Source: Diphasiastrum complanatum
Lineage: Eukaryota; Streptophyta; Lycopodiopsida; Lycopodiales; Lycopodiaceae
Assembly: GCA_029204225.1 (NCBI GenBank)
Contig: CM055108.1
Span: 13,019,955-13,083,954, forward strand
Length of the DNA: 64,000 nt
Direction of reading: 5' to 3'
Under the pieces are notes generated by a model. The model was given only the letters and a program-made list of their open reading frames with translations. It ran no database searches and was not told where the DNA came from. Below are positions 1 to 64,000 of the stretch, in pieces (the stretch's first letter is position 1; each line of letters starts with the position of its first letter). A program made the position numbers and the translations under genes.

Positions 1-1640
1 AGTGTTGGACGCAATGGACTAAATACATATGCTAATTCGAATTTACAAGAAGATGACAAGGATTTTCCCCACTCTGGGCCGTAGCATATCTGATAAGGTA
101 TTGAGATTGATTATGATAAGGTTCGTAATGACCCTCCCCCCCCCCCCCAACCCCGGGCCATTTTCTGTTCTATTTTGTTAGGGACTATGGCCATATCTAT
201 CTGTGCACAATTCCAAATCAAAGCTTCTCTTTAAACGGAGACTTTTCGTTATAGCCACAAAGGGTGTTTGAAAAGAGACAACCAACCAAATTTTGTCATG
301 TTGTTAGGACAATTCTTGTCTATCTAAGTTTGGACCATAAGGTGGAGCAATACTTGTTGTTTAAGGCCAATTTGGTAATTGAATGTTTTGTACATAATGC
401 TTGAGTTACCATCATAGTATGCATGATATCACTCAGTCATAGAAATGTGGTGGTATTTATGATGGTGACGATGATGGCATTTCAAGCAACATGTTTGACA
501 TATAGGGATTGCCATCTTCTAGTTGTAGTGAAGGAGATGATACTTTACTAACTTTAGTAATAGGTGATTTGTGTAGGGACGATACACTTAGCTATCAAGT
601 AGTTGACAATCAGAGTAAATATTAAGTAGCGGGAGGACAATATGGAGCACACAGAAGCTCATTTGTGTAGGAATGATGTTTGCAAGTTGGAGGAAGTGGA
701 TGCCTATTTGGTGTTCCATGTAATGATCAACTTAAGAACATAGATAGAGAAAGATGGTAGACGAGAAATTTTCTTGGTGGGTGTTGGGGTGAATGGTTAA
801 TTATTATAAAGATGTTATGAGGTTGATAACTAGGATGCAAGTGTAATGTTGTTATTGTTGTGAAGCAAGTTCATATCCTTCCAATCCCTCACACGATTGA
901 GTAGCTATTTCTTAGGCTTTGTTGAAAGCAATGGTAGTTATAGATCAGATTCAAGAGCATGATATTTCTTTTTTGGGGATGCATGCAACTTATAATGATT
1001 TAGATAAAAGAAAAGAGCACGGGTCACAATGGAGAGTAGTACTAAAGGGATAGATGGAAGGTAGGTTGACATTGTGTTAGTGGGTTAGACATTCAAAATG
1101 GAGTAAGAGTAAATATATTGCTCTTGCTAGTAGTGGACTTAATTGTGTGAACGAACTTGGTAGAAAAATTCTATCTTATGAAGATATTATCATTTGTGAA
1201 TTGATAGCACATACTTCATGCACATAAAATTCACATCTCATCAAAGGGATTTGTGAAAAAAATATGAAGGATGGACATAAGGGAACATAGAGAATGAAAA
1301 CTTTGATACCTTGTTCTAAATGATTAGATGCAACTATCTAGTGTTTTGTGATTTATATAATTTTTTTTCTTCTTCGCAAATTCGTTGTCATGCTAATGAT
1401 ACTACTATCAAATGACTGCTATGTAGAATAATTTGAGGCATCGTAGACAACCATGGTTGTTTTGATAGTTGGTTGGTTCAATCAATTAGTTAGAAATGTG
1501 GAATAAGGAATATACGGAACTAGATAGAAAAAAGAAAGATTGTTAATTGAATCGTGAATGCATCTTATGAGAAATGCAAAAATAAAAGAAAGCTAGTAAG
1601 TGATATTCATGCATTAAGATGTTTTGGAATGATCCTTGAA
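1..1640. other. Gene-free decayed sequence
   Basis: I see no coding exon or recognisable mobile-element domain here. A C-rich homopolymer run lies near 136-149. The rest is AT-rich unique-looking DNA with short broken frames. Confidence 0.5.
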
Positions 1641-1735
1641 AGATAATTCATTCAATAATGAAATTGCAGTATTATAGTGGGCCGGTCTACTATATTAGGA
1701 CTATTCTAGGTCCTTAACCGAATATGGCCATAACT
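1641..1735 (-). repeat. Gypsy-like LTR end (start of LTR, minus strand)
   Basis: Read on the minus strand from about 1735, the sequence runs ttatggccatattcggttaa, then ggacctagaatagtccta and a 'gtagaccgg' word. The same start occurs on the plus strand at 36369 and, for its first 40 bases, at 38289. The last of these follows a purine-rich tract typical of a Ty3/gypsy 3' end. I infer a fragment of the same LTR family. Similarity is lost after about 55 bases. Confidence 0.5.
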
Positions 1736-2069
1736 GTTATATGGACTTTTCAAATCACTTTAAGGCTCATAATACAATACTGAGATGACCAAAACTATTG
1801 CACAAACACTTGATGTTGTTCACTTGGTGAATAGAAATGGCATGTATCGTTGTTCTCATGCATTTATTCTTTCTTCTCAGATCATTTGAGTCATGCTTTC
1901 ACCCTGATTCCATACATATATAAATAGAGAGCATAAGTGCTTGGAGATTATGATTGTTGCCAAGATTCATACTTGATATTAAGGATGGTAGTTTGATTTA
2001 CCAAGTATTGACTATGACTTATTGTATCTTGTACAAGCAGCAGTAGATATCTGACATAGCTGTTTAGGA

Positions 2070-2347
2070 TCGTATGTGAGTTTTGCCATCAATGCATCGA
2101 GATTTTTTGGTTTGCGTCGAACTTCGTTGTGTGGACTCGGGATTGTCACTGACCAATGCCCATTGGCATTTGCCAGTCTGTGTAGAACTTAGTGTATATA
2201 TGTAGACGAATTTCGTATATTTCTACAGATTGTGTCGAACTCCATGTATTTTTGTAGACTGCTAAAAAGGTTGAGCATTTTTGCAAATTTGATAGGTCCT
2301 CATTAAACAAAGAATTAAGTGAGAATTCTAATAGTTCCCCTTAATGA
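2070..2347 (-). repeat. Polypurine tract and start of copia 3' LTR
   Basis: On the minus strand, directly downstream of a copia RNase H fragment, lies a purine tract read as attaaggggaac (2336-2347). The sequence after it carries three variants of a 'tgtcgaacttcgtgtat...tgtagac' word between 2115 and 2265. The position fits the start of a 3' LTR. The second LTR is absent, so the LTR limits are not known. Confidence 0.4.
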
Positions 2348-2900
2348 GAAATCCTATAACTTCTTGATCCTGAACTTGAGAGTCTCACAAAATCTATTAT
2401 GGACTTTGAATTTAGAGCCTTAGTAAAAATGTCTATAGCCATGAACTGTGTTTTGCAGAAAATTAGCTAACTTCTCTATTTAGAGCTTTCTCTCTAACAT
2501 AATGATGTTTTACCTCAATATGTTTACTCTTGGAATGAAGAGATTTAGTGACAATGCATTAGCACTTTGATTGTCACAAAACAATTGGGTTGGACTACTC
2601 TGAGTTAGTCTGATATAAAAGTAATTGTCTAAGCCAAATCTCTTCTTTTATTGCATGTGTTGCAAAAATGTATTTTACTTTAGTAGAAGATAAGGCTATC
2701 AAAGTCCACTTTCTACTATTTCTCAAAACTGGACCATTGTTGAGTAGGAATACATCATCTGATGTGGATTTTCTGGTACCCATGTTTGCTACCAATTTGC
2801 ATCTGTGTAGCCATGCAACATATGAATACATCATCTGTGTAGCCATGCAACATATGTTAGTCAAAATTCCCAAACCATATGGTTGTATCTTATTCTAGAA
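2335..2900 (-). pseudogene. Ty1/copia RNase H fragment
   Basis: This is the end of a copia polyprotein that would encode RNase H of an LTR retrotransposon. On the minus strand one reads GTRKSTSDDVFLLNNGP, then ALSSTKVKYIFATHAIKEEI (family form ALSSTEAEY). Past several stops follow 'HSKSKHIEVKHHYVREK' and an 'IFTKAL' ending close to the polypurine tract. Of the acidic catalytic residues, the Glu of STEAEY is changed (STKVKY), and stops lie near 2594 and beyond. Only the last quarter of pol remains; no RT or integrase is found upstream. A 32-bp tandem duplication (2800-2856) sits at its 5' edge. Confidence 0.85.
2800..2856. repeat. 32-bp tandem duplication
   Basis: The word catctgtgtagccatgcaacatatg occurs at 2800-2824 and again at 2832-2856, inside the copia RNase H remnant. 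It disrupts the region that should read 'DADW'. Confidence 0.85.
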
Positions 2901-3619
2901 TGTCACCACAATGCTCCCTCCCATCATCATGGCTTTCCTTGTGGATGTTTCAAGTCCAACAAAGAATCATTTATGATACCATGCCTTCAATAGGGAAAAA
3001 ACAAGGTACCTCTTTCTAGAATTGGGAATGTTGACTATCTAAACTCTCTCTCTTTTTCTTTCTCAAACAACTTGCACAAAAACTAACATTGCTGAATTAA
3101 TACTCTCTTGAATTTCCATATATCCCAAACATGGGAGTAAAAGACATACAAATTGTGCTAATGAACACACATATTGTTCAACTCAATAGTGTTGAAAAAC
3201 ACAGTGCCAAAAGTATCAAAATGGGATTCATGCACACATACAATACTACCAAATTGGAAGCAAAATAGTTCCAAATATGTCAGATCTGAGCTCTCAAAAT
3301 AAGGAAAGACCCAAAAGTCCCAATATGTACTTTCAATATATTCTGCCATAGTACCCAAGAACTCACATGATCGATGTGTAAAAAAGGATCAATAGTTTCT
3401 ACTGATTAGTTAAGACTTCTAATACCAATTATTGCTAAAGTAGGGCCAATCAGTTTAAAACGAAAGACTACCTATCATACCAAAATTGAAGAATAGAGAG
3501 CCAAAGCTGGTACTCTGAAACATGAAAAGACTCAGAAACGTGTTATAAGTATAAATCTAGGGTTCTCCAGAGTAACAAATACCGTTGTTGGGATACTCCA
3601 AGAGTACCAAAGCAATCAG

Positions 3620-3700
3620 CACCAAAGAAACTTACTCTTTCCAAGCCCCTTGTGAGCCCAAGCCCTGGCCTCCTCGGGGATCTTCTTGCTGCACTCTGGT
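3620..3700 (-). pseudogene. Exon-like fragment of unidentified gene
   Basis: On the minus strand a short open stretch (ECSKKIPEEARAWAHKGLGK) lies between an acceptor-like 'aacttaccag' and a canonical donor 'agtaagt'. The reading is compositionally coding-like, rich in Ala, Lys, Glu and Trp. It is one of three minus-strand exon-like pieces between 3.6 and 5.95 kb, which together suggest a captured or decayed spliced gene. I do not recognise the protein. Farther upstream (3700-3960) the same strand reads coding-like segments such as GGADYIHALGFCVACDKS, with stops. Confidence 0.35.
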
Positions 3701-4389
3701 AAGTTTTTGGTGCTTATGGTCACAACAAAATATAATGGATGGTAAGAATGCAAGCAAACAAACATGAATGATCCAAAAAGAAAGGTGGAGTCCAAAGACT
3801 TGTCGCATGCAACACAAAACCCAAGGGCGTGGATATAGTCTGCTCCACCCACCACGTATGGGGGCTTGGGAACAAAGTGAATCTATGCCCCCGGTTAATC
3901 CTCTCTTGCATGACTTTCACAAAATCAGTGTGCCCGTGAGCATCTTTTCAATCTGACTCCAGCTTTTCGTATTCCCTCTGTAATGAAAATTCAAATTATT
4001 ACAAAATAGCACCAAACAATAAACAACAATACCAAACAATAGCCAACATTGTATATACCTAAACAAAGCATAAAAGTGCCAAACAGTACTAAAAAACAAA
4101 ATCAGAAGTACCAAAAGTACCAAACATGATCTTAAAAGTACCAAACATTGCATAGAAAATGTCAAATAGTACTAAAAAGAGAATCAAGAAGTACCAAAAG
4201 CGAATCAAGAAGTACCAAAAATACCAAGAAAAATCTTAGAAGTACCAAAAAAACAATATGAAATTTATCAAAAATTCCAAACGTTTTATTATAATGACCA
4301 CATCGCATTCATAAGCTTCAAAAGAACGAAGAGTACCAAACAGAAAAAAGAATACTACAACCTCCCTTCTGAGGGACTGGGTGTCCGTT

Positions 4390-5115
4390 TGTTTGCACTT
4401 CAACTTAACATGCGCCTGGTCAAAATGAGCTCATCATCCACTTCTTTGAGGAGTTTGTGTCCGCAGCTCAACCAGGTGCTTCTCCAGCTCATGAATCTCG
4501 TCCTTGATTACTTGGACGATTGTGTTTTCACCCTACCTGACCAACAATTTTTCCTTCTTCTTCTGAATGATGTCCTTTAATTCTGACAGCCTTGCAAGCA
4601 TCCTCCCTGATCTTTCTACGACTCTTTAATTCATCGCCTCGAACTCAAGCATATATCATGGAGTGGACAGAGTAGCGTGGGACACACTGTCCTCACCTCC
4701 GAACTTGCTGGAGTGCTCTCTCTTGCCTCCAACTCCTAGCTGCCCACTCTGAGGGGGCCCGTTAGACCTGCTCCAATTTTTCAACTTTATCCGTAGGCCA
4801 TCCTTCTTGTTGCTGCACATTGCAATCACATTCTCACCAAATCTTGCCCATGCTATCTTGTGAGAGGTAGGGTCCAAATTGGCGGCCTTGCAGCACTCAA
4901 AGGCAAAGCCATAGCATTTGGCGAATCTGGTTGTGATTTCGCTGCAGGAGGGAGGAGCCTAGTACACCTTGTGGACCAGCAGATGGCAGTCATCCACAAA
5001 TTGTGGATGTAGTTGGTTAAGATATATCTTAACATTTTTTTTATATCCCAGCCTGAAGATCGTTAGCCATTGACTGTCTAACAAAACTTCCGTAGGATCG
5101 GGTACTCATCCATTT
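4390..5115 (-). pseudogene. Decayed coding region with coiled-coil tail, unknown
   Basis: Minus-strand reading starts near a possible ATG (MDEYPILRK, about 5110). With frame breaks it passes through KIAWARFGENVIAMCSNKKD (about 4860-4800) and a Ser/Gly linker. It then enters a Lys/Glu/Leu-rich stretch (MLARLSELKDIIQKKKEKLL, then VIKDEIHELEKHLVELRTQ) that looks like a coiled coil. Several stops interrupt it. The pattern of a conserved block followed by a coiled coil is seen in many plant transposon-borne proteins, but I cannot name the family. It lies between two AT-rich tracts full of 'agtaccaaa'. Confidence 0.4.
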
Positions 5116-5204
5116 TGTTTTTTCCTACAAAACAAATAGTGTTAATTTTAACGCAAATTATTCACTGTAAATCCTCACGTAGAAAGTACTAAATAACCAA
5201 ATAA

Positions 5205-5570
5205 ATTACCAAAAGAAGCTATACTTCCAAATTCAGTACCATAAGCAGTTTTTTAAAATTCCAACTTATGTACAAAAATCAGTTAAAGTACTAAATTAAG
5301 TACCAAAAGCAGCTAAAGTACCAAAAGTACTAAATTAAGAACTAAAAGCAATTGATTACTACCATAATACCAAAAGTATTAAAAGCAGCTAAAATACCAA
5401 GTTAAGTACCAAAATTAGTAATTACTAAAGTACCAAAAGTAGCTAATTACTACCACAATACCAGAAGTGCCAAACTAAGTATCAAAAGTAGCAAAGTACT
5501 ACTTAAGTACCAAAAGCAGCTAAAGTACCAAGTTAAGTAAGTACAATCAGCTAAAGTACCAAATTAAAAG
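5205..5570. repeat. Irregular 'agtaccaaa' low-complexity repeat
   Basis: The words agtaccaaa and agcagctaa recur at irregular spacing. A sparser form of the same repeat occupies about 3970-4350. It resembles an imperfect microsatellite rather than a regular satellite, and flanks the decayed coding pieces on both sides. Confidence 0.7.
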
Positions 5571-5801
5571 CCAAATATAGGCAATTATAGACAAGAATTG
5601 AAATGTACATTAACAATTGATAAAGATGGTGAAACAAAAATTACACACATATAAGCCGATCCTTTGAAAAAAAGTACATTAAGTTTTGTTTTTAAGAAAG
5701 GGCTTGAAACAAAATCCCTTTCTTCCTACTTGCTACATCAAAATTAAAAGGTAAATTAAAAAACATTAAATATCAAACTTTAATCAAACAAAGACTTCTT
5801 A

Positions 5802-5944
5802 ATTGTCATTGTCCGAATCCGAGTCTTGTGCGGAAGCTTGTCCTTCACTCTCACTTCCGGACATCTCCCCTTCCCCTTCCGCTTCTGCTTCACCGGCTTC
5901 TTCACCTGACCCCTCCTCTACATAAGATGCCGAGCTTCTCTACA
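5802..5944 (-). pseudogene. Terminal acidic exon of unidentified gene
   Basis: After a convincing acceptor (tttttgtaatgtgtag, minus strand, ending near 5945) there is an open stretch rich in Ser, Glu, Gly and Asp. It includes VEEGSGEEAGEAEAEGEGE and ends SDSDNDN with a TAA at 5802. The acceptor, the open frame and the acidic tail are what one expects of a last exon. It could be the end of a host gene or of a transposon gene. No upstream exon could be joined with confidence. Confidence 0.45.
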
Positions 5945-6070
5945 CATTACAAAAAATAACAAAAGTCAATAACCAATAAGTAAAGTAAATGAAACTCATT
6001 AACAAGCAAGAAAGATTAATAAAAATGATTATTAGATAATAGAAGCAAATGAGACAAACCATATGTCTCA

Positions 6071-7320
6071 TGAAGAAACTAAGAGTTTCTATCCTTTAAC
6101 GCCTTAGCATTTTTCTTAATCTTTCCTTGCTATTTTTCTTGACTGTTGCATTTTGAACTATGTTTCTTACAATCTGTATTTTTGAACTGTTTCGTTGCAA
6201 AGTTCACAATTTTTGGTCATGAAGAAAATACATCGCTAAGTCAAAAACACTTAAAAAATAATTTTGGCCAACTGTCATGACACTGTCGCATTTGTTTCAT
6301 TTCGAAAAAATGTGACACTGTCTTATAAATGCCTTAGAAATATTTTCTGGCCGACTGTCGCATTTTTCGCATTTCGGAAAGAAGCGACACTGTCAGGTTT
6401 TTTGCCTTTCGGGAAAAAGCGACACTGTCTGCAAATGCCTTAGAAAATGTTTTTCAGACCTGTCTCATTTTTTGACCTTCTGAAAAAAGTGACACTGTCA
6501 GGTTTTTTGCCCTTTGAAAAAAAGCGACACTGTCGAGCTTTTTGCCTCTTGGAAAAAGTGACACTGTCTCCAAATGCCTTCCGAAAAAATACGAAGGTGC
6601 CCTTGAAAATGCGACACTGCCATTGAAAATGCGACATTGCTCTTAAAAATGCGACACTGCTCTTAAAATCGCAAAGGCATCTTTTAGCAAAATGCGAAGG
6701 TCTACAGCGTGAAGTAATGGGCAGAAAGCGGCTGATGCACGAAGGACAGTGACAGGAAACTAGAATCAGTTTTGATAAAGCCTAATGCATTTCTTTGATT
6801 AGAGCTTTAACTTAATCAGTTCCCTAGATTGATCACATAAATATTAAAAGAAAGATACATAGATCAAGAGAAAGAGGATAAAGATCACTAATACAGAACA
6901 GACAGAACTGTAAAAGTTTGAGGTAGCTCCTAAGTGAGTTTACAGAATAGCAGTAGCTAGTCATATTACTAGTGAGAGAGAACATCTCTCTTGCGCCAAC
7001 GTGCTGATCTAAGAATCAGACAATGCTCAAGAAAAATATTGTAAATTCGATTCTGATAATAGAAGCGATTTTCGTAATGCCTTGTTCTGTAATGTGTATG
7101 ATCTACAATATTGGAATGCATGCTAGCATTAGATAACTTTCTGCTATTGTTTTACTCAACATAATCTGTTGTTTACAAGTTTAATTTTACAACAGATCAT
7201 CAGAAGCAATCTGAGGCTTGGAAGTGAATTAGACCGTAGTTAGTAGCAGTAGCTACGGCTGCCAAGTTGGCTCTATTAACCCTTCATCTCCAGTTCAACC
7301 CGAAACCACGGTTTCTATCA
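6071..7320 (+). repeat. Copia 5' LTR (about 1.25 kb)
   Basis: The LTR starts TGAAGAAACTAAGAG and ends ACGGTTTCTATCA, so the ends are TG...CA with an imperfect inverted repeat (TGAAGAAAC / GGTTTCTATCA). A primer-binding site follows at once. Its first 530 bases match, inverted, the sequence at 38818-38329, which follows a copia pol end. This fixes the LTR start independently. The 5' part (6260-6670) is a cluster of 'gcgacactgtc' and 'aaatgcgaca' words separated by T/A runs. This makes the region look like a satellite, but it is LTR sequence. Confidence 0.8.
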
Positions 7321-7321
7321 G

Positions 7322-7337
7322 TGGTATCAAGGTGCGG
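7322..7337 (+). other. tRNA primer-binding site of copia element
   Basis: TGGTATCAAGGTGCGG directly follows the LTR end. The first eight bases match the TGGTATCA that starts the copia primer site complementary to initiator-Met tRNA; the rest is diverged. Confidence 0.7.
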
Positions 7338-7407
7338 TTGATTTCGGATCAGTGGTCTCAGAGCCACCCTTCAGCTCTATCAAAGCCCTGTCTGATTCCT
7401 TTAAGCT

Positions 7408-8300
7408 ATGGCATCCATTAGCAGCATCCTATCTTCCTCCATCAAAGACAGTTTTAAATGCCTGATCTAACCACACTCTCCAAGGTGAGAGAAATGTGGA
7501 ATACTTTGCTAAACGAAGTCACAAATTCAAATTATGCTTCTTGAAGAACAACTGACCAATCTGAGATAGGATGGTAAAGACCTCACCTCCTTCATCAGAA
7601 GAATGAAGGACCTATTCCTTTCACTACACAACTCCGGAACAGAGAATGCAATCTCAACAGAAAAGCAGCTCACATACTTGCTACGAGCTCTACCACGATC
7701 GTTTCAGATGACTCGAACATTGCTTGCTAAAGATCCATAGATGACCCTTGAGAAGGCTGTAATTGAGATCAGAGAAGTAGTGGAAGCTCGTGAACCCCTT
7801 GATGACAAGGATAGCTTTGATCAAGCTCTTTATAGCAACAGAGAGAAGCAAAATAAGAATTTCAAGCTAAGAGGGAGTTAGACCAAAGACAAGATCGAAA
7901 AAAGCAGTTAGAGAAAGCCAAAGAAGAAAAATAGAAGACTAGAAATAAACCGAGACAGTAGAATGGTGAGAAGAAGACCTGTACGAGATGCACATGAAAA
8001 AGGCCACACTGTTGATAAGTGCTGGTTCAATCCAAAGATAGAGTGCAACCACTATCACAAAATGGGTCACGTAATTGTTGACTGCTACCAAAATTTCAAA
8101 AACAAGAAAGCTCATAGCAGATGGGAGAGCGACAATAGCTCATCCTACGTGAAGGAACCCGAGTCTTCCAAGATGGCTGAAGACAAAGCCAACAACGACA
8201 AGAACCCATTAGCTTACTTGTGTACTGATGTCTGTGCGACATCAACTTCAGATATCCAGCACTTGATTGGTCTTGTTAGATGTCTACCATTATTCTCAAA
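7408..8300 (+). pseudogene. Copia gag with CCHC knuckles, broken
   Basis: After the primer site a possible start reads MASISSILSSSIKDS. The frame is then broken by indels and stops, but the gag core can be followed: LTSFIRRMKDLFLSLHNSG, QLTYLLRALPRSFQMT, EKAVIEIREVVEARE. A tail carries two degenerate CCHC-type knuckles (HEKGHTVDKCWFNP; ECNHYHKMGHVIVDC), the first lacking its early cysteines. This fits a copia Gag, the retroelement capsid. Coding ends near 8300, just where protease should begin, so the element is truncated. Its pol end may correspond to the family member at 38.8-39.2 kb. Confidence 0.75.
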
Positions 8301-8396
8301 GTTGATGCATTGTATGTAATTTGTATTTTGTCAATTTCACGTGTACTTCAATAAAATTTAATATTCGTTTTGTTTGTATATTACAGATCAAATATC

Positions 8397-8451
8397 TTTA
8401 TCATGATCAACCAACAAATATGTCATTTGCTGAAGAAATGTCTCAAAACAG
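8397..8451 (+). other. Small exon-like segment
   Basis: A 55-base open segment (IKYLYHDQPTNMSFAEEMSQ) lies between a good acceptor (gtatattacag) and a donor (cag/gtattt). I do not recognise it. It follows the truncated copia gag and could be an exon of an older transposon. Confidence 0.25.
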
Positions 8452-8947
8452 GTATTTATATTTTAGTATTTATGAAATAATATGTACTTATTATTTGGAC
8501 ATGTAGCATTGTGTGTTACATATGTGTTTGCGAGAAAAAAGACCTCTTTTTTGAGTTATTTTTGACGGAAAATCATCGCCACGTGCTATTACGCCGATGC
8601 AGAACTGCTTAAAGCTAACACGTAAATGGCCCATTATGGCTAGTTGTACTTTTATTGAAACTCTGTCTATTTATTGATTTATGCTGGACTTATATTAATT
8701 TAAGAGGCCTATGCCCCTAGCTCCTGGATTTGTCGGGGCTAGGAGGTGCCAGTTCATCTTGAAAACCAGTTAAATGGCAATTTTATTCACTGTAGGTCAC
8801 TTAAATGACTCTGCCCTTAAGTTTGGGCCCAACTGGTAAAAGCCCCTATTGGTGTCCATTCATGAAGAGGTGCACCTCTTTGGGCCCCAGCCTTCCGTAG
8901 CATTAGAGAGGGGCCTCTACGTAACAGTTTCCATAATCCATTGCCAT

Positions 8948-8949
<2 letters not shown>

Positions 8950-9035
<86 letters not shown>
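8950..9035. repeat. (GA)n microsatellite
   Basis: An uninterrupted GA run of about 85 bases. It produces long spurious reading frames of Arg-Glu or Leu-Ser repeats on both strands. Confidence 0.99.
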
Positions 9036-9039
<4 letters not shown>

Positions 9040-11070
9040 TGGAGAAGGAGGGAAGGAGTAGAAGCATTGTGCTTGGTGCCTCCCACTTCAGACCCTATCT
9101 ATTTGTTGTATCTCATCTTCTCTACCCTCATCCTATTGTTTGATTCCATAGACGCAAGGAGGAGGAAAGGAGAAGAGGCTGATCTGCCTGGTGCCTTCCA
9201 CTCTCACTTCTTTGTTGGATCTTTGCTGCAAATTGCTTATATTTCATTGCTATTGATTCACTACTTTGATCTCTAGCACTGTATTATCATCATTTCTTTT
9301 GTTGAATCAAATTTGGTGTTGTCTCTTGTGGCTTCTAACATTGTGGTTGCAGGCTGTGAAGCTTTGAAAGCCATTTGCTGCCCACTCTTAACTGATTACC
9401 ATTTCATTTCATTAAGATTTTGATTTGGTGCCATTTGCGTTTGTAGTGTCTAATCTTGTGGTTGTAGGTTGTGGAATTGTGGAAAGCTTTGCCACCTTAA
9501 TTAGAAAGATCTGAGGCTTAGAAGATTGTTGTCTCCCTGCCTTACAGTTGTTTGAATCACTTATTTGTGATTCTATTTGTGATTAATTGTGTTTTTAAGT
9601 CTGAGAAGTCTGTGAATCACTTATTGTTTTCTGCTCAAAGATTACTTTCTTGAGAGGGTTCTGTTTAGTGTGAAATAGTGCTTTTGATTTGCAGATTGAA
9701 GATTATTGCTCTATAATAGAAACTCTTGAACTGCAAATCAGTGTTCTGCTCTGTTCATCTGAAAGCTTTGCCATTATTGGTCACCCAAAGATTATAAGCT
9801 TACTCTAGAAGCTATCTATTTCAAATCCTGTTAACTTCTGCCTTGTTCAACGTGAAGAAGAGTTAATTTTCTTACTCTGCCAGTCACTGCTTGGGTATTC
9901 AAACACATGATTCTCCCCAAAACCCTGCTCCATTGCTTCTTATGGCTCTCTTCCACCCTGCGGCTCCCTACCTCCTTCATATGCAGTGGGCTTTTCCCTC
10001 ACCAACAGTCCTTTCTCACTTGATTTGCAGACCATTTGAAGGTCGCCACCTAAGCCTACATGCTGACCCTGTGACTTCACACTTGTTTTTGGATCTTCTA
10101 ACCCTCCACCACAGTCTGTGGCCCACTCCATTCCATTGTTTGTGTGCACCCATTTCACGTTGCCCTGGTCCGTTTAGAGCCTAACGTTTGCCTGTGGCTC
10201 TTTGCCATTACCAATTTAAAAACAAAAAAATCCGAAAACTTCTTAACAAGAGCCTTGAGAATCATCCCTAATTATTCTTTGATTGAATTGTTTGTTTAAG
10301 AGGCCATTGCCCTAATAGATAGTAGATTCATTGAAACCCTTATGTATCTAGGGCATTTATCCAGGATTTGAGAGGACTTATAAATTGTATTATTAAGAGG
10401 TCATTATACTGATCTTTCATCATTGCCCTAACTACACATAACTTCTTGGGCCGATTCTAAGTCGGTTTGGATGATTGGTCTGACTGATAATATCAATTGT
10501 GAAACCAATTCAAGATTCGGGAGCTAACCATTTGTTGTAGGTTTGGCACTTGTTTGGCAACTGAACGCAAAGCCAATTTAGCTGCATACAGGGAAACACT
10601 AAACTCACATTCATCTTATTATTGTCTTGATAACCATTGCTTACTGCATTTCGATTATAAATAAGCGATAATGCAAGGCCCCTGTTTGTGGTTTATGAAA
10701 TTATGTTGCTTTAATTGAACAACTATAACCGCCTTATTGCTAAGCAATAATTGAACTTTGTAAATACTTGCTTCGGCCATTAAGAACTTCTAACAAACGA
10801 GGTATAAGCCTATTGATTGAGAGAAATCCTAATAGCCATTTTATAGCCCATTTAGCTTTTCGAAAGTCATGGCTTTCTATAGTGGAATGGTTCTTGGCCA
10901 TTTCAAAGTTCCCTAGGCTACCTAAAAATTGCCTGTTGACTGTTAGAAATCTGCCTTGCCGATTGCCATTGAAAGTGCTGGTGGTCATGAATGCCTTATT
11001 TTTGACTCCATACCCAATGGAGCTTGAGCTGTAATTGTGGTATAGACCGACTTCCGTTAGCATTTCCTTA
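9040..11070. other. No gene seen
   Basis: AT-rich sequence without recognisable domains. Open frames are short, and I see no splice-bounded coding exon that I could support. Confidence 0.5.
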
Positions 11071-11180
11071 GATTGGCAGTCTATTTGGGGGTCGTTTTAT
11101 ATTCCTTCAATATGACATTTTTTTTTTGTGTTAATGCTCAAAGCACGACGCCTCCACGAGATTTCGAAAAATTAAAAAGG

Positions 11181-11783
11181 ATGGAAGCTTATCAAAAAAG
11201 CAAATCGCGAAAAAGAGCGCAAATGATTGATCGAGTACTTAGTGGAAAATCATCGTCATCAAGTTCTGGCACTCGACCTCGACAAAGAACTACGGTACTA
11301 TAAATTTGCAATTATTAAAAATTTGAGAACAAATTAATTGTCATGCAAATCATTTTTTGCATCAACAAGCTAACCATTCTTATGTTTGTTACATGAAATT
11401 AGTATCAAAAAGAGTATGACAAAAAGATATCTTGTGAGTGTAAGCAATGCAAAGGATTTAAAATTCGACTAAGACAAATTGTGGCACAACATTTCTGGAG
11501 GTTTGGAAAGCATGTTGAGGAGCCTGATGTGGTTTTGGAGGTATATTTTATTTGCTTAGTATTAGTCTTTATCATACACAATGTTTTTGAAAAAAAAGAC
11601 TAATGTATGTATACTTTTTCTCTCTTGCAGAATAGTACATTGGTGTCAACCTCTTGCACAATTGATAATCTTATCAACAAGATAAGAAATATTGATTTTG
11701 GATCAGCTTTGGCATTGGACGAAGATCTAGTTGATGATTTTATTGATGAGGTCACTAGTGACTACACACCGAGTAATGTGTAG
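11181..11783 (+). CDS. Short spliced gene, CACTA transposase-associated type N-terminus
   Basis: Three exons splice in phase 0: 11181-11294 (from MEAYQKS), 11403-11540 and 11631-11783. Introns have GT-AG ends. The product would be about 134 residues with a basic Ser-rich N-terminus, a CECKQC...HFWRFGKH cluster in exon 2, and an acidic C-terminus. The Cys-x-Cys-x2-Cys then His spacing resembles the domain at the N-terminus of plant CACTA (En/Spm, TNP2-type) transposase proteins. That assignment is an inference. No stop or frameshift is present, which is rare in this window. The start could lie farther upstream in the same open frame. A CACTA C-terminal fragment at about 13 kb on the same strand may belong to the same element. 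Confidence 0.5.
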
Positions 11784-12045
11784 GTTATTGTTAGCATCTG
11801 TGCTAAAACAGAAAAAAAATAAAAAAGAGAGAAATAAAACTCCGTGGCATGTGTTTTGTTAGTCCACGTACGAGTGTCTATTAAAAACTTCCGCCATGGC
11901 ATGTGTTTGTAAGCCCATGAGTAGAAGCTTACAAAATATTAAAATAGCTTAAACTTAGATTTAGAACTCAGGCTTAGGAAGATTAGAAATATTTTATCTT
12001 AAGTTTTCTTGAGTTAAGAAACTTTGAAATTCTAAATCCTAAGTT
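11784..12045. other. Intergenic, short direct repeat
   Basis: Two similar words, 'tggcatgtgttttgttagtccacg' (about 11844) and 'tggcatgtgtttgtaagcccatg' (about 11897), form a loose direct repeat. No gene is seen. Confidence 0.4.
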
Positions 12046-12560
12046 CTAAGATGGATTCTCCGAAAGGTAATGGAAAATGATCACGTTCAGTGATGGCGTT
12101 AAGTTTCTTAAAGTCGACACAAATGTGGAGTTTTCAATTTTTCTTGCGAACGATGACAAGTGGGGAGACCCACTCAGTATGCTCAATTTCATAGATAAAT
12201 CCCGCATCTAATAGGCGTTGTAATTCTTCTTTGATCTTGGCCTTGTAGATTGGATTGCATCTGTATGGACGACTAGCAGTTGGCCTCGCACCCAGTTTAA
12301 GCGGGATAAGATGCATAGCTACTTGGGGTGAGACACAAAGACATGTTGATATTTTCACAGAAGCTTTTCAAGCCATCTGTGTTGTTCACGATTGAGATGA
12401 GCCCCGAAGTGGAAATATATTCATTGGTTTCATTTGGCTCACTCAAAGAAAGGGTGATGGTTCGCGTAGGGCCTTCGTAAGGCGAATTACCATTTGGCTC
12501 ACGTTGAGCTTGGGGTAATTGGATTGTGACATCCTCGATCGTATAGTCCTTAAAGTATGC
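12046..12560 (-). pseudogene. Ty3/gypsy reverse transcriptase N-terminal fragment
   Basis: Minus-strand reading gives the start of the gypsy RT domain: HLIPLKLGARPTASRPYR, then IKEELQRLLDAGFI and EWVSPLVIVRKKN. After a frameshift it reads CVDFKKLNAITERDHFPLP. These match the family's conserved 'RPYR..P', 'EWxSPxVxVxKK' and 'CVDYRxLNxxT' blocks. Sequence upstream to about 12560 may be the protease-RT linker. The RT palm with its YxDD is absent, so this is a fragment. A GC-rich foldback follows within 150 bases. Confidence 0.85.
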
Positions 12561-12705
12561 AAGGTTGAATCAATGGTGCATCTCATCATCTAATCTACAA
12601 TGAGCAAGATACAAACTACGTACATAATTACGTGAAAAAGCTTATTAACGTCAACCAAAAGTGACCTTTTGGTGACGCTTGGACCGGTTTTGGCAAGTGG
12701 ATTAG

Positions 12706-12893
12706 CCTGTCGGGCTTTACAAAGAGGCCCAACGAGACCCGCCGAGCTTTACAAAGAAGCCCGTCGGGCCCGCCATTGCGCCAGTACATGGAATATTTTA
12801 CCTTCATAGAAAGTGGACGGGCTCGACGGGCTTCTTTGTAAAGCCCGGTGGGTCTCGTCAGGCCTCTTTGTAAATCCCGACGGGTAACCTATT
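12706..12893. repeat. Long GC-rich foldback
   Basis: The arms 12706-12775 and 12823-12893 are inverted copies of each other with only a few mismatches, separated by about 47 bases. Each arm holds two copies of a 'gggctttacaaagaggccc' type word, and arm ends carry the palindrome gcccgtcgggc. Weaker complementarity continues some 25 bases outward on both sides. It is GC-rich compared with its AT-rich surroundings. It could be a foldback/MITE-type element. Confidence 0.85.
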
Positions 12894-12989
12894 TGGCAGG
12901 TTTCGGTTAGTGGAATGTAAACACAAACATTATTAACGTTCTAGGGCATCGAAAATAAACCTTAAATTTTTCAAATTTCACTTACATAA

Positions 12990-13350
12990 TTACAATTTTG
13001 AAAACCCTGCTGTCAAATGGTTCAAAGTTATTTGCAATGGTCCCAATGCAAACAACAAGAAAGATGAGAGTGGTTATTTTGCCATCGACTCTACCAAGCT
13101 TTGGACAGATCAAAGCGATACATTTGTTTTTCCTCATACATTTCTTCTATGTCTTCAAAATGTATGTGCTCTTTTGTTGTCAATCAATCAATTTTCGATA
13201 TATGCAATGTATATTATGTATAATGATACCCAAGCAACTGTAACATAGCTATGTATACTAACTATGAGTCAATATTTATGGTAACATCGATCAATTACAG
13301 GTGGTCCCCCGATCGTTCAGATCCTAGATGGCGGCACGTGATTCAAGTAA
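12990..13350 (+). pseudogene. Probable CACTA transposase C-terminal fragment
   Basis: An open exon-like stretch reads PAVKWFKVICNG, then ESGYFAIDSTKLWTDQSDTF and FVFPHTFLLCLQ, up to a donor at 13162. After an acceptor at 13300, WSPDRSDPRWRHVIQ can be read. The order (a KC/KW-F strand, a 'GYFxID..K' strand, a 'DPFVFxxQ'-like strand, then a 'W..V' strand) resembles the C-terminal region of CACTA-type transposases. Individual matches are weak, so this is a family-level guess. The second exon needs a frame chosen by eye. Confidence 0.4.
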
Positions 13351-13359
13351 TTGAAAAAC

Positions 13360-14840
13360 TCTTGAAATATCTGCAAATATGAGACAACGGACTGGACCTA
13401 TGAATGTCTCTAGTTGTAGAGGAGATGTAACATTGCCTCATTGTCCCCTATGGCAATAACCACTATCAAATCATTTTTGTAGCTGTTTTAAGGCTTTCTT
13501 TCACATCTCAACTAGATCGATGAATGTCTCATTTTTTCGTGCATCATTCACTTGATAGTACTTGAATCACTAGTGCTATTGTGTTTCTATGTGACAGGCT
13601 CATACATGGTGACATGCAGAGTGCATTGGCAGCTTGGGATAAATTCCTATAGAACTTTAAGATTGCATTTTTTACTAACTTGGACGATTTTGAATTCTAT
13701 CATTGATTCACAAATTGGAATAGGGCCTTTGGATGTTCTTTGAAGATTTTTAGGAGGTAGTGTGTCGTCATGGATCCAACATTGATCAAAGTGTCATTTA
13801 GTTTTTTAATATAGGTGCTCATAAGAGAATATAATATCTATTGTAAACTTTGTTGGGCGGTTCTCTCTTTAGACCTCTCACAGTGCCTAAACAAACCAAA
13901 AAAGGCCCAAAGAAGACTTTTAGGATGTTGTTGGTGTGATGCCTCGTGCCTCTCTAAGTGATTGATCCATAGCTTGGGGGCTAGATCCGTTCGATCTAGG
14001 TTTGGTTGGGCTGGTTTGTCCACCATCAGGTTCCCTTGTGTTGCTTATGATTGGCATGCTTAGAATAGGATCCTTGGATTGAGGACTTTATCTTGATATA
14101 AACACGGGCTAACAATACTGGATCGGACTTCAAGATAGTTATGTCTAGAATGAATAGTATAATAATTTAAGAAACTATGAAAAATCTTAGTTTGTAAAGT
14201 TTTATCTAGTAATTTCCCAATTTTGTACTCAATAAAAGTTACATCTAGCCAATACAAATATATTCATACATTTATAGCACAATATATTCTAAAATTTCTT
14301 GTTGGGTTGGGTCTTCAACTATGGCAAAGGCATATTCAATGGTAGTTGGATTTATTTACTGATTTGTCATCACGCTATATAACTAATTGAAATAAACAAA
14401 AAAAAATTAGTAGTTGGAGGATATTAATCGACATAGTTTAGTTGGAGGATTTTGATGAAGGCAAATTCTTTCTTAGATAAACAATCTAAGTATAGTGGAG
14501 AGAAACTCAAAGTTTTAGGAGGTGAACAATGAAAAAATTTCTACAACTCCTAGTATGAGACAATTTTGATAATTTTCTATACCAGCTCCTAGTATGCGTG
14601 CCACTTGATAAAATGGGTGGCCTGGATTGTGGTTCTTGTGGCAAGACGTAGACCATCTACTCTCATGTACATACTACAACCAACACTAGGCAGCCATGTG
14701 GTTTAGTGCTTGTAAAAAAGTTTCAACTTAACTTTATAAAAAACCTACAACATTAAAATGAAGTCAATAGTAGACTCAAATAAAACCTTTTAACTTTTTC
14801 TTTTTTGCAATGTGGTATGTTATTAATGGTATGTTAAGCT
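13360..14840. other. No gene seen
   Basis: AT-rich DNA with short frames only and no recognisable domains. Confidence 0.5.
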
Positions 14841-14850
14841 ATTAGTGATA

Positions 14851-14995
14851 TGTTATATACAACATATATACAACATAGTAACGCTAGTTGGGCAGTGCCA
14901 TGTAAGGGGCAAGCCCCTAAGATGTCACTTCGCAGTGGTTGGGAATTGAGCCTGCGCCTAGTCGACCACAATTATACACCCCGCTCTGATTGACA
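14851..14995 (-). mobile_element. tRNA-type SINE copy (minus)
   Basis: On the minus strand this reads a box-B-like word (ggcgcaggctcaattcccaa, 14938-14957), then 'gaagtgacatctta', 'ggcactgcc' and an end rich in tgttgtatat. The copy at 24805-24931 on the plus strand has the same blocks in the same order and the same 'tgttgtatataac' end. The internal Pol III box B and shared 3' end are the marks of a tRNA-derived SINE. Confidence 0.7.
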
Positions 14996-15578
14996 AACCT
15001 TTGAACTTTAGAAGTATTGCTAAAACTAGCTGATTTTTGGCAAAGGGAAAAACTTCTAAATTCAAAACTAAGCAATAAAATGTAAATCTTTGGCCACTTT
15101 CAATTTGTAGATTTTTAAAGAGCACTCACGTGGTCACCAAGGATGATGGAATCTACTCTTGTAATGGTAATATCCACCTCTCTCTGACCGGGAGGTAATG
15201 GAGTTCACCATTGGATATTTCCAACTTTTGACACGTTTCCCACGTGGTGCTAACAAGTGGTAGCATTGGGGCCCTAATTGTATCAAGATCCAACCCTAGC
15301 TCTTATGACAACTTAGGGCTCGCACCCACTTGTTACTCCCATCTTCACCTCCCAAGCCCTAATTCCTATTTGAGGACCCCAGCACAACCTAGTGAACACT
15401 TTAGGGTTGTTGTTAAGGTTTATTTGTGGATGTACACTGCTTACATGTCGATTTGTGTTTGGCTGTTTCACTACTGTCTTTGGCTTGGGGGGGTTTGTTT
15501 CTCGAAAACCAAGATTAGGGGATACACATGAATCTTTTTGTAGGTTTCAAGTATCCTTAGCTCTGTCATAGATTGTGA

Positions 15579-15610
<32 letters not shown>

Positions 15611-16631
15611 ACATGATTTGTATAATTTGAATCCGTATTCTAAGAGTACTCTTCCTTGTAGCTGATGATTTTGGGAAATTTGGTTTTGTTCTTGGATTAA
15701 TTGGTGATTCTTTCTGTCTCGGTTTGCATGTCATTGCAAAGCTTTTGCTGGCATTTTGGAGAGCTGCTCTGTCATGGCTTTTAATTTTTGTGCCAATTTT
15801 TGATATGCCACCACTGGAATATGAGTTCTCAATCACTATCTGGAAAGCATGCGTGCACTGGGTTAGGATGGGGTTACGAGCATTTATAGCATCAGTGAGA
15901 GCAAGGGTTTTGTCATACTATCTCGATATGGATCATCGAGACTCTGACCGAGCAACAATTGCTAGAAGAGATTTTGTTTTTGAATTTTTCAAGCTTGAGG
16001 AAACAATCCTCCTGCGGTTCATCAACTCCATTCTCGTTCATCATTATAAGACATGATCATATATCTCCATAGCTTGTCTCATTTTCGGTAGCAATTTGAG
16101 CCGAATTCTTTCCTTTCCATGGCTAGAGGTAGCGTGAAATAGATATCTTGAAATTCTACTATGTAATGTACCACCGTTCTTGAGAGCCACAACTGCTCCT
16201 TATGATCAGAGCAGAAATAAGTGATGCAGATTCTTAGTTAGGGATTGTAGATTTGCTTGCATGGATTGGGTTATGGAGGGCACTTTATTGGGTTTTCGCC
16301 GAAAAGTTCAGCCTCTGGCATCTGTTTTTATCTTATACCGAAATTCGAATACACTACTTTCCAGTGTAGGGGAGGGAAAGTCCGCTATGGTTGATGTTGT
16401 ATTGTAATGCTTTATTTTTGTATCACAATTGCAGATTTCTTGAGAATATCGTAGAATCGGTTGTATAGATGGGTTGATATTGATGCATGCATCACCAGTG
16501 CTGCCTTGGTTAGAATGAAATAGGTTTTGCATATTTGAAACAGACCATCTTGTAAAGATTTCGGAGTAAAGGAAGGCTGTAAAATTTGCAGTATTATATT
16601 GCTGCTGGACTTAACATGGTCTGTTCTAGGG
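14996..16631. other. Upstream region of the plant gene; no other gene supported
   Basis: A short (CT)n tract lies at about 15581-15607. A 110-residue hydrophobic open frame (15724-16056) is present, but nothing in it is recognisable. It lies in what would be the promoter or 5' UTR of the gene starting at 16632. Confidence 0.4.
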
Positions 16632-17206
16632 ATGGAAAGGCAAGAGTTCTCTTTGGTGCCAGAATTGCTCAAGGGAGGTGCATGTGGTGGAACTGGAGGG
16701 AATCTCCAGTTATTTCATCAATCCTTACACCAAGGTTTATATACTTGCCATTTTCTCTTGTCCTTTCACCTCCTTCGTGTCGATTTAGATTATGCTTATC
16801 ATATAAACACTTCATTCTTTTGACTGTTGTGATGGTTAATCCTGCTTTTCTACATTTGGTCTGACGTATTGGAATAATTTGGTTTTCTTGCTATAAGCAA
16901 GACATGTTTCCTTTTTTCCAGATATGGCATAATCTTGGGCTCTTTTTGTTTATTTCAGATCCCAATGAGAGTCTCCTTTCCCCAAGTCATACAAGCTCTC
17001 AAGTTGAAACTGTTAGTTGAAAGAACATACATTTCATAGTCTGAGTCTGCGAAACAGAGGATTTTCTTGGCATTAGGATATGACGTGGCATTAAGCCATT
17101 TCTTGATGTACAGTGATATGAGACATATAATCTATTTGCCCACAAGGCATCGATAGTTTTTCGTGATTATTTCTCTTGTGTACTGTTCTTCCTTTCAATA
17201 CTCTGC

Positions 17207-17264
17207 TTTGCTTGTGTGATCTGTGTCGCTGCCTCTTTGCTTGTGCGATCTGTGTTGCTGCAGG
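17207..17264. repeat. 29-bp tandem duplication
   Basis: Two units, tttgcttgtgtgatctgtgt... and tttgcttgtgcgatctgtgt..., lie end to end just before the copia internal region begins. They may be the last part of a 5' LTR, since they end 'gttgctgca' before a weak primer-site-like 'ggttatgggcccaca' (17284-17298). Confidence 0.7.
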
Positions 17265-17348
17265 GAGTCTTTAAGCTTCAAAGGTTATGGGCCCACAGTT
17301 ACGCTAATTGCGACAGAACGCAGAACTATCAGCAACTTCTACACAACG

Positions 17349-17957
17349 ATGGCAATGGAGGGACAAATGGCTGAGACGAGAGCGATTGAAAAACTAGAGA
17401 ATGCTGCTGGTTACCCACTTTGGCGATGGAGGATGAAAGTGATCCTCATGGAGAAATCACTCTGGGGGATCGTTGATGGGACTGAGAAGGCGCCAGCTGC
17501 TGACGCTGAAGGGGTGCAGATGAACGAAGGGTTGGTGAAAGCGTTTATGGCTCGAGAATACAAAGCCCTTGTCACAATCTGCTTGACGCTGGGAGAGACA
17601 CCCGCAGTGCAAGTCCAAGATGCAAAAACTGCAAAGGAAGTGTGGGACACACTTGCAACGATCTATGAAGGGAAGAGTGTCACAAACGTCTTGTTGTTAA
17701 GGAGGAAACTGGCCACCACAAAGATGGCAGAGGGCGATTCTCTGAGCGCATATCTAGAGAAGATGACAGGATTAGCAAGGCAGCTTGAAGCCGCAGGCAC
17801 TCCAGTTGAAAGAACGCATCTGATATTTGCCATTTTGGGAAGCCTTCCTCCCTCATATGACCCACTCATCATGGTGCTTGAAGGATGCAAGCTTGATGAG
17901 ATTGAGTTGGGTTTTGTAACCCAACGATTGCTACAGGAGGAGCCTGATCCCGAATGA
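17349..17957 (+). pseudogene. Copia Gag
   Basis: The start MAMEGQMAETRAIEKL is followed by the copia Gag (UBN2-type) core: YPLWRWRMKVILMEKSLWGI, AREYKALVTICLTLGE, AKEVWDTLATIYEGKSVTN, SLSAYLEKMTGLARQLEAAG and LGSLPPSYDPLIMVLEGC. The frame stops at 17957, but the same protein continues in another frame (NEEHALIRRLNYMNFAQKQE), so an indel lies near 17950. Gag would form the particle that packages element RNA. The knuckle lies in the next frame. Confidence 0.85.
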
Positions 17958-18046
17958 AGAGCATGCACTGATCAGAAGACTCAACTACATGAACTTTGCT
18001 CAGAAACAGGAACACTTAAAGAAAGACACAGGGACTAGCCAAGAGC

Positions 18047-19768
18047 GTGAAGAAACCAGACCTGCTGCAGAAACCCATCCTCAGACCAAAAGGAGCACTG
18101 GGAGTTGTCTGCTACTACTGCAACATTACTAGACACATAGCCAGAGAATGCAGGAGAAAGCTAGAATATATGAGGAAAAGAACAGAGGCACAAGCGAATG
18201 TAGCAGAAGCAGAAGACAATAATATAGTGCTCATGGCCTTAGTGGAATCCGAAGAGCAGAAGGAATGCGTGCATTTCAAGGGAACAAGGGTGGAGGAAAC
18301 ACCACTCAAAAGGGTTCCATGGAAGAGAGCCGGGATGGAGCTGATCAGCAAATCTGGGGAAAATTCAAAAGGCAGAGATAACAACTGGTACCTGGACTCA
18401 GGGGCATCATGTCATATGACTTTTGACATGAGCCCTTTTTCTAGCTATCAAGAGGTCCATCCAGTAAGGCGAGTAATTATTGGTGATGGGATGGCCCTCT
18501 ATTCACCAGGAACAGGAACAATATGCATGAAACTCATGAATGGAAGAAGCGGAATCCTGAAGGACGTCTTATATGTAACTCAACTGAGCAAGAACCTATT
18601 GTCTGTAATAAGAATGACAGAGATGGGGCTGGAAGCGTGTTTTTCAGGAGACAAATGTCACATAACCAAGGAAGGCCAAAGCCTAGCCACAGCGTTGGTA
18701 GAAGATGGACTGTACAAATTCATGAGCAAGCCAATTAGTTTATATCAAGCAAATATAGCTGTGGCAAGGACTAAAAAGGATGTGATATGGCACAAGAGAT
18801 TGGGGCATATAGGAGCAGAGGTGATTGATGTGGAAGGAAAATTTGGTGAAAGGATTGGATTACCATGGAGAAGGAGAAGCCTACACTTGTCAAGGCTACG
18901 TCTTAGGGAAGCAACACATGGAGCCCTTCAAAAGGAGGCCAGGCATAATCACCACTTCACTACTGGAGCTGGTCCATACAGAGATATATGTGGGCCAATG
19001 GAAGTTGAATTGTTGGGACATTCCAAGTATTTCTTGACCATCATAGATGATTACAGTAGGAAGGTATTTCTATATACATTGCGCAACAAGGATCAGACTG
19101 TAGACAAATTCAGAGAATTCGTCAACATGGCAGAAAACCAGACAGGAATGAGAGTAAAGAGAGTCCGCTTAGACAATGGCGGAGAATACATAGGGAACAA
19201 ATTCCAAAGTTATTGCAAGGACAAGGGAATTCACCATGAATTTACCATGAGGTATACACCCCAACAGAACGGCTTGGCAAAGCGAAAGAATAGGAGCCTG
19301 TTGAACATGGCCAGGTGCATGTTACATGATAATGAAGTGCCCAAGTTCCTGTGGGCCGAAGCGGTAAGCACTGCAGCTTACATACTAAATAGGGTGCCTA
19401 GTACCACACCAGAGATTGTGTGGACAGGCGGACACAAGCCTACAGTGGAGCACATGAGAATATTTGGCTGTAAAGCCTATGCTCACATACCTGACGAGAC
19501 TCGGAAGAAGCTGGATAAAAGGGGAAACCCTTGTGTGTTTGTAGGGTACCCAGACAATGCCCAAGGTTACAAAGTCTATGATCCAATCAAGCGGAAGGTG
19601 TTACTATCTAGAGACATCATCTTTGAAGAAATGGATTATATGGAATCCAATATGAACGAGGTAAAAAGGGGGCAACCAGAGGTAATAATCATAGACAGTG
19701 GATGGGACACAACTCCTGCCAGGATAGAGGAAAGCCTTACAGAAACTCAAGGAGGCAACGATGAGTAG
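18047..19768 (+). pseudogene. Copia protease-integrase (Gag CCHC to integrase)
   Basis: A 573-codon open frame. Near residues 22-36 is the knuckle CYYCNITRHIAREC. Near 114 is the protease site WYLDSGASCHMT. At about 247 comes the pre-integrase motif IWHKRLGHIGAE. The integrase zinc region is out of frame between about 18810 and 18990: the other frame reads GEGEAYTCQGYVLGKQHMEP, so two compensating indels are likely. The catalytic core keeps its first Asp (DICGP) and second Asp (RLDNGGEY). The expected Glu of 'ERKNR' reads Lys (NGLAKRKNR), so the DDE triad is incomplete. The GKQH-type and 'FGCKAYAHIP' blocks are clear. Integrase would insert element cDNA. Confidence 0.9.
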
Positions 19769-20550
19769 GAACCAGAAAACAATGAGGCGACAACCCAGGA
19801 AATACTGCAAGGGCCAAGGAGGTCAATGAGAGAGAGAAAGACCCCAAAGAGATATGATGAGATGAGCTTTCTGGGGTACGAGCAAGTGGAAGCATACACA
19901 GCCAAAGAACCTGAAAACCTGTCAGAAGCGCAAGAAAGTCCAATTGGAAGTTGTGGGAAGACGCCATGAAGGAGGAACTAAAGTCAATCGAAGTAAATGA
20001 TGCATCGGACATGGTGGATCTGCCCCCTGACAGGAAAGCATTAGGCAGTAAATGGGTCTTCAAGGTAAAGTGCAGATGGGAACGTTGAAAGATACAAGGC
20101 CCGATTGGTGGCAAAGGGCTTCAGCCAGGTTGAAGGGATCGACTACATGGAAAACTTTGCCCTAGTGGTGAAGATGAGCTCACTCACAACAATACATAAC
20201 ATGGAAATCGAATAGATGGACGTAAAGACTGCCTTCCTACATGGGCATTGGAAGAAGAGGTGTACATGAGACAGCCGCCTGCATTAGAAGACGGGACTGA
20301 TAAGGTATGTCTGTTAAAGAAAGCATTATACAGTCTGAAGCAGTCATCTAGGATGTGGTACTTGAGACTTGATGAGTTCTTCTTAGGAATCGGTTTTAAG
20401 AGATGCCATTCTGACAACAGCATATATGTGAAAAGAGAAAGAGAGATGTTTTTACCTTTTGCTGTATATGTAGACGACATCATAATTGTTGGAAGTAACA
20501 AGGAAAAGTCAAAGATGTTAAGGAGCTTCTCAAAAATGAATTTGACATGA
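19769..20550 (+). pseudogene. Copia reverse transcriptase, broken
   Basis: RT can be followed in shifting frames: [62 protein letters not shown] and the catalytic FAVYVDDIIIVGSNKE (near 20460-20500). The YVDD is intact. Stops and frameshifts occur before 20248, and a stop follows FSKMNLT at 20550. This is the polymerase that copies element RNA. Confidence 0.85.
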
Positions 20551-21394
20551 AAGATATGGGAGCAGTGCATTTTTGTTTGGGAATTCAGATCAGAAGATAT
20601 AGGGAACATGGGATGACTTGGATGACACAAGAAAAATTTATAAAATCATTGATAACAAAATTCAGAATGAGTGAATCATTCCCTGTCTCCACTCCCTTAG
20701 ACACCAATGTAAAATTAAGCTCAGAGATGAGCCCAACATCTCAGCAAGAGAGGGAAGAAATGAGAAGAAAACCTTTTAGAAATCTAATTGGTTCATTAAT
20801 GTACGCCATGGTTTGTACACGTCCTAACATAGCAGTAGCTGTCACCAAACTAAGCCAATTTTTGGATGATCCAGGGGAAGAACATTGGACTGCTACAAAG
20901 AGGGTATTAAAATATTTGAAAGGAATTGACAAACTTGGATTAACATTCAGAGCATCAGATGACATGATGATGGGATTTGTAGATTCTGATTGGGCAGGGG
21001 ATCAAGATGGCAGGAAATCAACTTGTGGTTACATATTCATGTTAGGAGGAGGCTGCGTAAGCTGGAGTTGCAAGAAACAAGCTTTTGTAGCGCTCTCATC
21101 AACGGAGGCTGAATACATGGGGGTATGTTGGCAAAGGAATACGTATGGATAGGTAACTTGATGGATGAACTGGGGATTTCAAGGACAGGGATGACATTGC
21201 AGAATGATAATCAAGGATGTTTGTTTCTGAGCAAGAATGCAGGGATTCACAAGAGAAGCAAACACATCAGCATTCAGTATCATTTCGTGCGAGAGTTAAT
21301 AGAAGAAGGGGCACTCAAACTCCAATATTGCCCAACTGACAGCATGTTGGCTGACATAGCCTGCAACTGCGATATTGGGTGCACCTACAGGTAG
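20547..21394 (+). pseudogene. Copia RT thumb and RNase H, broken
   Basis: Continues the RT as MKDMGAVHFCLGIQIRR. RNase H follows: RNLIGSLMYAMVCTRPNI, MGFVDSDWAGDQDGRKSTCG, FVALSSTEAEYMG. After a frame change at about 21130 come MLAKEYVWIGNLMDELG, LQNDNQGCLFLSKN and KHISIQYHFVRELIEEG. RNase H catalytic residues (DSDWAGD, STEAEY, NDNQG) are all visible. The end diverges after SMLADI. Confidence 0.85.
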
Positions 21395-23950
21395 CAGCAA
21401 TTTCACATACAAATTGCCGAAGACATTTTTTGATCTAATCGTTCCATCTGTTTATTCTTAAGAGAAGCTTATTGTAATTCATGAATAGCCTTCGCACTGA
21501 AAAAGAGAGATGATTCTAATCATTCAAGCTTTGAAAGTGTATCAGGGCTAAGATAGGAATTTTTAAACCTGCAGATGGTTTCGGTCTGCCTTCTACATGG
21601 GCTGCTACTCCATCTTTGAGGTCATTTGCATCTTCGGAATCACTTGCTAGTAGCAAAGAAGCAGAAGTTAGTCATGCATCAGTAGCTACAAGTAGTCAAT
21701 TCATTGGAAGGAGCAACGTTTTTATGAAAGAAACAACTTAAGCAGTCGCTAATATGACTGCTCCACCAATTGTAGATGAACCAGATTTAACGCTTGGCCT
21801 GCCATCTTCAAAGGTAGACTGGAATTTTGGGATCATACTGGTTTTAGTTATCTCCTTCTTTTGCAGCTTTATGACCAGCATTTTATAATTATGGTGACTG
21901 CTTGACAGCTTGCAGAAGGTGTTCAGCGCTTGGAAGAGCTTGAGCTGAGACAACCGAAACAACTTATAGCCATGAAAGTTACTTCTACTAAGAACATGGT
22001 AATTCTGTAAGCTTTTTTGACTCGTAATTTATTAGAATATTACTCTTGTGTCTTTATGTAAGGATTTCTGAATTATAACGCTCATTCCAACTTTAATTTT
22101 TTCCTCTTGTAAGTCTGTGTCAAGCCCGATCTCGCTCGCAATCCTAAGATGTTACAGATATCTGAGAATTTCGGTTGTATTATCAACTGAGATTTTCAGT
22201 TCCGTTAAGTGTTACCCATTGAAATTTGGAGACAATCTAGGTTGACGTAGTTGGATCCATCTATCTTCAGACACAGTTCTATCTCAAAGTACTCTCTTGA
22301 ATTCACGTTTCAATGAACCTTCACTTTTTAAAGCTTTCTTTTCTTCTTCCTGTAATGTGCTGCAGTCTCCCATCTAAATTTAGTTCCTGATTTAAGATCG
22401 TCCTACTTTGTTATGTGATTACTTAAGGCCTGCTGAAACTTTGGGTTATTCATGTCGTTTTATGCCTAGAACATTAGGCAACCATGTTCTACAAAAGTGA
22501 TGGATTCTTTAGGTTCCATGAAATTTTGAGCACAAACTGGACTTCTTCGTTACTGGCAAAATTTGAGAGACAATTTTAAGGGCTTTTGCTTCATAGCAAG
22601 CTTGAACTTCATTTACTCTAGTTCCTTTTTAACAACACCTTGCTTCGTTCTATGTTTTGGTTCTTCTGCAGGTGGTCAATTCCAGGGAAAAATCGTCTCC
22701 TAAGGTTTCACAATCTGTTGAAATGGGACCATTCGTTGTGCCTAACAATACGCAAGCCCTTATTGCACATCGGCCACTGCCAGTACGACATGACTATCCT
22801 AAGCAAACACAGAATAAACCGATAGTTCGTAACAGTAACAAAAAAGTCATCGCACCAATGGCTCCGTCAAAACTTGATGGCAGCAGCTTTGTTCCACTAA
22901 TGGGCAGCTTCGGTAGTAGTGAGGCCATGGATCAGGCACAGATCTCACAAACAAGTGGTCCCAATGCACTTGGCAATTTTCGACGGAATCTCAAACAGTT
23001 ATATGACATGAGGTCAGTACCCATTACCTCAATGCCTCTTTATTCTGGGACTGATGGTGGACCTACTCCTCAAACTAGAGAGCTAGGTGCTGGAGCTGAG
23101 GAGAAGCGATCTTCTGTTCAGGCTCGAAATCGCACCGAGTTTCTCAACAGTTTAAGAAGGAAAGCAACTGAAAGTGGAGATAGTGAAAGCAATTTTGTCC
23201 AGTCAGATTCTGTTTTACAGGACAACTGCAGAGGTTCGTAATAAAGGTGAACTGGAGGCCAGTCTTAAGACTGGCTTTAAAAATTATGCACATGATGATG
23301 CTACAGAGCTGCAGGAAAATAGATTCACAGATAGCGCAGCTCAGGATAGTGATAGAAATACCATCTGTTCGGATAATTCACATGACACTACGCATATGAA
23401 GTATGGCAAGAAAGTACTCCTGCCTGTTAATGGCCTGATTGTGGATGAAGTAGGGTTTGTTGCAAGAAGATCCTCCATAGACATTTCTGTTGAGGTACCA
23501 GAAGGCCCTACCTGTTCTGAGGAGGAAGAAGAGGAAGCATTTCTGCGATCCCTTGGCTGGGAAGATAATGCTGGAGAAGATGAAGCTTTAACGGAAGAGG
23601 AGATAAATGCCTTTTACCAGCAGGTAGTGCCATAAATTTTGCTGAGTTTAAATATAGTGCACATGATAGGACTGGGATATTGAGTTATCAGTTATGTCTT
23701 TACTTCCCCTTTCTTCAGACATTTTTGTTTATGAAAGTATTACGTTTGTGCAATTTGGTGCTAATTATGCTATTGTTCTGACTCTTTGCAGCGGAACATT
23801 TTAGCTACATCTAGATCTAGTCTTCACAAGCAAAGATCGAAGGATTCTGTTATGCACTCTGATATAGATAGCCCAAGCCCAGGCAGTATGTCATCTGGTT
23901 TAGGTTCATCAGAAACAGATTCAGATGGTAAGCTGCAAGTACAACAGTAA

Positions 23951-24800
23951 GATTCTGTTGAAGTTCAAAGGGAGAGGAAGATGTTGGTACTTGCTTTATG
24001 TCACTAGTGGGCGTTTTGCAGATTTTAGTCTATATCTAATTGGAAAGAAAATTTTACAGAGCCTAATGGTACATTTGTGCCTAGTATTACCATCTTCGTA
24101 TCCAGTTTACCTTTCAACAACCAGCCTTTCAGCTAGCATACGGTGAGCTTAGTCAGATAAATCAATCACACGCCATGATGGAGATAATTTCGTGGGTGGT
24201 TTCAACAGCTTACACTCCTACACTGCCTGTCATTTCTGATAGCTATGCCTACAGGTAGATAAGGTTGTGATGTCATCACTTCTCGTGTCAGCCAGCTTGT
24301 CCCAAGGCATGCTCACGTTTTGGACTTCGGTGGATCAAAAGTTCCTTTGGCACGATCATGCAAAGATAGCACTTCTCCTTGAGGCCTTTTGCTGCAGCTT
24401 GTACATGAATGACATTTCTCGAAAGTGCAGCCTGGCTTTATGCTATATGCATATATGGTGCGTTGCTCTTATGCAAGGCTAGCAGATACTATGCTAAATT
24501 CAGTGCCTTCTGGTCTTATATTTGGCTTAGTGCTGGATTTGATTCATCAACATTAGATAGAGAAGCATTACTTTGATGTTTAGGTGGACAACTTGAAGAT
24601 ATAAGCTCAAGTGAAGGGTTTTTATAAGGTAGTTTGTTTTCTTCAAGAGAGGAGTAGGTTTGTACATAATTGAGTTGGATGTCTTGCAAAAGGAGGTATC
24701 TTCTACTCTTGTAATTCTGCAGTATTACTTCTACCCTCGTAGTTTGAGATCTTGTGATTCGAGCTTACATTATTGATATTTTCAAGGTGAGTGATAATTG
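23951..24800. other. 3' flank of the plant gene
   Basis: AT-rich, no further coding exon. It probably contains the 3' UTR. Confidence 0.4.
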
Positions 24801-24804
24801 GATC

Positions 24805-24931
24805 TTCGTCCATCACAGTGGGGTGACTGCCACCGGAAAGGTGCAGGCTCGAATCCCGACCACTATGTAGTGACATCTATGGAGACTAGCTCCGTAAACG
24901 GCATTGCCAAGCTGTATATGTTGTATATAAC
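24805..24931 (+). mobile_element. tRNA-type SINE copy (plus)
   Basis: The box-B-like word gtgcaggctcgaatcccgac (24841-24860) is close to the tRNA consensus GGTTCGANTCC. It is followed by 'cactatgtagtgacatctatgg', 'ggcattgcc' and 'tgttgtatataac'. An A run occurs soon after (24959-24969). The order matches the inverted copy at 14851-14995. I take it as a SINE rather than a tRNA gene, because no cloverleaf with anticodon arm can be drawn. Confidence 0.7.
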
Positions 24932-25269
24932 GACCACTAGTTGCTTAATATGTATGCCAAAAAAAAAAATGGATCTTCCGTGTGCATGCCATAATTTATC
25001 ATAGTTTGGCATGTGATTACGTCTTTAGATAGCGGGTGAAAGGAATGCTAATAGTACAAAACCAAGTATTCATTGAAGCTATTTTAATAAATGGGAGGAT
25101 ATAGATAAACTCACAAGTTTCAATAGCCCATTTCGTACATGTTTTGGCATTATGTGTAGCCCGTTGATATTTTTGAACTCCATTGGGCCAAGGCTATTGA
25201 TTGAGAACAATCCCCGGTTTATGTAAGAGTTTTAAATAATAATGTTTTCCATTAACTATTCAAGATGAA

Positions 25270-25410
25270 GACCTCAAAAGTTGCTCCTGGCTAGGCTCTT
25301 TTGCTTTTCCTCATGTATTATGATCATATTTTTGAAGTCTTTGGATGGTTTAGTCTTCATATTGTGGATATCATAAGGTGATGAATGCATGTAGGCTAGC
25401 TCTGATACCA
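25270..25410 (-). pseudogene. Copia gag start with primer-binding site
   Basis: On the minus strand, 25410-25399 reads TGGTATCAGAGC, the copia initiator-Met primer site, without mismatch. The sequence downstream (to lower coordinates) has a short frame, MKTKPSKDFKNMIIIHEEKQ, at the place of a gag start. Nothing further of the element remains. Confidence 0.65.
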
Positions 25411-25835
25411 TGTTGAATTTCACATGTATGGGAGTGCCCAACAATGTGATTTTGATCACCTAAAATGTGGTGATTGCACCTAGATCACACACAGATTGAA
25501 AATCAACATCTATTCCATAAATCTAAGGCAAGAGCACTTTCTACCATGCATAAATAAATCATACAAGTACTTTCACACGTGTGGAGACTTGTCAAACCAA
25601 AAATAAAATAAATTGTGAAAATGTCCTCCTCTCGGGTAGAGAGAGAATCCACCTTACAAAACTCGAGTAGAGAGAGAAACTAAAATTTGACTCAAATGTG
25701 TAGAAATCTCATAACTCCAAATAGGAAGGATATTCATACTGGAGACAAAGTCCCACTTTATACTACATTTAAGATCTATCCAAAGCAAACTCAAATTTCA
25801 AAGTGACAAGCCCTATGTTGTGAGTAAAACATTTA
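25411..25835 (-). repeat. Copia LTR fragment
   Basis: This is upstream of the primer site on the minus strand. It shares 'aaatctaaggcaag(a/g)gcac' and two '(t/c)tcgggtagagagaga' type words with 31990-32200, the LTR next to the copia copy at 32.6-35.1 kb. It is probably a 5' LTR of the same family. The outer limit is approximate. Confidence 0.6.
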
Positions 25836-25839
25836 ACAA

Positions 25840-26740
25840 CGAAGCCGTGAAGCTAGAAACCTTAGAAGGATTCATATTAGACACCGTCGTCAATGGCGGT
25901 CGTCTACGAAGGCACTATGAAGATACTTTCATGGTAAACCCCTTCTAGTAGTAGTCCATCTCTTACCTTGTAAATATGCCATGTTATCTTAGTTTTTTCT
26001 TTTGTCTGATTGTTTGATTTTCTTCTTTGAGTGCATGTTATATTCATTTTATCTTTTTAAAGAGATTCTTGTTGCATTCATCTTACTGTTGTCGTGAGCT
26101 CATATCATACAACAAACATTCACAAAAAAAATACTTCATATGTTAGCACTTAGTGGAGTTAGACTAGGATTTCAACCGAAAAAGCTCATATCTTTCAGAT
26201 CCAGAGTCAACTTTACTTGAAACTAGTACATATGACCCAACTAAACTGAGGACAACAATTCCATATCATTTTTAGTCAATCTGATTTCACCCGAATTTTT
26301 AGCCGAAGGCGGGTAAAACTCTCTCTAGAGGACATAACTTCTGCCGCAACTGGTGCAGAGAAGCTCAACACATTCAGTTCTATTAGAGACACCAGTTTTT
26401 GTAGAATCGTATTTTTCATCCAAAATCAGATCAACCAACCTGAAACTATCATCCGAGACGAAAGTTGACCCAAATCTTGCTCCAATGCACTTGATACTCA
26501 ACAAATTCAACCGAATGGTACATTTCTGGACTTGCCATGGTCCAGTGCTTCATAAATAGTGCATTTGGGTGATGCAAAAATTAGGACAAGGATCTGGCTC
26601 AAGAAGAAACTTCATGTTTTTATTAATAAAAGGTGGGAAAACCCATCACAGTATAAAGAAATGCATGTAGAAAGTGTAAAGGCCATAAGGCGAAATGAGA
26701 TACTGTACATCAACTATAACAATGCAACAATATCACAAAG
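25840..26740. other. No gene seen
   Basis: Repeated mention of 'tttcaaccgaaaaagctcatatc' type sequence but no coding frame that I can support. Confidence 0.35.
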
Positions 26741-26743
26741 TAG

Positions 26744-27991
26744 CTATAAAAAGCCTATTGCTTGATGTAGGTCACTAGCTAAGATAGCTGGAAGTTTAGG
26801 TAGTGCAGGAAGCTGTGAAACAACCATTCCTACAACTACGGCACGCCGAAGCATTGCAAGTGCTTGAGTGCATTGCAAAGTGGTAGAAACTCGTCGACGA
26901 TAATAAGATGTAATGATAGATAGAGGTGAGGGACCTCGTCCTTGGAGCTTCGCTGCAAAACCCGCACAAGATGAAAGAAAATCGTCGCCCATAAGTTATT
27001 AAGGCAAAAGGAATAAAGCCTTCTCTAGGAGTGCGATGGAAATAATCTCGCTCTTTATCTTGAGCCGCATGAGAAGCAGTGGCACCTTGGGTAATTGAAG
27101 CATGACGAAGGAGGTTTGGCCGCAAAGGATCACAACAACAACAACATCCCCAATCGTGCGAATCCCCTCGTGTGAAAGAACGAGATCAACTCAACGTCGA
27201 GGCGACTGTGAATCAGACACAAAGAAGATGTGGGTTTGCTCTCGGACAACATGAAAGCCGCACTCATGTGCAATAGATACTAGTACATCACGGATGGAAT
27301 CATAAGTCGCGATGCGGTCCCCGCCAGAAGGGCAACACATGATATGAGTGTCAATAGAATCAAGAGGGTGACCACAAGAACATTTTGTCAAACCTGCCAA
27401 CACTGGATGAGAGAGACCCAATCTAACTCGAAGAGCGGTGACAAACAACTCTGAAGAAAGGCACAAGAGTGAAACAACAGGGGGTGCAACAAGCCAAGCA
27501 CCAGCACCAGGGCCTGCACATGACAGAAGGCCTACCCGAGTCTCATCGGAAGGTGAATCACTAAGAAGCTAAGTGAAAGCATGCGAGTGGAGGCGCTCCA
27601 AAAGATACTTTTGAAAATGAGCTCACTGATAGCTAAGCAAATTCTCAAAGGGAGGCAAAGAAGCTTGCACAGGTGGAGGGAGGAGATCCTTGGCCGCACA
27701 AAGATGTAGTTGGAAAGAAAGAATGTCTGTTTCCACATAAGCCACTGAATCAAGAAGAATGAGCTTGTTGTCCTGCTGAAACCGAGAGATAAGTGCAGAG
27801 ACAACGAGAACCCAACTCCCCAGAAAAGCAACTGGCGGAGTAGAAGCTGTGCAAGTAAGACCAACACCTCCAGAATAAGCGGGAAGAGAGACTTGTCGCT
27901 TAACAAATTGACCATCGGGAATATGAAAGGTTTCTGAACCCATCAAGCGACCCAGAATATTTGATAAAGTATTATTAAAATCTTGTAGCAA
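26744..27991 (-). pseudogene. LINE pol: RT C-terminal part, Cys-His motif, endonuclease-like tail
   Basis: Minus-strand pieces in order. The end of a non-LTR RT (27991-27620): LPAYSGGVGLTCTAS, VAFLGSWVL. A Cys-His block (27466-27191): LTKCSCGHPLDSIDTHIMCC, then IRDVLVSIAHECGFHVVREQ and SPRR. A tail (27125-26744): HASITQGATASHAAQDKE, REGFIPFALITYG, CAGFAAKLQGRGPS, YYRRRVSTTLQCTQALAMLR. The pattern 'LPxxxGGxGL...AFxGSW', then CxCG...HxxxC and a 'RRxVD' tail, is seen in non-LTR polyproteins where the C-terminal part looks like a nuclease of restriction-enzyme fold; that last point is inference. Frames are broken at least three times. The RT palm is missing. Confidence 0.7.
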
Positions 27992-28108
27992 TTAGGCCTT
28001 TTCTCCTCCCTTATAAGCTCATCTCGTATCTGTTGATGGCGACGCTTTTTCAAAACTAGGTTTGGATAGGGATTTTGGTAATGTAGTAGTAGCAGGTTTC
28101 TCTAAACC

Positions 28109-28303
28109 TCAAGCGCGCTTTTGAGCTCTCCTCATTACGAATAAGGGTTCTTCTTCCACATGGTTCACGGGAAGAGTCTTCTTTGGCTGCATTGGATAGT
28201 CCTTGTAACAATGTGCTCTCGCACAATCATTACAATATGGCACATATTGATGTTTGAAGTCACAATGGGCCATAAAATGGTTAGTCTCTCCAACACCCCA
28301 CAT
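28109..28303 (-). pseudogene. LINE ORF1 zinc-knuckle fragment
   Basis: Minus-strand frame with GVGETNHFMAHCDFKHQYV and HCYKDYPMQPKKTLPVNHV. The first Cys residues of the CCHC are lost. The fragment at 46536-46895 has the same layout with an intact knuckle (CFICGETGHFMVDC), and both end in a 'KDxPxQPxK' block, so they are one family. It lies just upstream of the LINE pol on the same strand, where an ORF1 belongs. Confidence 0.6.
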
Positions 28304-28737
28304 TATGGCTATTTCTCATTCTAAAACCCTAAAAAAAAGTGTAACGCTAAAAAAACACTATTTTTTTTAAAGAGCTTCTCTTCCTCACCTTGATCGTGCT
28401 CGCTCCTATGTGCGCACTCTTTCTCTCTCCATATATCCTTTTATCTCTTAACTTCTATACTTTCTCTCTATGAAACTTCTAGATTTTTCTCTCTCTACGA
28501 AATTCGACTCTTTTCTGGAAAGTTCCAGAAAACTGTCCATCACCCTTCAGTTGCGCCCTTCTGCTTGTTATTGAAGATTTAGGGCACACGTGGCCCAATC
28601 AATAGTCAAGAATCGTCTTTTCTCCATGACAGCCTACATTCTCTCTGAAGTCTAGTGGGGAAGACACTGAAGACAACATAACCATCGTGAGTGGATTGAG
28701 GACCACTCTCGTTCTGAGCTAATTGTTGAGGCTCACT

Positions 28738-28962
28738 CTAATAAGAAGCCGAAGCTTTATCTTGATAAGGATAATAATACATTCCATCATAAAAATATGG
28801 ATCATAATAAAATGGCTCACAGAATGTATTCTCAACAAACTTAATTGGGATTAGTGCTTTATTACGCTGTAGTTGACTAGGTTGGAAGAGACTTGATCCT
28901 CTCGGGTTTGGACCACGTAACGCCAGATGTGGTCGATTAAAATGTGGCCCTTGTATCGGCAT
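28738..28962 (-). pseudogene. Possible ORF1 N-terminal fragment
   Basis: A frame rich in Pro, Tyr, Asn and Arg (PHFNRPHLALRGPNPRGSS, then YYDPYFYDGMYYYPYQDK), upstream of the knuckle on the same strand. Low-complexity Tyr-rich tails occur in retroelement Gag/ORF1 proteins. The assignment is by position only. Confidence 0.35.
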
Positions 28963-29429
28963 TTCATGGAGTTGTGAAGTGTACCTAGGCTGATACTAGG
29001 ATTCGGCGGGCCTCTTGGTACCTAACATTGTGGTCTCATGGGTATTGAATTGTTCCTCAAGTTGTAATAGCACTGGATAGACGTGTGAGTAGTGCTATCA
29101 TAAAATGCGCACCTATCAGAATTTGGCATTTGGTAGGGTCTATAGGTGAGACATTCGTTCCTAGTGTGTGTGTGCAGCTCCACAATGAGGGCACCAAGTG
29201 TTCATTAGAGAAAATATGGGCCCAAAGAGGGCCCTATAAGAAATGCCATGTAGGAGAGAGAAATAACAATGAAGTAATTAAAATATCATGTTATATCTTG
29301 TTTATGCAACTGCCTGCACTACTTTCCATGAAAATGAATCTATCTTATTTTAGTCACATCAAACGTCATTGGTGCTTAACCACAGTTAAAGTACAATTTT
29401 CAAAATGTCAAAATATTCCCTTTTGACAA

Positions 29430-29842
29430 ACTTTCCAGCAAGTTCACATGTGTGGGGCATAATGATCCACAAATGTGATTGATCTTATTAAGCTTTATGA
29501 TTAGCACATAGACTAATTCTAGATTGAATAGCAAGATCTAGTACAGAATTTAATGGCTTAATCACAATCTAGCATGCTAAGAATCAAAGAATGATAGCTT
29601 TGATTACAAGAATGAAAAAGTACACGAATTTAGTGTATGAGCATAAGCCTCAACTCGAGCTAGAGAGAGAAAGAGAAAGAGATATTCAAGCAAATGATAG
29701 TGTAAATCCAAAATGGCATGGAATAGCTTCAAAGCTTGGTTCTTCATCAAAGATTATGAGATTAGCTACACATATTTATGGAGTTTGAGGTAGCTCGAGG
29801 TAGAACCACATCTAGTTTTTAATTTCAACACTCCTAAAAACA
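29430..29842 (-). repeat. Probable 3' LTR of copia copy A
   Basis: Follows the RNase H end of the copia copy on the minus strand. It holds 'ctcgagctagagagagaaagag', like the other LTRs of this family. The sequence next to pol ('caacactcctaaaaacaatctatgttgac') resembles the matching place in copy B ('cacactcctccttagaatatatgttcc'). Limits are approximate. Confidence 0.45.
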
Positions 29843-29844
29843 AT

Positions 29845-31985
29845 CTATGTTGACTTGAACATGGATCTTGGTATTATTCCAAGATTGGCTCTATGCTTGA
29901 TGAAGGAATTCTTGCTCAAAGGTTTGGTGAGCAAATATGCAATACAAGATGATGTGTCGATGTGCTCCAAGTAGATTTTCCCTCCAATGAGCTTCTCTCT
30001 CACGAAGTGATGTGCAACTTCGATGTGTTTGCTCCTTGCATGGAATATTGGATTGTTGGCAAGGGCTTGTGCTGAAATGTTGTCACACATTATCAAAGGT
30101 AGATCTTCTTCTTTGATTATCTTTAGCTCCACTAGCAACCTCTTGATCCAAAGCACTTCTTTTGTTGTAGTAGTGAGTGCCTTATATTTAGCTTAAATTG
30201 AGAGTGATATACTTGCTTTTTGGAAAGCCAAGATATCAAGTTTCTTCCAAGATAAATGACATATGCACTTGTAGATTTCCGATCTGCTTTATCACTTGCA
30301 AAATTCGAGTCAGAATAGCCAACTATAGAAAGATCTTCACTTTTATATAACAAACCATAATCATAAGTTGAAGATATGTATCTAAGTACCCTTTTGGCCA
30401 TTTTCCAATGATGAATAGTAGGATTTTGCATAGCTTGGCTCAACTTATGAACACTAAAACTTATATCAGGCCTAGTTATAGTGAGCCAAATTAAGGAGCC
30501 TATAAGACTCCTAAAAAGGGTGATGTCCATAAGGATCTTTCATCACCTTTGTTACGGTCTTTTACAATTTGCTCCATAGGAGTTTCAATACTCTTACAAT
30601 CTCTCATATTGAACTTTTTTAACATTGAAAGAGCATACTTGGATTGATACTACTTCCTATTAGAATGATATCATTAACATAAATGAGAAGTATGACAATA
30701 TCTCTATCATAAAACTTGACATATAAGGAAGGATCATAGTTACTAAGATTAAATCCTAGTGACTCAAGAAAGGTGTTAAGTCGAGAATACCACGATCTTG
30801 GAGCTTGATTTAATCCATACAGACTTTTGAAGAAAACCCATTTGCAACCAATGGTGTGCTTGTTTGATGGAAGATCCACAAGGTCCCATGTTTTGTTGGC
30901 AATCAAAGCATCATATTCTTCCTTCATGGCAAGAAACCATTCCTTTGAGTTGAGTGCATCATATACATCCTTTGGATCCTCATGTGAGATAAAATAGGCA
31001 TAATTAGTGGAGTTGAGTTCCACTTGCTTGCCTTTATCTTCATATGTAAGCCTCTTAGGCTCAGATCTTTCTCTTTGTGATCTCTTTGGTGAAACGATTC
31101 GAGGTGACTCCTCTATTCTCGGCCCCATCTCTCCATGATAGTCTTGAAGAGTGATGATAGGAGAATCCTCTTGAGAACCTTTGATCTCGGCCTCCTCAAA
31201 GATGTATTTTTGATTCTCATGGAATATAACATCCCTACTCTCAATTGTAATTGAGGTAGAGGGTACATAAATTCTGTAAGCCTTTTTGTTGGATGAATAT
31301 CCAACCATGATCTTTTTAATAGAATTAGGATCATCTCTTTTCCTTGTTTCCAAGGGTACATGAACAAAGCAAGCACATCCAAAAACTCTAAGGTGATCTA
31401 CCTTAGGTTTCTTTTTAAACAAGACTTCATATGGTGATCTTCCAACAAGTGCATTGTGAGGTAATCTATTGCACAAATGGTTTGCACAATTAATTGCTTC
31501 TCCCCAATATACAATAGGCAAAGAAGCTTCAACTCGGATTGCTTTAGCACATTCACATAAAGATCGATTGTTTCTCTCATCAACTCCATTTTGAGATGGA
31601 GTATAAGCACAAGAAAACTCTCTCTTAATCCCTTCACTCTCACAATATTCATAGAACTTGTCGTAGATGTATTCACCTCCTCCATCACATTCTAAAGCTT
31701 TAACTTTGAAAGAAAACTATTTCTCAACATAAGCTTTGAAGATTAGAAAGTGATCAAATACCATAGCTTTTGAAGAAAGTAGATACAACCAAGTATATCT
31801 TGTAAAGTCATCAATAAAGGTGACAAAACATGTTGCACCACCAATACTTTTAGAAGAAGAAAAATGAACATTCGAGTGTATTAGCTCCAAGGGATGAGAT
31901 GTTTTAATAAAAGACTTTTGATATGGCTTTCTGTGAAGTTTTTAGCACGTGTGAGCTTCACCACACACCTTACAGGATCTTACTG
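29845..31985 (-). mobile_element. Ty1/copia copy A: integrase, deleted RT, RNase H
   Basis: Minus strand from 31985. The integrase core reads FVTFIDDFTRYTWLYLL, ECDGGGEYI, TPSQNGVDERNNRSLCE, then VYWGEAINCANHLCNRLP, KPKVDHLRVFGCACFVHVP and SRDVIFHENQKYIFEE. RT starts with EEYDALIANKTWDLVDLP...GCKWVF but jumps directly to FKSLYGLNQAPRSWYSR, so the part of the palm between them is deleted. The catalytic box reads YVND instead of YVDD. RNase H follows in two frames: ADRKSTSAYVIYLGRN and ARSKHIEVAHHFVREKLIGG. Gag and protease are absent. Copy B at 32.6-35.1 kb is a close relative. Confidence 0.9.
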
Positions 31986-32643
31986 AGGTGTTGTGATTGC
32001 ACAAGATTGATCAAAGAACAGATTACTTGAAAAATCTAAGGCAAGGGCACAATGGCATACATTTGACTGAAAAAACTAACTTCTCACTATGAGTAATGAA
32101 TGTCAGAAATAATTCTAAGTGCTTAGTATGGGAAAAATAGGCTGCTCTCAAGTAGAGAGAATAACACTAGAACACTCGGGTAGAGAGAGAATGAGTCCAA
32201 AACACCAAAATCTCATTATTATCAATATAGCAAAACATGCCAAGGATTCCCTACATCAAAGAGACTCGAATTCCTACAGTGGAGTTGCATGGAAAGTCCA
32301 CTTAACTCAGTTAACTCAACTACCAATGATCTACATGTGTAACTGCATGCATGGATGTTGCATGTACTGCATGTCAACTCATAAAATTGCCTAGACATGT
32401 GTAGATCACAAAAACCACTTTTCATGTTGCATGCACTGATTGCATGTGGCTTGCATGCACACTGAATGACATTGCATGCTATCTAAACTTTTGCATGACA
32501 TCAAATTTGAATCTACCTAACTTAAACACGACCTATTCTAGAAGGTTATGTGCTCAATTCACATACCTTTATGTACAACATAGTTTATAATGGAAATAAT
32601 CATGGACATGGCCCCAAAACTCGAGACAGGAAGATATTTTTTA
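31986..32643 (-). repeat. 3' LTR of copia copy B
   Basis: Lies between the integrase start of copy A and the RNase H end of copy B on the minus strand, so it belongs to copy B. It carries 'aaatctaaggcaagggcac', 'ctctcaagtagagagaataac' and 'actcgggtagagagagaatg', shared with 25411-25835. A cluster of 'catgcatg/ttgcatg' words lies at 32345-32480. Confidence 0.6.
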
Positions 32644-35095
32644 CTAATCTTCACACTCCTCCTTAGAATATATGTTCCTATCCAACATAGACTTCGAAAT
32701 TAGGCCAAGATTAGACCTCATCTTGATAAAGACATTCTTGAGTAATGGCTTGGTGAGAAGATCTGCAACACAATTTGAAGATCCAACATGCTCCAATAAG
32801 ATCTCTCTCCCAATGACTTTTTCTCTTACAAAATGATGAGCTACCTCGATGTGTTTGCTCCTTGCATAGAACACAGGATTATTTGCAAGAGCCTGAGCAG
32901 AAATGTTATCATTCTTGATAATTGGAAGGTCTTCATCTCCATAACACTTTAGCTCCAAAAGTAGCCTTTTGATCCATAAAACCTCCTTTGTTGTGGTTGT
33001 GAGAGACTGTGTATTTAGCTTCACAGGATGATAAATATATAGTTGCTTGCTTCTTTGATAGCCAAGAAAATCAGTTCCCTCCAAGACAAATTGTGTAAGC
33101 ACTTGTGGATTTTCTATCCAACCTGTCTCCTACAAAATCTGAATATGAAAAAGCAATCAAAGTCAGACCCTCTCCTTTGTAGAATAATCCATAATCTAAG
33201 GTAAAAGATATATACCTCAAGATTCTTTTAGCCAACTTCCAGTGATATAACTTTGGATCCTGCATGTGTTGACTTAGCTTATGCACACTAAAGCTTAGAT
33301 CAGGCCTAGTCACTGTTAACCATATAAGTGAGCCAATAAGACTCCTATAGAGAGTGATGTCCACAAAGGATATTTCATCATCTTTCATAGGAACTTTTAC
33401 AATGTGCTCCATTGATGTATCTATGCCTTTACAGTTTTCCATTTGAAATTTCTTGAGCATGGAAAGTGCATTTCTATTTTAATTTATAAAGGCTCGACCT
33501 TTCCAAAAAGCTATCTCAAGGCCTAAAATATAGTGAAGAACTCCTAAGTCTTGCATCTTAAACTCACTACCAAGTGCATGCTTAGTTTCTTCAACTAGCT
33601 TCTCATTATTTCCACAAAGAATGATATCATCTACATAGATGAGAAGAATAATTACAAAATTATCTACAAACTTATAATACAAAGAGGGGTCATATTCACT
33701 AAGACAAAATCCGAGTGATACGAGATAGGAGTTGAGCCCTGCATACCAAAACCTTGGTGCTTGGTTTAGTCCATAGAGACTTTTGAACAAAAGACAAACT
33801 TGTGATTCATCACCTTCTTTCACAAAACCTGGAGGTTGATCCATGTAAATCTTTTGCAACTGGTGCAAAGGTGTCGTCATAGTCAAGACCTTTGATTTGT
33901 GAGTAGCTTTTAGCACAAAGTCTTGCTTTATGTTTGTTGATAGATCCATCATGATTACACTTGATCCTGAAAACCCACTTACATCCAATCACATGCATGT
34001 TGCTTGGTGGCTCCACAAGCTCCCATGTGTTGTTTGACATCAAGGCTTCAAACTCTTGGGTCATTGCTTCAACCCACTTCTCGGATTTAAGTGCTTCTTG
34101 GACATCTTTAGGCTCTTCATCTGCTATGAAGAGAGCATGATAGGAAGTTTCACCTTCTACTTACCGTCCTTCCACATCATATGTGAGCCTCCTTGGCTCA
34201 GATCTTTCTCTTGTAGATTTTCTTGGTGTGGGTGCTTGAAGTTGCTCCTCCTCAAGCCTCGGCCTCACCACTTCTTGAACAACATCAAGATTGATTATTG
34301 TAGATCTTGCATGAGACTCCTTGATCTGTGCATCATCCAAGTTAAACTTCTGATCTTCATGGAAGATCACATCTCTACTAACAACATTCTTGTTAGTAGA
34401 GGGAAGATAAATTTTGTATGCTTTTTTAGTAGATGCATGTCCTACAAAGATTCCTTTAATTGCACTAGGATCTTCCTTCTTTCTAGTTTCTAGAGGTACA
34501 TGCACAAAGCATACATAGCCAAAGACCCTAAGATGATCTACCTTAGGCTTTTTCTTATACAACATCTCAAATGGTGTTCTTCCTTCTATTGCAAGATTAG
34601 GAAGCCTATTACAAAGATAGTTTGCACATGCAACTGCTTCTCCCCAAAATTCTTTAGGTAGAGAAGCTTCTAACCTAATGGCTTTTGCACATTCACACAA
34701 AGTTCTATTTTTTCTCTCAACAATTTCATTTTGCTGAGGAATATATGAACAAGACAATTGTCTTTGTATTCCCTCTCTCTCACAAAAGTCTTTAAACTTA
34801 TTGTTAGTGTATTCACCTCCACTATCACTTCTCAAAGCTTTCCACTTGAAAGAAAACTACTTTTCTACATAAGCTTTGAAAGTAACAAAAACATCATAAA
34901 CCATGGCTTTAGAGGACAACATATAGATCTAAGAATATCTTCTATAATCATCTACAAAAGAAACAAAGCAATTTGCTCCTCATTTGCTCTTGGTTGAAGA
35001 GAAATCGACATCAGAGTGCACGAGGTCAAATGGTTGCTTTGTTTTGATGCTTGATCTAGGAAAAGTATTATACAAAGCTATTTTTTGAGTGGTAC
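32644..35095 (-). mobile_element. Ty1/copia copy B: integrase, RT, RNase H
   Basis: Minus strand. From about 35095: VHSDVDFSSTKSK, FVSFVDDYRRYS, then an open integrase frame (34835-34161) with RSDSGGEYTNNKF and QQNEIVERKNRTLCECAKA, so the DDE residues are in place. It continues VDHLRVFGYVCFVHVPLETR and VSRDVIFHEDQKF. RT (34064-33479): GCKWVFRIKCNHDGSINKHK, YDDTFAPVAK, then a deletion and frame change into YMDQPPGFVKEGDESQ, SLYGLNQAPRFWYAG and the intact LLIYVDDIILCG. RNase H (33460-32644): YRSLIGSLIWLTVTRPDLSF, RLDRKSTSAY, KHIEVAHHFVREKVIGREI, VADLLTKPL. No gag or protease is seen. It is less damaged than copy A. Confidence 0.9.
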
Positions 35096-35192
35096 AATCT
35101 ACAAATCGATGTTGATATTGACATGGTAATATTTAGTTCATATGTTGTTCTTTTCATTCTAATTCTTATTTGTTTAGTGTCGTTCTTAGTAA

Positions 35193-35545
35193 ATTGCTCA
35201 TTCACCTTGTTTGTGATGACAGTTCACTCTTGACCAGTACGATCCTGATGATGTGTATAGATTGCGACAGAGTTGATAAATTTTTTTGTATCGAATGGTA
35301 CAAGTTTTGTTCCAGAGCTTGAGGGCACAGAAAAGAAAGCTACTCCTGCTTTAACAGCCCTTCAGGTTGCTCAGGATGTAGATACTATAATATACGATCA
35401 AAGAGGCATAGAAGTCCTTCCTTACAAAGAGGAAGGCGAAATAACAGGACATGAGATTGTTGTCTTTCAAGCTCTTGATACTGATATAGAAAATAAAGAA
35501 AAAATTATTAAATACATATTTCTATATAATTTCAAATGTACATAA
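35193..35545 (+). pseudogene. Unidentified coding fragment
   Basis: After an acceptor (tgatgacag, 35222) one reads FTLDQYDPDDVYRLRQS, two stops, and then in another frame a 90-codon open stretch: TSFVPELEGTEKKATPALTA, DVDTIIYDQRGIEVLPYKEE, HEIVVFQALDTDIENKEK. Composition is coding-like. I do not recognise it; an old DNA-transposon protein is possible. It directly follows the 5' edge of copia copy B. Confidence 0.35.
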
Positions 35546-35989
35546 ACGTGTATATATTACCATACAAAAAAGGAAATACAATCTTACATGTACACAACCC
35601 ATTTATGGGATTTTTATTGATATGAATATAGATTGTTACAATCAAGTTGTGTCCATAGTACAATACTATATTGCAATTCTCTAGATTGATAAGAAACAAG
35701 AATCTTGTTTCTATTCAATAACGATGATGGACATTATTCTCTGATGATAAATCTCAGTGTTTATCCATTAGTTGGATAGTTTTGCCAATATCTCTGCATT
35801 TGATCTTCAGCTTATGTCTTTTACGTATCTGCATAAATTTTAACACAAAGTATATTGCATTTAATATAAAAATCACATTGCTCAAGCAAAACAGAGAATC
35901 TTGGGCTTTCTCAATAAGACTTTCCTCATGGAATGTACCCCTTAGCTTGCCAAGTGAACTTTAAATAAAACTATGGCTAAAAACTAGGT

Positions 35990-36240
35990 ACTCGGGCCAA
36001 GTTCGAGAGAACTGGCTCGGTTCCGTTCAACTTCTCGGGTGAAGAGTTCGAGTGAAATCCTCGGGTGGAGATCTTTGGCTGAAATTTTTTGGGTGATCTC
36101 TCTCGGTTGAAATCTCATTTCAAACTTCAAAATATGGTACTAGGAGCTCGGTAGGACCTTTTTGGGTGTTGTTCGACTGAATTCAGCTAGTGTGATTCAT
36201 TTTTGGGTCATCAACTCGGGTCAAAACTTGGGTGAACAAT
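35990..36240. repeat. Degenerate 'ctcgggtgaa' repeat
   Basis: About ten variants of ctcgggtgaa / tttgggtgaa are spaced irregularly. The same word type occurs in the nearby copia LTRs ('ctcgggtagaga'), so this may be a decayed LTR. Confidence 0.5.
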
Positions 36241-36368
36241 TCAATTCATCAGTTGAAGGATGAATAGAGTTATTCCCCCTCCCACTCCTCCCTCCAAAAT
36301 TTTTCCTGGGGTGTAGCTTTGTCAGAGGCTGATTGGCAATGTGTTCCAACTACTAACAAGGTGGTTTG

Positions 36369-38328
36369 TGTTATGGCCATATTCAGTTAAGGACCTGGAA
36401 TAGTCCTAATATGGTAGACCGACCTTCAGTGTTCGAGATTGTTAGCCACACCAAGATTTGATTCCATGTTGAGGCCCATTTGTGACTAATGACCTTGAGA
36501 GGATGCAGACACTCTAATTGAGACATATGGAGTAGTGCATGTCCGTGTGACGGATATAGGCAAGAGGATTGCATGAAGGGATGCGATCTATTTATAGTTG
36601 AGTTACAAGATTCTCAATGAAATATGAGAGTAACATATGTAGACTTTGGAAGAATCTACCAGATAAGAATGTGTTTATGCATTGGGTCATAGTGAGAATA
36701 TTCACATATGTGCATGATTAATCTTGTCTGGATCTATGGTGTATTCCTGGTTACTAGATTTATTTGGTGTGCTTAACCTAGTCAGTGAACATAGACATAT
36801 GATCAAGTATTGTTGGAATAGATACTTGCAAAGTTAACAGATCTTTATGTGAAAGATTTATTGGCTAACTTAAATGTAATTTGGATATGGATCTAAATGT
36901 GGTGTTGTTTGTATGGTACAATTAAGATCTGCACCTAGACATTTGAGATTTCTAAATCATTGGAAATTAGCTTGAGTAGTTGGTTTACACCTATGGAATT
37001 TATTTATTGGAACGAACAATGTGAAGGAATCACCATGAATTGTTTGTTTGGTATGTATTGCTTGTAAGACACATGATTATGAATCGTTTGGATTCATCAT
37101 GGAAAGTTGTGTGCATAGTATTTCTCAGTTAAGAAATAAACTCAATTCATTAGTGATTGTATCCCAAAGAGCTCAATTGGATAACGAATCATAATGGTTC
37201 CAAGTCCTAAATTTGGGAAATTTAGCAAAACTTTAAATATTAAGATTTAGTTTTAGAATTGTAATATGAAGTTTTTGGTGGGTGAAGATGGTTGTTGATA
37301 TCATTTTGGTATACTTTCTATCCTTGACTACCTGATGGTTGGAATTTGATTAACTCACATTCTGATTAAGAATCCAATTTGAGGAATATTCTCAAATTTG
37401 GTATCTCTAAGATGGAGAAGATTCTAACTATTTGTGATTGATGGATCATAAATAGATACTTAATTAGAGGATAATCAAGAAATGTATTGATTCTTAGGTA
37501 TATTGAGTGATTTCCAGTTTATTGAATGAGTCGAGATTTCAGATTCGTATTTTGAAATTCTAAATCTCTTTTTGCTAGAATCTTTGAGTCCTATGGTTCT
37601 CACAGACATATATCGTAAAGTAATTTGGTTTGCTTATTTGGGGTCTTGCTTACTTTAGTGGATTGTATTCTACTACAAATTGTACTCTATAAGTGCTTAT
37701 GTACAAAGTTCAATCTAAATCTGTAGTATATAGGGGACAAATAAATAGATTACTGATTTCTGGCATGAAATGTTAGAAATAGGGCTATTAACTCATAGAG
37801 GAACTGCAGTGCTCTGGATTGAGTTAGAGATGTCTGAGACTTGATGGATCTCCTAGAGATTTTGATTGGTTGAATTGTTGTATTTTAGAATATTAGAATA
37901 TTCTAAATATATTTGTACCAAGAAGTACTATTATCTAAAAGAAATTGTGGATAGGATTTAGACTATCAAAGAAATGAATTTATTTAGCTTTTGGACTTGA
38001 TCTATGAAATAATAAGTCGATTTACCTAGTGGCTCATGTAATTTTGGATTACATTTGAAGGTGATGAACTTTTATTTGGAGAAGATCAACTCAATTTGGA
38101 ATATTTATAGCTTAGTGTATATCTGGATTTTGGGTTAGTACTCCTGTGTAATGTCTCTGAGTACTTATTCAGATGGAAAGATTAGATTAATAATAATGAT
38201 TCTTGGGTAAGATTTGAAAGCTTGAGGATAAATTTCACGTTTTTTTCTCTCTTGTTCTGAGGACAGAACTTGTTTAAGAGAGGAAGAATGTTACGACCAT
38301 ATTTGGTTAAGGACCTGGAATAGTCCTA
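36369..38328 (+). mobile_element. Gypsy-like LTR element, internally decayed
   Basis: Two copies of an LTR start lie in direct orientation. TGTTATGGCCATATTCAGTT starts at 36369 and TGTTACGACCATATTTGGTT at 38289, each followed by aaggacctggaatagtccta. The second is preceded by 'gaggacagaacttgtttaagagaggaaga', the layout of a Ty3/gypsy 3' end and polypurine tract. The 1.8 kb between holds no domain I can recognise. The second LTR is cut after 40 bases at 38328, where the inverted copia LTR begins. Confidence 0.55.
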
Positions 38329-38818
38329 GTGTTGCTTTCTCCAAGAGGCGAAAAACCCGACAGTGTCGCTTTTTCTCGAAAGGTAAAAAACCCGACAGTG
38401 TTCTTTTTTCTCGAAGGTCAAAAAATGCGACAGGTCTGAAAAACATTTTCTAAGGCATTTGGAGACAGTGTTTCTTTTTTTCGAAAGGCGAAAAACCCAA
38501 CAATGTCGCTTTTTTTCGAAATGCGAAAAATACAACAATAGGCCAAAAAATATTTCTAACGCATTTATAAGACAGTGTCGCATTTTTTGAAATGCAAAAA
38601 ATGTGACAGTGTGAGAACAGTTGGCCAGAATTATTTTTCTAAGTGTTTTTTACTTAGTGATATATTTTCCTCATGACCAAAAATTGCGAATTGTGTGAAT
38701 AAACAGTTCAAAAATGCAGATTGTGCGAAACATAGTTCAAAATGCAACAATCAGGAAAAACAAGAAAGACCAAAAAAAATACTAAGACTTTGAAGGATAG
38801 AAACTCTTAGTTTCTTCA
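38329..38818 (-). repeat. Copia LTR, truncated second copy of the 6-kb LTR
   Basis: Starting at 38818 on the minus strand (TGAAGAAACTAAGAG), this matches the first 530 bases of the LTR at 6071, including the 'gacactgtcgc' word cluster. The stop codon of the pol gene beside it is formed by the first three bases of the LTR. It ends abruptly at the gypsy-like LTR. Confidence 0.85.
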
Positions 38819-39210
38819 GCTCCCTCTCAAAGTTGGTATTTTTCCGATTCCTAGGCTTGCACGCTGCTTCTCAAAAATTGTCTTGTCAAGAGGCTTCATG
38901 AAATTGGAACAAACTCGGTCTTCAGCCTATCTTTCTCAGCCAGATCTCTTATCAGATGATATGTGATAGCAATGTGTTTCATCCTAGAATGAAACACTAG
39001 ATCCTTCATTAGATGAATGGTGGATGTGCTATCCATGAACAATAATAGCGGCTCATTGGAGTTCTCTCCCAGTCTGTCAAGGAACTGCTTGAGCCATGTA
39101 AGCTCCTTCGTCATTTTGGATGCTGCAACATACTATGCCTCGTAGGATGATTGAGTAGATGATTGCGCAGTTATGGTCTGCCTCCTACTGACTTGTATCA
39201 CAGTTGTACC
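38819..39210 (-). pseudogene. Copia RNase H end
   Basis: Minus strand: SRRQTITAQSSTQSSYEA, an in-frame TAG at the Glu of 'AEY', then YVAASKMTKELTWLKQFLDR, LLLFMDSTSTIHLMKD, HSRMKHIAITYHLIRDLAEK. After one frame change it ends MKPLDKTIFEKQRASLGIG up to RGS and the stop. This is a complete C-terminus for copia pol. The rest of pol is missing upstream of about 39210. Confidence 0.85.
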
Positions 39211-39670
39211 GGCTGCTATCATTAGGGGATATTAGAACTCAAAATGGGCCCTTTGTCAAGATGTTGTTTTTGACTTCGCACGCTTTCAATGCTTATGTGT
39301 CCCAATGAATGGTGTCCATCTGTGATGAACTATAACAGTGGTTGACGGACGGAAATTGTATTTAACTTTCCCTGCCAAATTTTTGTGATTTTCAAATATC
39401 CCGCCGTGCAGAACAAAAAATTGTGATTGGACTACAGTTACTGCTCGAATACTCTTGTGCTGCCCGTCATTGTTCACTCGAGGTTGATTTGACGTCAATA
39501 GTCATAAACCGTGGTTAACTAATCCTTGTAGTTTAGGAACTTCTTGTCATTCATAGGTATACCTCTCATTTTCTTCATTCTATCTCTTATTTTAGATTGT
39601 CATTCTTAGGTTTACCTCGCAATCTCTACATTCTCTCCGTTCTCAACTTGTGTACTCGTATTTTCGACTA

Positions 39671-41005
39671 ATGTCTACACATAATTGGAGACCAGGAGGA
39701 ACCATTGATGCAATCAATATTTGCAATGAAAAAAATGCAGAAGATCAATGGATACCAAGAATATATCAAAAATATCAATGGATCTTGATGCATCCCTTTG
39801 CAAAAGGCTCATTCCAAAAAGAAAAAGATCAGATAACATATATAGAAGCTCTTGAAAAGGTAGGATAATGGATTTTAAAGTATCACCTGTCGGTCAATCT
39901 ATTACAGAAGTTTTAGTTCAGCATGCTTATCTTCACAATGAGCTCAACATTCATGATTTGAATCCAAATGAGAGAAGAAAATGCAATTGTAAGTTTTCAG
40001 ATTCAATTTCTTTAGAGTTAGCATTTTCTTTAAATTATATTTTTCTTGAGATGTTTTTGTTGGTTTTGCAGACTTGTATCCATAAATGGCAATCAGTTCA
40101 ATCGATTGCAGGAATAATCGTTGTCATACATTCGGATATCGGTATTTTACAATATAAAGGTCGTTTTCCAAAATCACTTTTAGAGTTAGGAGTTTTTTTT
40201 TATGATCACACCTATTTTTCTAATAAAAATGGTTTAGTTGGTAGATTAGAGCCATATCCTCTACCAGATTTTTTGGGTGAGGATTGGATTTCTCCTGATG
40301 CAGCAATTTCAGAAAGTTTTTGATCTAGGCTATATATTGATATTCAGAGTATGTTAAAATATAGCACTGGATCAAAGAATAATAGATTAAGTTGGTGTCT
40401 ACCTTTTACTATTTTTGTTGATTTTTTTTCCAAATGCAATGTTCGGAGAACGAAAACAATGTTTATTTGTAAAGGCTTGAGTGCTGATATAATCACCGAG
40501 TTGTTGGATGATGGTTGGGATACAAAACAAAATCAGAAAGTTGAGTGCAGAGTATGTTACTCATCCATGACATTTAGATATCACATCGAAAAACAAATGC
40601 TCACTTTGCTACTATATTATAAAAGATGGAATAAATACAAAAATGTTTGGAAGCCACTTGATCAAGATTTTGGTATAAACCCTCAAGAGCAACTTCAGAT
40701 AACAGTGAAAATAAATGACAACATTCTTGCAATGGTTGAGGTCGAGGAAGATTGGTGTCTCAATCACATTCGATCAGAACTAGACATGTTGCAATTCGAT
40801 CTACCTCAGTACTATCAATTTCAATTGAATGGTGTAAAGGTACGTTATGTCATATAAAAATATTTCTTTTTTTCTATTTCTAAGTGAATCAGTTTCATAA
40901 AATATATTAACTAAAACAATTTCTCTTGTGCAGGTAAGAGTAAGGCAGGAAGAGCATATAAAATACAAAGACATTGGAACATCCATCAAAATTGAAGATC
41001 CATAG
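39671..41005 (+). pseudogene. Unknown two-exon gene converging on the H3-C48 gene
   Basis: Starts MSTHNWRPGGTIDAINICNE at 39671. A frame change near 39865 leads to a frame from MDFKVSPVGQS (39868). This is open except for one TGA at 40321-40323 and continues to 40839. It splices in phase (GTACGT...TTGTGCAG) to a last exon, 40934-41005, ending SIKIEDP. Blocks that look well preserved: FPKSLLELGVFFYDHTYFS, CKGLSADIITELLDDGWDTK, YYKRWNKYKNVWKPLDQD and a C-terminal ITVKINDNILAMVEVEEDW...YYQFQLNGVKVR. That last part may be a ubiquitin-like or doublecortin-like beta-grasp domain, judged only from strand pattern. No known family is recognised. It faces the histone-protease gene tail to tail, about 0.67 kb apart, and may be its partner in one mobile unit. 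Confidence 0.5.
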
Positions 41006-41059
41006 ACTATGAACTATGGAATTTTGTATTATGTAATACAATTTTTTGTATACATCATT

Positions 41060-41260
41060 TTTGAAAATATATGAACCATTCTATGAGACTTTCATTTCTA
41101 TGATCTCCATTTCCATGGTGCAAAACACAATGTAATTGCAACTGGATAATATGAGTTTTCGATAACAAGATTCATTGTCTCCTGCAGGAAATGCACTATC
41201 TCCATTGGGGAGATCTTCAGTCACTTGCACTCCAGTGACCACTACAATCGACGCTTGCCC
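41060..41260 (-). pseudogene. Second, decayed copy of the C48 gene's last exon
   Basis: Minus strand reads LKISPMEIVHFLQETMNLVI and ENSYYPVAI. It aligns with the last exon of the neighbouring gene (PKVSLMEIMHLRQETIKLVI and KNSYPVAV, 41829-41671). It is a partial tandem duplication or the end of a second element copy. Confidence 0.7.
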
Positions 41261-41670
41261 TTGTTGATGTCTCGTATATATCGGTTGTATTTTTGGTCTT
41301 CATTGCCTTGGTCTGTATTGTCCTTGTCTTGGCATATTTGGATATGTTCAGAAGGTGATTTGATCAAAGCTTTGCTACAACAAATCTAAGTTTGTGGCAT
41401 GTTTGGATTGGTTGTGGCAAAGGTTCGATCAGATCATCTTTTTGAACTTATCCAAAAAAAAACCATGATAAAGGCAAGGCAGACTAGAGTTATGAAAAAC
41501 AAACATGTCGAAAAACCGTAGAAATTGAAAATGAATGAATCATAACTTGAATTAATAGCAGGAAAACAAACAAGTAAGAACAATCATTGACAAACTGTAA
41601 ATATATTTCTATTAAAAATTTCTGTACATGTGTCTCATCCACATCAAGTGAGATAAATATTTAATCAGTA

Positions 41671-43749
41671 TCAACTATCTATGATCTCTAAATCCATTTC
41701 TCTAATTGGAAGTAGCTTGGGTGGAGAACACTCGACCACTGCAACTGGATATGAATTTTTGATCACAAGCTTTATGGTCTCCTGTCTTAAGTGCATTATC
41801 TCCATTAAGGAGACCTTCGGGCATTTAAACTGAAAAAAAACATAAACACAGTTAAATGTAATTAATCAAAGATCAGTTAATATTAATTTGAATTAGAAAA
41901 AAACAAAAACACAATTAAAAGTTATAAATCGAAGATTACCTCTTCCAGATTTGGAAGGCCATCTTGTAGTGCAAGCCAATTAAAAAAGTATTTGGCATTG
42001 CATATGGTATACCAACCACAGTTGATAGAATCAACCTGCTGGGAGGACTGCAGAATCCAAATTTTAACATTATGAGATATCGGATCAACGCGCATGATGT
42101 TATAACTAAATCTACAATGAAAACAAGGGCGCGTCGAACCGATATTCAAAAAAATATTTTTTGAATATCGGATCAGCGCGTACGTAATGAAAAGAAATCA
42201 AACAATAACTACAAGGGTGCGTCGAACCGATATTGATAATTTTTTACCTCTGCATCAACAATTTTTAACTTCGTATATGCTTTTGCATTTGGTATTGGAA
42301 AGAGTTCCAGTATTTTGTATATATGGCTCCTGGCAATTTTGTGTGTGTGTGTGTGTAATAGAGTTCATCTTTAAACAAACTGGATTACACACACCCTCAT
42401 CATTGACGTATAAGGACAACGCATATAAGCTCCAATGATCACTGCAATCAGAAAACAATAAGTTAATGAGAATCAATGTGAAATCAAAATTCATATAAAA
42501 AATTCAACATAATAAAAACTGAAAAAAAAGACACTTACTTTGTGATATATGGCAGCACAAGAATTGGAGTACCCAGTCTGACGTATTGGAGCATATCATC
42601 GTGCAAACTTTTGAAATAAGGGAAATCAAATGTAGCCATGAATTGAAGGAGAAACAATGCTATATCTATAAACAATGGGGTCTAGAAATACTCCATCCAA
42701 TACTGAATGGCCCCACCTCCTACATTGTCACCTAGCATTTTATCCCTACTTTCTAATTCACATGTATGTAAACTAAAAAGAGGTGGACCAGCATTGGTCT
42801 TCGGCATTTTAAAACTGTATTGAGGACCTAAACCTTTAAGATACGTGTTTAACAATTGGTCATACTGTACATATTGAGGACTATTTACAAAGGCAAGTGC
42901 ATGGGGTGACGGAAGTAATACAGATAAACCAGAAAAAGAATTGTCATTTAAAATTTGATCTACCTTTACATTAACAAAATCATCTAAATAATTTCCTAGA
43001 ACAGGTGGAGGGGAAGTAATATTTATGGGGGTAGGAGGAGGAGATTTATTAGGAGAGGAAGATTTAGGAGGAGAAGTTAAAGTTGGAGTTCTGGGAGGAG
43101 AAGAAAGAGACTTAGGAGGAGAATTTGGAGGAGAATGCCTAGAAGAAAGAATCTCATCCAAAGGAGATGGCTTGGAAAAATCCCTCACTTTATTTGGAAT
43201 GCCAAGAGACCTCCTCCTCTTTGAAATACTCCCGCTCTGTAAATGAATAACAAGCAAGGATGGTTGAGATTGATTTCGTTTTCTCCTCTCTGAATCTTGT
43301 TTTGGAGGAGAGGAGGGAGCAGGTCTAAAGTATTCTACAAATTTGTCATATGTGTCCCGAAGCCTGAACACAATGTTGAAATCCTTGGGCATGATGGTCA
43401 CCCTCTTGGCATGGACAGCTACAACAAAAGTATCAAAAAGAAATTTCACCTAGAAATCCTCATATGTTGTGTGCAGCGTCTCAATTGCCGTTACCGTCCA
43501 TCTCACATCTGCAGATAGACTTTTTGTAACCTGCCTGATGGATCTCTGTATGTGAGCTTTCGGAATCAGAAGATTATTTGTCTTCTGTAGCTTTTGAATA
43601 TCCTTGAGCCAGGGTGGGTCTCTTCTTCTGCCCGTTGGCCTAGGAGGAGGTGGTGGTGGACGAGGTGGTGGTTGTGGACTTCCTTGTCCCGCTCCTGAGA
43701 TTGGTATTCCACTAGGGTGGCCTCGTGTAATTTGCTTGGTCTGTGCCAT
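41671..43749 (-). pseudogene. Histone H3-like domain fused to C48 (Ulp1-type) protease
   Basis: Minus-strand exons: 43749-42540, 42441 to about 42248, 42111-41940 and 41829-41671. Introns are GT-AG and the first and last junctions keep phase. Residues 1-14 read MAQTKQITRGHPSG, close to the H3 tail MARTKQTARKSTGG. A Pro/Gly linker follows, then an H3 histone fold: WLKDIQKLQKTNNLLIPKA, ADVRWTVTAIETLHTTYEDF and HAKRVTIMPKDFN. 'LLIP' and 'RWT' are CENH3-like; 'HAKRVTIMPKD' is standard H3. Next come about 110 residues rich in Ser, Pro and Lys. The C48 protease then has MLGDNVGGGAIQYW, NDHWSLYAL (His), CLKMNSI (Asn where Asp is usual), SSQQVDSINCGWYTIC (Gln and Cys, about 42020) and a tail ending MDLEIIDS. 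C48 enzymes cleave ubiquitin-like proteins. Lesions: TAG at 43452-43450 and TAG at 42684-42682, both in frame; a TGA closes exon 2. Confidence 0.75.
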
Positions 43750-44826
43750 TAATGACCAATATCGGATCAGCGCGCGAAGAAATTGAACCTAGGATGAGAA
43801 GTGGGGTACAACAGCACGTCGAACCGATACTTGAGTTCCACAATACCGATAGCTGGCAGCGGATGGACGCACGAGAGAAATTGCGGTTCGTAAGAAGTTT
43901 GTCTCGAGTGTGCTGTATAACTATCGCATGGATGTAGAGAAAATTTGAAATGAATGAAAACGTCATGGGTTAGATGTTCGAGGCACGAATTACAATGATG
44001 ATTTCTCCGAGGCTTGTCAATCAGATCAAACTAAATATCCGTCTATCATCAAAATAATTAGTCGATATCGAATAAAATAGAATTAATTTTGTCTAAAGTA
44101 TGGTCACATCTATAATTAAAACTACAAAAGTATGGTCACATCTAAAATTTATTGTTGAAATTGACAATGCTAAGCTAAAAATATTTGACCTTCTTTATAT
44201 CCCATCATTATAATCTCGTAAAATTCCAGCCACCATTATTTCACCCAATAGCAAATTGACGCGCATATACTGCATGTGAAAACCAAATTTTTTATTCCCG
44301 CCCGCTGATCCGATATTGGAAAATAATATGAATGATCAAAGCTTGATTCGATATATTCTCCTTAGCTTTGGACGGAATGAAGAGTCTATCGAATCAAGCT
44401 TTGATCATGCAAAATACACTCCAATAATTTCAAAAATTGTTGAAAAACTTTGTTTCCTACAATAGCGATTCGACGCATGCAGTCCAGTGAAAAATCATTG
44501 TTCTCTGAAGGCGCGCTGATCCGATATCCAGTTTTTCACCCGATAGCTAATCGACGCGCATATACAGCATTTTAAAATCAGAGGTGCTATTCTCGCACGT
44601 TGAAGCGATATTGGAAGGAATATGAATGATCAAAGCTTGACTCAATAACTTCTACGTAATCTTGGACAGTATAAAGAGATTACCGAATCAAGCTTTGATC
44701 ATGCATAATGGGGTCCAATAGTTTCCAAAATTTCAAATTTTTTTTTGCTCTTGCAATAGCGATTCGACACGCCTAGTCCAAATGGAGAATAACCATCTTC
44801 CGCCAGGCGCGCTAATCCGATATCTC
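42076..44826. repeat. Cluster of about 13 copies of an 18-bp motif
   Basis: The motif GCGCGYYRAWYCGMTATT or its complement is seen at 42076, 42129, 42164, 42217, 43758, 43814, 44248, 44301, 44461, 44510, 44541, 44594, 44753 and 44807 (starts, approximate). Two sites at 42129-42180 form an inverted pair around a run of A and T. One copy lies in a coding exon, three in the intron before it, one just upstream of the start codon, and the rest in the upstream tandem repeat. Both ends of the motif (GCGCG and TATT) are the most constant. I infer protein-binding sites of the element. Confidence 0.75.
43758..43776. promoter_or_regulatory. 18-bp motif copy beside the H3-C48 start codon
   Basis: aatatcggatcagcgcgcg lies nine bases upstream of the ATG at 43749 on the minus strand. 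A partner, gcacgtcgaaccgatact, lies at 43814-43831. The position suggests control of the gene's transcription or binding by its product; this is inference. Confidence 0.4.
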
Positions 44827-44830
44827 ATAC
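44241..44830. repeat. Two tandem units of 295 bp with internal palindromes
   Basis: Unit 1 starts tcacccaatagcaaattgac (44241), unit 2 starts tcacccgatagctaatcgac (44536). Each unit contains, in order: a motif copy, a second motif copy, an inverted repeat (gatcaaagcttgattcgat ... atcgaatcaagctttgatc, 44335-44407 in unit 1), a third and a fourth motif copy. The layout resembles an array of binding sites upstream of the H3-C48 gene. Confidence 0.8.
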
Positions 44831-44899
44831 GCAGAAGAATTATATTGGAGCATCTTATGAACGACTAATGAAAATATTCTGAATGAACATTATGCAGCT

Positions 44900-46900
44900 C
44901 TTTCTTTTGATCCATTACTTTTGGATTTCTTTGAGCTTCATACGAGGGGATTCAACTATCATTGCTCTAGAGAGTTTCTTTTGATCAAGGTCGATCTAGC
45001 TCATCTGTTGCTTAAGTTTTTTTTTTTTTCCTTTCCTCCTCAGCTTCTTTGCTTAATTTCTTATGTCTTCCAGTTGCTTCACCTGCTTGTTAGATCTTCT
45101 TTTGGATGATCAACCATTGTAGGTGGTAGTTGGTCTCTGCAGGACATTTGCAATGATCTTTTAGCCGCTTCGGTAAGACTATCAAAAATTGGAAATTTCT
45201 CAGGAGGATGATAAACTGATGATAAACAGACAGATGGAAGGTAGGGTGGAGGTGTGACATCAGTAGATGGTGTGGACGATAGACATGAGAATGGGCGCAG
45301 AGGTACGGTAAGAGGTCGGTTGAAGAAGGAGACTAATCTCCCAATGCTTGTGTTTTCTTTTTCTAAAGGATCTTCGTCGTGACTGGGATACTTCTTCTGA
45401 TCGAGTCGCTTTGGATTGCCCATCTGTCTTCTTAGTCTTGTCGTTGTCGACTTTGGGTTTGTGAGCTTGGCTGTCGATCTTGCTGGTATTGTGGCTGGCA
45501 GCGTAACTGCTCCAGTGGATCTAAGCAGATCCACTCTCTCTCCCCCCCAAAAAATCTCTGTTGGTGGAGATGTGGTTGCTTGTAATTGTTCATGCTCATG
45601 ATTGGATTGGCGTGTGGAACACGTAGTTGAAACACGTTGAACATGCGACTGGACTAAAGATTGAACAAATTTTAACGAAATTTGTTTCGATCTTGCTGTA
45701 GTTGACTCAAAAAGGAATATGACGATGAGATGCAGGAATCAACTCTAATGTTTCAAATATTTCTCAAAGTTTCAGTATGGTCAAAGATCGTAACTCTGTG
45801 CAAGCTGATTTGAAGGTGGATATATGAATGACAATGTATTCTTGAGATGAGCTACAGAAGACTCTCGTGCAGTAGGTGTTTCTCATGCAAAAATCAATCA
45901 CACACTAGGAATGAAGAGCAACAAGAAAATAAACAAACTGTACAGAGAGTGAGAACTGTAGTGCACTTGTCGAACAAAACTTGCATTCATCAACATTGAT
46001 AATGTACCTTGATAGTTGCAATATTTCATTTGTTTTGTAGAGTAATGTGACTTACGCTGATATGCCCTTGTCAAAACAAGGCAAGGTTGGTTACACTAAA
46101 ATCTACCATCATTGATAGCGGATGTTGTAAGATATAGTTTGAGATGCAGGTATGGTTGAGGTACTATTGTCCTAAGGAACTCTCTGAGCATGATATATAG
46201 AACCAAATCTCTAACAAGATTTCCGAATCCTAGATTTATTGTGTATTGGCACATTGGAAATCTGATCAACATGTGTAAAGACAAATAGATTTGAGGTTGT
46301 AGAAGGAGAAAAAAACTGTCAATTTCCTGTGGAGGATGCTCTTGGTTGGACATTGTAGTAGATGACGGAATATTGGTTTCACTTTCTTTCGACAAGGACT
46401 CATCTTATATTAGTGTCTTTGCATTATGGAACTAGTGTATTGTGTTGTAATGTAGAAGTTTGCAAGAAACTTCTCGATTGAGCAGCATGTTTAACTGTTG
46501 GTTGCTATGTTGCTCGTGTTGTTGTTGTGAGGATCCTATCGTGATTCATAACTGACGTGACGGGCAAGTAGGATCTTAGTTGGTTGTTTTGGGCAGTCTT
46601 TGAAACTGTGTTTTCTGATATCGGGACGCTCAGCATGGTACTTGGTCTTGACTGGACAATCAACCATGAAGTGGCCAGTTTCACCACAAATGAAACATCT
46701 GGTGTGCAATGGCCCTTGTATAACAGCATAGCCATCTTGTATGGCTAATGGTTCTGGACTTTCTGGTGGATATTTATGATAAGGCAAGACATGTCCAGAC
46801 TGTGATGGTTGTTTTTCATATTGTTGAACTATATGTGCTTGGATAGGCCGATATGAAGGACAAGCATCAACATGATGTGTAGTCCTAACTAGCATTTCTC
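44900..46900 (-). pseudogene. LINE/retroelement ORF1 with CCHC knuckle, broken
   Basis: Minus-strand pieces: 46895-46536 with CFICGETGHFMVDCPVKTKY, CPKQPTKILLARHVS; 46395-46096; 45644-45432 (Gln- and Arg-rich); 45534-45079 with LVSFFNRPLTVPLRPF and FDSLTEAAKRSLQMS. The knuckle is a complete CX2CX4HX4C. It belongs to the same family as 28109-28303. Such proteins bind element RNA. Frames shift repeatedly, and no RT follows on this strand. Confidence 0.55.
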
Positions 46901-47054
46901 GGCTCTCAGTCTTCGTTGGTCTTGTCTTCTCAGAGACCTCCTCGGTCTAAGGTGAGAGATGCTCTTGAGTTGCTCTGTCCGAGTATCTTGGGGATTCGTC
47001 AGAATCAGCCAATAGGGTTATACTCCCAATGAGACTGCAAAAAGATCATCTACA

Positions 47055-47195
47055 ATGGCCCTTTATTCGGGTTACATTGATATGAGCAAGCGAAAAAATT
47101 TAGAATTTTTGGATCCATATGAAAGGAGATTATTTCTTCATGACAATACCATCCGTCTGAATCTTGAAGAGGATGAGGATATGATAATTAAATAA
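47055..47195 (+). CDS. Small open frame or exon, 46 codons
   Basis: Reads MALYSGYIDMSKRKNLEFLD, then YERRLFLHDNTIRLNLEEDE to DMIIK and TAA. Composition is coding-like and the tail is acidic. The open frame extends upstream through YTPNETAKRSST, so it may be a last exon. Not recognised. Confidence 0.3.
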   Translation: MALYSGYIDMSKRKNLEFLDPYERRLFLHDNTIRLNLEEDEDMIIK

Positions 47196-47334
47196 TTTTT
47201 TGTAATAGGTTTTTGATATATTACAAGGATTTCTCTTTTTTAATGAATTTGAATGCCTTTTGAAATATCGTAATCCTTGGCGAGTTTTTAGCTTGATATC
47301 TAAATTGTGCTCTTCTATAAAACCATTGAAAAAG

Positions 47335-48074
47335 TTACACTAAATATTTATTTCTTGAATTATGTCCTCCATGGTTTTTTGCTCTATGAAATGGTCCCCT
47401 TGCTTGCCAATGAGATTTTTCCATCCCTTGTGATGACCAGATACTTAAGCTCCCATATTCCTTTGCAAAATAGGTTGCATGATGAAGAATGATGTGCTGC
47501 AAACAATAGTTTTGATTAGTTACACCAGTAGAAAAAAATATAAGCATGAATGAGAAAAGTACCAGATAATGATATAGATTAGCACCATGTAATGAGTAAC
47601 GTTGTCTTTTCCCCAACAATCATGTACAGATTTTACAAATGTGGTGCAATGATTTTGCAAAGTCCTCATATCTTTTGATGATAGATTTTCTTTTCTGATA
47701 ACACCTATGAGTTTGTCTAAGTTGCTCCACACTTGTCCCTTTTCCACTCGATTACTTCCTTCCAATGTTCATGTGGCTTGAACAATTTCTCTCCAAATTT
47801 CGTATCTGGCACTTGATTCTTTGCATGTGTGATTGGATAAGAATCTTCTTGTTTTAGCACCTCCAATTGATGGCTTATTGGGAACGTTTCCTTTTTTCCC
47901 GGATATTCTGTCACTTTTTTCAATCATGACATTCCCTTTATGTAGTCCTGCACTTGATAGAACTATTTCCAACCTTCTAATTGCTGCTTTAGCCACAGAC
48001 TCCGGTTTATGATTCCATGCTAGTAGAATATGCAGGTAAATAAGTTTTTCAATAATACGAACCTTAGCATGCAA
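47335..48074 (-). pseudogene. DNA-transposon protein C-terminus (THYMH ... SQGMEKSH type)
   Basis: Minus-strand exons: from about 48074 to 47586 and 47496-47335, spliced in phase 0. Reads IEKLIYLHILLAWNHKPESV, CKESSARYEIWREIVQAT, a TGA, VEKGQVWSNLDKLIGVIRKE, CWGKDNVTHYM, then HIILHHATYFAKEYGSLSIW, SSQGMEKSHWQARGPFHRAK, and a stop. The 'THYxH ... GSLxxxSxQGxEKxH' pattern is shared by proteins of several large eukaryotic DNA transposons (KDZ-like groups are one possibility). The exact group is uncertain. One in-frame stop lies at 47769-47771. Confidence 0.45.
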
Positions 48075-48089
48075 TGTGCATATGTGAAC

Positions 48090-48880
48090 CTATTTTAATG
48101 GAATTGGCAGAACACTTTTCATTGGGTACTGTTATTGTACGGCCAACAACTTCATTATTTCATATTGTTCTTGTTTGATCAAGATCTTGTTGAGTTTAGG
48201 GATCAATTTGGATCTTAGTGATTCATAAAATCTTCACACCATATGTGTGTTTATTAGATGATACCAAATTGGTACCTCATAACTACAAAATTGTAACTCA
48301 TGTAAGTACTCATAAAAACTTTAGAAAGTACTTGCATATCCCTTTAAAGTACTTGGAGTAGTTGTAACAAAGTTAAGAAAGTCGGGGCTAAGCATATGAC
48401 AAGTGGATTAGCTAGTCTTGAATTATAAAGAATAAGTGATAGCTAGCCTCCGACATGTGGATCTGCTGATTTAATAAAGTAGTTAAAGTCATTAAAGTCT
48501 TAACTCTACTTGAGGCCAAGGTACAGAGCCAAGTGTGCCGCGATGCGTTGTGTCACTGCGCTGATCACTTGCCAATAAAATGTGATCGATCAGAAACTGG
48601 TCAGGGTGGACATGGCAAATGGCAATAGAAACTATGGCAAGGAGTTGAATGTTCAACATGCTTAAGCTCTTGGATCTCACCTTCTTCCCAAGGCAACTAA
48701 TAATCTGATTAGTTGTCCAGTTGGCTCGTTCGAGATCAAGTCAGTCTATTTTCAATAATTATAATGTACTCCCTTCCTTCATGTTAATGAAGTTGGGATT
48801 CCATCCCATTCCTCAGTGGGCTATATCCCCGTTTAGGTTCATGGTCAGCTAGTGCCTAATTGGCGCGCACATATCATACT
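48090..48880. other. No gene seen
   Basis: AT-rich, short frames only. Confidence 0.4.
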
Positions 48881-48881
48881 A

Positions 48882-49010
48882 TGGAATGGGCCGGGGGTGC
48901 AGGATATTCATCCATGTAAGGCATTCCAGAAAACATTTAGGCCCAGGCCTCTCTGAAATTGTTTTTGGAAAGCCTTACATGGCAGAATGTCATGCCTCCG
49001 GCCCATTCCA
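48882..49010. repeat. 130-bp hairpin with near-complete arms
   Basis: Arm 1 starts tggaatgggccgggggtgca (48882) and arm 2, read in reverse complement from 49010, starts tggaatgggccggaggcatg. The arms stay matched for over 50 bases, sharing ccatgtaaggc. The loop holds the palindrome aggcccaggcct. It could be a MITE-type foldback or a microRNA-type precursor. Confidence 0.8.
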
Positions 49011-51550
49011 TTGGGTAATGGATACTTTGACTTTTTCCACATGTCCTTTATGAAGCATAATAAGCACTTCGACATTTTTTGGACTAGTCAAAAACTGCCA
49101 TGTGGACTGACGTGCACAAATTGACCCACACAGACTGATGCGCAGGTAGGAAAGCGTGCCATTTTTTTTAAAAACAAATGCATATTTTGCTTTTTAATTT
49201 ATCCAAAAACGAGCAAAATATGCATCAAGTATCCATTAATTTTATATAGCACTGAACATGGGGTTTGGTATACCAAGGAGTCGGGGCGTGCTATGCCTTC
49301 GAAGGCAGGTACATATCCTAAGTTGGTTATTTGGAATTTTGGAATGCATCTGTACCTTGTGTTGGCTTTTGGTTGAAAATTGTTAAGTGTAGAGTTGGAT
49401 GGTAGGAGCCTTCATTGCTCGAGCCAGAAAACACTCTCTTGGGCCCAGCAACGTAACAGTTGGTATGAGAACAAATCTAATCAGACCATTCCATGAGTCC
49501 TTGACTTTCAAAGTGCTACCTATCTAATTGAAAGCACGAGTAGGTTCGTACGTGGGGTGGCCAGCAAGAACAGAAGCGCGTATGAGCCAGTGTGCTGCCC
49601 AAGATTGGTGTAAGAATTTCCAATTGACTCGCTAGTCCAGGCTGAAAATCCGACGATAGAGAGACAAGGGCTACATTGTGCTTCCCAGAGAGTGTAAGAG
49701 TGTTTTCACACAGGGACCCAAGGCATGTCCAAGTGTGTGAATAGTAACATTTGATTGGTTTGTAAGGTAGAAATGGCTTTGGCCCATTTTCACACGTAGC
49801 TCATCTTGCCTCCAGGTGGCAGTTGAGCTGGCACTAAACGTTGCCACGTTGTGGCACCTTTAGAAGTTGGAGTTGCCAGGGGTCACTCCCAGGCAACTCT
49901 TGTTTCTATGGGCCACTACTTTTGCGGGATCAATCCACCGTTTTCCCTCCTTTGATCTTCCCGCCCTCACGCAGACTGCTTCGCGTGATCCTCCTGCTCT
50001 GTTTGAGGTATGACAAACCAACAATTTCCATGAGCTGCATGCCCTGTGATCAGCCAACTTGCCTGCATTTTTTACAGGTTCGCTTCAGCTAGCTGTGGTG
50101 TGCAACACCAATTCTGAATCCTCTGCTGGATCAGATTTCTTTGTTGTTCTTTGGGTGGAGGTTGTTGTACTGGATAGGGAACGTGATCGAATTTCGTGTA
50201 CAGCATTGCAAGGTCTTCTGAAACCTTTGCTAGATGTGATTCTTTTGTTGAAATTTGTTGTCAAATGATTACTGGATTGTTGTCAAATGATCAATGGATC
50301 GCTGGCTTGAATCGAAATTCTGCAATCTCATCAAATGTTTCTACCGTTATTGTAGATAAGCAACAGTGCACTGACCTTACATTTTCTGTAAAACTCTAGA
50401 AGGAAGCTCCCTTCCAGGTTGCTCTCATCCTGGTGCCTTTTTTATTTTTGTATTATTCTTAGTGTTCATTGTTTGTATTGTTTGTTCCTATTCTCACCCC
50501 CTACGATTGATTCTACATATAAAATACAAAAGTGGGAAAGCTTCTTAACTATATTTTAAATCAAATGCCAATCTCTTTGCTTGGTTTTTTCCATTACTAA
50601 GTAACACCTCATGTCAGGAGTGCGATCCTGCTCAAATGTCCTCACTTCCTGAAGTCATGAAATCGGCACATCTTTCACAGTCAAGCCAATTCCTGTATTG
50701 TGGCATTGCTATCTCAGACCCTCCTAACTAATATTTTTGTCAAGGCGACTGACTTTGGCTCCTCCATCAAAGAACCTAGCTGCTTGGCCATCGATTGTGC
50801 AAAGGCTGGTTCATAATGCATATGTAGCTATGTTGAGATCGGAGAACTGAATACATATAGTTTTGCTTCTAAAGGACAATATTCCCAAAACTATAATCAA
50901 TGACATGAAAAAGAGAGGGAGGAGATTGAATGATGAAGATTAGTACTAACAATGAAAGTACATACTGTTTTGTGTTGTATGTCGTTGTTTGATAGTTACC
51001 ACTGGTCTTTGTCTAATGTCATGGATGTAGAACACAAATTGATTGCAGTCTGTGTTTATTTGCATGTTGCGAGAATGTTAGTGCAAAATTGTAAGTTGTT
51101 GTGTGTAATGTACAAAAGAACATATGGTCATCATAAAAAGGGCACATTGACGTGTCTACAGTCTCTACAATGCAGGTGATAATTTTTCTAATTATAACAC
51201 TGAGCTGAATCTGGACCATAGTTTCAATCACCAGATTTATGTCAATGAAATTTTTGTGCAAAATGCACATGCAACTTTGGTTCAATTTTCCGTAACCATT
51301 ATCGGGATTTAGAGCCAGGAGGCCCACAAATAACTTCCCTGTTATGGTCCAAACAGTTTCAAATTATTAGTTGTTTCCTTGACTTTAACTTGTTGAAGTT
51401 ACACATACGGCGCAAATCTGTTTGTCCTTCGCTAGGATTTGTTTCTTTCTTGAAAGCATGCTTGTTTATATAAATTTGTTTTTCTCTATTTGAGTCCGAG
51501 TTATTCTGTAAACACACAATTCCAATCTACAGTTGAAGGTTTCAAGGCTG
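49011..51550. other. No gene supported
   Basis: Several frames of 60-100 codons occur at 49841-50400 but carry no known motif or convincing splice structure. Confidence 0.35.
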
Positions 51551-51551
51551 A

Positions 51552-52063
51552 AGCCAGTGGACAAGATCGATAGGAACCTGTGGGAACAGACAGGACGAGG
51601 AACGGACAGACAGTCAGCCCAGAACGTTTGTCCGAAGTTCGACGTTAAAGAGGGCTTCAGGGACACTTCGTCGGACGGGACCTGAAAACATTTGGAATTG
51701 ACCCAAATGGTCCAGGAATATAGTCCACAGGTTCGTGAACCCGATACAGACCTAACGGACTTGGCCTTGCTCGATTCGGGTATCATTCGGTCAAAATCGC
51801 TTTTCGATGGGAGAGAAACGCAATTAGGTCACGCGAAATGGACTAGTTTTGCAGCTTTCCGTCCGAGGGCCCGTTTATCCAAACGGGATCAGTTTTACGT
51901 GCCGTCTGTTTCGGCCAGTGGACAAGCTCGATAGGAACCTGTGGGAACAGACAGGATGAGGAACGGGCCGACAGTCAGCCCAGAATGTCCGTCCAAAGTT
52001 CGACGTTAAACAGGGCTTTAGGGACACTTCGTTGGTCGGGACCTAAAAACATTTGGAATTGAC
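51552..52063. repeat. 150-bp direct repeats, 359-bp period
   Basis: The sequence from gccagtggacaag(a/c)tcgatagg to acatttggaattgac occurs at 51552-51704 and 51911-52063. It includes the 'gtccgaagttcgacgttaaa' word. A third, shorter copy lies at 55325-55390. The unit between the first two contains a 'gggcccgtttatccaaacggga' palindrome. Confidence 0.8.
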
Positions 52064-53090
52064 TACTTGTGTATGTACCTTTTTCATGGAGAAGTAAAAT
52101 TGCAATTTTTTTGATTGTTCTTATGCAATTCTGGAAGTGGAGTCACAACTGGTCCTTCTTGAGATGCTGATCTTCCCAATTGAGAAGATGTCTCAGAGCC
52201 CCCGTCATGCTCTACAAAATTTTGACAGCGTATTGCAACCAGGGTTTATGGTTTAGGATTGCTTAGAGAAACACAAGTAGGTCTCGCGATTAGGTCACCA
52301 TAACCAGATTAGTCTCAATAGTATGAAAATTGTGTTGATTGGGCCTATGCAAGAGAACTCTTTACTAAGGGCACTGCCTTTGGTAAGGTTGAAAAGAAGG
52401 TTCAACATTGCAATAGGAATGTCTAAGGTTCTCTTGCAGAAGAAGAACTTTTGAAAAGTGGTGTTGATTGCATTCTGAGAGGTAAATATGAAATAACATA
52501 CCTAGTTAAAGATGAATCTGAACACAAGCAAATATCTGCCAAGACCATCACACTTAAGGTTAACACTCCTGAGACCCTAAACCACATCTGAATAAAGCTC
52601 GTACATCTTTTAACCTTTCCGAAAAGATACCTCCATTATTCCAAGCTCAGTTCAAATCCTATTTTTTCAATAACCAGAGCAGCAACAAGTCCAACTAAAC
52701 TGAAGGCAGAATTTGGTTGGGCAACCTGAACCTTGGATAACGAACTGTACAAAATGATAATCTCCTAAACCTGAACCTTGGATAAACATTGCCGGTATTG
52801 ATTTGATTGTACATAGTATTCTAACCTAACAGTGACCCCTAACCTAACCTGACTTGACCCTGAATTACACTCATGTACGAAGAGTTTGAGGACGATACAA
52901 ATTGGAATCTTGAAAGTAAAGAACACTTGAGTATCTCAAGTGGAGATGAATCATCTGATGATAAAGCTCGTACAAAATTTTGTTCTCATTTGGAAACTAG
53001 TTCACACGGGAAAGCAAGAAAGCATATCACAACTGACACAGATGCTTGCTCTTCTTGCTAGAGGGAGAGAGATAGCGAGAGAGCTTTCAA
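52064..53090. other. No gene supported
   Basis: A 62-codon acidic, Ser-rich frame starts at 52873 (MYEEFEDDTNWNLESKEHLS), and sequence at 52190 shares 'agagcccccgt...tgcgtattg'-type words with 55400. Neither can be assigned. Confidence 0.35.
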
Positions 53091-53096
53091 GCTCGT

Positions 53097-53398
53097 TTGG
53101 TGGCATCTCAGTTATGGGAGACATGGTTTTGCAAATTTTTTTGGTACCTTTTTCATTTTTCTTTAACCGGAGGGGGCAGGTAGACGCCAAGTACCCTTTG
53201 ATAATTAATTCCGATGGGGGTAGGGGGAGGAAAATTAATTTTGATTATTTTTGGGCATGTGGGAGCGAGCGGGGAGGGGCCTTTTTTTAAAAAAAAATAA
53301 TAATAATTTGTGTCGGGGGTGGACGCGTCCACCCCAGACGCGCCCTGGGCGCGTCTACGTCCGGACGTGAGTTTTGCGCCCAGGGTCTGCTTCCTTAG

Positions 53399-53400
<2 letters not shown>
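53097..53400. repeat. Dispersed module ending in GC-rich block, copy 1
   Basis: The part 53097-53260 ('ggagggggcaggtagacgcc', 'ctttgataattaattc') recurs at 55983-56130. It is followed by a 'ggacgcg'-rich block (53318-53396) that ends ctgcttcctta against a (TA)n tract. Elsewhere the same end reads taaggaagcgg on the other strand. Confidence 0.65.
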
Positions 53401-53443
<43 letters not shown>

Positions 53444-53600
53444 TATATATATAATATCAGACATGAGGGTCCGGGCCAAAATGCCTGCGTTCGACGCCCG
53501 GACCCAGACGCGCCCGACCCTTGGACACGTCCTTTTTTTTTTGGGTGGGGACGCGTCCGGGGCCCAGAACGTGTTCGGGCCCCGGATGCGTTTTTTTTTT
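53401..53600. repeat. (TA)n tract and GC-rich word block
   Basis: TA repeats at 53403-53453 run into tatcagacatgagggtccgg and a block of 'cggacgcg' type words (53462-53580). The ends are the inverse of those at 58917-59153. Confidence 0.75.
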
Positions 53601-53698
53601 ACAAAAAAAAAACAAAAGGACGCGGGCCCTGTGGACAGTCTGCAGAACCCGAGAGCAGTGAAAGAGGGCGGAAGAGGGAGAGAGAGAGTGAGTGGGAG

Positions 53699-53704
<6 letters not shown>

Positions 53705-53754
<50 letters not shown>

Positions 53755-53900
53755 TGTTTGTGTGTGTGTGATGAGTTGTGTGTGTGTGTGTGTGAAAATT
53801 GTGTGTGTGTGTGTGTGGATATTGTTGATTTGTGTGCATGCAGTTCTGTGTGTGGTAATTTGTGTGTGAGAGAGAGAGAGGAAGACACAGAGAGTGTGAG
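53705..53900. repeat. (GA)n and (GT)n tracts
   Basis: GA run at about 53703-53752, several GT runs between 53756 and 53818, and a short GA run near 53869. Confidence 0.95.
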
Positions 53901-53916
53901 GGACGGAGAGAGAGAC

Positions 53917-55042
53917 CGAGTACATTTACGACATCATTCGCACAACGATAGAGGAGGTCGGACCACAGCGCGTTGTCCAGGTATAATCTTCTTTCATTAG
54001 TTGCTTGGTCATTTGTTGCTTAATGTTGATACAATAGTTTTGCGTAGTTTTCGATTGATTGCAATGTGTTTCCAAGCTGTGGACTGATCGTGTGAACGTA
54101 TCGCGAAAGGTTGTGATGGACAATGCGTCCAATTGCTGCGGTATGGGGGAGCTTCCTTCTTATGGCAGACTACCCCTCCATTGTGTGGACTCCATGCGCC
54201 GCACACTCATTGGACCTCCTCTTGCATTCCATCGGGCGCCTGCCTTGGGTCAGTGACATTCTCATGAGGGCACTTGCGGTTTGTCGTCACACGCAAGCGC
54301 CGCATGGCAGCCCTTTTCCGCACATTCAGCAGGTAAGCTGCCACTTATTTTTTGGCTCGTTCAAGATGTTTTTTTTTTTTTGTTTCATGTGTGCCTCTCA
54401 TTCCGTTTGTCAATGCAGGCTCGACTTGAAGAAGCCCGCTCGCACCCGCTTCGCCTACCAGTTCATCATGCTTGAGCGGCTACACAAGCTCAAGGGTGAA
54501 TTGTGGCACATGGTCACTTCTGCAGAGTTCATCGCCATGGACCTGTCCACGACCCCAGAGGGCTTGGCCTTCCACGACATCTTATTCATGGAGCCTTTCT
54601 GGGTGGATATGCAAGAGCTGATGGACGTCATGCGCCCCATCTACTCTGTTCTGAGGCTCGTTGATCGCGAGGGGTGCACGATGGGCCTCATTTACGAGTT
54701 CATGGACCACATAGGCGAGTCTCTCCAGCGTTCTGAGCTAGACCCTGCCAGGTATAAATTTTTTCCGTCTCACCATCCTTATTTCCATTTCGCACTTTGT
54801 TTCGTCTTGCTGCCGCAACACGATGGTATGTAACTGTTGCCTCCATGTGGTTTGGTCCACAGGTTGGAGCCTATCAGGTGCTTGTGGCAGCGGCGATGGG
54901 ATAAGTTTCATCAGCCCATTCACAGTGTGGCCCACATACTGCATCCGCTGTTTCAAAGCGAGAGGCAGTACGATGATGCATAGCTGCGTGCAGACTGGTT
55001 CACATACATCCGCCTCCTCAGCAGCGACACTGGGTTCCGCAG

Positions 55043-55044
<2 letters not shown>
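53917..55044 (+). pseudogene. hAT transposase fragment, multi-exon
   Basis: Plus-strand pieces in order. EYIYDIIRTTIEEVGPQRVVQ up to a donor at 53982. VVMDNASNCCGMGELL, a frame change, then LMADYPSIVWTPCAAHSLDL and LPWVSDILMRALAVCRHTQA to about 54330. After an intron, KPARTRFAYQFIMLERLHKL, WVDMQELMDVMRPIYSVLRL and LIYEFMDHIGESLQRSELDP to about 54751. After another intron, LEPIRCLWQRRWDKFHQPIH, VAHILHPLFQSE, a stop, and WFTYIRLLSSDTGF. 'VMDNASN...W.PCAAH.LDL' and 'W......H.P.H..A..L.P' are hAT core motifs. The reading ends in a (GA)n tract, so N- and C-terminal parts are missing. hAT transposases cut and paste DNA. Confidence 0.8.

Positions 55045-55135
<91 letters not shown>
55045..55135. repeat. 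(GA)n microsatellite
   Basis: Unbroken GA run that cuts the hAT coding sequence. Confidence 0.98.
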
Positions 55136-55137
<2 letters not shown>

Positions 55138-55189
55138 AGCACATCTGCATCTCATTATAGATTGCTTCAATTCGCGTGACAATGGTACA

Positions 55190-55318
55190 AGAAGAAGGAT
55201 CATGCCCTACGATCCTTAGGCTTTGAGCCACGGATGGCCGATTCGAATGTTTATACAAGGATCATATATGGGAAGATCATCATTGTTGTTGTGTACGTAG
55301 ACGACACGACGGTCGGAC
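55190..55318 (+). pseudogene. Ty1/copia RT fragment
   Basis: Reads WYKKKDHALRSLGFEPRMAD, SNVYTRIIYGKIIIVVVYVD and DTTVG, the copia RT segment around the catalytic YVDD. Nothing before or after belongs to RT; a dispersed repeat follows at once. Confidence 0.8.
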
Positions 55319-55324
55319 TGCAAC

Positions 55325-55450
55325 GTCTGTCCGAAGTTCGACGTTAAACAGGGCTTCAGGGACATTTTATGGTCGGGACCTAAAAACTGGGAGATGTTTC
55401 GGAGCCCCCGTGCTGGTACGCAAAATTTCGACTGCGTATTGTAGCGTGTT
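55325..55450. repeat. Third copy of the 51.5-kb direct repeat
   Basis: Shares gtccgaagttcgacgttaaa, cagggcttcagggacat and 'gtcgggacctaaaaac' with 51552-52063, and 'agcccccgt' with about 52200. Confidence 0.75.
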
Positions 55451-55460
55451 GAAGTAGTGC

Positions 55461-55684
55461 CATAAGTAATTAGTAAGCTGTTGAAGTTCATCCGGGGAGA
55501 AACCGATCTCATCAACCGAGTCATAGTAGTGTATAGGTCTTGTGGTTTTCTGTAGTGAATGACACAGTTTTGCATAAGTAGTTAGTCAGCTGTTGAAGTT
55601 CATCCGGGGGGAAGTCGATCTCATCGTATAAGTCTACATAGTAGTGTGTCGGTCTTGTGGTTTTCTGTGTTGAGAGCTTGTCAC
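55461..55684. repeat. 112-bp tandem duplication
   Basis: Two units start cataagtaattagtaagctg (55461) and cataagtagttagtcagctg (55573). Both include gttgaagttcatccgggg and end with ggtcttgtggttttctgt. 'ctcttctggtgagct' words recur just after. Confidence 0.85.
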
Positions 55685-55982
55685 TCTTCTGGTGAGCTCT
55701 AATTTCCTCCAGAGACTTCTGGTCCTGAGAACTTATCACTCTTCTGGTGAGCTTTCACCTCTCCCCAATCCTCTGGTGAGCATTCACTTCTTTGAGACAG
55801 TCACTGATGCACCCTAAGCCCTAAACCAGTAATATGTTTGCCATGCAAACCATCTTCACTCGAAACCACCCTCAGATCTTTCTTTGCCGCTTTTTTGGAG
55901 CTTAGTTCCCAATGAAGGTTCGTAATAATTTATGAACTGCTCATTAGTCATGGTTGTTTAGTAATATCTTAGTTATGAGAGG

Positions 55983-56218
55983 CATGGCCCAGTGGTTAGG
56001 TCTGTTGCAAATTGTTTTGGTACCGTTTTCCTATTTTTTAATAGGAGGGGGCAGGTGGGTGCCAAACACCCTCTGATAATTAATTTTGAGGGAAAAACAG
56101 GGGCCATAAATTGCTTTTATTTTGCTTTTAAGATGGGGGACAGTGTGGGCAGGTGCCTGTATTTTTTTTTTTGAATTTTTTTTTTTTTGAGAAATTCAGA
56201 CTCGTCCGCCATCTGCTT

Positions 56219-56252
<34 letters not shown>
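55983..56252. repeat. Dispersed module, copy 2, and (TA)n
   Basis: Matches 53097-53260, then reads 'gactcgtccgccatctgcttcctta' into a TA tract (56223-56252). Confidence 0.65.
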
Positions 56253-56256
<4 letters not shown>

Positions 56257-56319
56257 ATCGCGATTCGGGATTTTCCCAGAATCGTGTAGAATCGATTTTT
56301 TTTTTTTTGAAATTTTTTT
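56253..56319. repeat. Word block 'gaatcgcgattc', left side
   Basis: After the (TA)n tract: cagaatcgcgattcgggatt, agaatcgtgtagaatcgatt, then a T run up to the TIR at 56320. The same word type is present beyond the right TIR of this element. Confidence 0.65.
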
Positions 56320-56961
56320 AGGCAATATGGGTATCAGATGAAAGCTCTGATCGAGGGGATTATAATTGTGTAGTTTGCCGACTGTTTCGGGTGCGAAACA
56401 CCAAAAAGTGTGTTTTCACTCGGGGAGTTGGAAGGCCAAATCATGGCAGCCCCCGGACCCCGTCGTTGGGGGACGTTGCCCCCAGAACACCCCATCAGGG
56501 GGCTACCGCCCCCCGGACCCCTTGCTTCTCGAGGGGCTACCGCCTCCTGAACCCCCCCGTTTCCTGGGGGGCTACTGCCCCCGAACCCCCTAGAGCTTCA
56601 TGCTATATAGACACTGTAGATAAAAATGCCACCGCCCCCCTGTAGATAAAAATGGGGTCCAAATGCGCGCCGAGAAGGGCCCAATATTTATGCCCCCAAC
56701 TATATGTACATTGCATTCACATCTCCAGTGAACCAATTGCAAAAGTGATCATCATCCATACAGTTGATAGTTCAAACTGTAGCATTACCATTTACTGAAA
56801 ACCAGAGCAAATGACAACCGGATAGCTACTGAAAATAAGATCTGTTTGTGCCTCATCTACTGCACTTATGAGAGGCAAAACACTGGTTTGACCATTGATC
56901 CTTAAAAAAAATTTCAGCAATAAGCTATTTTTCCAAAAAAAAAAATTATTTTTTATTTTTT

Positions 56962-57069
56962 TTTGCGATTCTGGGTCGCGAATCACAATTCGCAGAGTCG
57001 CGACCCGCGAATCGCAGACCCAACAAATCGCGATTCACTGTAACTATGATATCTATATATATATATCTA

Positions 57070-57126
<57 letters not shown>

Positions 57127-57300
57127 CATGCGCGTCCATCTTGGACCTGGAAGCATCCGACTCCCAGACGCGTCCACCTTTTTTTTCAGTTTTTTTGCTA
57201 GTTTATGAGGGGGAAAAAAAAAACCGCACCCGGGGTGGACACGTCTGGACCCGAACACGGGTCCTGGGCGTCCACGTCCGCCCCTTTCATCTTTGAATTA
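56962..57300. repeat. Nested word blocks and (TA)n inside element 1
   Basis: A 'gcgattc/gaatcgc' block (56964-57036) ends actatgatatctatata. The TA tract is 57047-57122. Then tcagacatgcgcgtccatc begins a 'gacgcg' block to about 57290. Confidence 0.65.
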
Positions 57301-57325
57301 TATATATAGATATATATATATATAA

Positions 57326-57545
57326 GGAAGCGGACCCCCGGCGCGAAAGCGCGTCCGAAAACGCGGACGCATCCGGGGTGGACGCACTTTTAAAAAAAGA
57401 AGAAGCTTTTTTAGTGTATTTAACGCCGAATGCGGACGCGAGAAGGCCGCGTTCGGCCCGAACCCTCGTGTCTGATATATAATGTATGTATGTATATATT
57501 GATATCTTAGAAATCCGTTCCGACCCTTTTGGTCGGAACGTACTA
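57326..57545. repeat. GC-rich block flanked by TA, then a 'gttcc' palindrome
   Basis: taaggaagcggac (57324) to ccctcgtgtctgatata (57465-57481) is one complete 'gacgcg' block element. The palindrome gttccgacccttttggtcggaac follows at 57516-57538. Confidence 0.7.
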
Positions 57546-57799
57546 TACGTTCTAAAATGAGCTGGGTTGGAAAGTTTTTATAAAAGACAGTTCTCTATCT
57601 CTATCCCACTAGAACCATCTGTGATCGTAACAGTTTTGAATTTTTATCCTTGACAAAACCCAACATGGATTAATGCACCTGAATTGGACCATCCTGTTCC
57701 CAAAACATTCAGCAAACCACACAGTAATATTGCTCTTAAATACAGCTTTCATCTGATACCCATATTGCCCAAAAAAAAATCAAAAAATAAAACACGATT

Positions 57800-58250
57800 A
57801 TGGAAAAAATCCGAATTGCGATTTGGACTGCAATTCTGGACCGCGATTCAGATTGTGGTGCAACTATACTTTGAATCATCAATACCTACATATTATTAGG
57901 GATCTGTCGGCTCCTGCAGTAAATAAAAAAATTTACAAAATTTACTATCAACACCCCCCATCCCAAAACCTATTTTTTGACACCCATATCCAAAAAAAAA
58001 AAAATTTTGCGTTCCAGGGCAACGTTCTAAGACAAAATCCTGAAACACGTTCCGGAACGCCACGTGCGTCTGTGATATATATATTTATATAGATCATGAT
58101 TGCAGCAAAACGCATTCCGTTGTCCGAAGCACTATTTAATTTTTTTTTTTGTATATGCAATATATGCTTGCCACGTTCCGAAACACGTACGGAAACACGT
58201 TCCGGGACTCTGGTTCAAAACGTGATCCTGGAATGTTTTTTTTTTTTTCT
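57800..58250. repeat. Word blocks 'cgattc' and 'cgttccggaacg'
   Basis: Right-side block of element 1 (ccgaattgcgatttgg, gaccgcgattcag). Then a different block, with acgttccggaacgccacgtg (about 58049) ending gtctgtgatatatata, and acgttccgaaacacgtacgg, aaacacgttccgggact (58175-58210). Confidence 0.65.
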
Positions 58251-58739
58251 AATATGGTATTCCACAAAATAGGTTTTCTTATGGGGGATTTGATGGTAAT
58301 TTTTGCAAATTTTTTAATGTATTGTAGGAGCCTACAAATCCCTGATAATACCTAAGTATTGCCGATTCACTGATTCATGATGCATTGATTCACTGATTCA
58401 TAAGGACGGGGGCCTGTGCTCATCAAATTGTCATGACCATGACTTGTGATTGAATAGCCACGTCAAGTGTTTGACGATGATCCTGCATCAAAGGTTGACA
58501 ACAATCAACTCAATGGGCTTCTCCCTTATGGTCTAATTTGAACTTGATGTCGAGGTCAGTTGTGTTGTAGTTGAACTTGAGAATGGTAACTATTAGGAAT
58601 GAGAATGCTTTGGAAGTTCAAGCAAATTGGCATCATAGGCCTCATTGGACCCAGTAGTAACTCTTAAAGAATTGACAGAAAAGATATCAAAAGTAACACG
58701 ACAAGCCACTCTGATTTTCAACCTTGATAAAATCTTACA

Positions 58740-58844
58740 AGCATTGTTGCACCCACACTGGACCACATTGTACCCGAAACATTCGACAACCTACATAAAT
58801 GAACTGCCCTTAATAAATGCTTTACTTTGATACCCATATTGCCC
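58740..58844. repeat. Single TIR end of a third element
   Basis: aatgctttactttgatacccatattgccc (right-type end). Farther inward it shares 'cgaaacattcgacaacctacataaatg' with the right ends of the other two. No matching left end was found nearby. Confidence 0.6.
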
Positions 58845-58889
58845 AAAATATAAAACAAAGGTTTCTCAAAAACGCTCCCCCATTTCAAA

Positions 58890-59255
58890 AACGCGTTTCT
58901 ATATAAATATATATATCTAAGGAAGCGGGACCCGGACGCGAACGCGCGTCCGTGTCCACGTCTAGATGCGGACGACCTTTTTTTTTTTTTTAATTTTTTA
59001 ATTTTTTTTAAAAAAAAATGGCCTCCGGATCCCCAGACGCATCTGTTTCTTTTTTTACGTCCGACCCCGCGTCTGGGGGTCGGACGCGTTCGGGTCCGGT
59101 CACCGGACGCGGACGCGGACACGGGCATTTCTGCCCGGACCCTCATGTCTGATATATATATATATATATATCTAAGGTAGCGGACCCTGGACGCGGATGC
59201 GTCAGGGGTGCGTTCGGGGGTCCGGACGCGTCCGCCGTTTTTTTTTTAAAGCATC
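58890..59255. repeat. Two GC-rich 'cggacgcg' blocks between TA tracts
   Basis: Block a runs from tctaaggaagcgggacccgg (58917) to ccggaccctcatgtctgata (59134-59153), about 237 bases with T/A-rich middle. After 20 bases of TA, block b starts tctaaggtagcggaccctgg (59171) and ends near 59240. Ends are alike in both. Confidence 0.75.
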
Positions 59256-59750
59256 GATTGTGGCTCTGTTGTTTTAGTTTCAGTAGTTTGTCTCTAGCAG
59301 GCGGTCTACCATTGTACTCAGATGATTTTTCACATTATATACAGTGTTTGGCGTACATGTCGCTCTGTACATGCAATGCTGTATTTTCAATCTTATGTCA
59401 AATTCTATGTGCATGTGTGAGTCCTATTTTCAATTAATTTCGATTGAAGTGAATGTTAGCTTCACATAAATGCACCTACATCATGAGCACAACAATTACC
59501 CCTACACCCCAAACGACATTTCATAAACACATGTAATACATTTGCATTTAAAAAAATTACAGAGATTGCATTTCACATGACCAGGCTCGCGTTGCACAAA
59601 AAGTAACTATGTATTGATTCAACCGTTGTATAAAGATAACAATACATATCCTGTCTTTTTTTTTAAGCAGCCCTCTAGTTATTTGTCGCGCCCTAAACTG
59701 CCGAAAACTACATAGCAACAGTCTGCCACATACGGCTGGACCTTATCTAT
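59256..59750. other. No gene seen
   Basis: AT-rich, no supported coding sequence. Confidence 0.4.
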
Positions 59751-59754
59751 TCTA

Positions 59755-60130
59755 AACATTCCTACTGATCTTCCACCGACTCCTCGCCCTCGTCAGGTGC
59801 ATTGTTTTGTCGCTCTCGCTCTGCCTCCTGGTTAGCCCGACGTCTGGCCGCCTTTCCCTGACCATGATGAGCTGCCGTCGTGTGAAGTTCATTCCGATCT
59901 GCTCATCCAAATCCAGCTCGACAACAGGGACAGATGCCACAACGGGGGCGGGTGGCTCCGGTTCCGGATTTCTTTGCCGAGTCTGTCGCAGCATCTCTCG
60001 GATATCTGCCTCTTGCTTCCGATGTCTTTCGTTGTGCCTTCAGATATCTTCCTCAAGCTTCCTCCTGGCTTCGCCCTCGGGCTTCGGTGGTATGCGCTCT
60101 GCCATCTCGATCGACCTTCTCCTCACAGCA
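59755..60130 (-). pseudogene. Charged coiled-coil-like coding fragment
   Basis: Minus strand: MAERIPPKPEGEARRKLEED, RHNERHRKQEADIREMLRQT, PPAPVVASVPVVELDLDEQI, FTRRQLIM. After a frame change it continues RRRANQEAERERQNNAPDEG and ends SVEDQ with a stop. One stop interrupts the first part. Strongly charged, probably coiled coil with an acidic end. I do not recognise it; a transposon-encoded C-terminus is possible. Confidence 0.4.
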
Positions 60131-60562
60131 CCCTGGTCCTTGAACACCCTCTCACAACACCCTGGCTCTCAAAGAGCCTCTCACAGCCTGTCACCAGCTC
60201 TCGCTTGCTCTCTCACTGTCTATCACTAGCTCTCTCACAGCCTCTGAAAATGCCGACCACAATGGCATTTTGAGTGCTTATTTATTCCCACAGCCTGATC
60301 GGCCATGTGGATCCCCATCATCCCTCCATGTGCCTCTGTACCTGCCCCCATGTGATGCTCCCCCCCTGTGTTGCTTTCCCATTGGCCCCATGGTCTGCTC
60401 ACCCACAGTGCCCATATGTCGTTGCACCAGTCCCCTGCACCATGTACTGTACCCTCTTTTTTTACACCCAGAACACTCCTTTTTTTTTTCCATTTTTTTG
60501 ACCTATTTTGGTAGGTAACAGGCAAAAAATAAATATTAAAAAATATTTAAAAAAAAATATTA
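60131..60562. other. 'ctctcacagcc' repeats and GC-rich spacer
   Basis: Imperfect 'ctctcacagcctctcac' words at 60148-60245. No gene is supported. Confidence 0.5.
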
Positions 60563-60690
60563 AATATGGTACCACGGATCCCAGGGCGGTACCGTACCGG
60601 CGGTACCACTGATATGGTACCGGCAGTACCATACCAGCGGTACCAGAGGCCACTATGATATATATATATATATATATATATATAAGACAT
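60563..60690. repeat. 'ggtacc' palindromic word block and (TA)n
   Basis: About ten 'ggtacc' or 'gcggtacc' words between 60566 and 60643, ending gaggccactatgatatata into TA (60658-60684), then taagacatgcgcgaccaccc. The same word type and end recur at 62730-62842. Confidence 0.8.
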
Positions 60691-61651
<961 letters not shown>

Positions 61652-61943
61652 ATTACTTTGTTATGAATGTCATCTAAAACTTTTGTCCATTGTGGAGATG
61701 TTAAGAAATTGAGTTGTGTAAGCTAACACCCACAATTTGGTGCCACAGGACCCTTGTGTTGTTTGTTGAGTTGCAGAGTAACCAAACAAAAGGTCAACAT
61801 TTTTGCGTGTTTTGATGTGCTTGTGTGGTGTGCATCCTCGATTCCATAGCTTGAGGAAAACAATTGCAACAAAATTGCTGCTCACAATTTTAAACTCCAA
61901 AGTGGTCCTTTGGAACTTCGATATTCTCTTAAGCAGGTAAATG

Positions 61944-62127
<184 letters not shown>

Positions 62128-62133
62128 TCAAGT

Positions 62134-62673
62134 GGGCAATATGGTTATCAGCTTGAAGTTGTTGACGAGAGCAGTGCATTTATATAGGTTGCCGGTTTTG
62201 ACGAGAGCGAACAACCAAAGGACCAAGGGGATGCAAAACACCAAAAAGTGTGTTTTCGCTCAGGGAGTCAAACCCCAAATCATGAAGAGGTCGTACTGTC
62301 GGGGCCGGGGCCCGCCGTTGGGGGTCTTTGCCTCCCAAACCCCCTGTCGGGGGGCTACCCCCCCGGACCCCCCTTTTGTCGGGGGGCTAACGCCCCCCGA
62401 ACACCCCAAGACTTGCTGCTATATAGAAATTGTAATCTAGCCATCTCATAACCATCATGGTCTCACAGTAGACCCTATACTAACAACCGTGCTCAGTAAT
62501 GGCTTCTCCTCATAACAGGGGCCTTACAGATCTGAGCTCACGGTTAACTAGTGACTACTAAACTGAGAGGTGCATTATTTAGTTGTCTAACACAATTTGT
62601 AGCTGAAAGCACCGGCAACCTGCATAAATGCACTGCTCTCGTCAAGAGCTTCAAGCTGATACCCATATTGCCC
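62134..62673. mobile_element. Short TIR element 2 (540 bp)
   Basis: The left end gggcaatatggttatcagct and the inverted right end (62604-62673) match for about 65 bases, including 'gacgagagcagtgcattta' and 'aggttgccgg'. Inside, aacaccaaaaagtgtgttttcgctc and 'ccccc(g)gacccc' palindromes recall element 1. No coding sequence, so it is non-autonomous. Confidence 0.75.
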
Positions 62674-62725
62674 ACTAATTTTTTTTTTTAAAAAAAATAA
62701 TTTTTTTTAAAAAGAAAAAATTAAA

Positions 62726-62845
62726 AAATGGTGCCGCCCTGGTACTGCGGATTTTTGGGCGGCACCATAATGGCGGTACCACCATTATGGTACCGCGGTA
62801 CCATAATGGCGGTACCGCGTGCCACTATGATATATATATATATGT
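62726..62845. repeat. 'ggtacc' word block, second copy
   Basis: Words gcggtacc, ggtaccgc and 'ccataatgg' palindromes, ending gtgccactatgatatatata. Lies to the right of TIR element 2 after an A/T-rich stretch. Confidence 0.75.
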
Positions 62846-63284
62846 GTATATCGTGTACTATCGTCTATAAATTAAAAAGCATTTATTAAACCGTTTTTAG
62901 TCATGAAAACAATTTAACTTTAAAAGAAAATCTGCAACTATTTAATAAAGGGCCGATACAATTTTTAGTATTTGACAAAAATAGGGTCCTTGTAGTATTT
63001 AAAAAAATCTCGAAAAATCACCATGAGATCCCCCATAATACATCTTACAATTTAAATTTCATGTTGCAAAAAATGAAGGGGGTTCGGGCCTAAAAATCCA
63101 GAACGTTTTTAGAACGTGTACTGCATCTGCACACACACACACACACACTCACATATGATATTGTTACCAGTACACTTAGTAATGTAACCTAGCAAGTTGA
63201 GAACCAGGTTGGCCAGCTTGTGTAGGTACATGTACACAGGAAAAGTAATTGGCTATCTCAACACTTCGGTTGATGAATGAAGTT
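62846..63284. other. No gene seen
   Basis: AT-rich. A short (CA)n run lies at about 63131-63148. Confidence 0.45.
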
Positions 63285-63430
63285 GAAAAAGTCGGAGACT
63301 TTGGAGACTTCGATGTGGAGTGACTTGATTGTGTAAGAAGTCGAGGAAGTCGGAGACTTGATTGTTGAAGAAGTCGAGGAAATCCAAGAAGTCGAGGAAG
63401 ACGGAGACTTGATTGAAGAAGTCGAGGGCA
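63285..63430. repeat. Imperfect tandem repeat 'gaagtcgaggaagtcggagacttgattg'
   Basis: About four imperfect units, with internal 'gaagtcgagga' words. Confidence 0.8.
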
Positions 63431-63722
63431 GATCAGTCGGGAATTGGGTCTATGAAGCAACTTTACATCCTCTGGTCCCTTTCAGTGATTCTTTCCAATT
63501 TGATATGGAGGCATTGTGACAAAGTCTTATTGATTTTCCCTTCCCAAATCGCTCTAGTTAATCAGAAGTTATACATGTATCATTTTCTAGTGTCGTTTAA
63601 GTGAAACTTCGGTAAATTTAAACGATCTAGTGAAACTGTAACTCACTTGTGTTCTTGTGAAGGTCATTTATCATGTTCTATGATGGATGACTCATATTGT
63701 TTTTGTTTTTGTGTTGTCGTAG

Positions 63723-63820
63723 GTGCTCTATGCTGCTAATGAGAGGGATCATGATTGTTGCTTTTATGTCCATGGGACAGGAGTCCATGCTTATTTTGCA
63801 GTTTCTGAAGATGGGCAAAG
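63723..63820 (+). CDS. Internal exon of an unidentified gene
   Basis: A 98-base open segment lies between a strong acceptor (ttttgtgttgtcgtag) and a strong donor (caaag/gtaagt). It reads VLYAANERDHDCCFYVHGTG, then VHAYFAVSEDGQR. Codon use and splice sites look intact. I do not recognise the protein. Flanking exons lie outside the window or could not be found to the left. Confidence 0.5.
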
Positions 63821-64000
63821 GTAAGTGCTACGTGGCACCATGATGTGAAAAGGCTTGTCCATTCTTCCACGTAACAGCTTAATTTTCATCGGTGCAAGCT
63901 TCTGTGAAATTGTTATTAGGTTTTGTAAATACTATGCTTCAAGCATGTGTGGCTGATAGTGGTATATTCCCTATGTTCATGGCATAGGTCCAGTCATGTA

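Follow-up and report, generated by a model that had tools for sequence, protein, structure and literature searches.

The window analysed here, a 64,000-nucleotide stretch of Diphasiastrum complanatum DNA, contains at 43749-41675 on the minus strand one four-exon gene in which an H3-type tail and an H3 fold are joined to a Ulp1/C48-like protease, as judged from GT/AG splice sites and comparison. Exon 1 (42539-43749) encodes the tail, the histone fold, a linker and the N-terminal half of the C48 region. Its frame, opening at 43749, reads in order MAQTKQITRG, a proline-rich stretch, the H3 fold (residues 37-131; 43357-43641), a Ser/Pro/Lys linker (residues 136-250 of the frame translation; 43000-43344) and the C48-like start. 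Exon 2 (42248-42441) carries NDHW, with the catalytic His, and KMNS; exon 3 (41940-42047) carries SSQQ and NCGW, with the Gln and Cys of C48; and exon 4 (41675-41829) supplies the C-terminal end and the stop codon. All four lie on the minus strand. Exon 1 is interrupted by in-frame TAG codons at 43450-43452 and at 42682-42684. Exon 2 is put out of frame by a (CA)n tract at about 42357-42340, a defect absent from the initial annotation. With two stops and one frameshift, the window copy of the gene is dead.

With TAG read as Q, the window protein matches the Pfam Histone family (PF00125) with an E-value of 8.5e-18 over residues 37-131. Among PDB sequences, all of the best 60 of 176 matches to the H3 part are H3 chains (top E 5.4e-16), as are the best 60 of 192 matches in a second PDB sequence search. 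AlphaFold2 run on the H3 part without an alignment gave a mean pLDDT of 46.9, too low for use. The initial annotation, made from the letters of the window, had recognized the H3 homology and held that the proposed fusion would fall if no histone-fold match were obtained or if H3 and C48 were never joined in related copies; the match was obtained, by Pfam and PDB sequence search instead of HHpred, and joined copies were found (below). A chance frame and a pair of neighbouring genes were both rejected as explanations, because exon 1 is common to H3 and the first half of C48.

The 162-residue H3 part, with X at the stop, was used as query and gave 9,354 first-look candidates, of which 150 were scored as matches; we refer to this family, to which the window copy belongs, as type A. 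Copy numbers here and for the other families are either lower bounds, taken from the best matches, or first-look candidate counts. The H3 parts of the scored matches other than the window itself are 77-87% identical. Thirty loci, among them that of the window, were compared in full, and 28 have at least one of protease exons 2-4 downstream of the H3 exon; in the other two, L018 and L020, similarity ends inside exon 1. Copies without the two TAG codons exist, as the initial annotation had suggested looking for. These counts are inflated by near-identical copies, which lie on unplaced contigs (for example, C430, C445 and C1862) or share a chromosome (C15, C9). We report sequence features for 26 nonduplicate copies, nine of 35 sequences having been removed as near-duplicates, some of them unplaced and some on one chromosome. 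A host gene family was rejected on the grounds of copy number, dispersal and element ends.

The type A gene belongs to an element, as the initial annotation had supposed: a dispersed repeat of ~9 to 10 kb with inverted ends and a DDE-like transposase. The ends begin CATTAGGGG (CATCAGGGG in copy C7). Allowing up to three mismatches, we counted 1,106 occurrences of the 5′ end in the genome and 0 of a reversed control; for the 181-base 3′ end, the best 40 of 1,576 candidates were scored, all at 96% or more. Type A copies have their far end about 4.3 to 6.1 kb upstream of where the H3 part starts, or 2.5 kb in copy C4c; end-to-end sizes are ~9.0 (C4), 9.1 (C15), 9.4 (C4c), 10.0 (C7) and 14.7 kb (C8). 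Among 100 listed of the 1,106 5′ ends, ten pair with a type A gene, eight of them upstream on the same strand at 4.3 to 5.9 kb and two not. The ends enclose a transposase-like gene, the H3-C48 gene, two antisense genes (B and C) and an ORF that is coiled-coil-like by eye. The transposase-like gene shows DDE-like motifs by eye (LDEC, GDLK, GMEK); 23 of the best 150 type A matches have it upstream and in the same orientation (null, 0.23). Pfam assigned no family over cut-off to the transposase-like gene, gene B or gene C; for gene C, DUF924 (0.0045) was a weak match under cut-off.

In the window, the element ends at its 3′ side with a terminal inverted repeat, CATTAGGGGATATTAGAACTC, at 39220-39251 (plus strand), up to which copies are alike and beyond which they diverge. 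A decayed antisense gene C follows at 40084-40854 (plus strand; copy comparison). Only the C-terminal part of the transposase-like gene is kept, at 47012-48122 (minus strand), within the same element copy (blastn, 90-97% to three copies; tblastn, 88 and 91%). At 44894-47011, unstranded, copy comparison shows other sequence in place of the antisense gene B of copies C7 and C15. By eye, this segment holds a CCHC gag-like ORF (46539-46946, minus strand), and a sequence 83% similar to it adjoins the 3′ end of copy L045, outside that copy. The window further contains copia-type pieces (rve, SH3_retrovirus, RVT_2), as well as a DUF659 match just over cut-off in one ORF, at 18020-19768 (plus), 30619-31716 (minus) and 54117-54833 (plus).

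Several known classes of element were considered. CACTA/EnSpm was ruled out, the ends being CATTAGGGG and not CACTA...TAGTG, with no 3-bp duplication seen by eye in five of five copies; no target-site duplication of any kind was seen by eye in these five. Membership in the Mutator-like elements (MULE, VANDAL) was likewise rejected: Pfam found no MULE transposase domain over cut-off, and no 9-bp duplication was seen by eye. An LTR retrotransposon was ruled out by the short inverted ends and by the lack of reverse transcriptase among the element ORFs scanned.

A search with canonical H3 matched 13 full host H3 genes, followed by numerous H3-like repeats, 12 of which were fetched. One of the 12, L070, is a diverged H3-C48 gene that defines a second family, type B; a 337-residue exon-1 query gave 9,624 candidates, 119 of them scored as matches. 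Exon 1 is stop-free in 26 of these matches and contains a stop in 93. Intron phases are 2,0,0 with GT/AG splicing, equal to those deduced for the window gene, and a part homologous to its exon 4 is present. Two natural type B copies read without a break, L070 over 491 and L076 over 470 residues, and in both the two domains exceed the Pfam cut-off (L076: Histone 1e-27, Peptidase_C48 1.1e-10; L070: 1.5e-24 and 7.9e-9). A third, L075, is open but has Phe at the place of the catalytic Cys. On the same strand and within 8 kb, exon 1 is accompanied by a His-bearing C48 exon 2 in 30 of the 119 matches (null mean, 0.24), 29 of these pairs at intron distance. The H3 folds of types A and B are 41-45% identical. 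We make no claim of transposase linkage for type B, since it was seen in 2 of 119 matches that are possibly one locus recorded twice. A search of IMG/VR confirmed no relatives for the H3 fold of L076. The layout first proposed for the window, an H3-like tail and fold, a linker and C48 in one minus-strand gene, is thus borne out by the window exons, by the 28 type A loci and by the two unbroken type B copies.

The protease identity of the gene, also proposed initially with His, Gln and Cys in place, stands on the motifs NDHW, SSQQ and NCGW and on the type B C48 scores. Taken by itself, the hand-assembled type A protein matches PF02902 under cut-off (E 0.075; best PDB match, 0.1). We assign it to C48 because it is homologous to the type B C48 region (28% over 264 residues, E 6e-30, type A being hand-assembled), which is itself over cut-off and matches Ulp1 structures: among solved structures, Ulp1-type SUMO proteases are best (6dg4, E 0.001; 1euv, E 0.0015). 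The element proteases share the HW, QQ and CGW motifs with Ulp1/SENP enzymes and differ from them in being fused to a histone and in the triad Asp, which by eye is probably replaced by Asn (KMNS) in both types. To judge from the sequence, this probable change may lower protease activity. Genome-wide, PF02902 gave three matches (best 150 of 520 candidates scored), 0 of them at copies of the H3-C48 gene. The top C48 match of the genome (L001, C5:76129325; 1.5e-9) is by eye an intact-looking SENP8-like ORF of 257 residues, 24% identical to the type B C48 region.

The other 11 of the 12 fetched loci (L062-L069 and L071-L073) form a third family, whose H3/CENH3-like gene has no introns and encodes a long tail, proline-rich in most; by eye, there is no C48 in the ~2 kb downstream. 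An antisense gene B is present in three loci (L062, L068 and L071) and is homologous to its type A counterpart (39% over 61 residues, E 6e-10; 32% over 62 residues, E 8e-5), and L071 has a transposase piece homologous to the type A transposase (43% over 105 residues, E 1e-29). We set 126 H3-like rows (13 host H3 genes, nine fragments and the last two rows removed; L070 included) against 150 of the 151 rows of the companion transposase list. A homologous transposase lies within 10 kb of 46 of the 126 (null, 0.18), on the opposite strand in 44 of the 46, 1.6 to 4.6 kb away and mostly at ~3.7 kb. Because the third family carries a gene B and a transposase homologous to those of type A, H3-like genes occur in two or more branches of the transposon group, whether or not the protease is present.

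This linkage bears on one possible use of the protein. Chromodomain integrases choose insertion sites by docking on chromatin, and the H3-like part might likewise dock a transposition complex on nucleosomes or chaperones for insertion-site choice, the protease freeing or maturing the complex. The transposase-like gene is linked in type A and in the third family, and the latter, with no C48 by eye in ~2 kb, suggests that a histone alone may serve such elements. We nevertheless consider such tethering unlikely: histone and transposase are separate genes, target-site duplications were not seen by eye in five of five copies, and no insertion pattern was seen, the genomic spread not departing from uniformity (KS p 0.14 for 108 of the 150 type A matches and 0.44 for 76 of the 119 type B matches, those on contigs of known length).

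In five type B copies picked for open frames, a choice that biases the estimates, pooled dN/dS of the H3 fold is 0.128 (shifted frames, 1.20 and 1.43), that of the first C48 part is 0.42 (0.56 and 1.77) and that of the linker is 0.76 (0.41 and 0.89). Single values are rough, as the 0.41 obtained for the linker in a shifted frame shows. In three copies, C48 exons 2-4 give 0.29 versus 0.69 and 1.73 in shifted frames. For the type A H3 fold the value is 0.44 versus 0.49 and 0.80, with flat codon positions (26 copies). In both families, the linker has the highest in-frame value among the exon-1 parts (0.90 in type A, 0.76 in type B). The histone fold of type B is under purifying selection. A gene captured long ago that multiplied with the element without serving it would accord with the exon-1 stops in 93 of the 119 type B matches and with type A divergence that looks largely neutral. 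Such a passenger is, in our judgment, improbable in view of the low dN/dS that type B shows for both the H3 fold and C48 exons 2-4, a fusion with equal intron phases in two families whose H3 folds are 41-45% identical, and the lack of a stop in 134 of the best 150 scored C48 exon-2 matches, ranked by similarity.

The element proteins share with core H3 and CENH3 a histone fold, the HAKRVTIMPKD motif and an H3-type N-terminus. In the 26 type A copies, HAKRVTIMPKD is nearly fixed (23 to 26 copies per position), as is the loop-1 Arg. T3 and K4 are present in 26 of 26 copies, whereas K9 and K14 are present in 0 of 26 (position 9 is G in 24, I in one and E in one). K4 is the sole lysine up to residue 37, unlike the tails of core histones. 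An exact MARTKQTAR occurs in two of the 26, and the N-terminal ARTKQTARKS tail with K9 that marks core H3 in none. Type B proteins start MDRRKQT, so that Ala-1 of H3 is not kept; K4 is kept and position 9 is Asp in five of five copies, and L070 also has Lys at position 3. Both fusion families thus keep K4 without K9. Further differences from core histones are that the proteins are encoded in repeats, that they bear hundreds of extra residues and a protease, and that their folds are 37-55% identical to host H3 (37-39% for two type A folds, 53-55% for two of type B).

The initial annotation had raised entry into centromeres by mimicry, which would make the histone part a captured CENH3 that enters centromeric nucleosomes. 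The fold has LLIP and RW motifs, which resemble plant CENH3, and type A is 40-41% identical to two plant CENH3 folds versus 37-39% to host H3. A tree of five type A, five type B and four third-family folds, with CENH3 references from other plants, makes types A and B sisters (95.3/95); the element proteins fall, at low support, among the CENH3 branches. Against this, host H3 is a little closer to type B and to the third family (51-55%) than plant CENH3 is (41-52%). Loop 1 has H3 length in type A and one additional residue in type B, not the longer CENH3-type loop; the PDB matches listed are H3 chains; and the genomic spread shows no departure from uniformity, as noted above. Centromere mimicry is accordingly not supported, and we regard it as quite doubtful.

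The non-coding DNA of the element contains repeated motifs. A motif scan of the region upstream of the gene (43759-44893, minus strand) revealed repeats of ATATCGGATCAGCGCG and CGCGTCGAACCGATAT, and further sites lie in intron 2 (42077-42233). These two related 16-base motifs have seven and 10 sites in the window, five places being common to both, where 0.10 and 0.12 would be expected. All window sites of both motifs fall inside non-coding parts of the element, and both motifs recur in four other copies. In Arabidopsis, as described in PMC5735166 and PMC10398659, VANC proteins remove silencing from their own transposons, to which they bind at clusters of short motifs in introns and upstream DNA. 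KIU (Kaonashi, Ulp1-bearing VANC) elements escape silencing according to PMC13317346, which gives the function of Ulp1 there as unknown.

By analogy with VANC and KIU, in the motif clusters within own DNA and in the Ulp1 domain, the H3-C48 protein is most likely a transposon anti-silencing factor, a reading in which our confidence is about evenly divided. We infer that the protein is expressed and that its H3 part would pair with H4 and then enter or dock on nucleosomes that cover non-coding DNA of the element itself. Docked there, it would have no K9 to be methylated, and the protease part, presumably active, would strip SUMO or a related tag off silencing proteins at element DNA. Moderate confidence in this anti-silencing role comes from the fused type B copies, the low dN/dS, HAKRVTIMPKD, K4 without K9, the transposase linkage and the candidate motif clusters. 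A broader action is also conceivable. K-to-M oncohistones block H3K9 methylation, and a protein that entered host chromatin broadly might do the same and so aid any element; the lost K9 and the well-kept fold would suit such a dominant poison. The burden on the host speaks against it, as does the clustering of the motifs within element DNA, which points to a local action; we hold it to be improbable.

Transposons capture gene pieces and rarely encode anti-silencing proteins. Some Ginger DNA transposons carry Ulp1 along with a Gypsy-like integrase; our elements resemble them as DNA transposons with a Ulp1 protease and differ in having no integrase by Pfam in the element ORFs scanned. To our knowledge, no transposon encodes a histone under selection, and no published histone-encoding transposon of such kind was found in the open-access PMC literature, as searched through titles and starts of abstracts. 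VANDAL elements with VANC or KIU are alike in being DNA transposons with an extra Ulp1-domain gene and with motif clusters in introns and upstream DNA, as given in PMC13317346 and PMC5735166. They are unlike in that PMC13317346 does not use the word histone, and our elements have a transposase-like gene without a Pfam family, CATTAGGGG inverted ends and no target-site duplication seen. Viral histones and macroH2A-type fusions, as covered in PMC9145170, are precedents for histones in selfish DNA and for a core histone joined to a large domain; they are viral or host proteins, and that paper does not use the word protease.

It is possible, and we suggest it tentatively, that these families represent a DNA transposon superfamily with its own H3 variant, fused in some lineages to a SUMO-type protease, that would put K9-free, K4-bearing nucleosomes on its own DNA, strip SUMO off silencing proteins at these places and so make chromatin which the host could not silence. 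If the anti-silencing reading is true, a selfish element would be contending with its host for the nucleosome itself, and the H3-C48 families would serve as a natural experiment on which lysines of H3 are needed for silencing.
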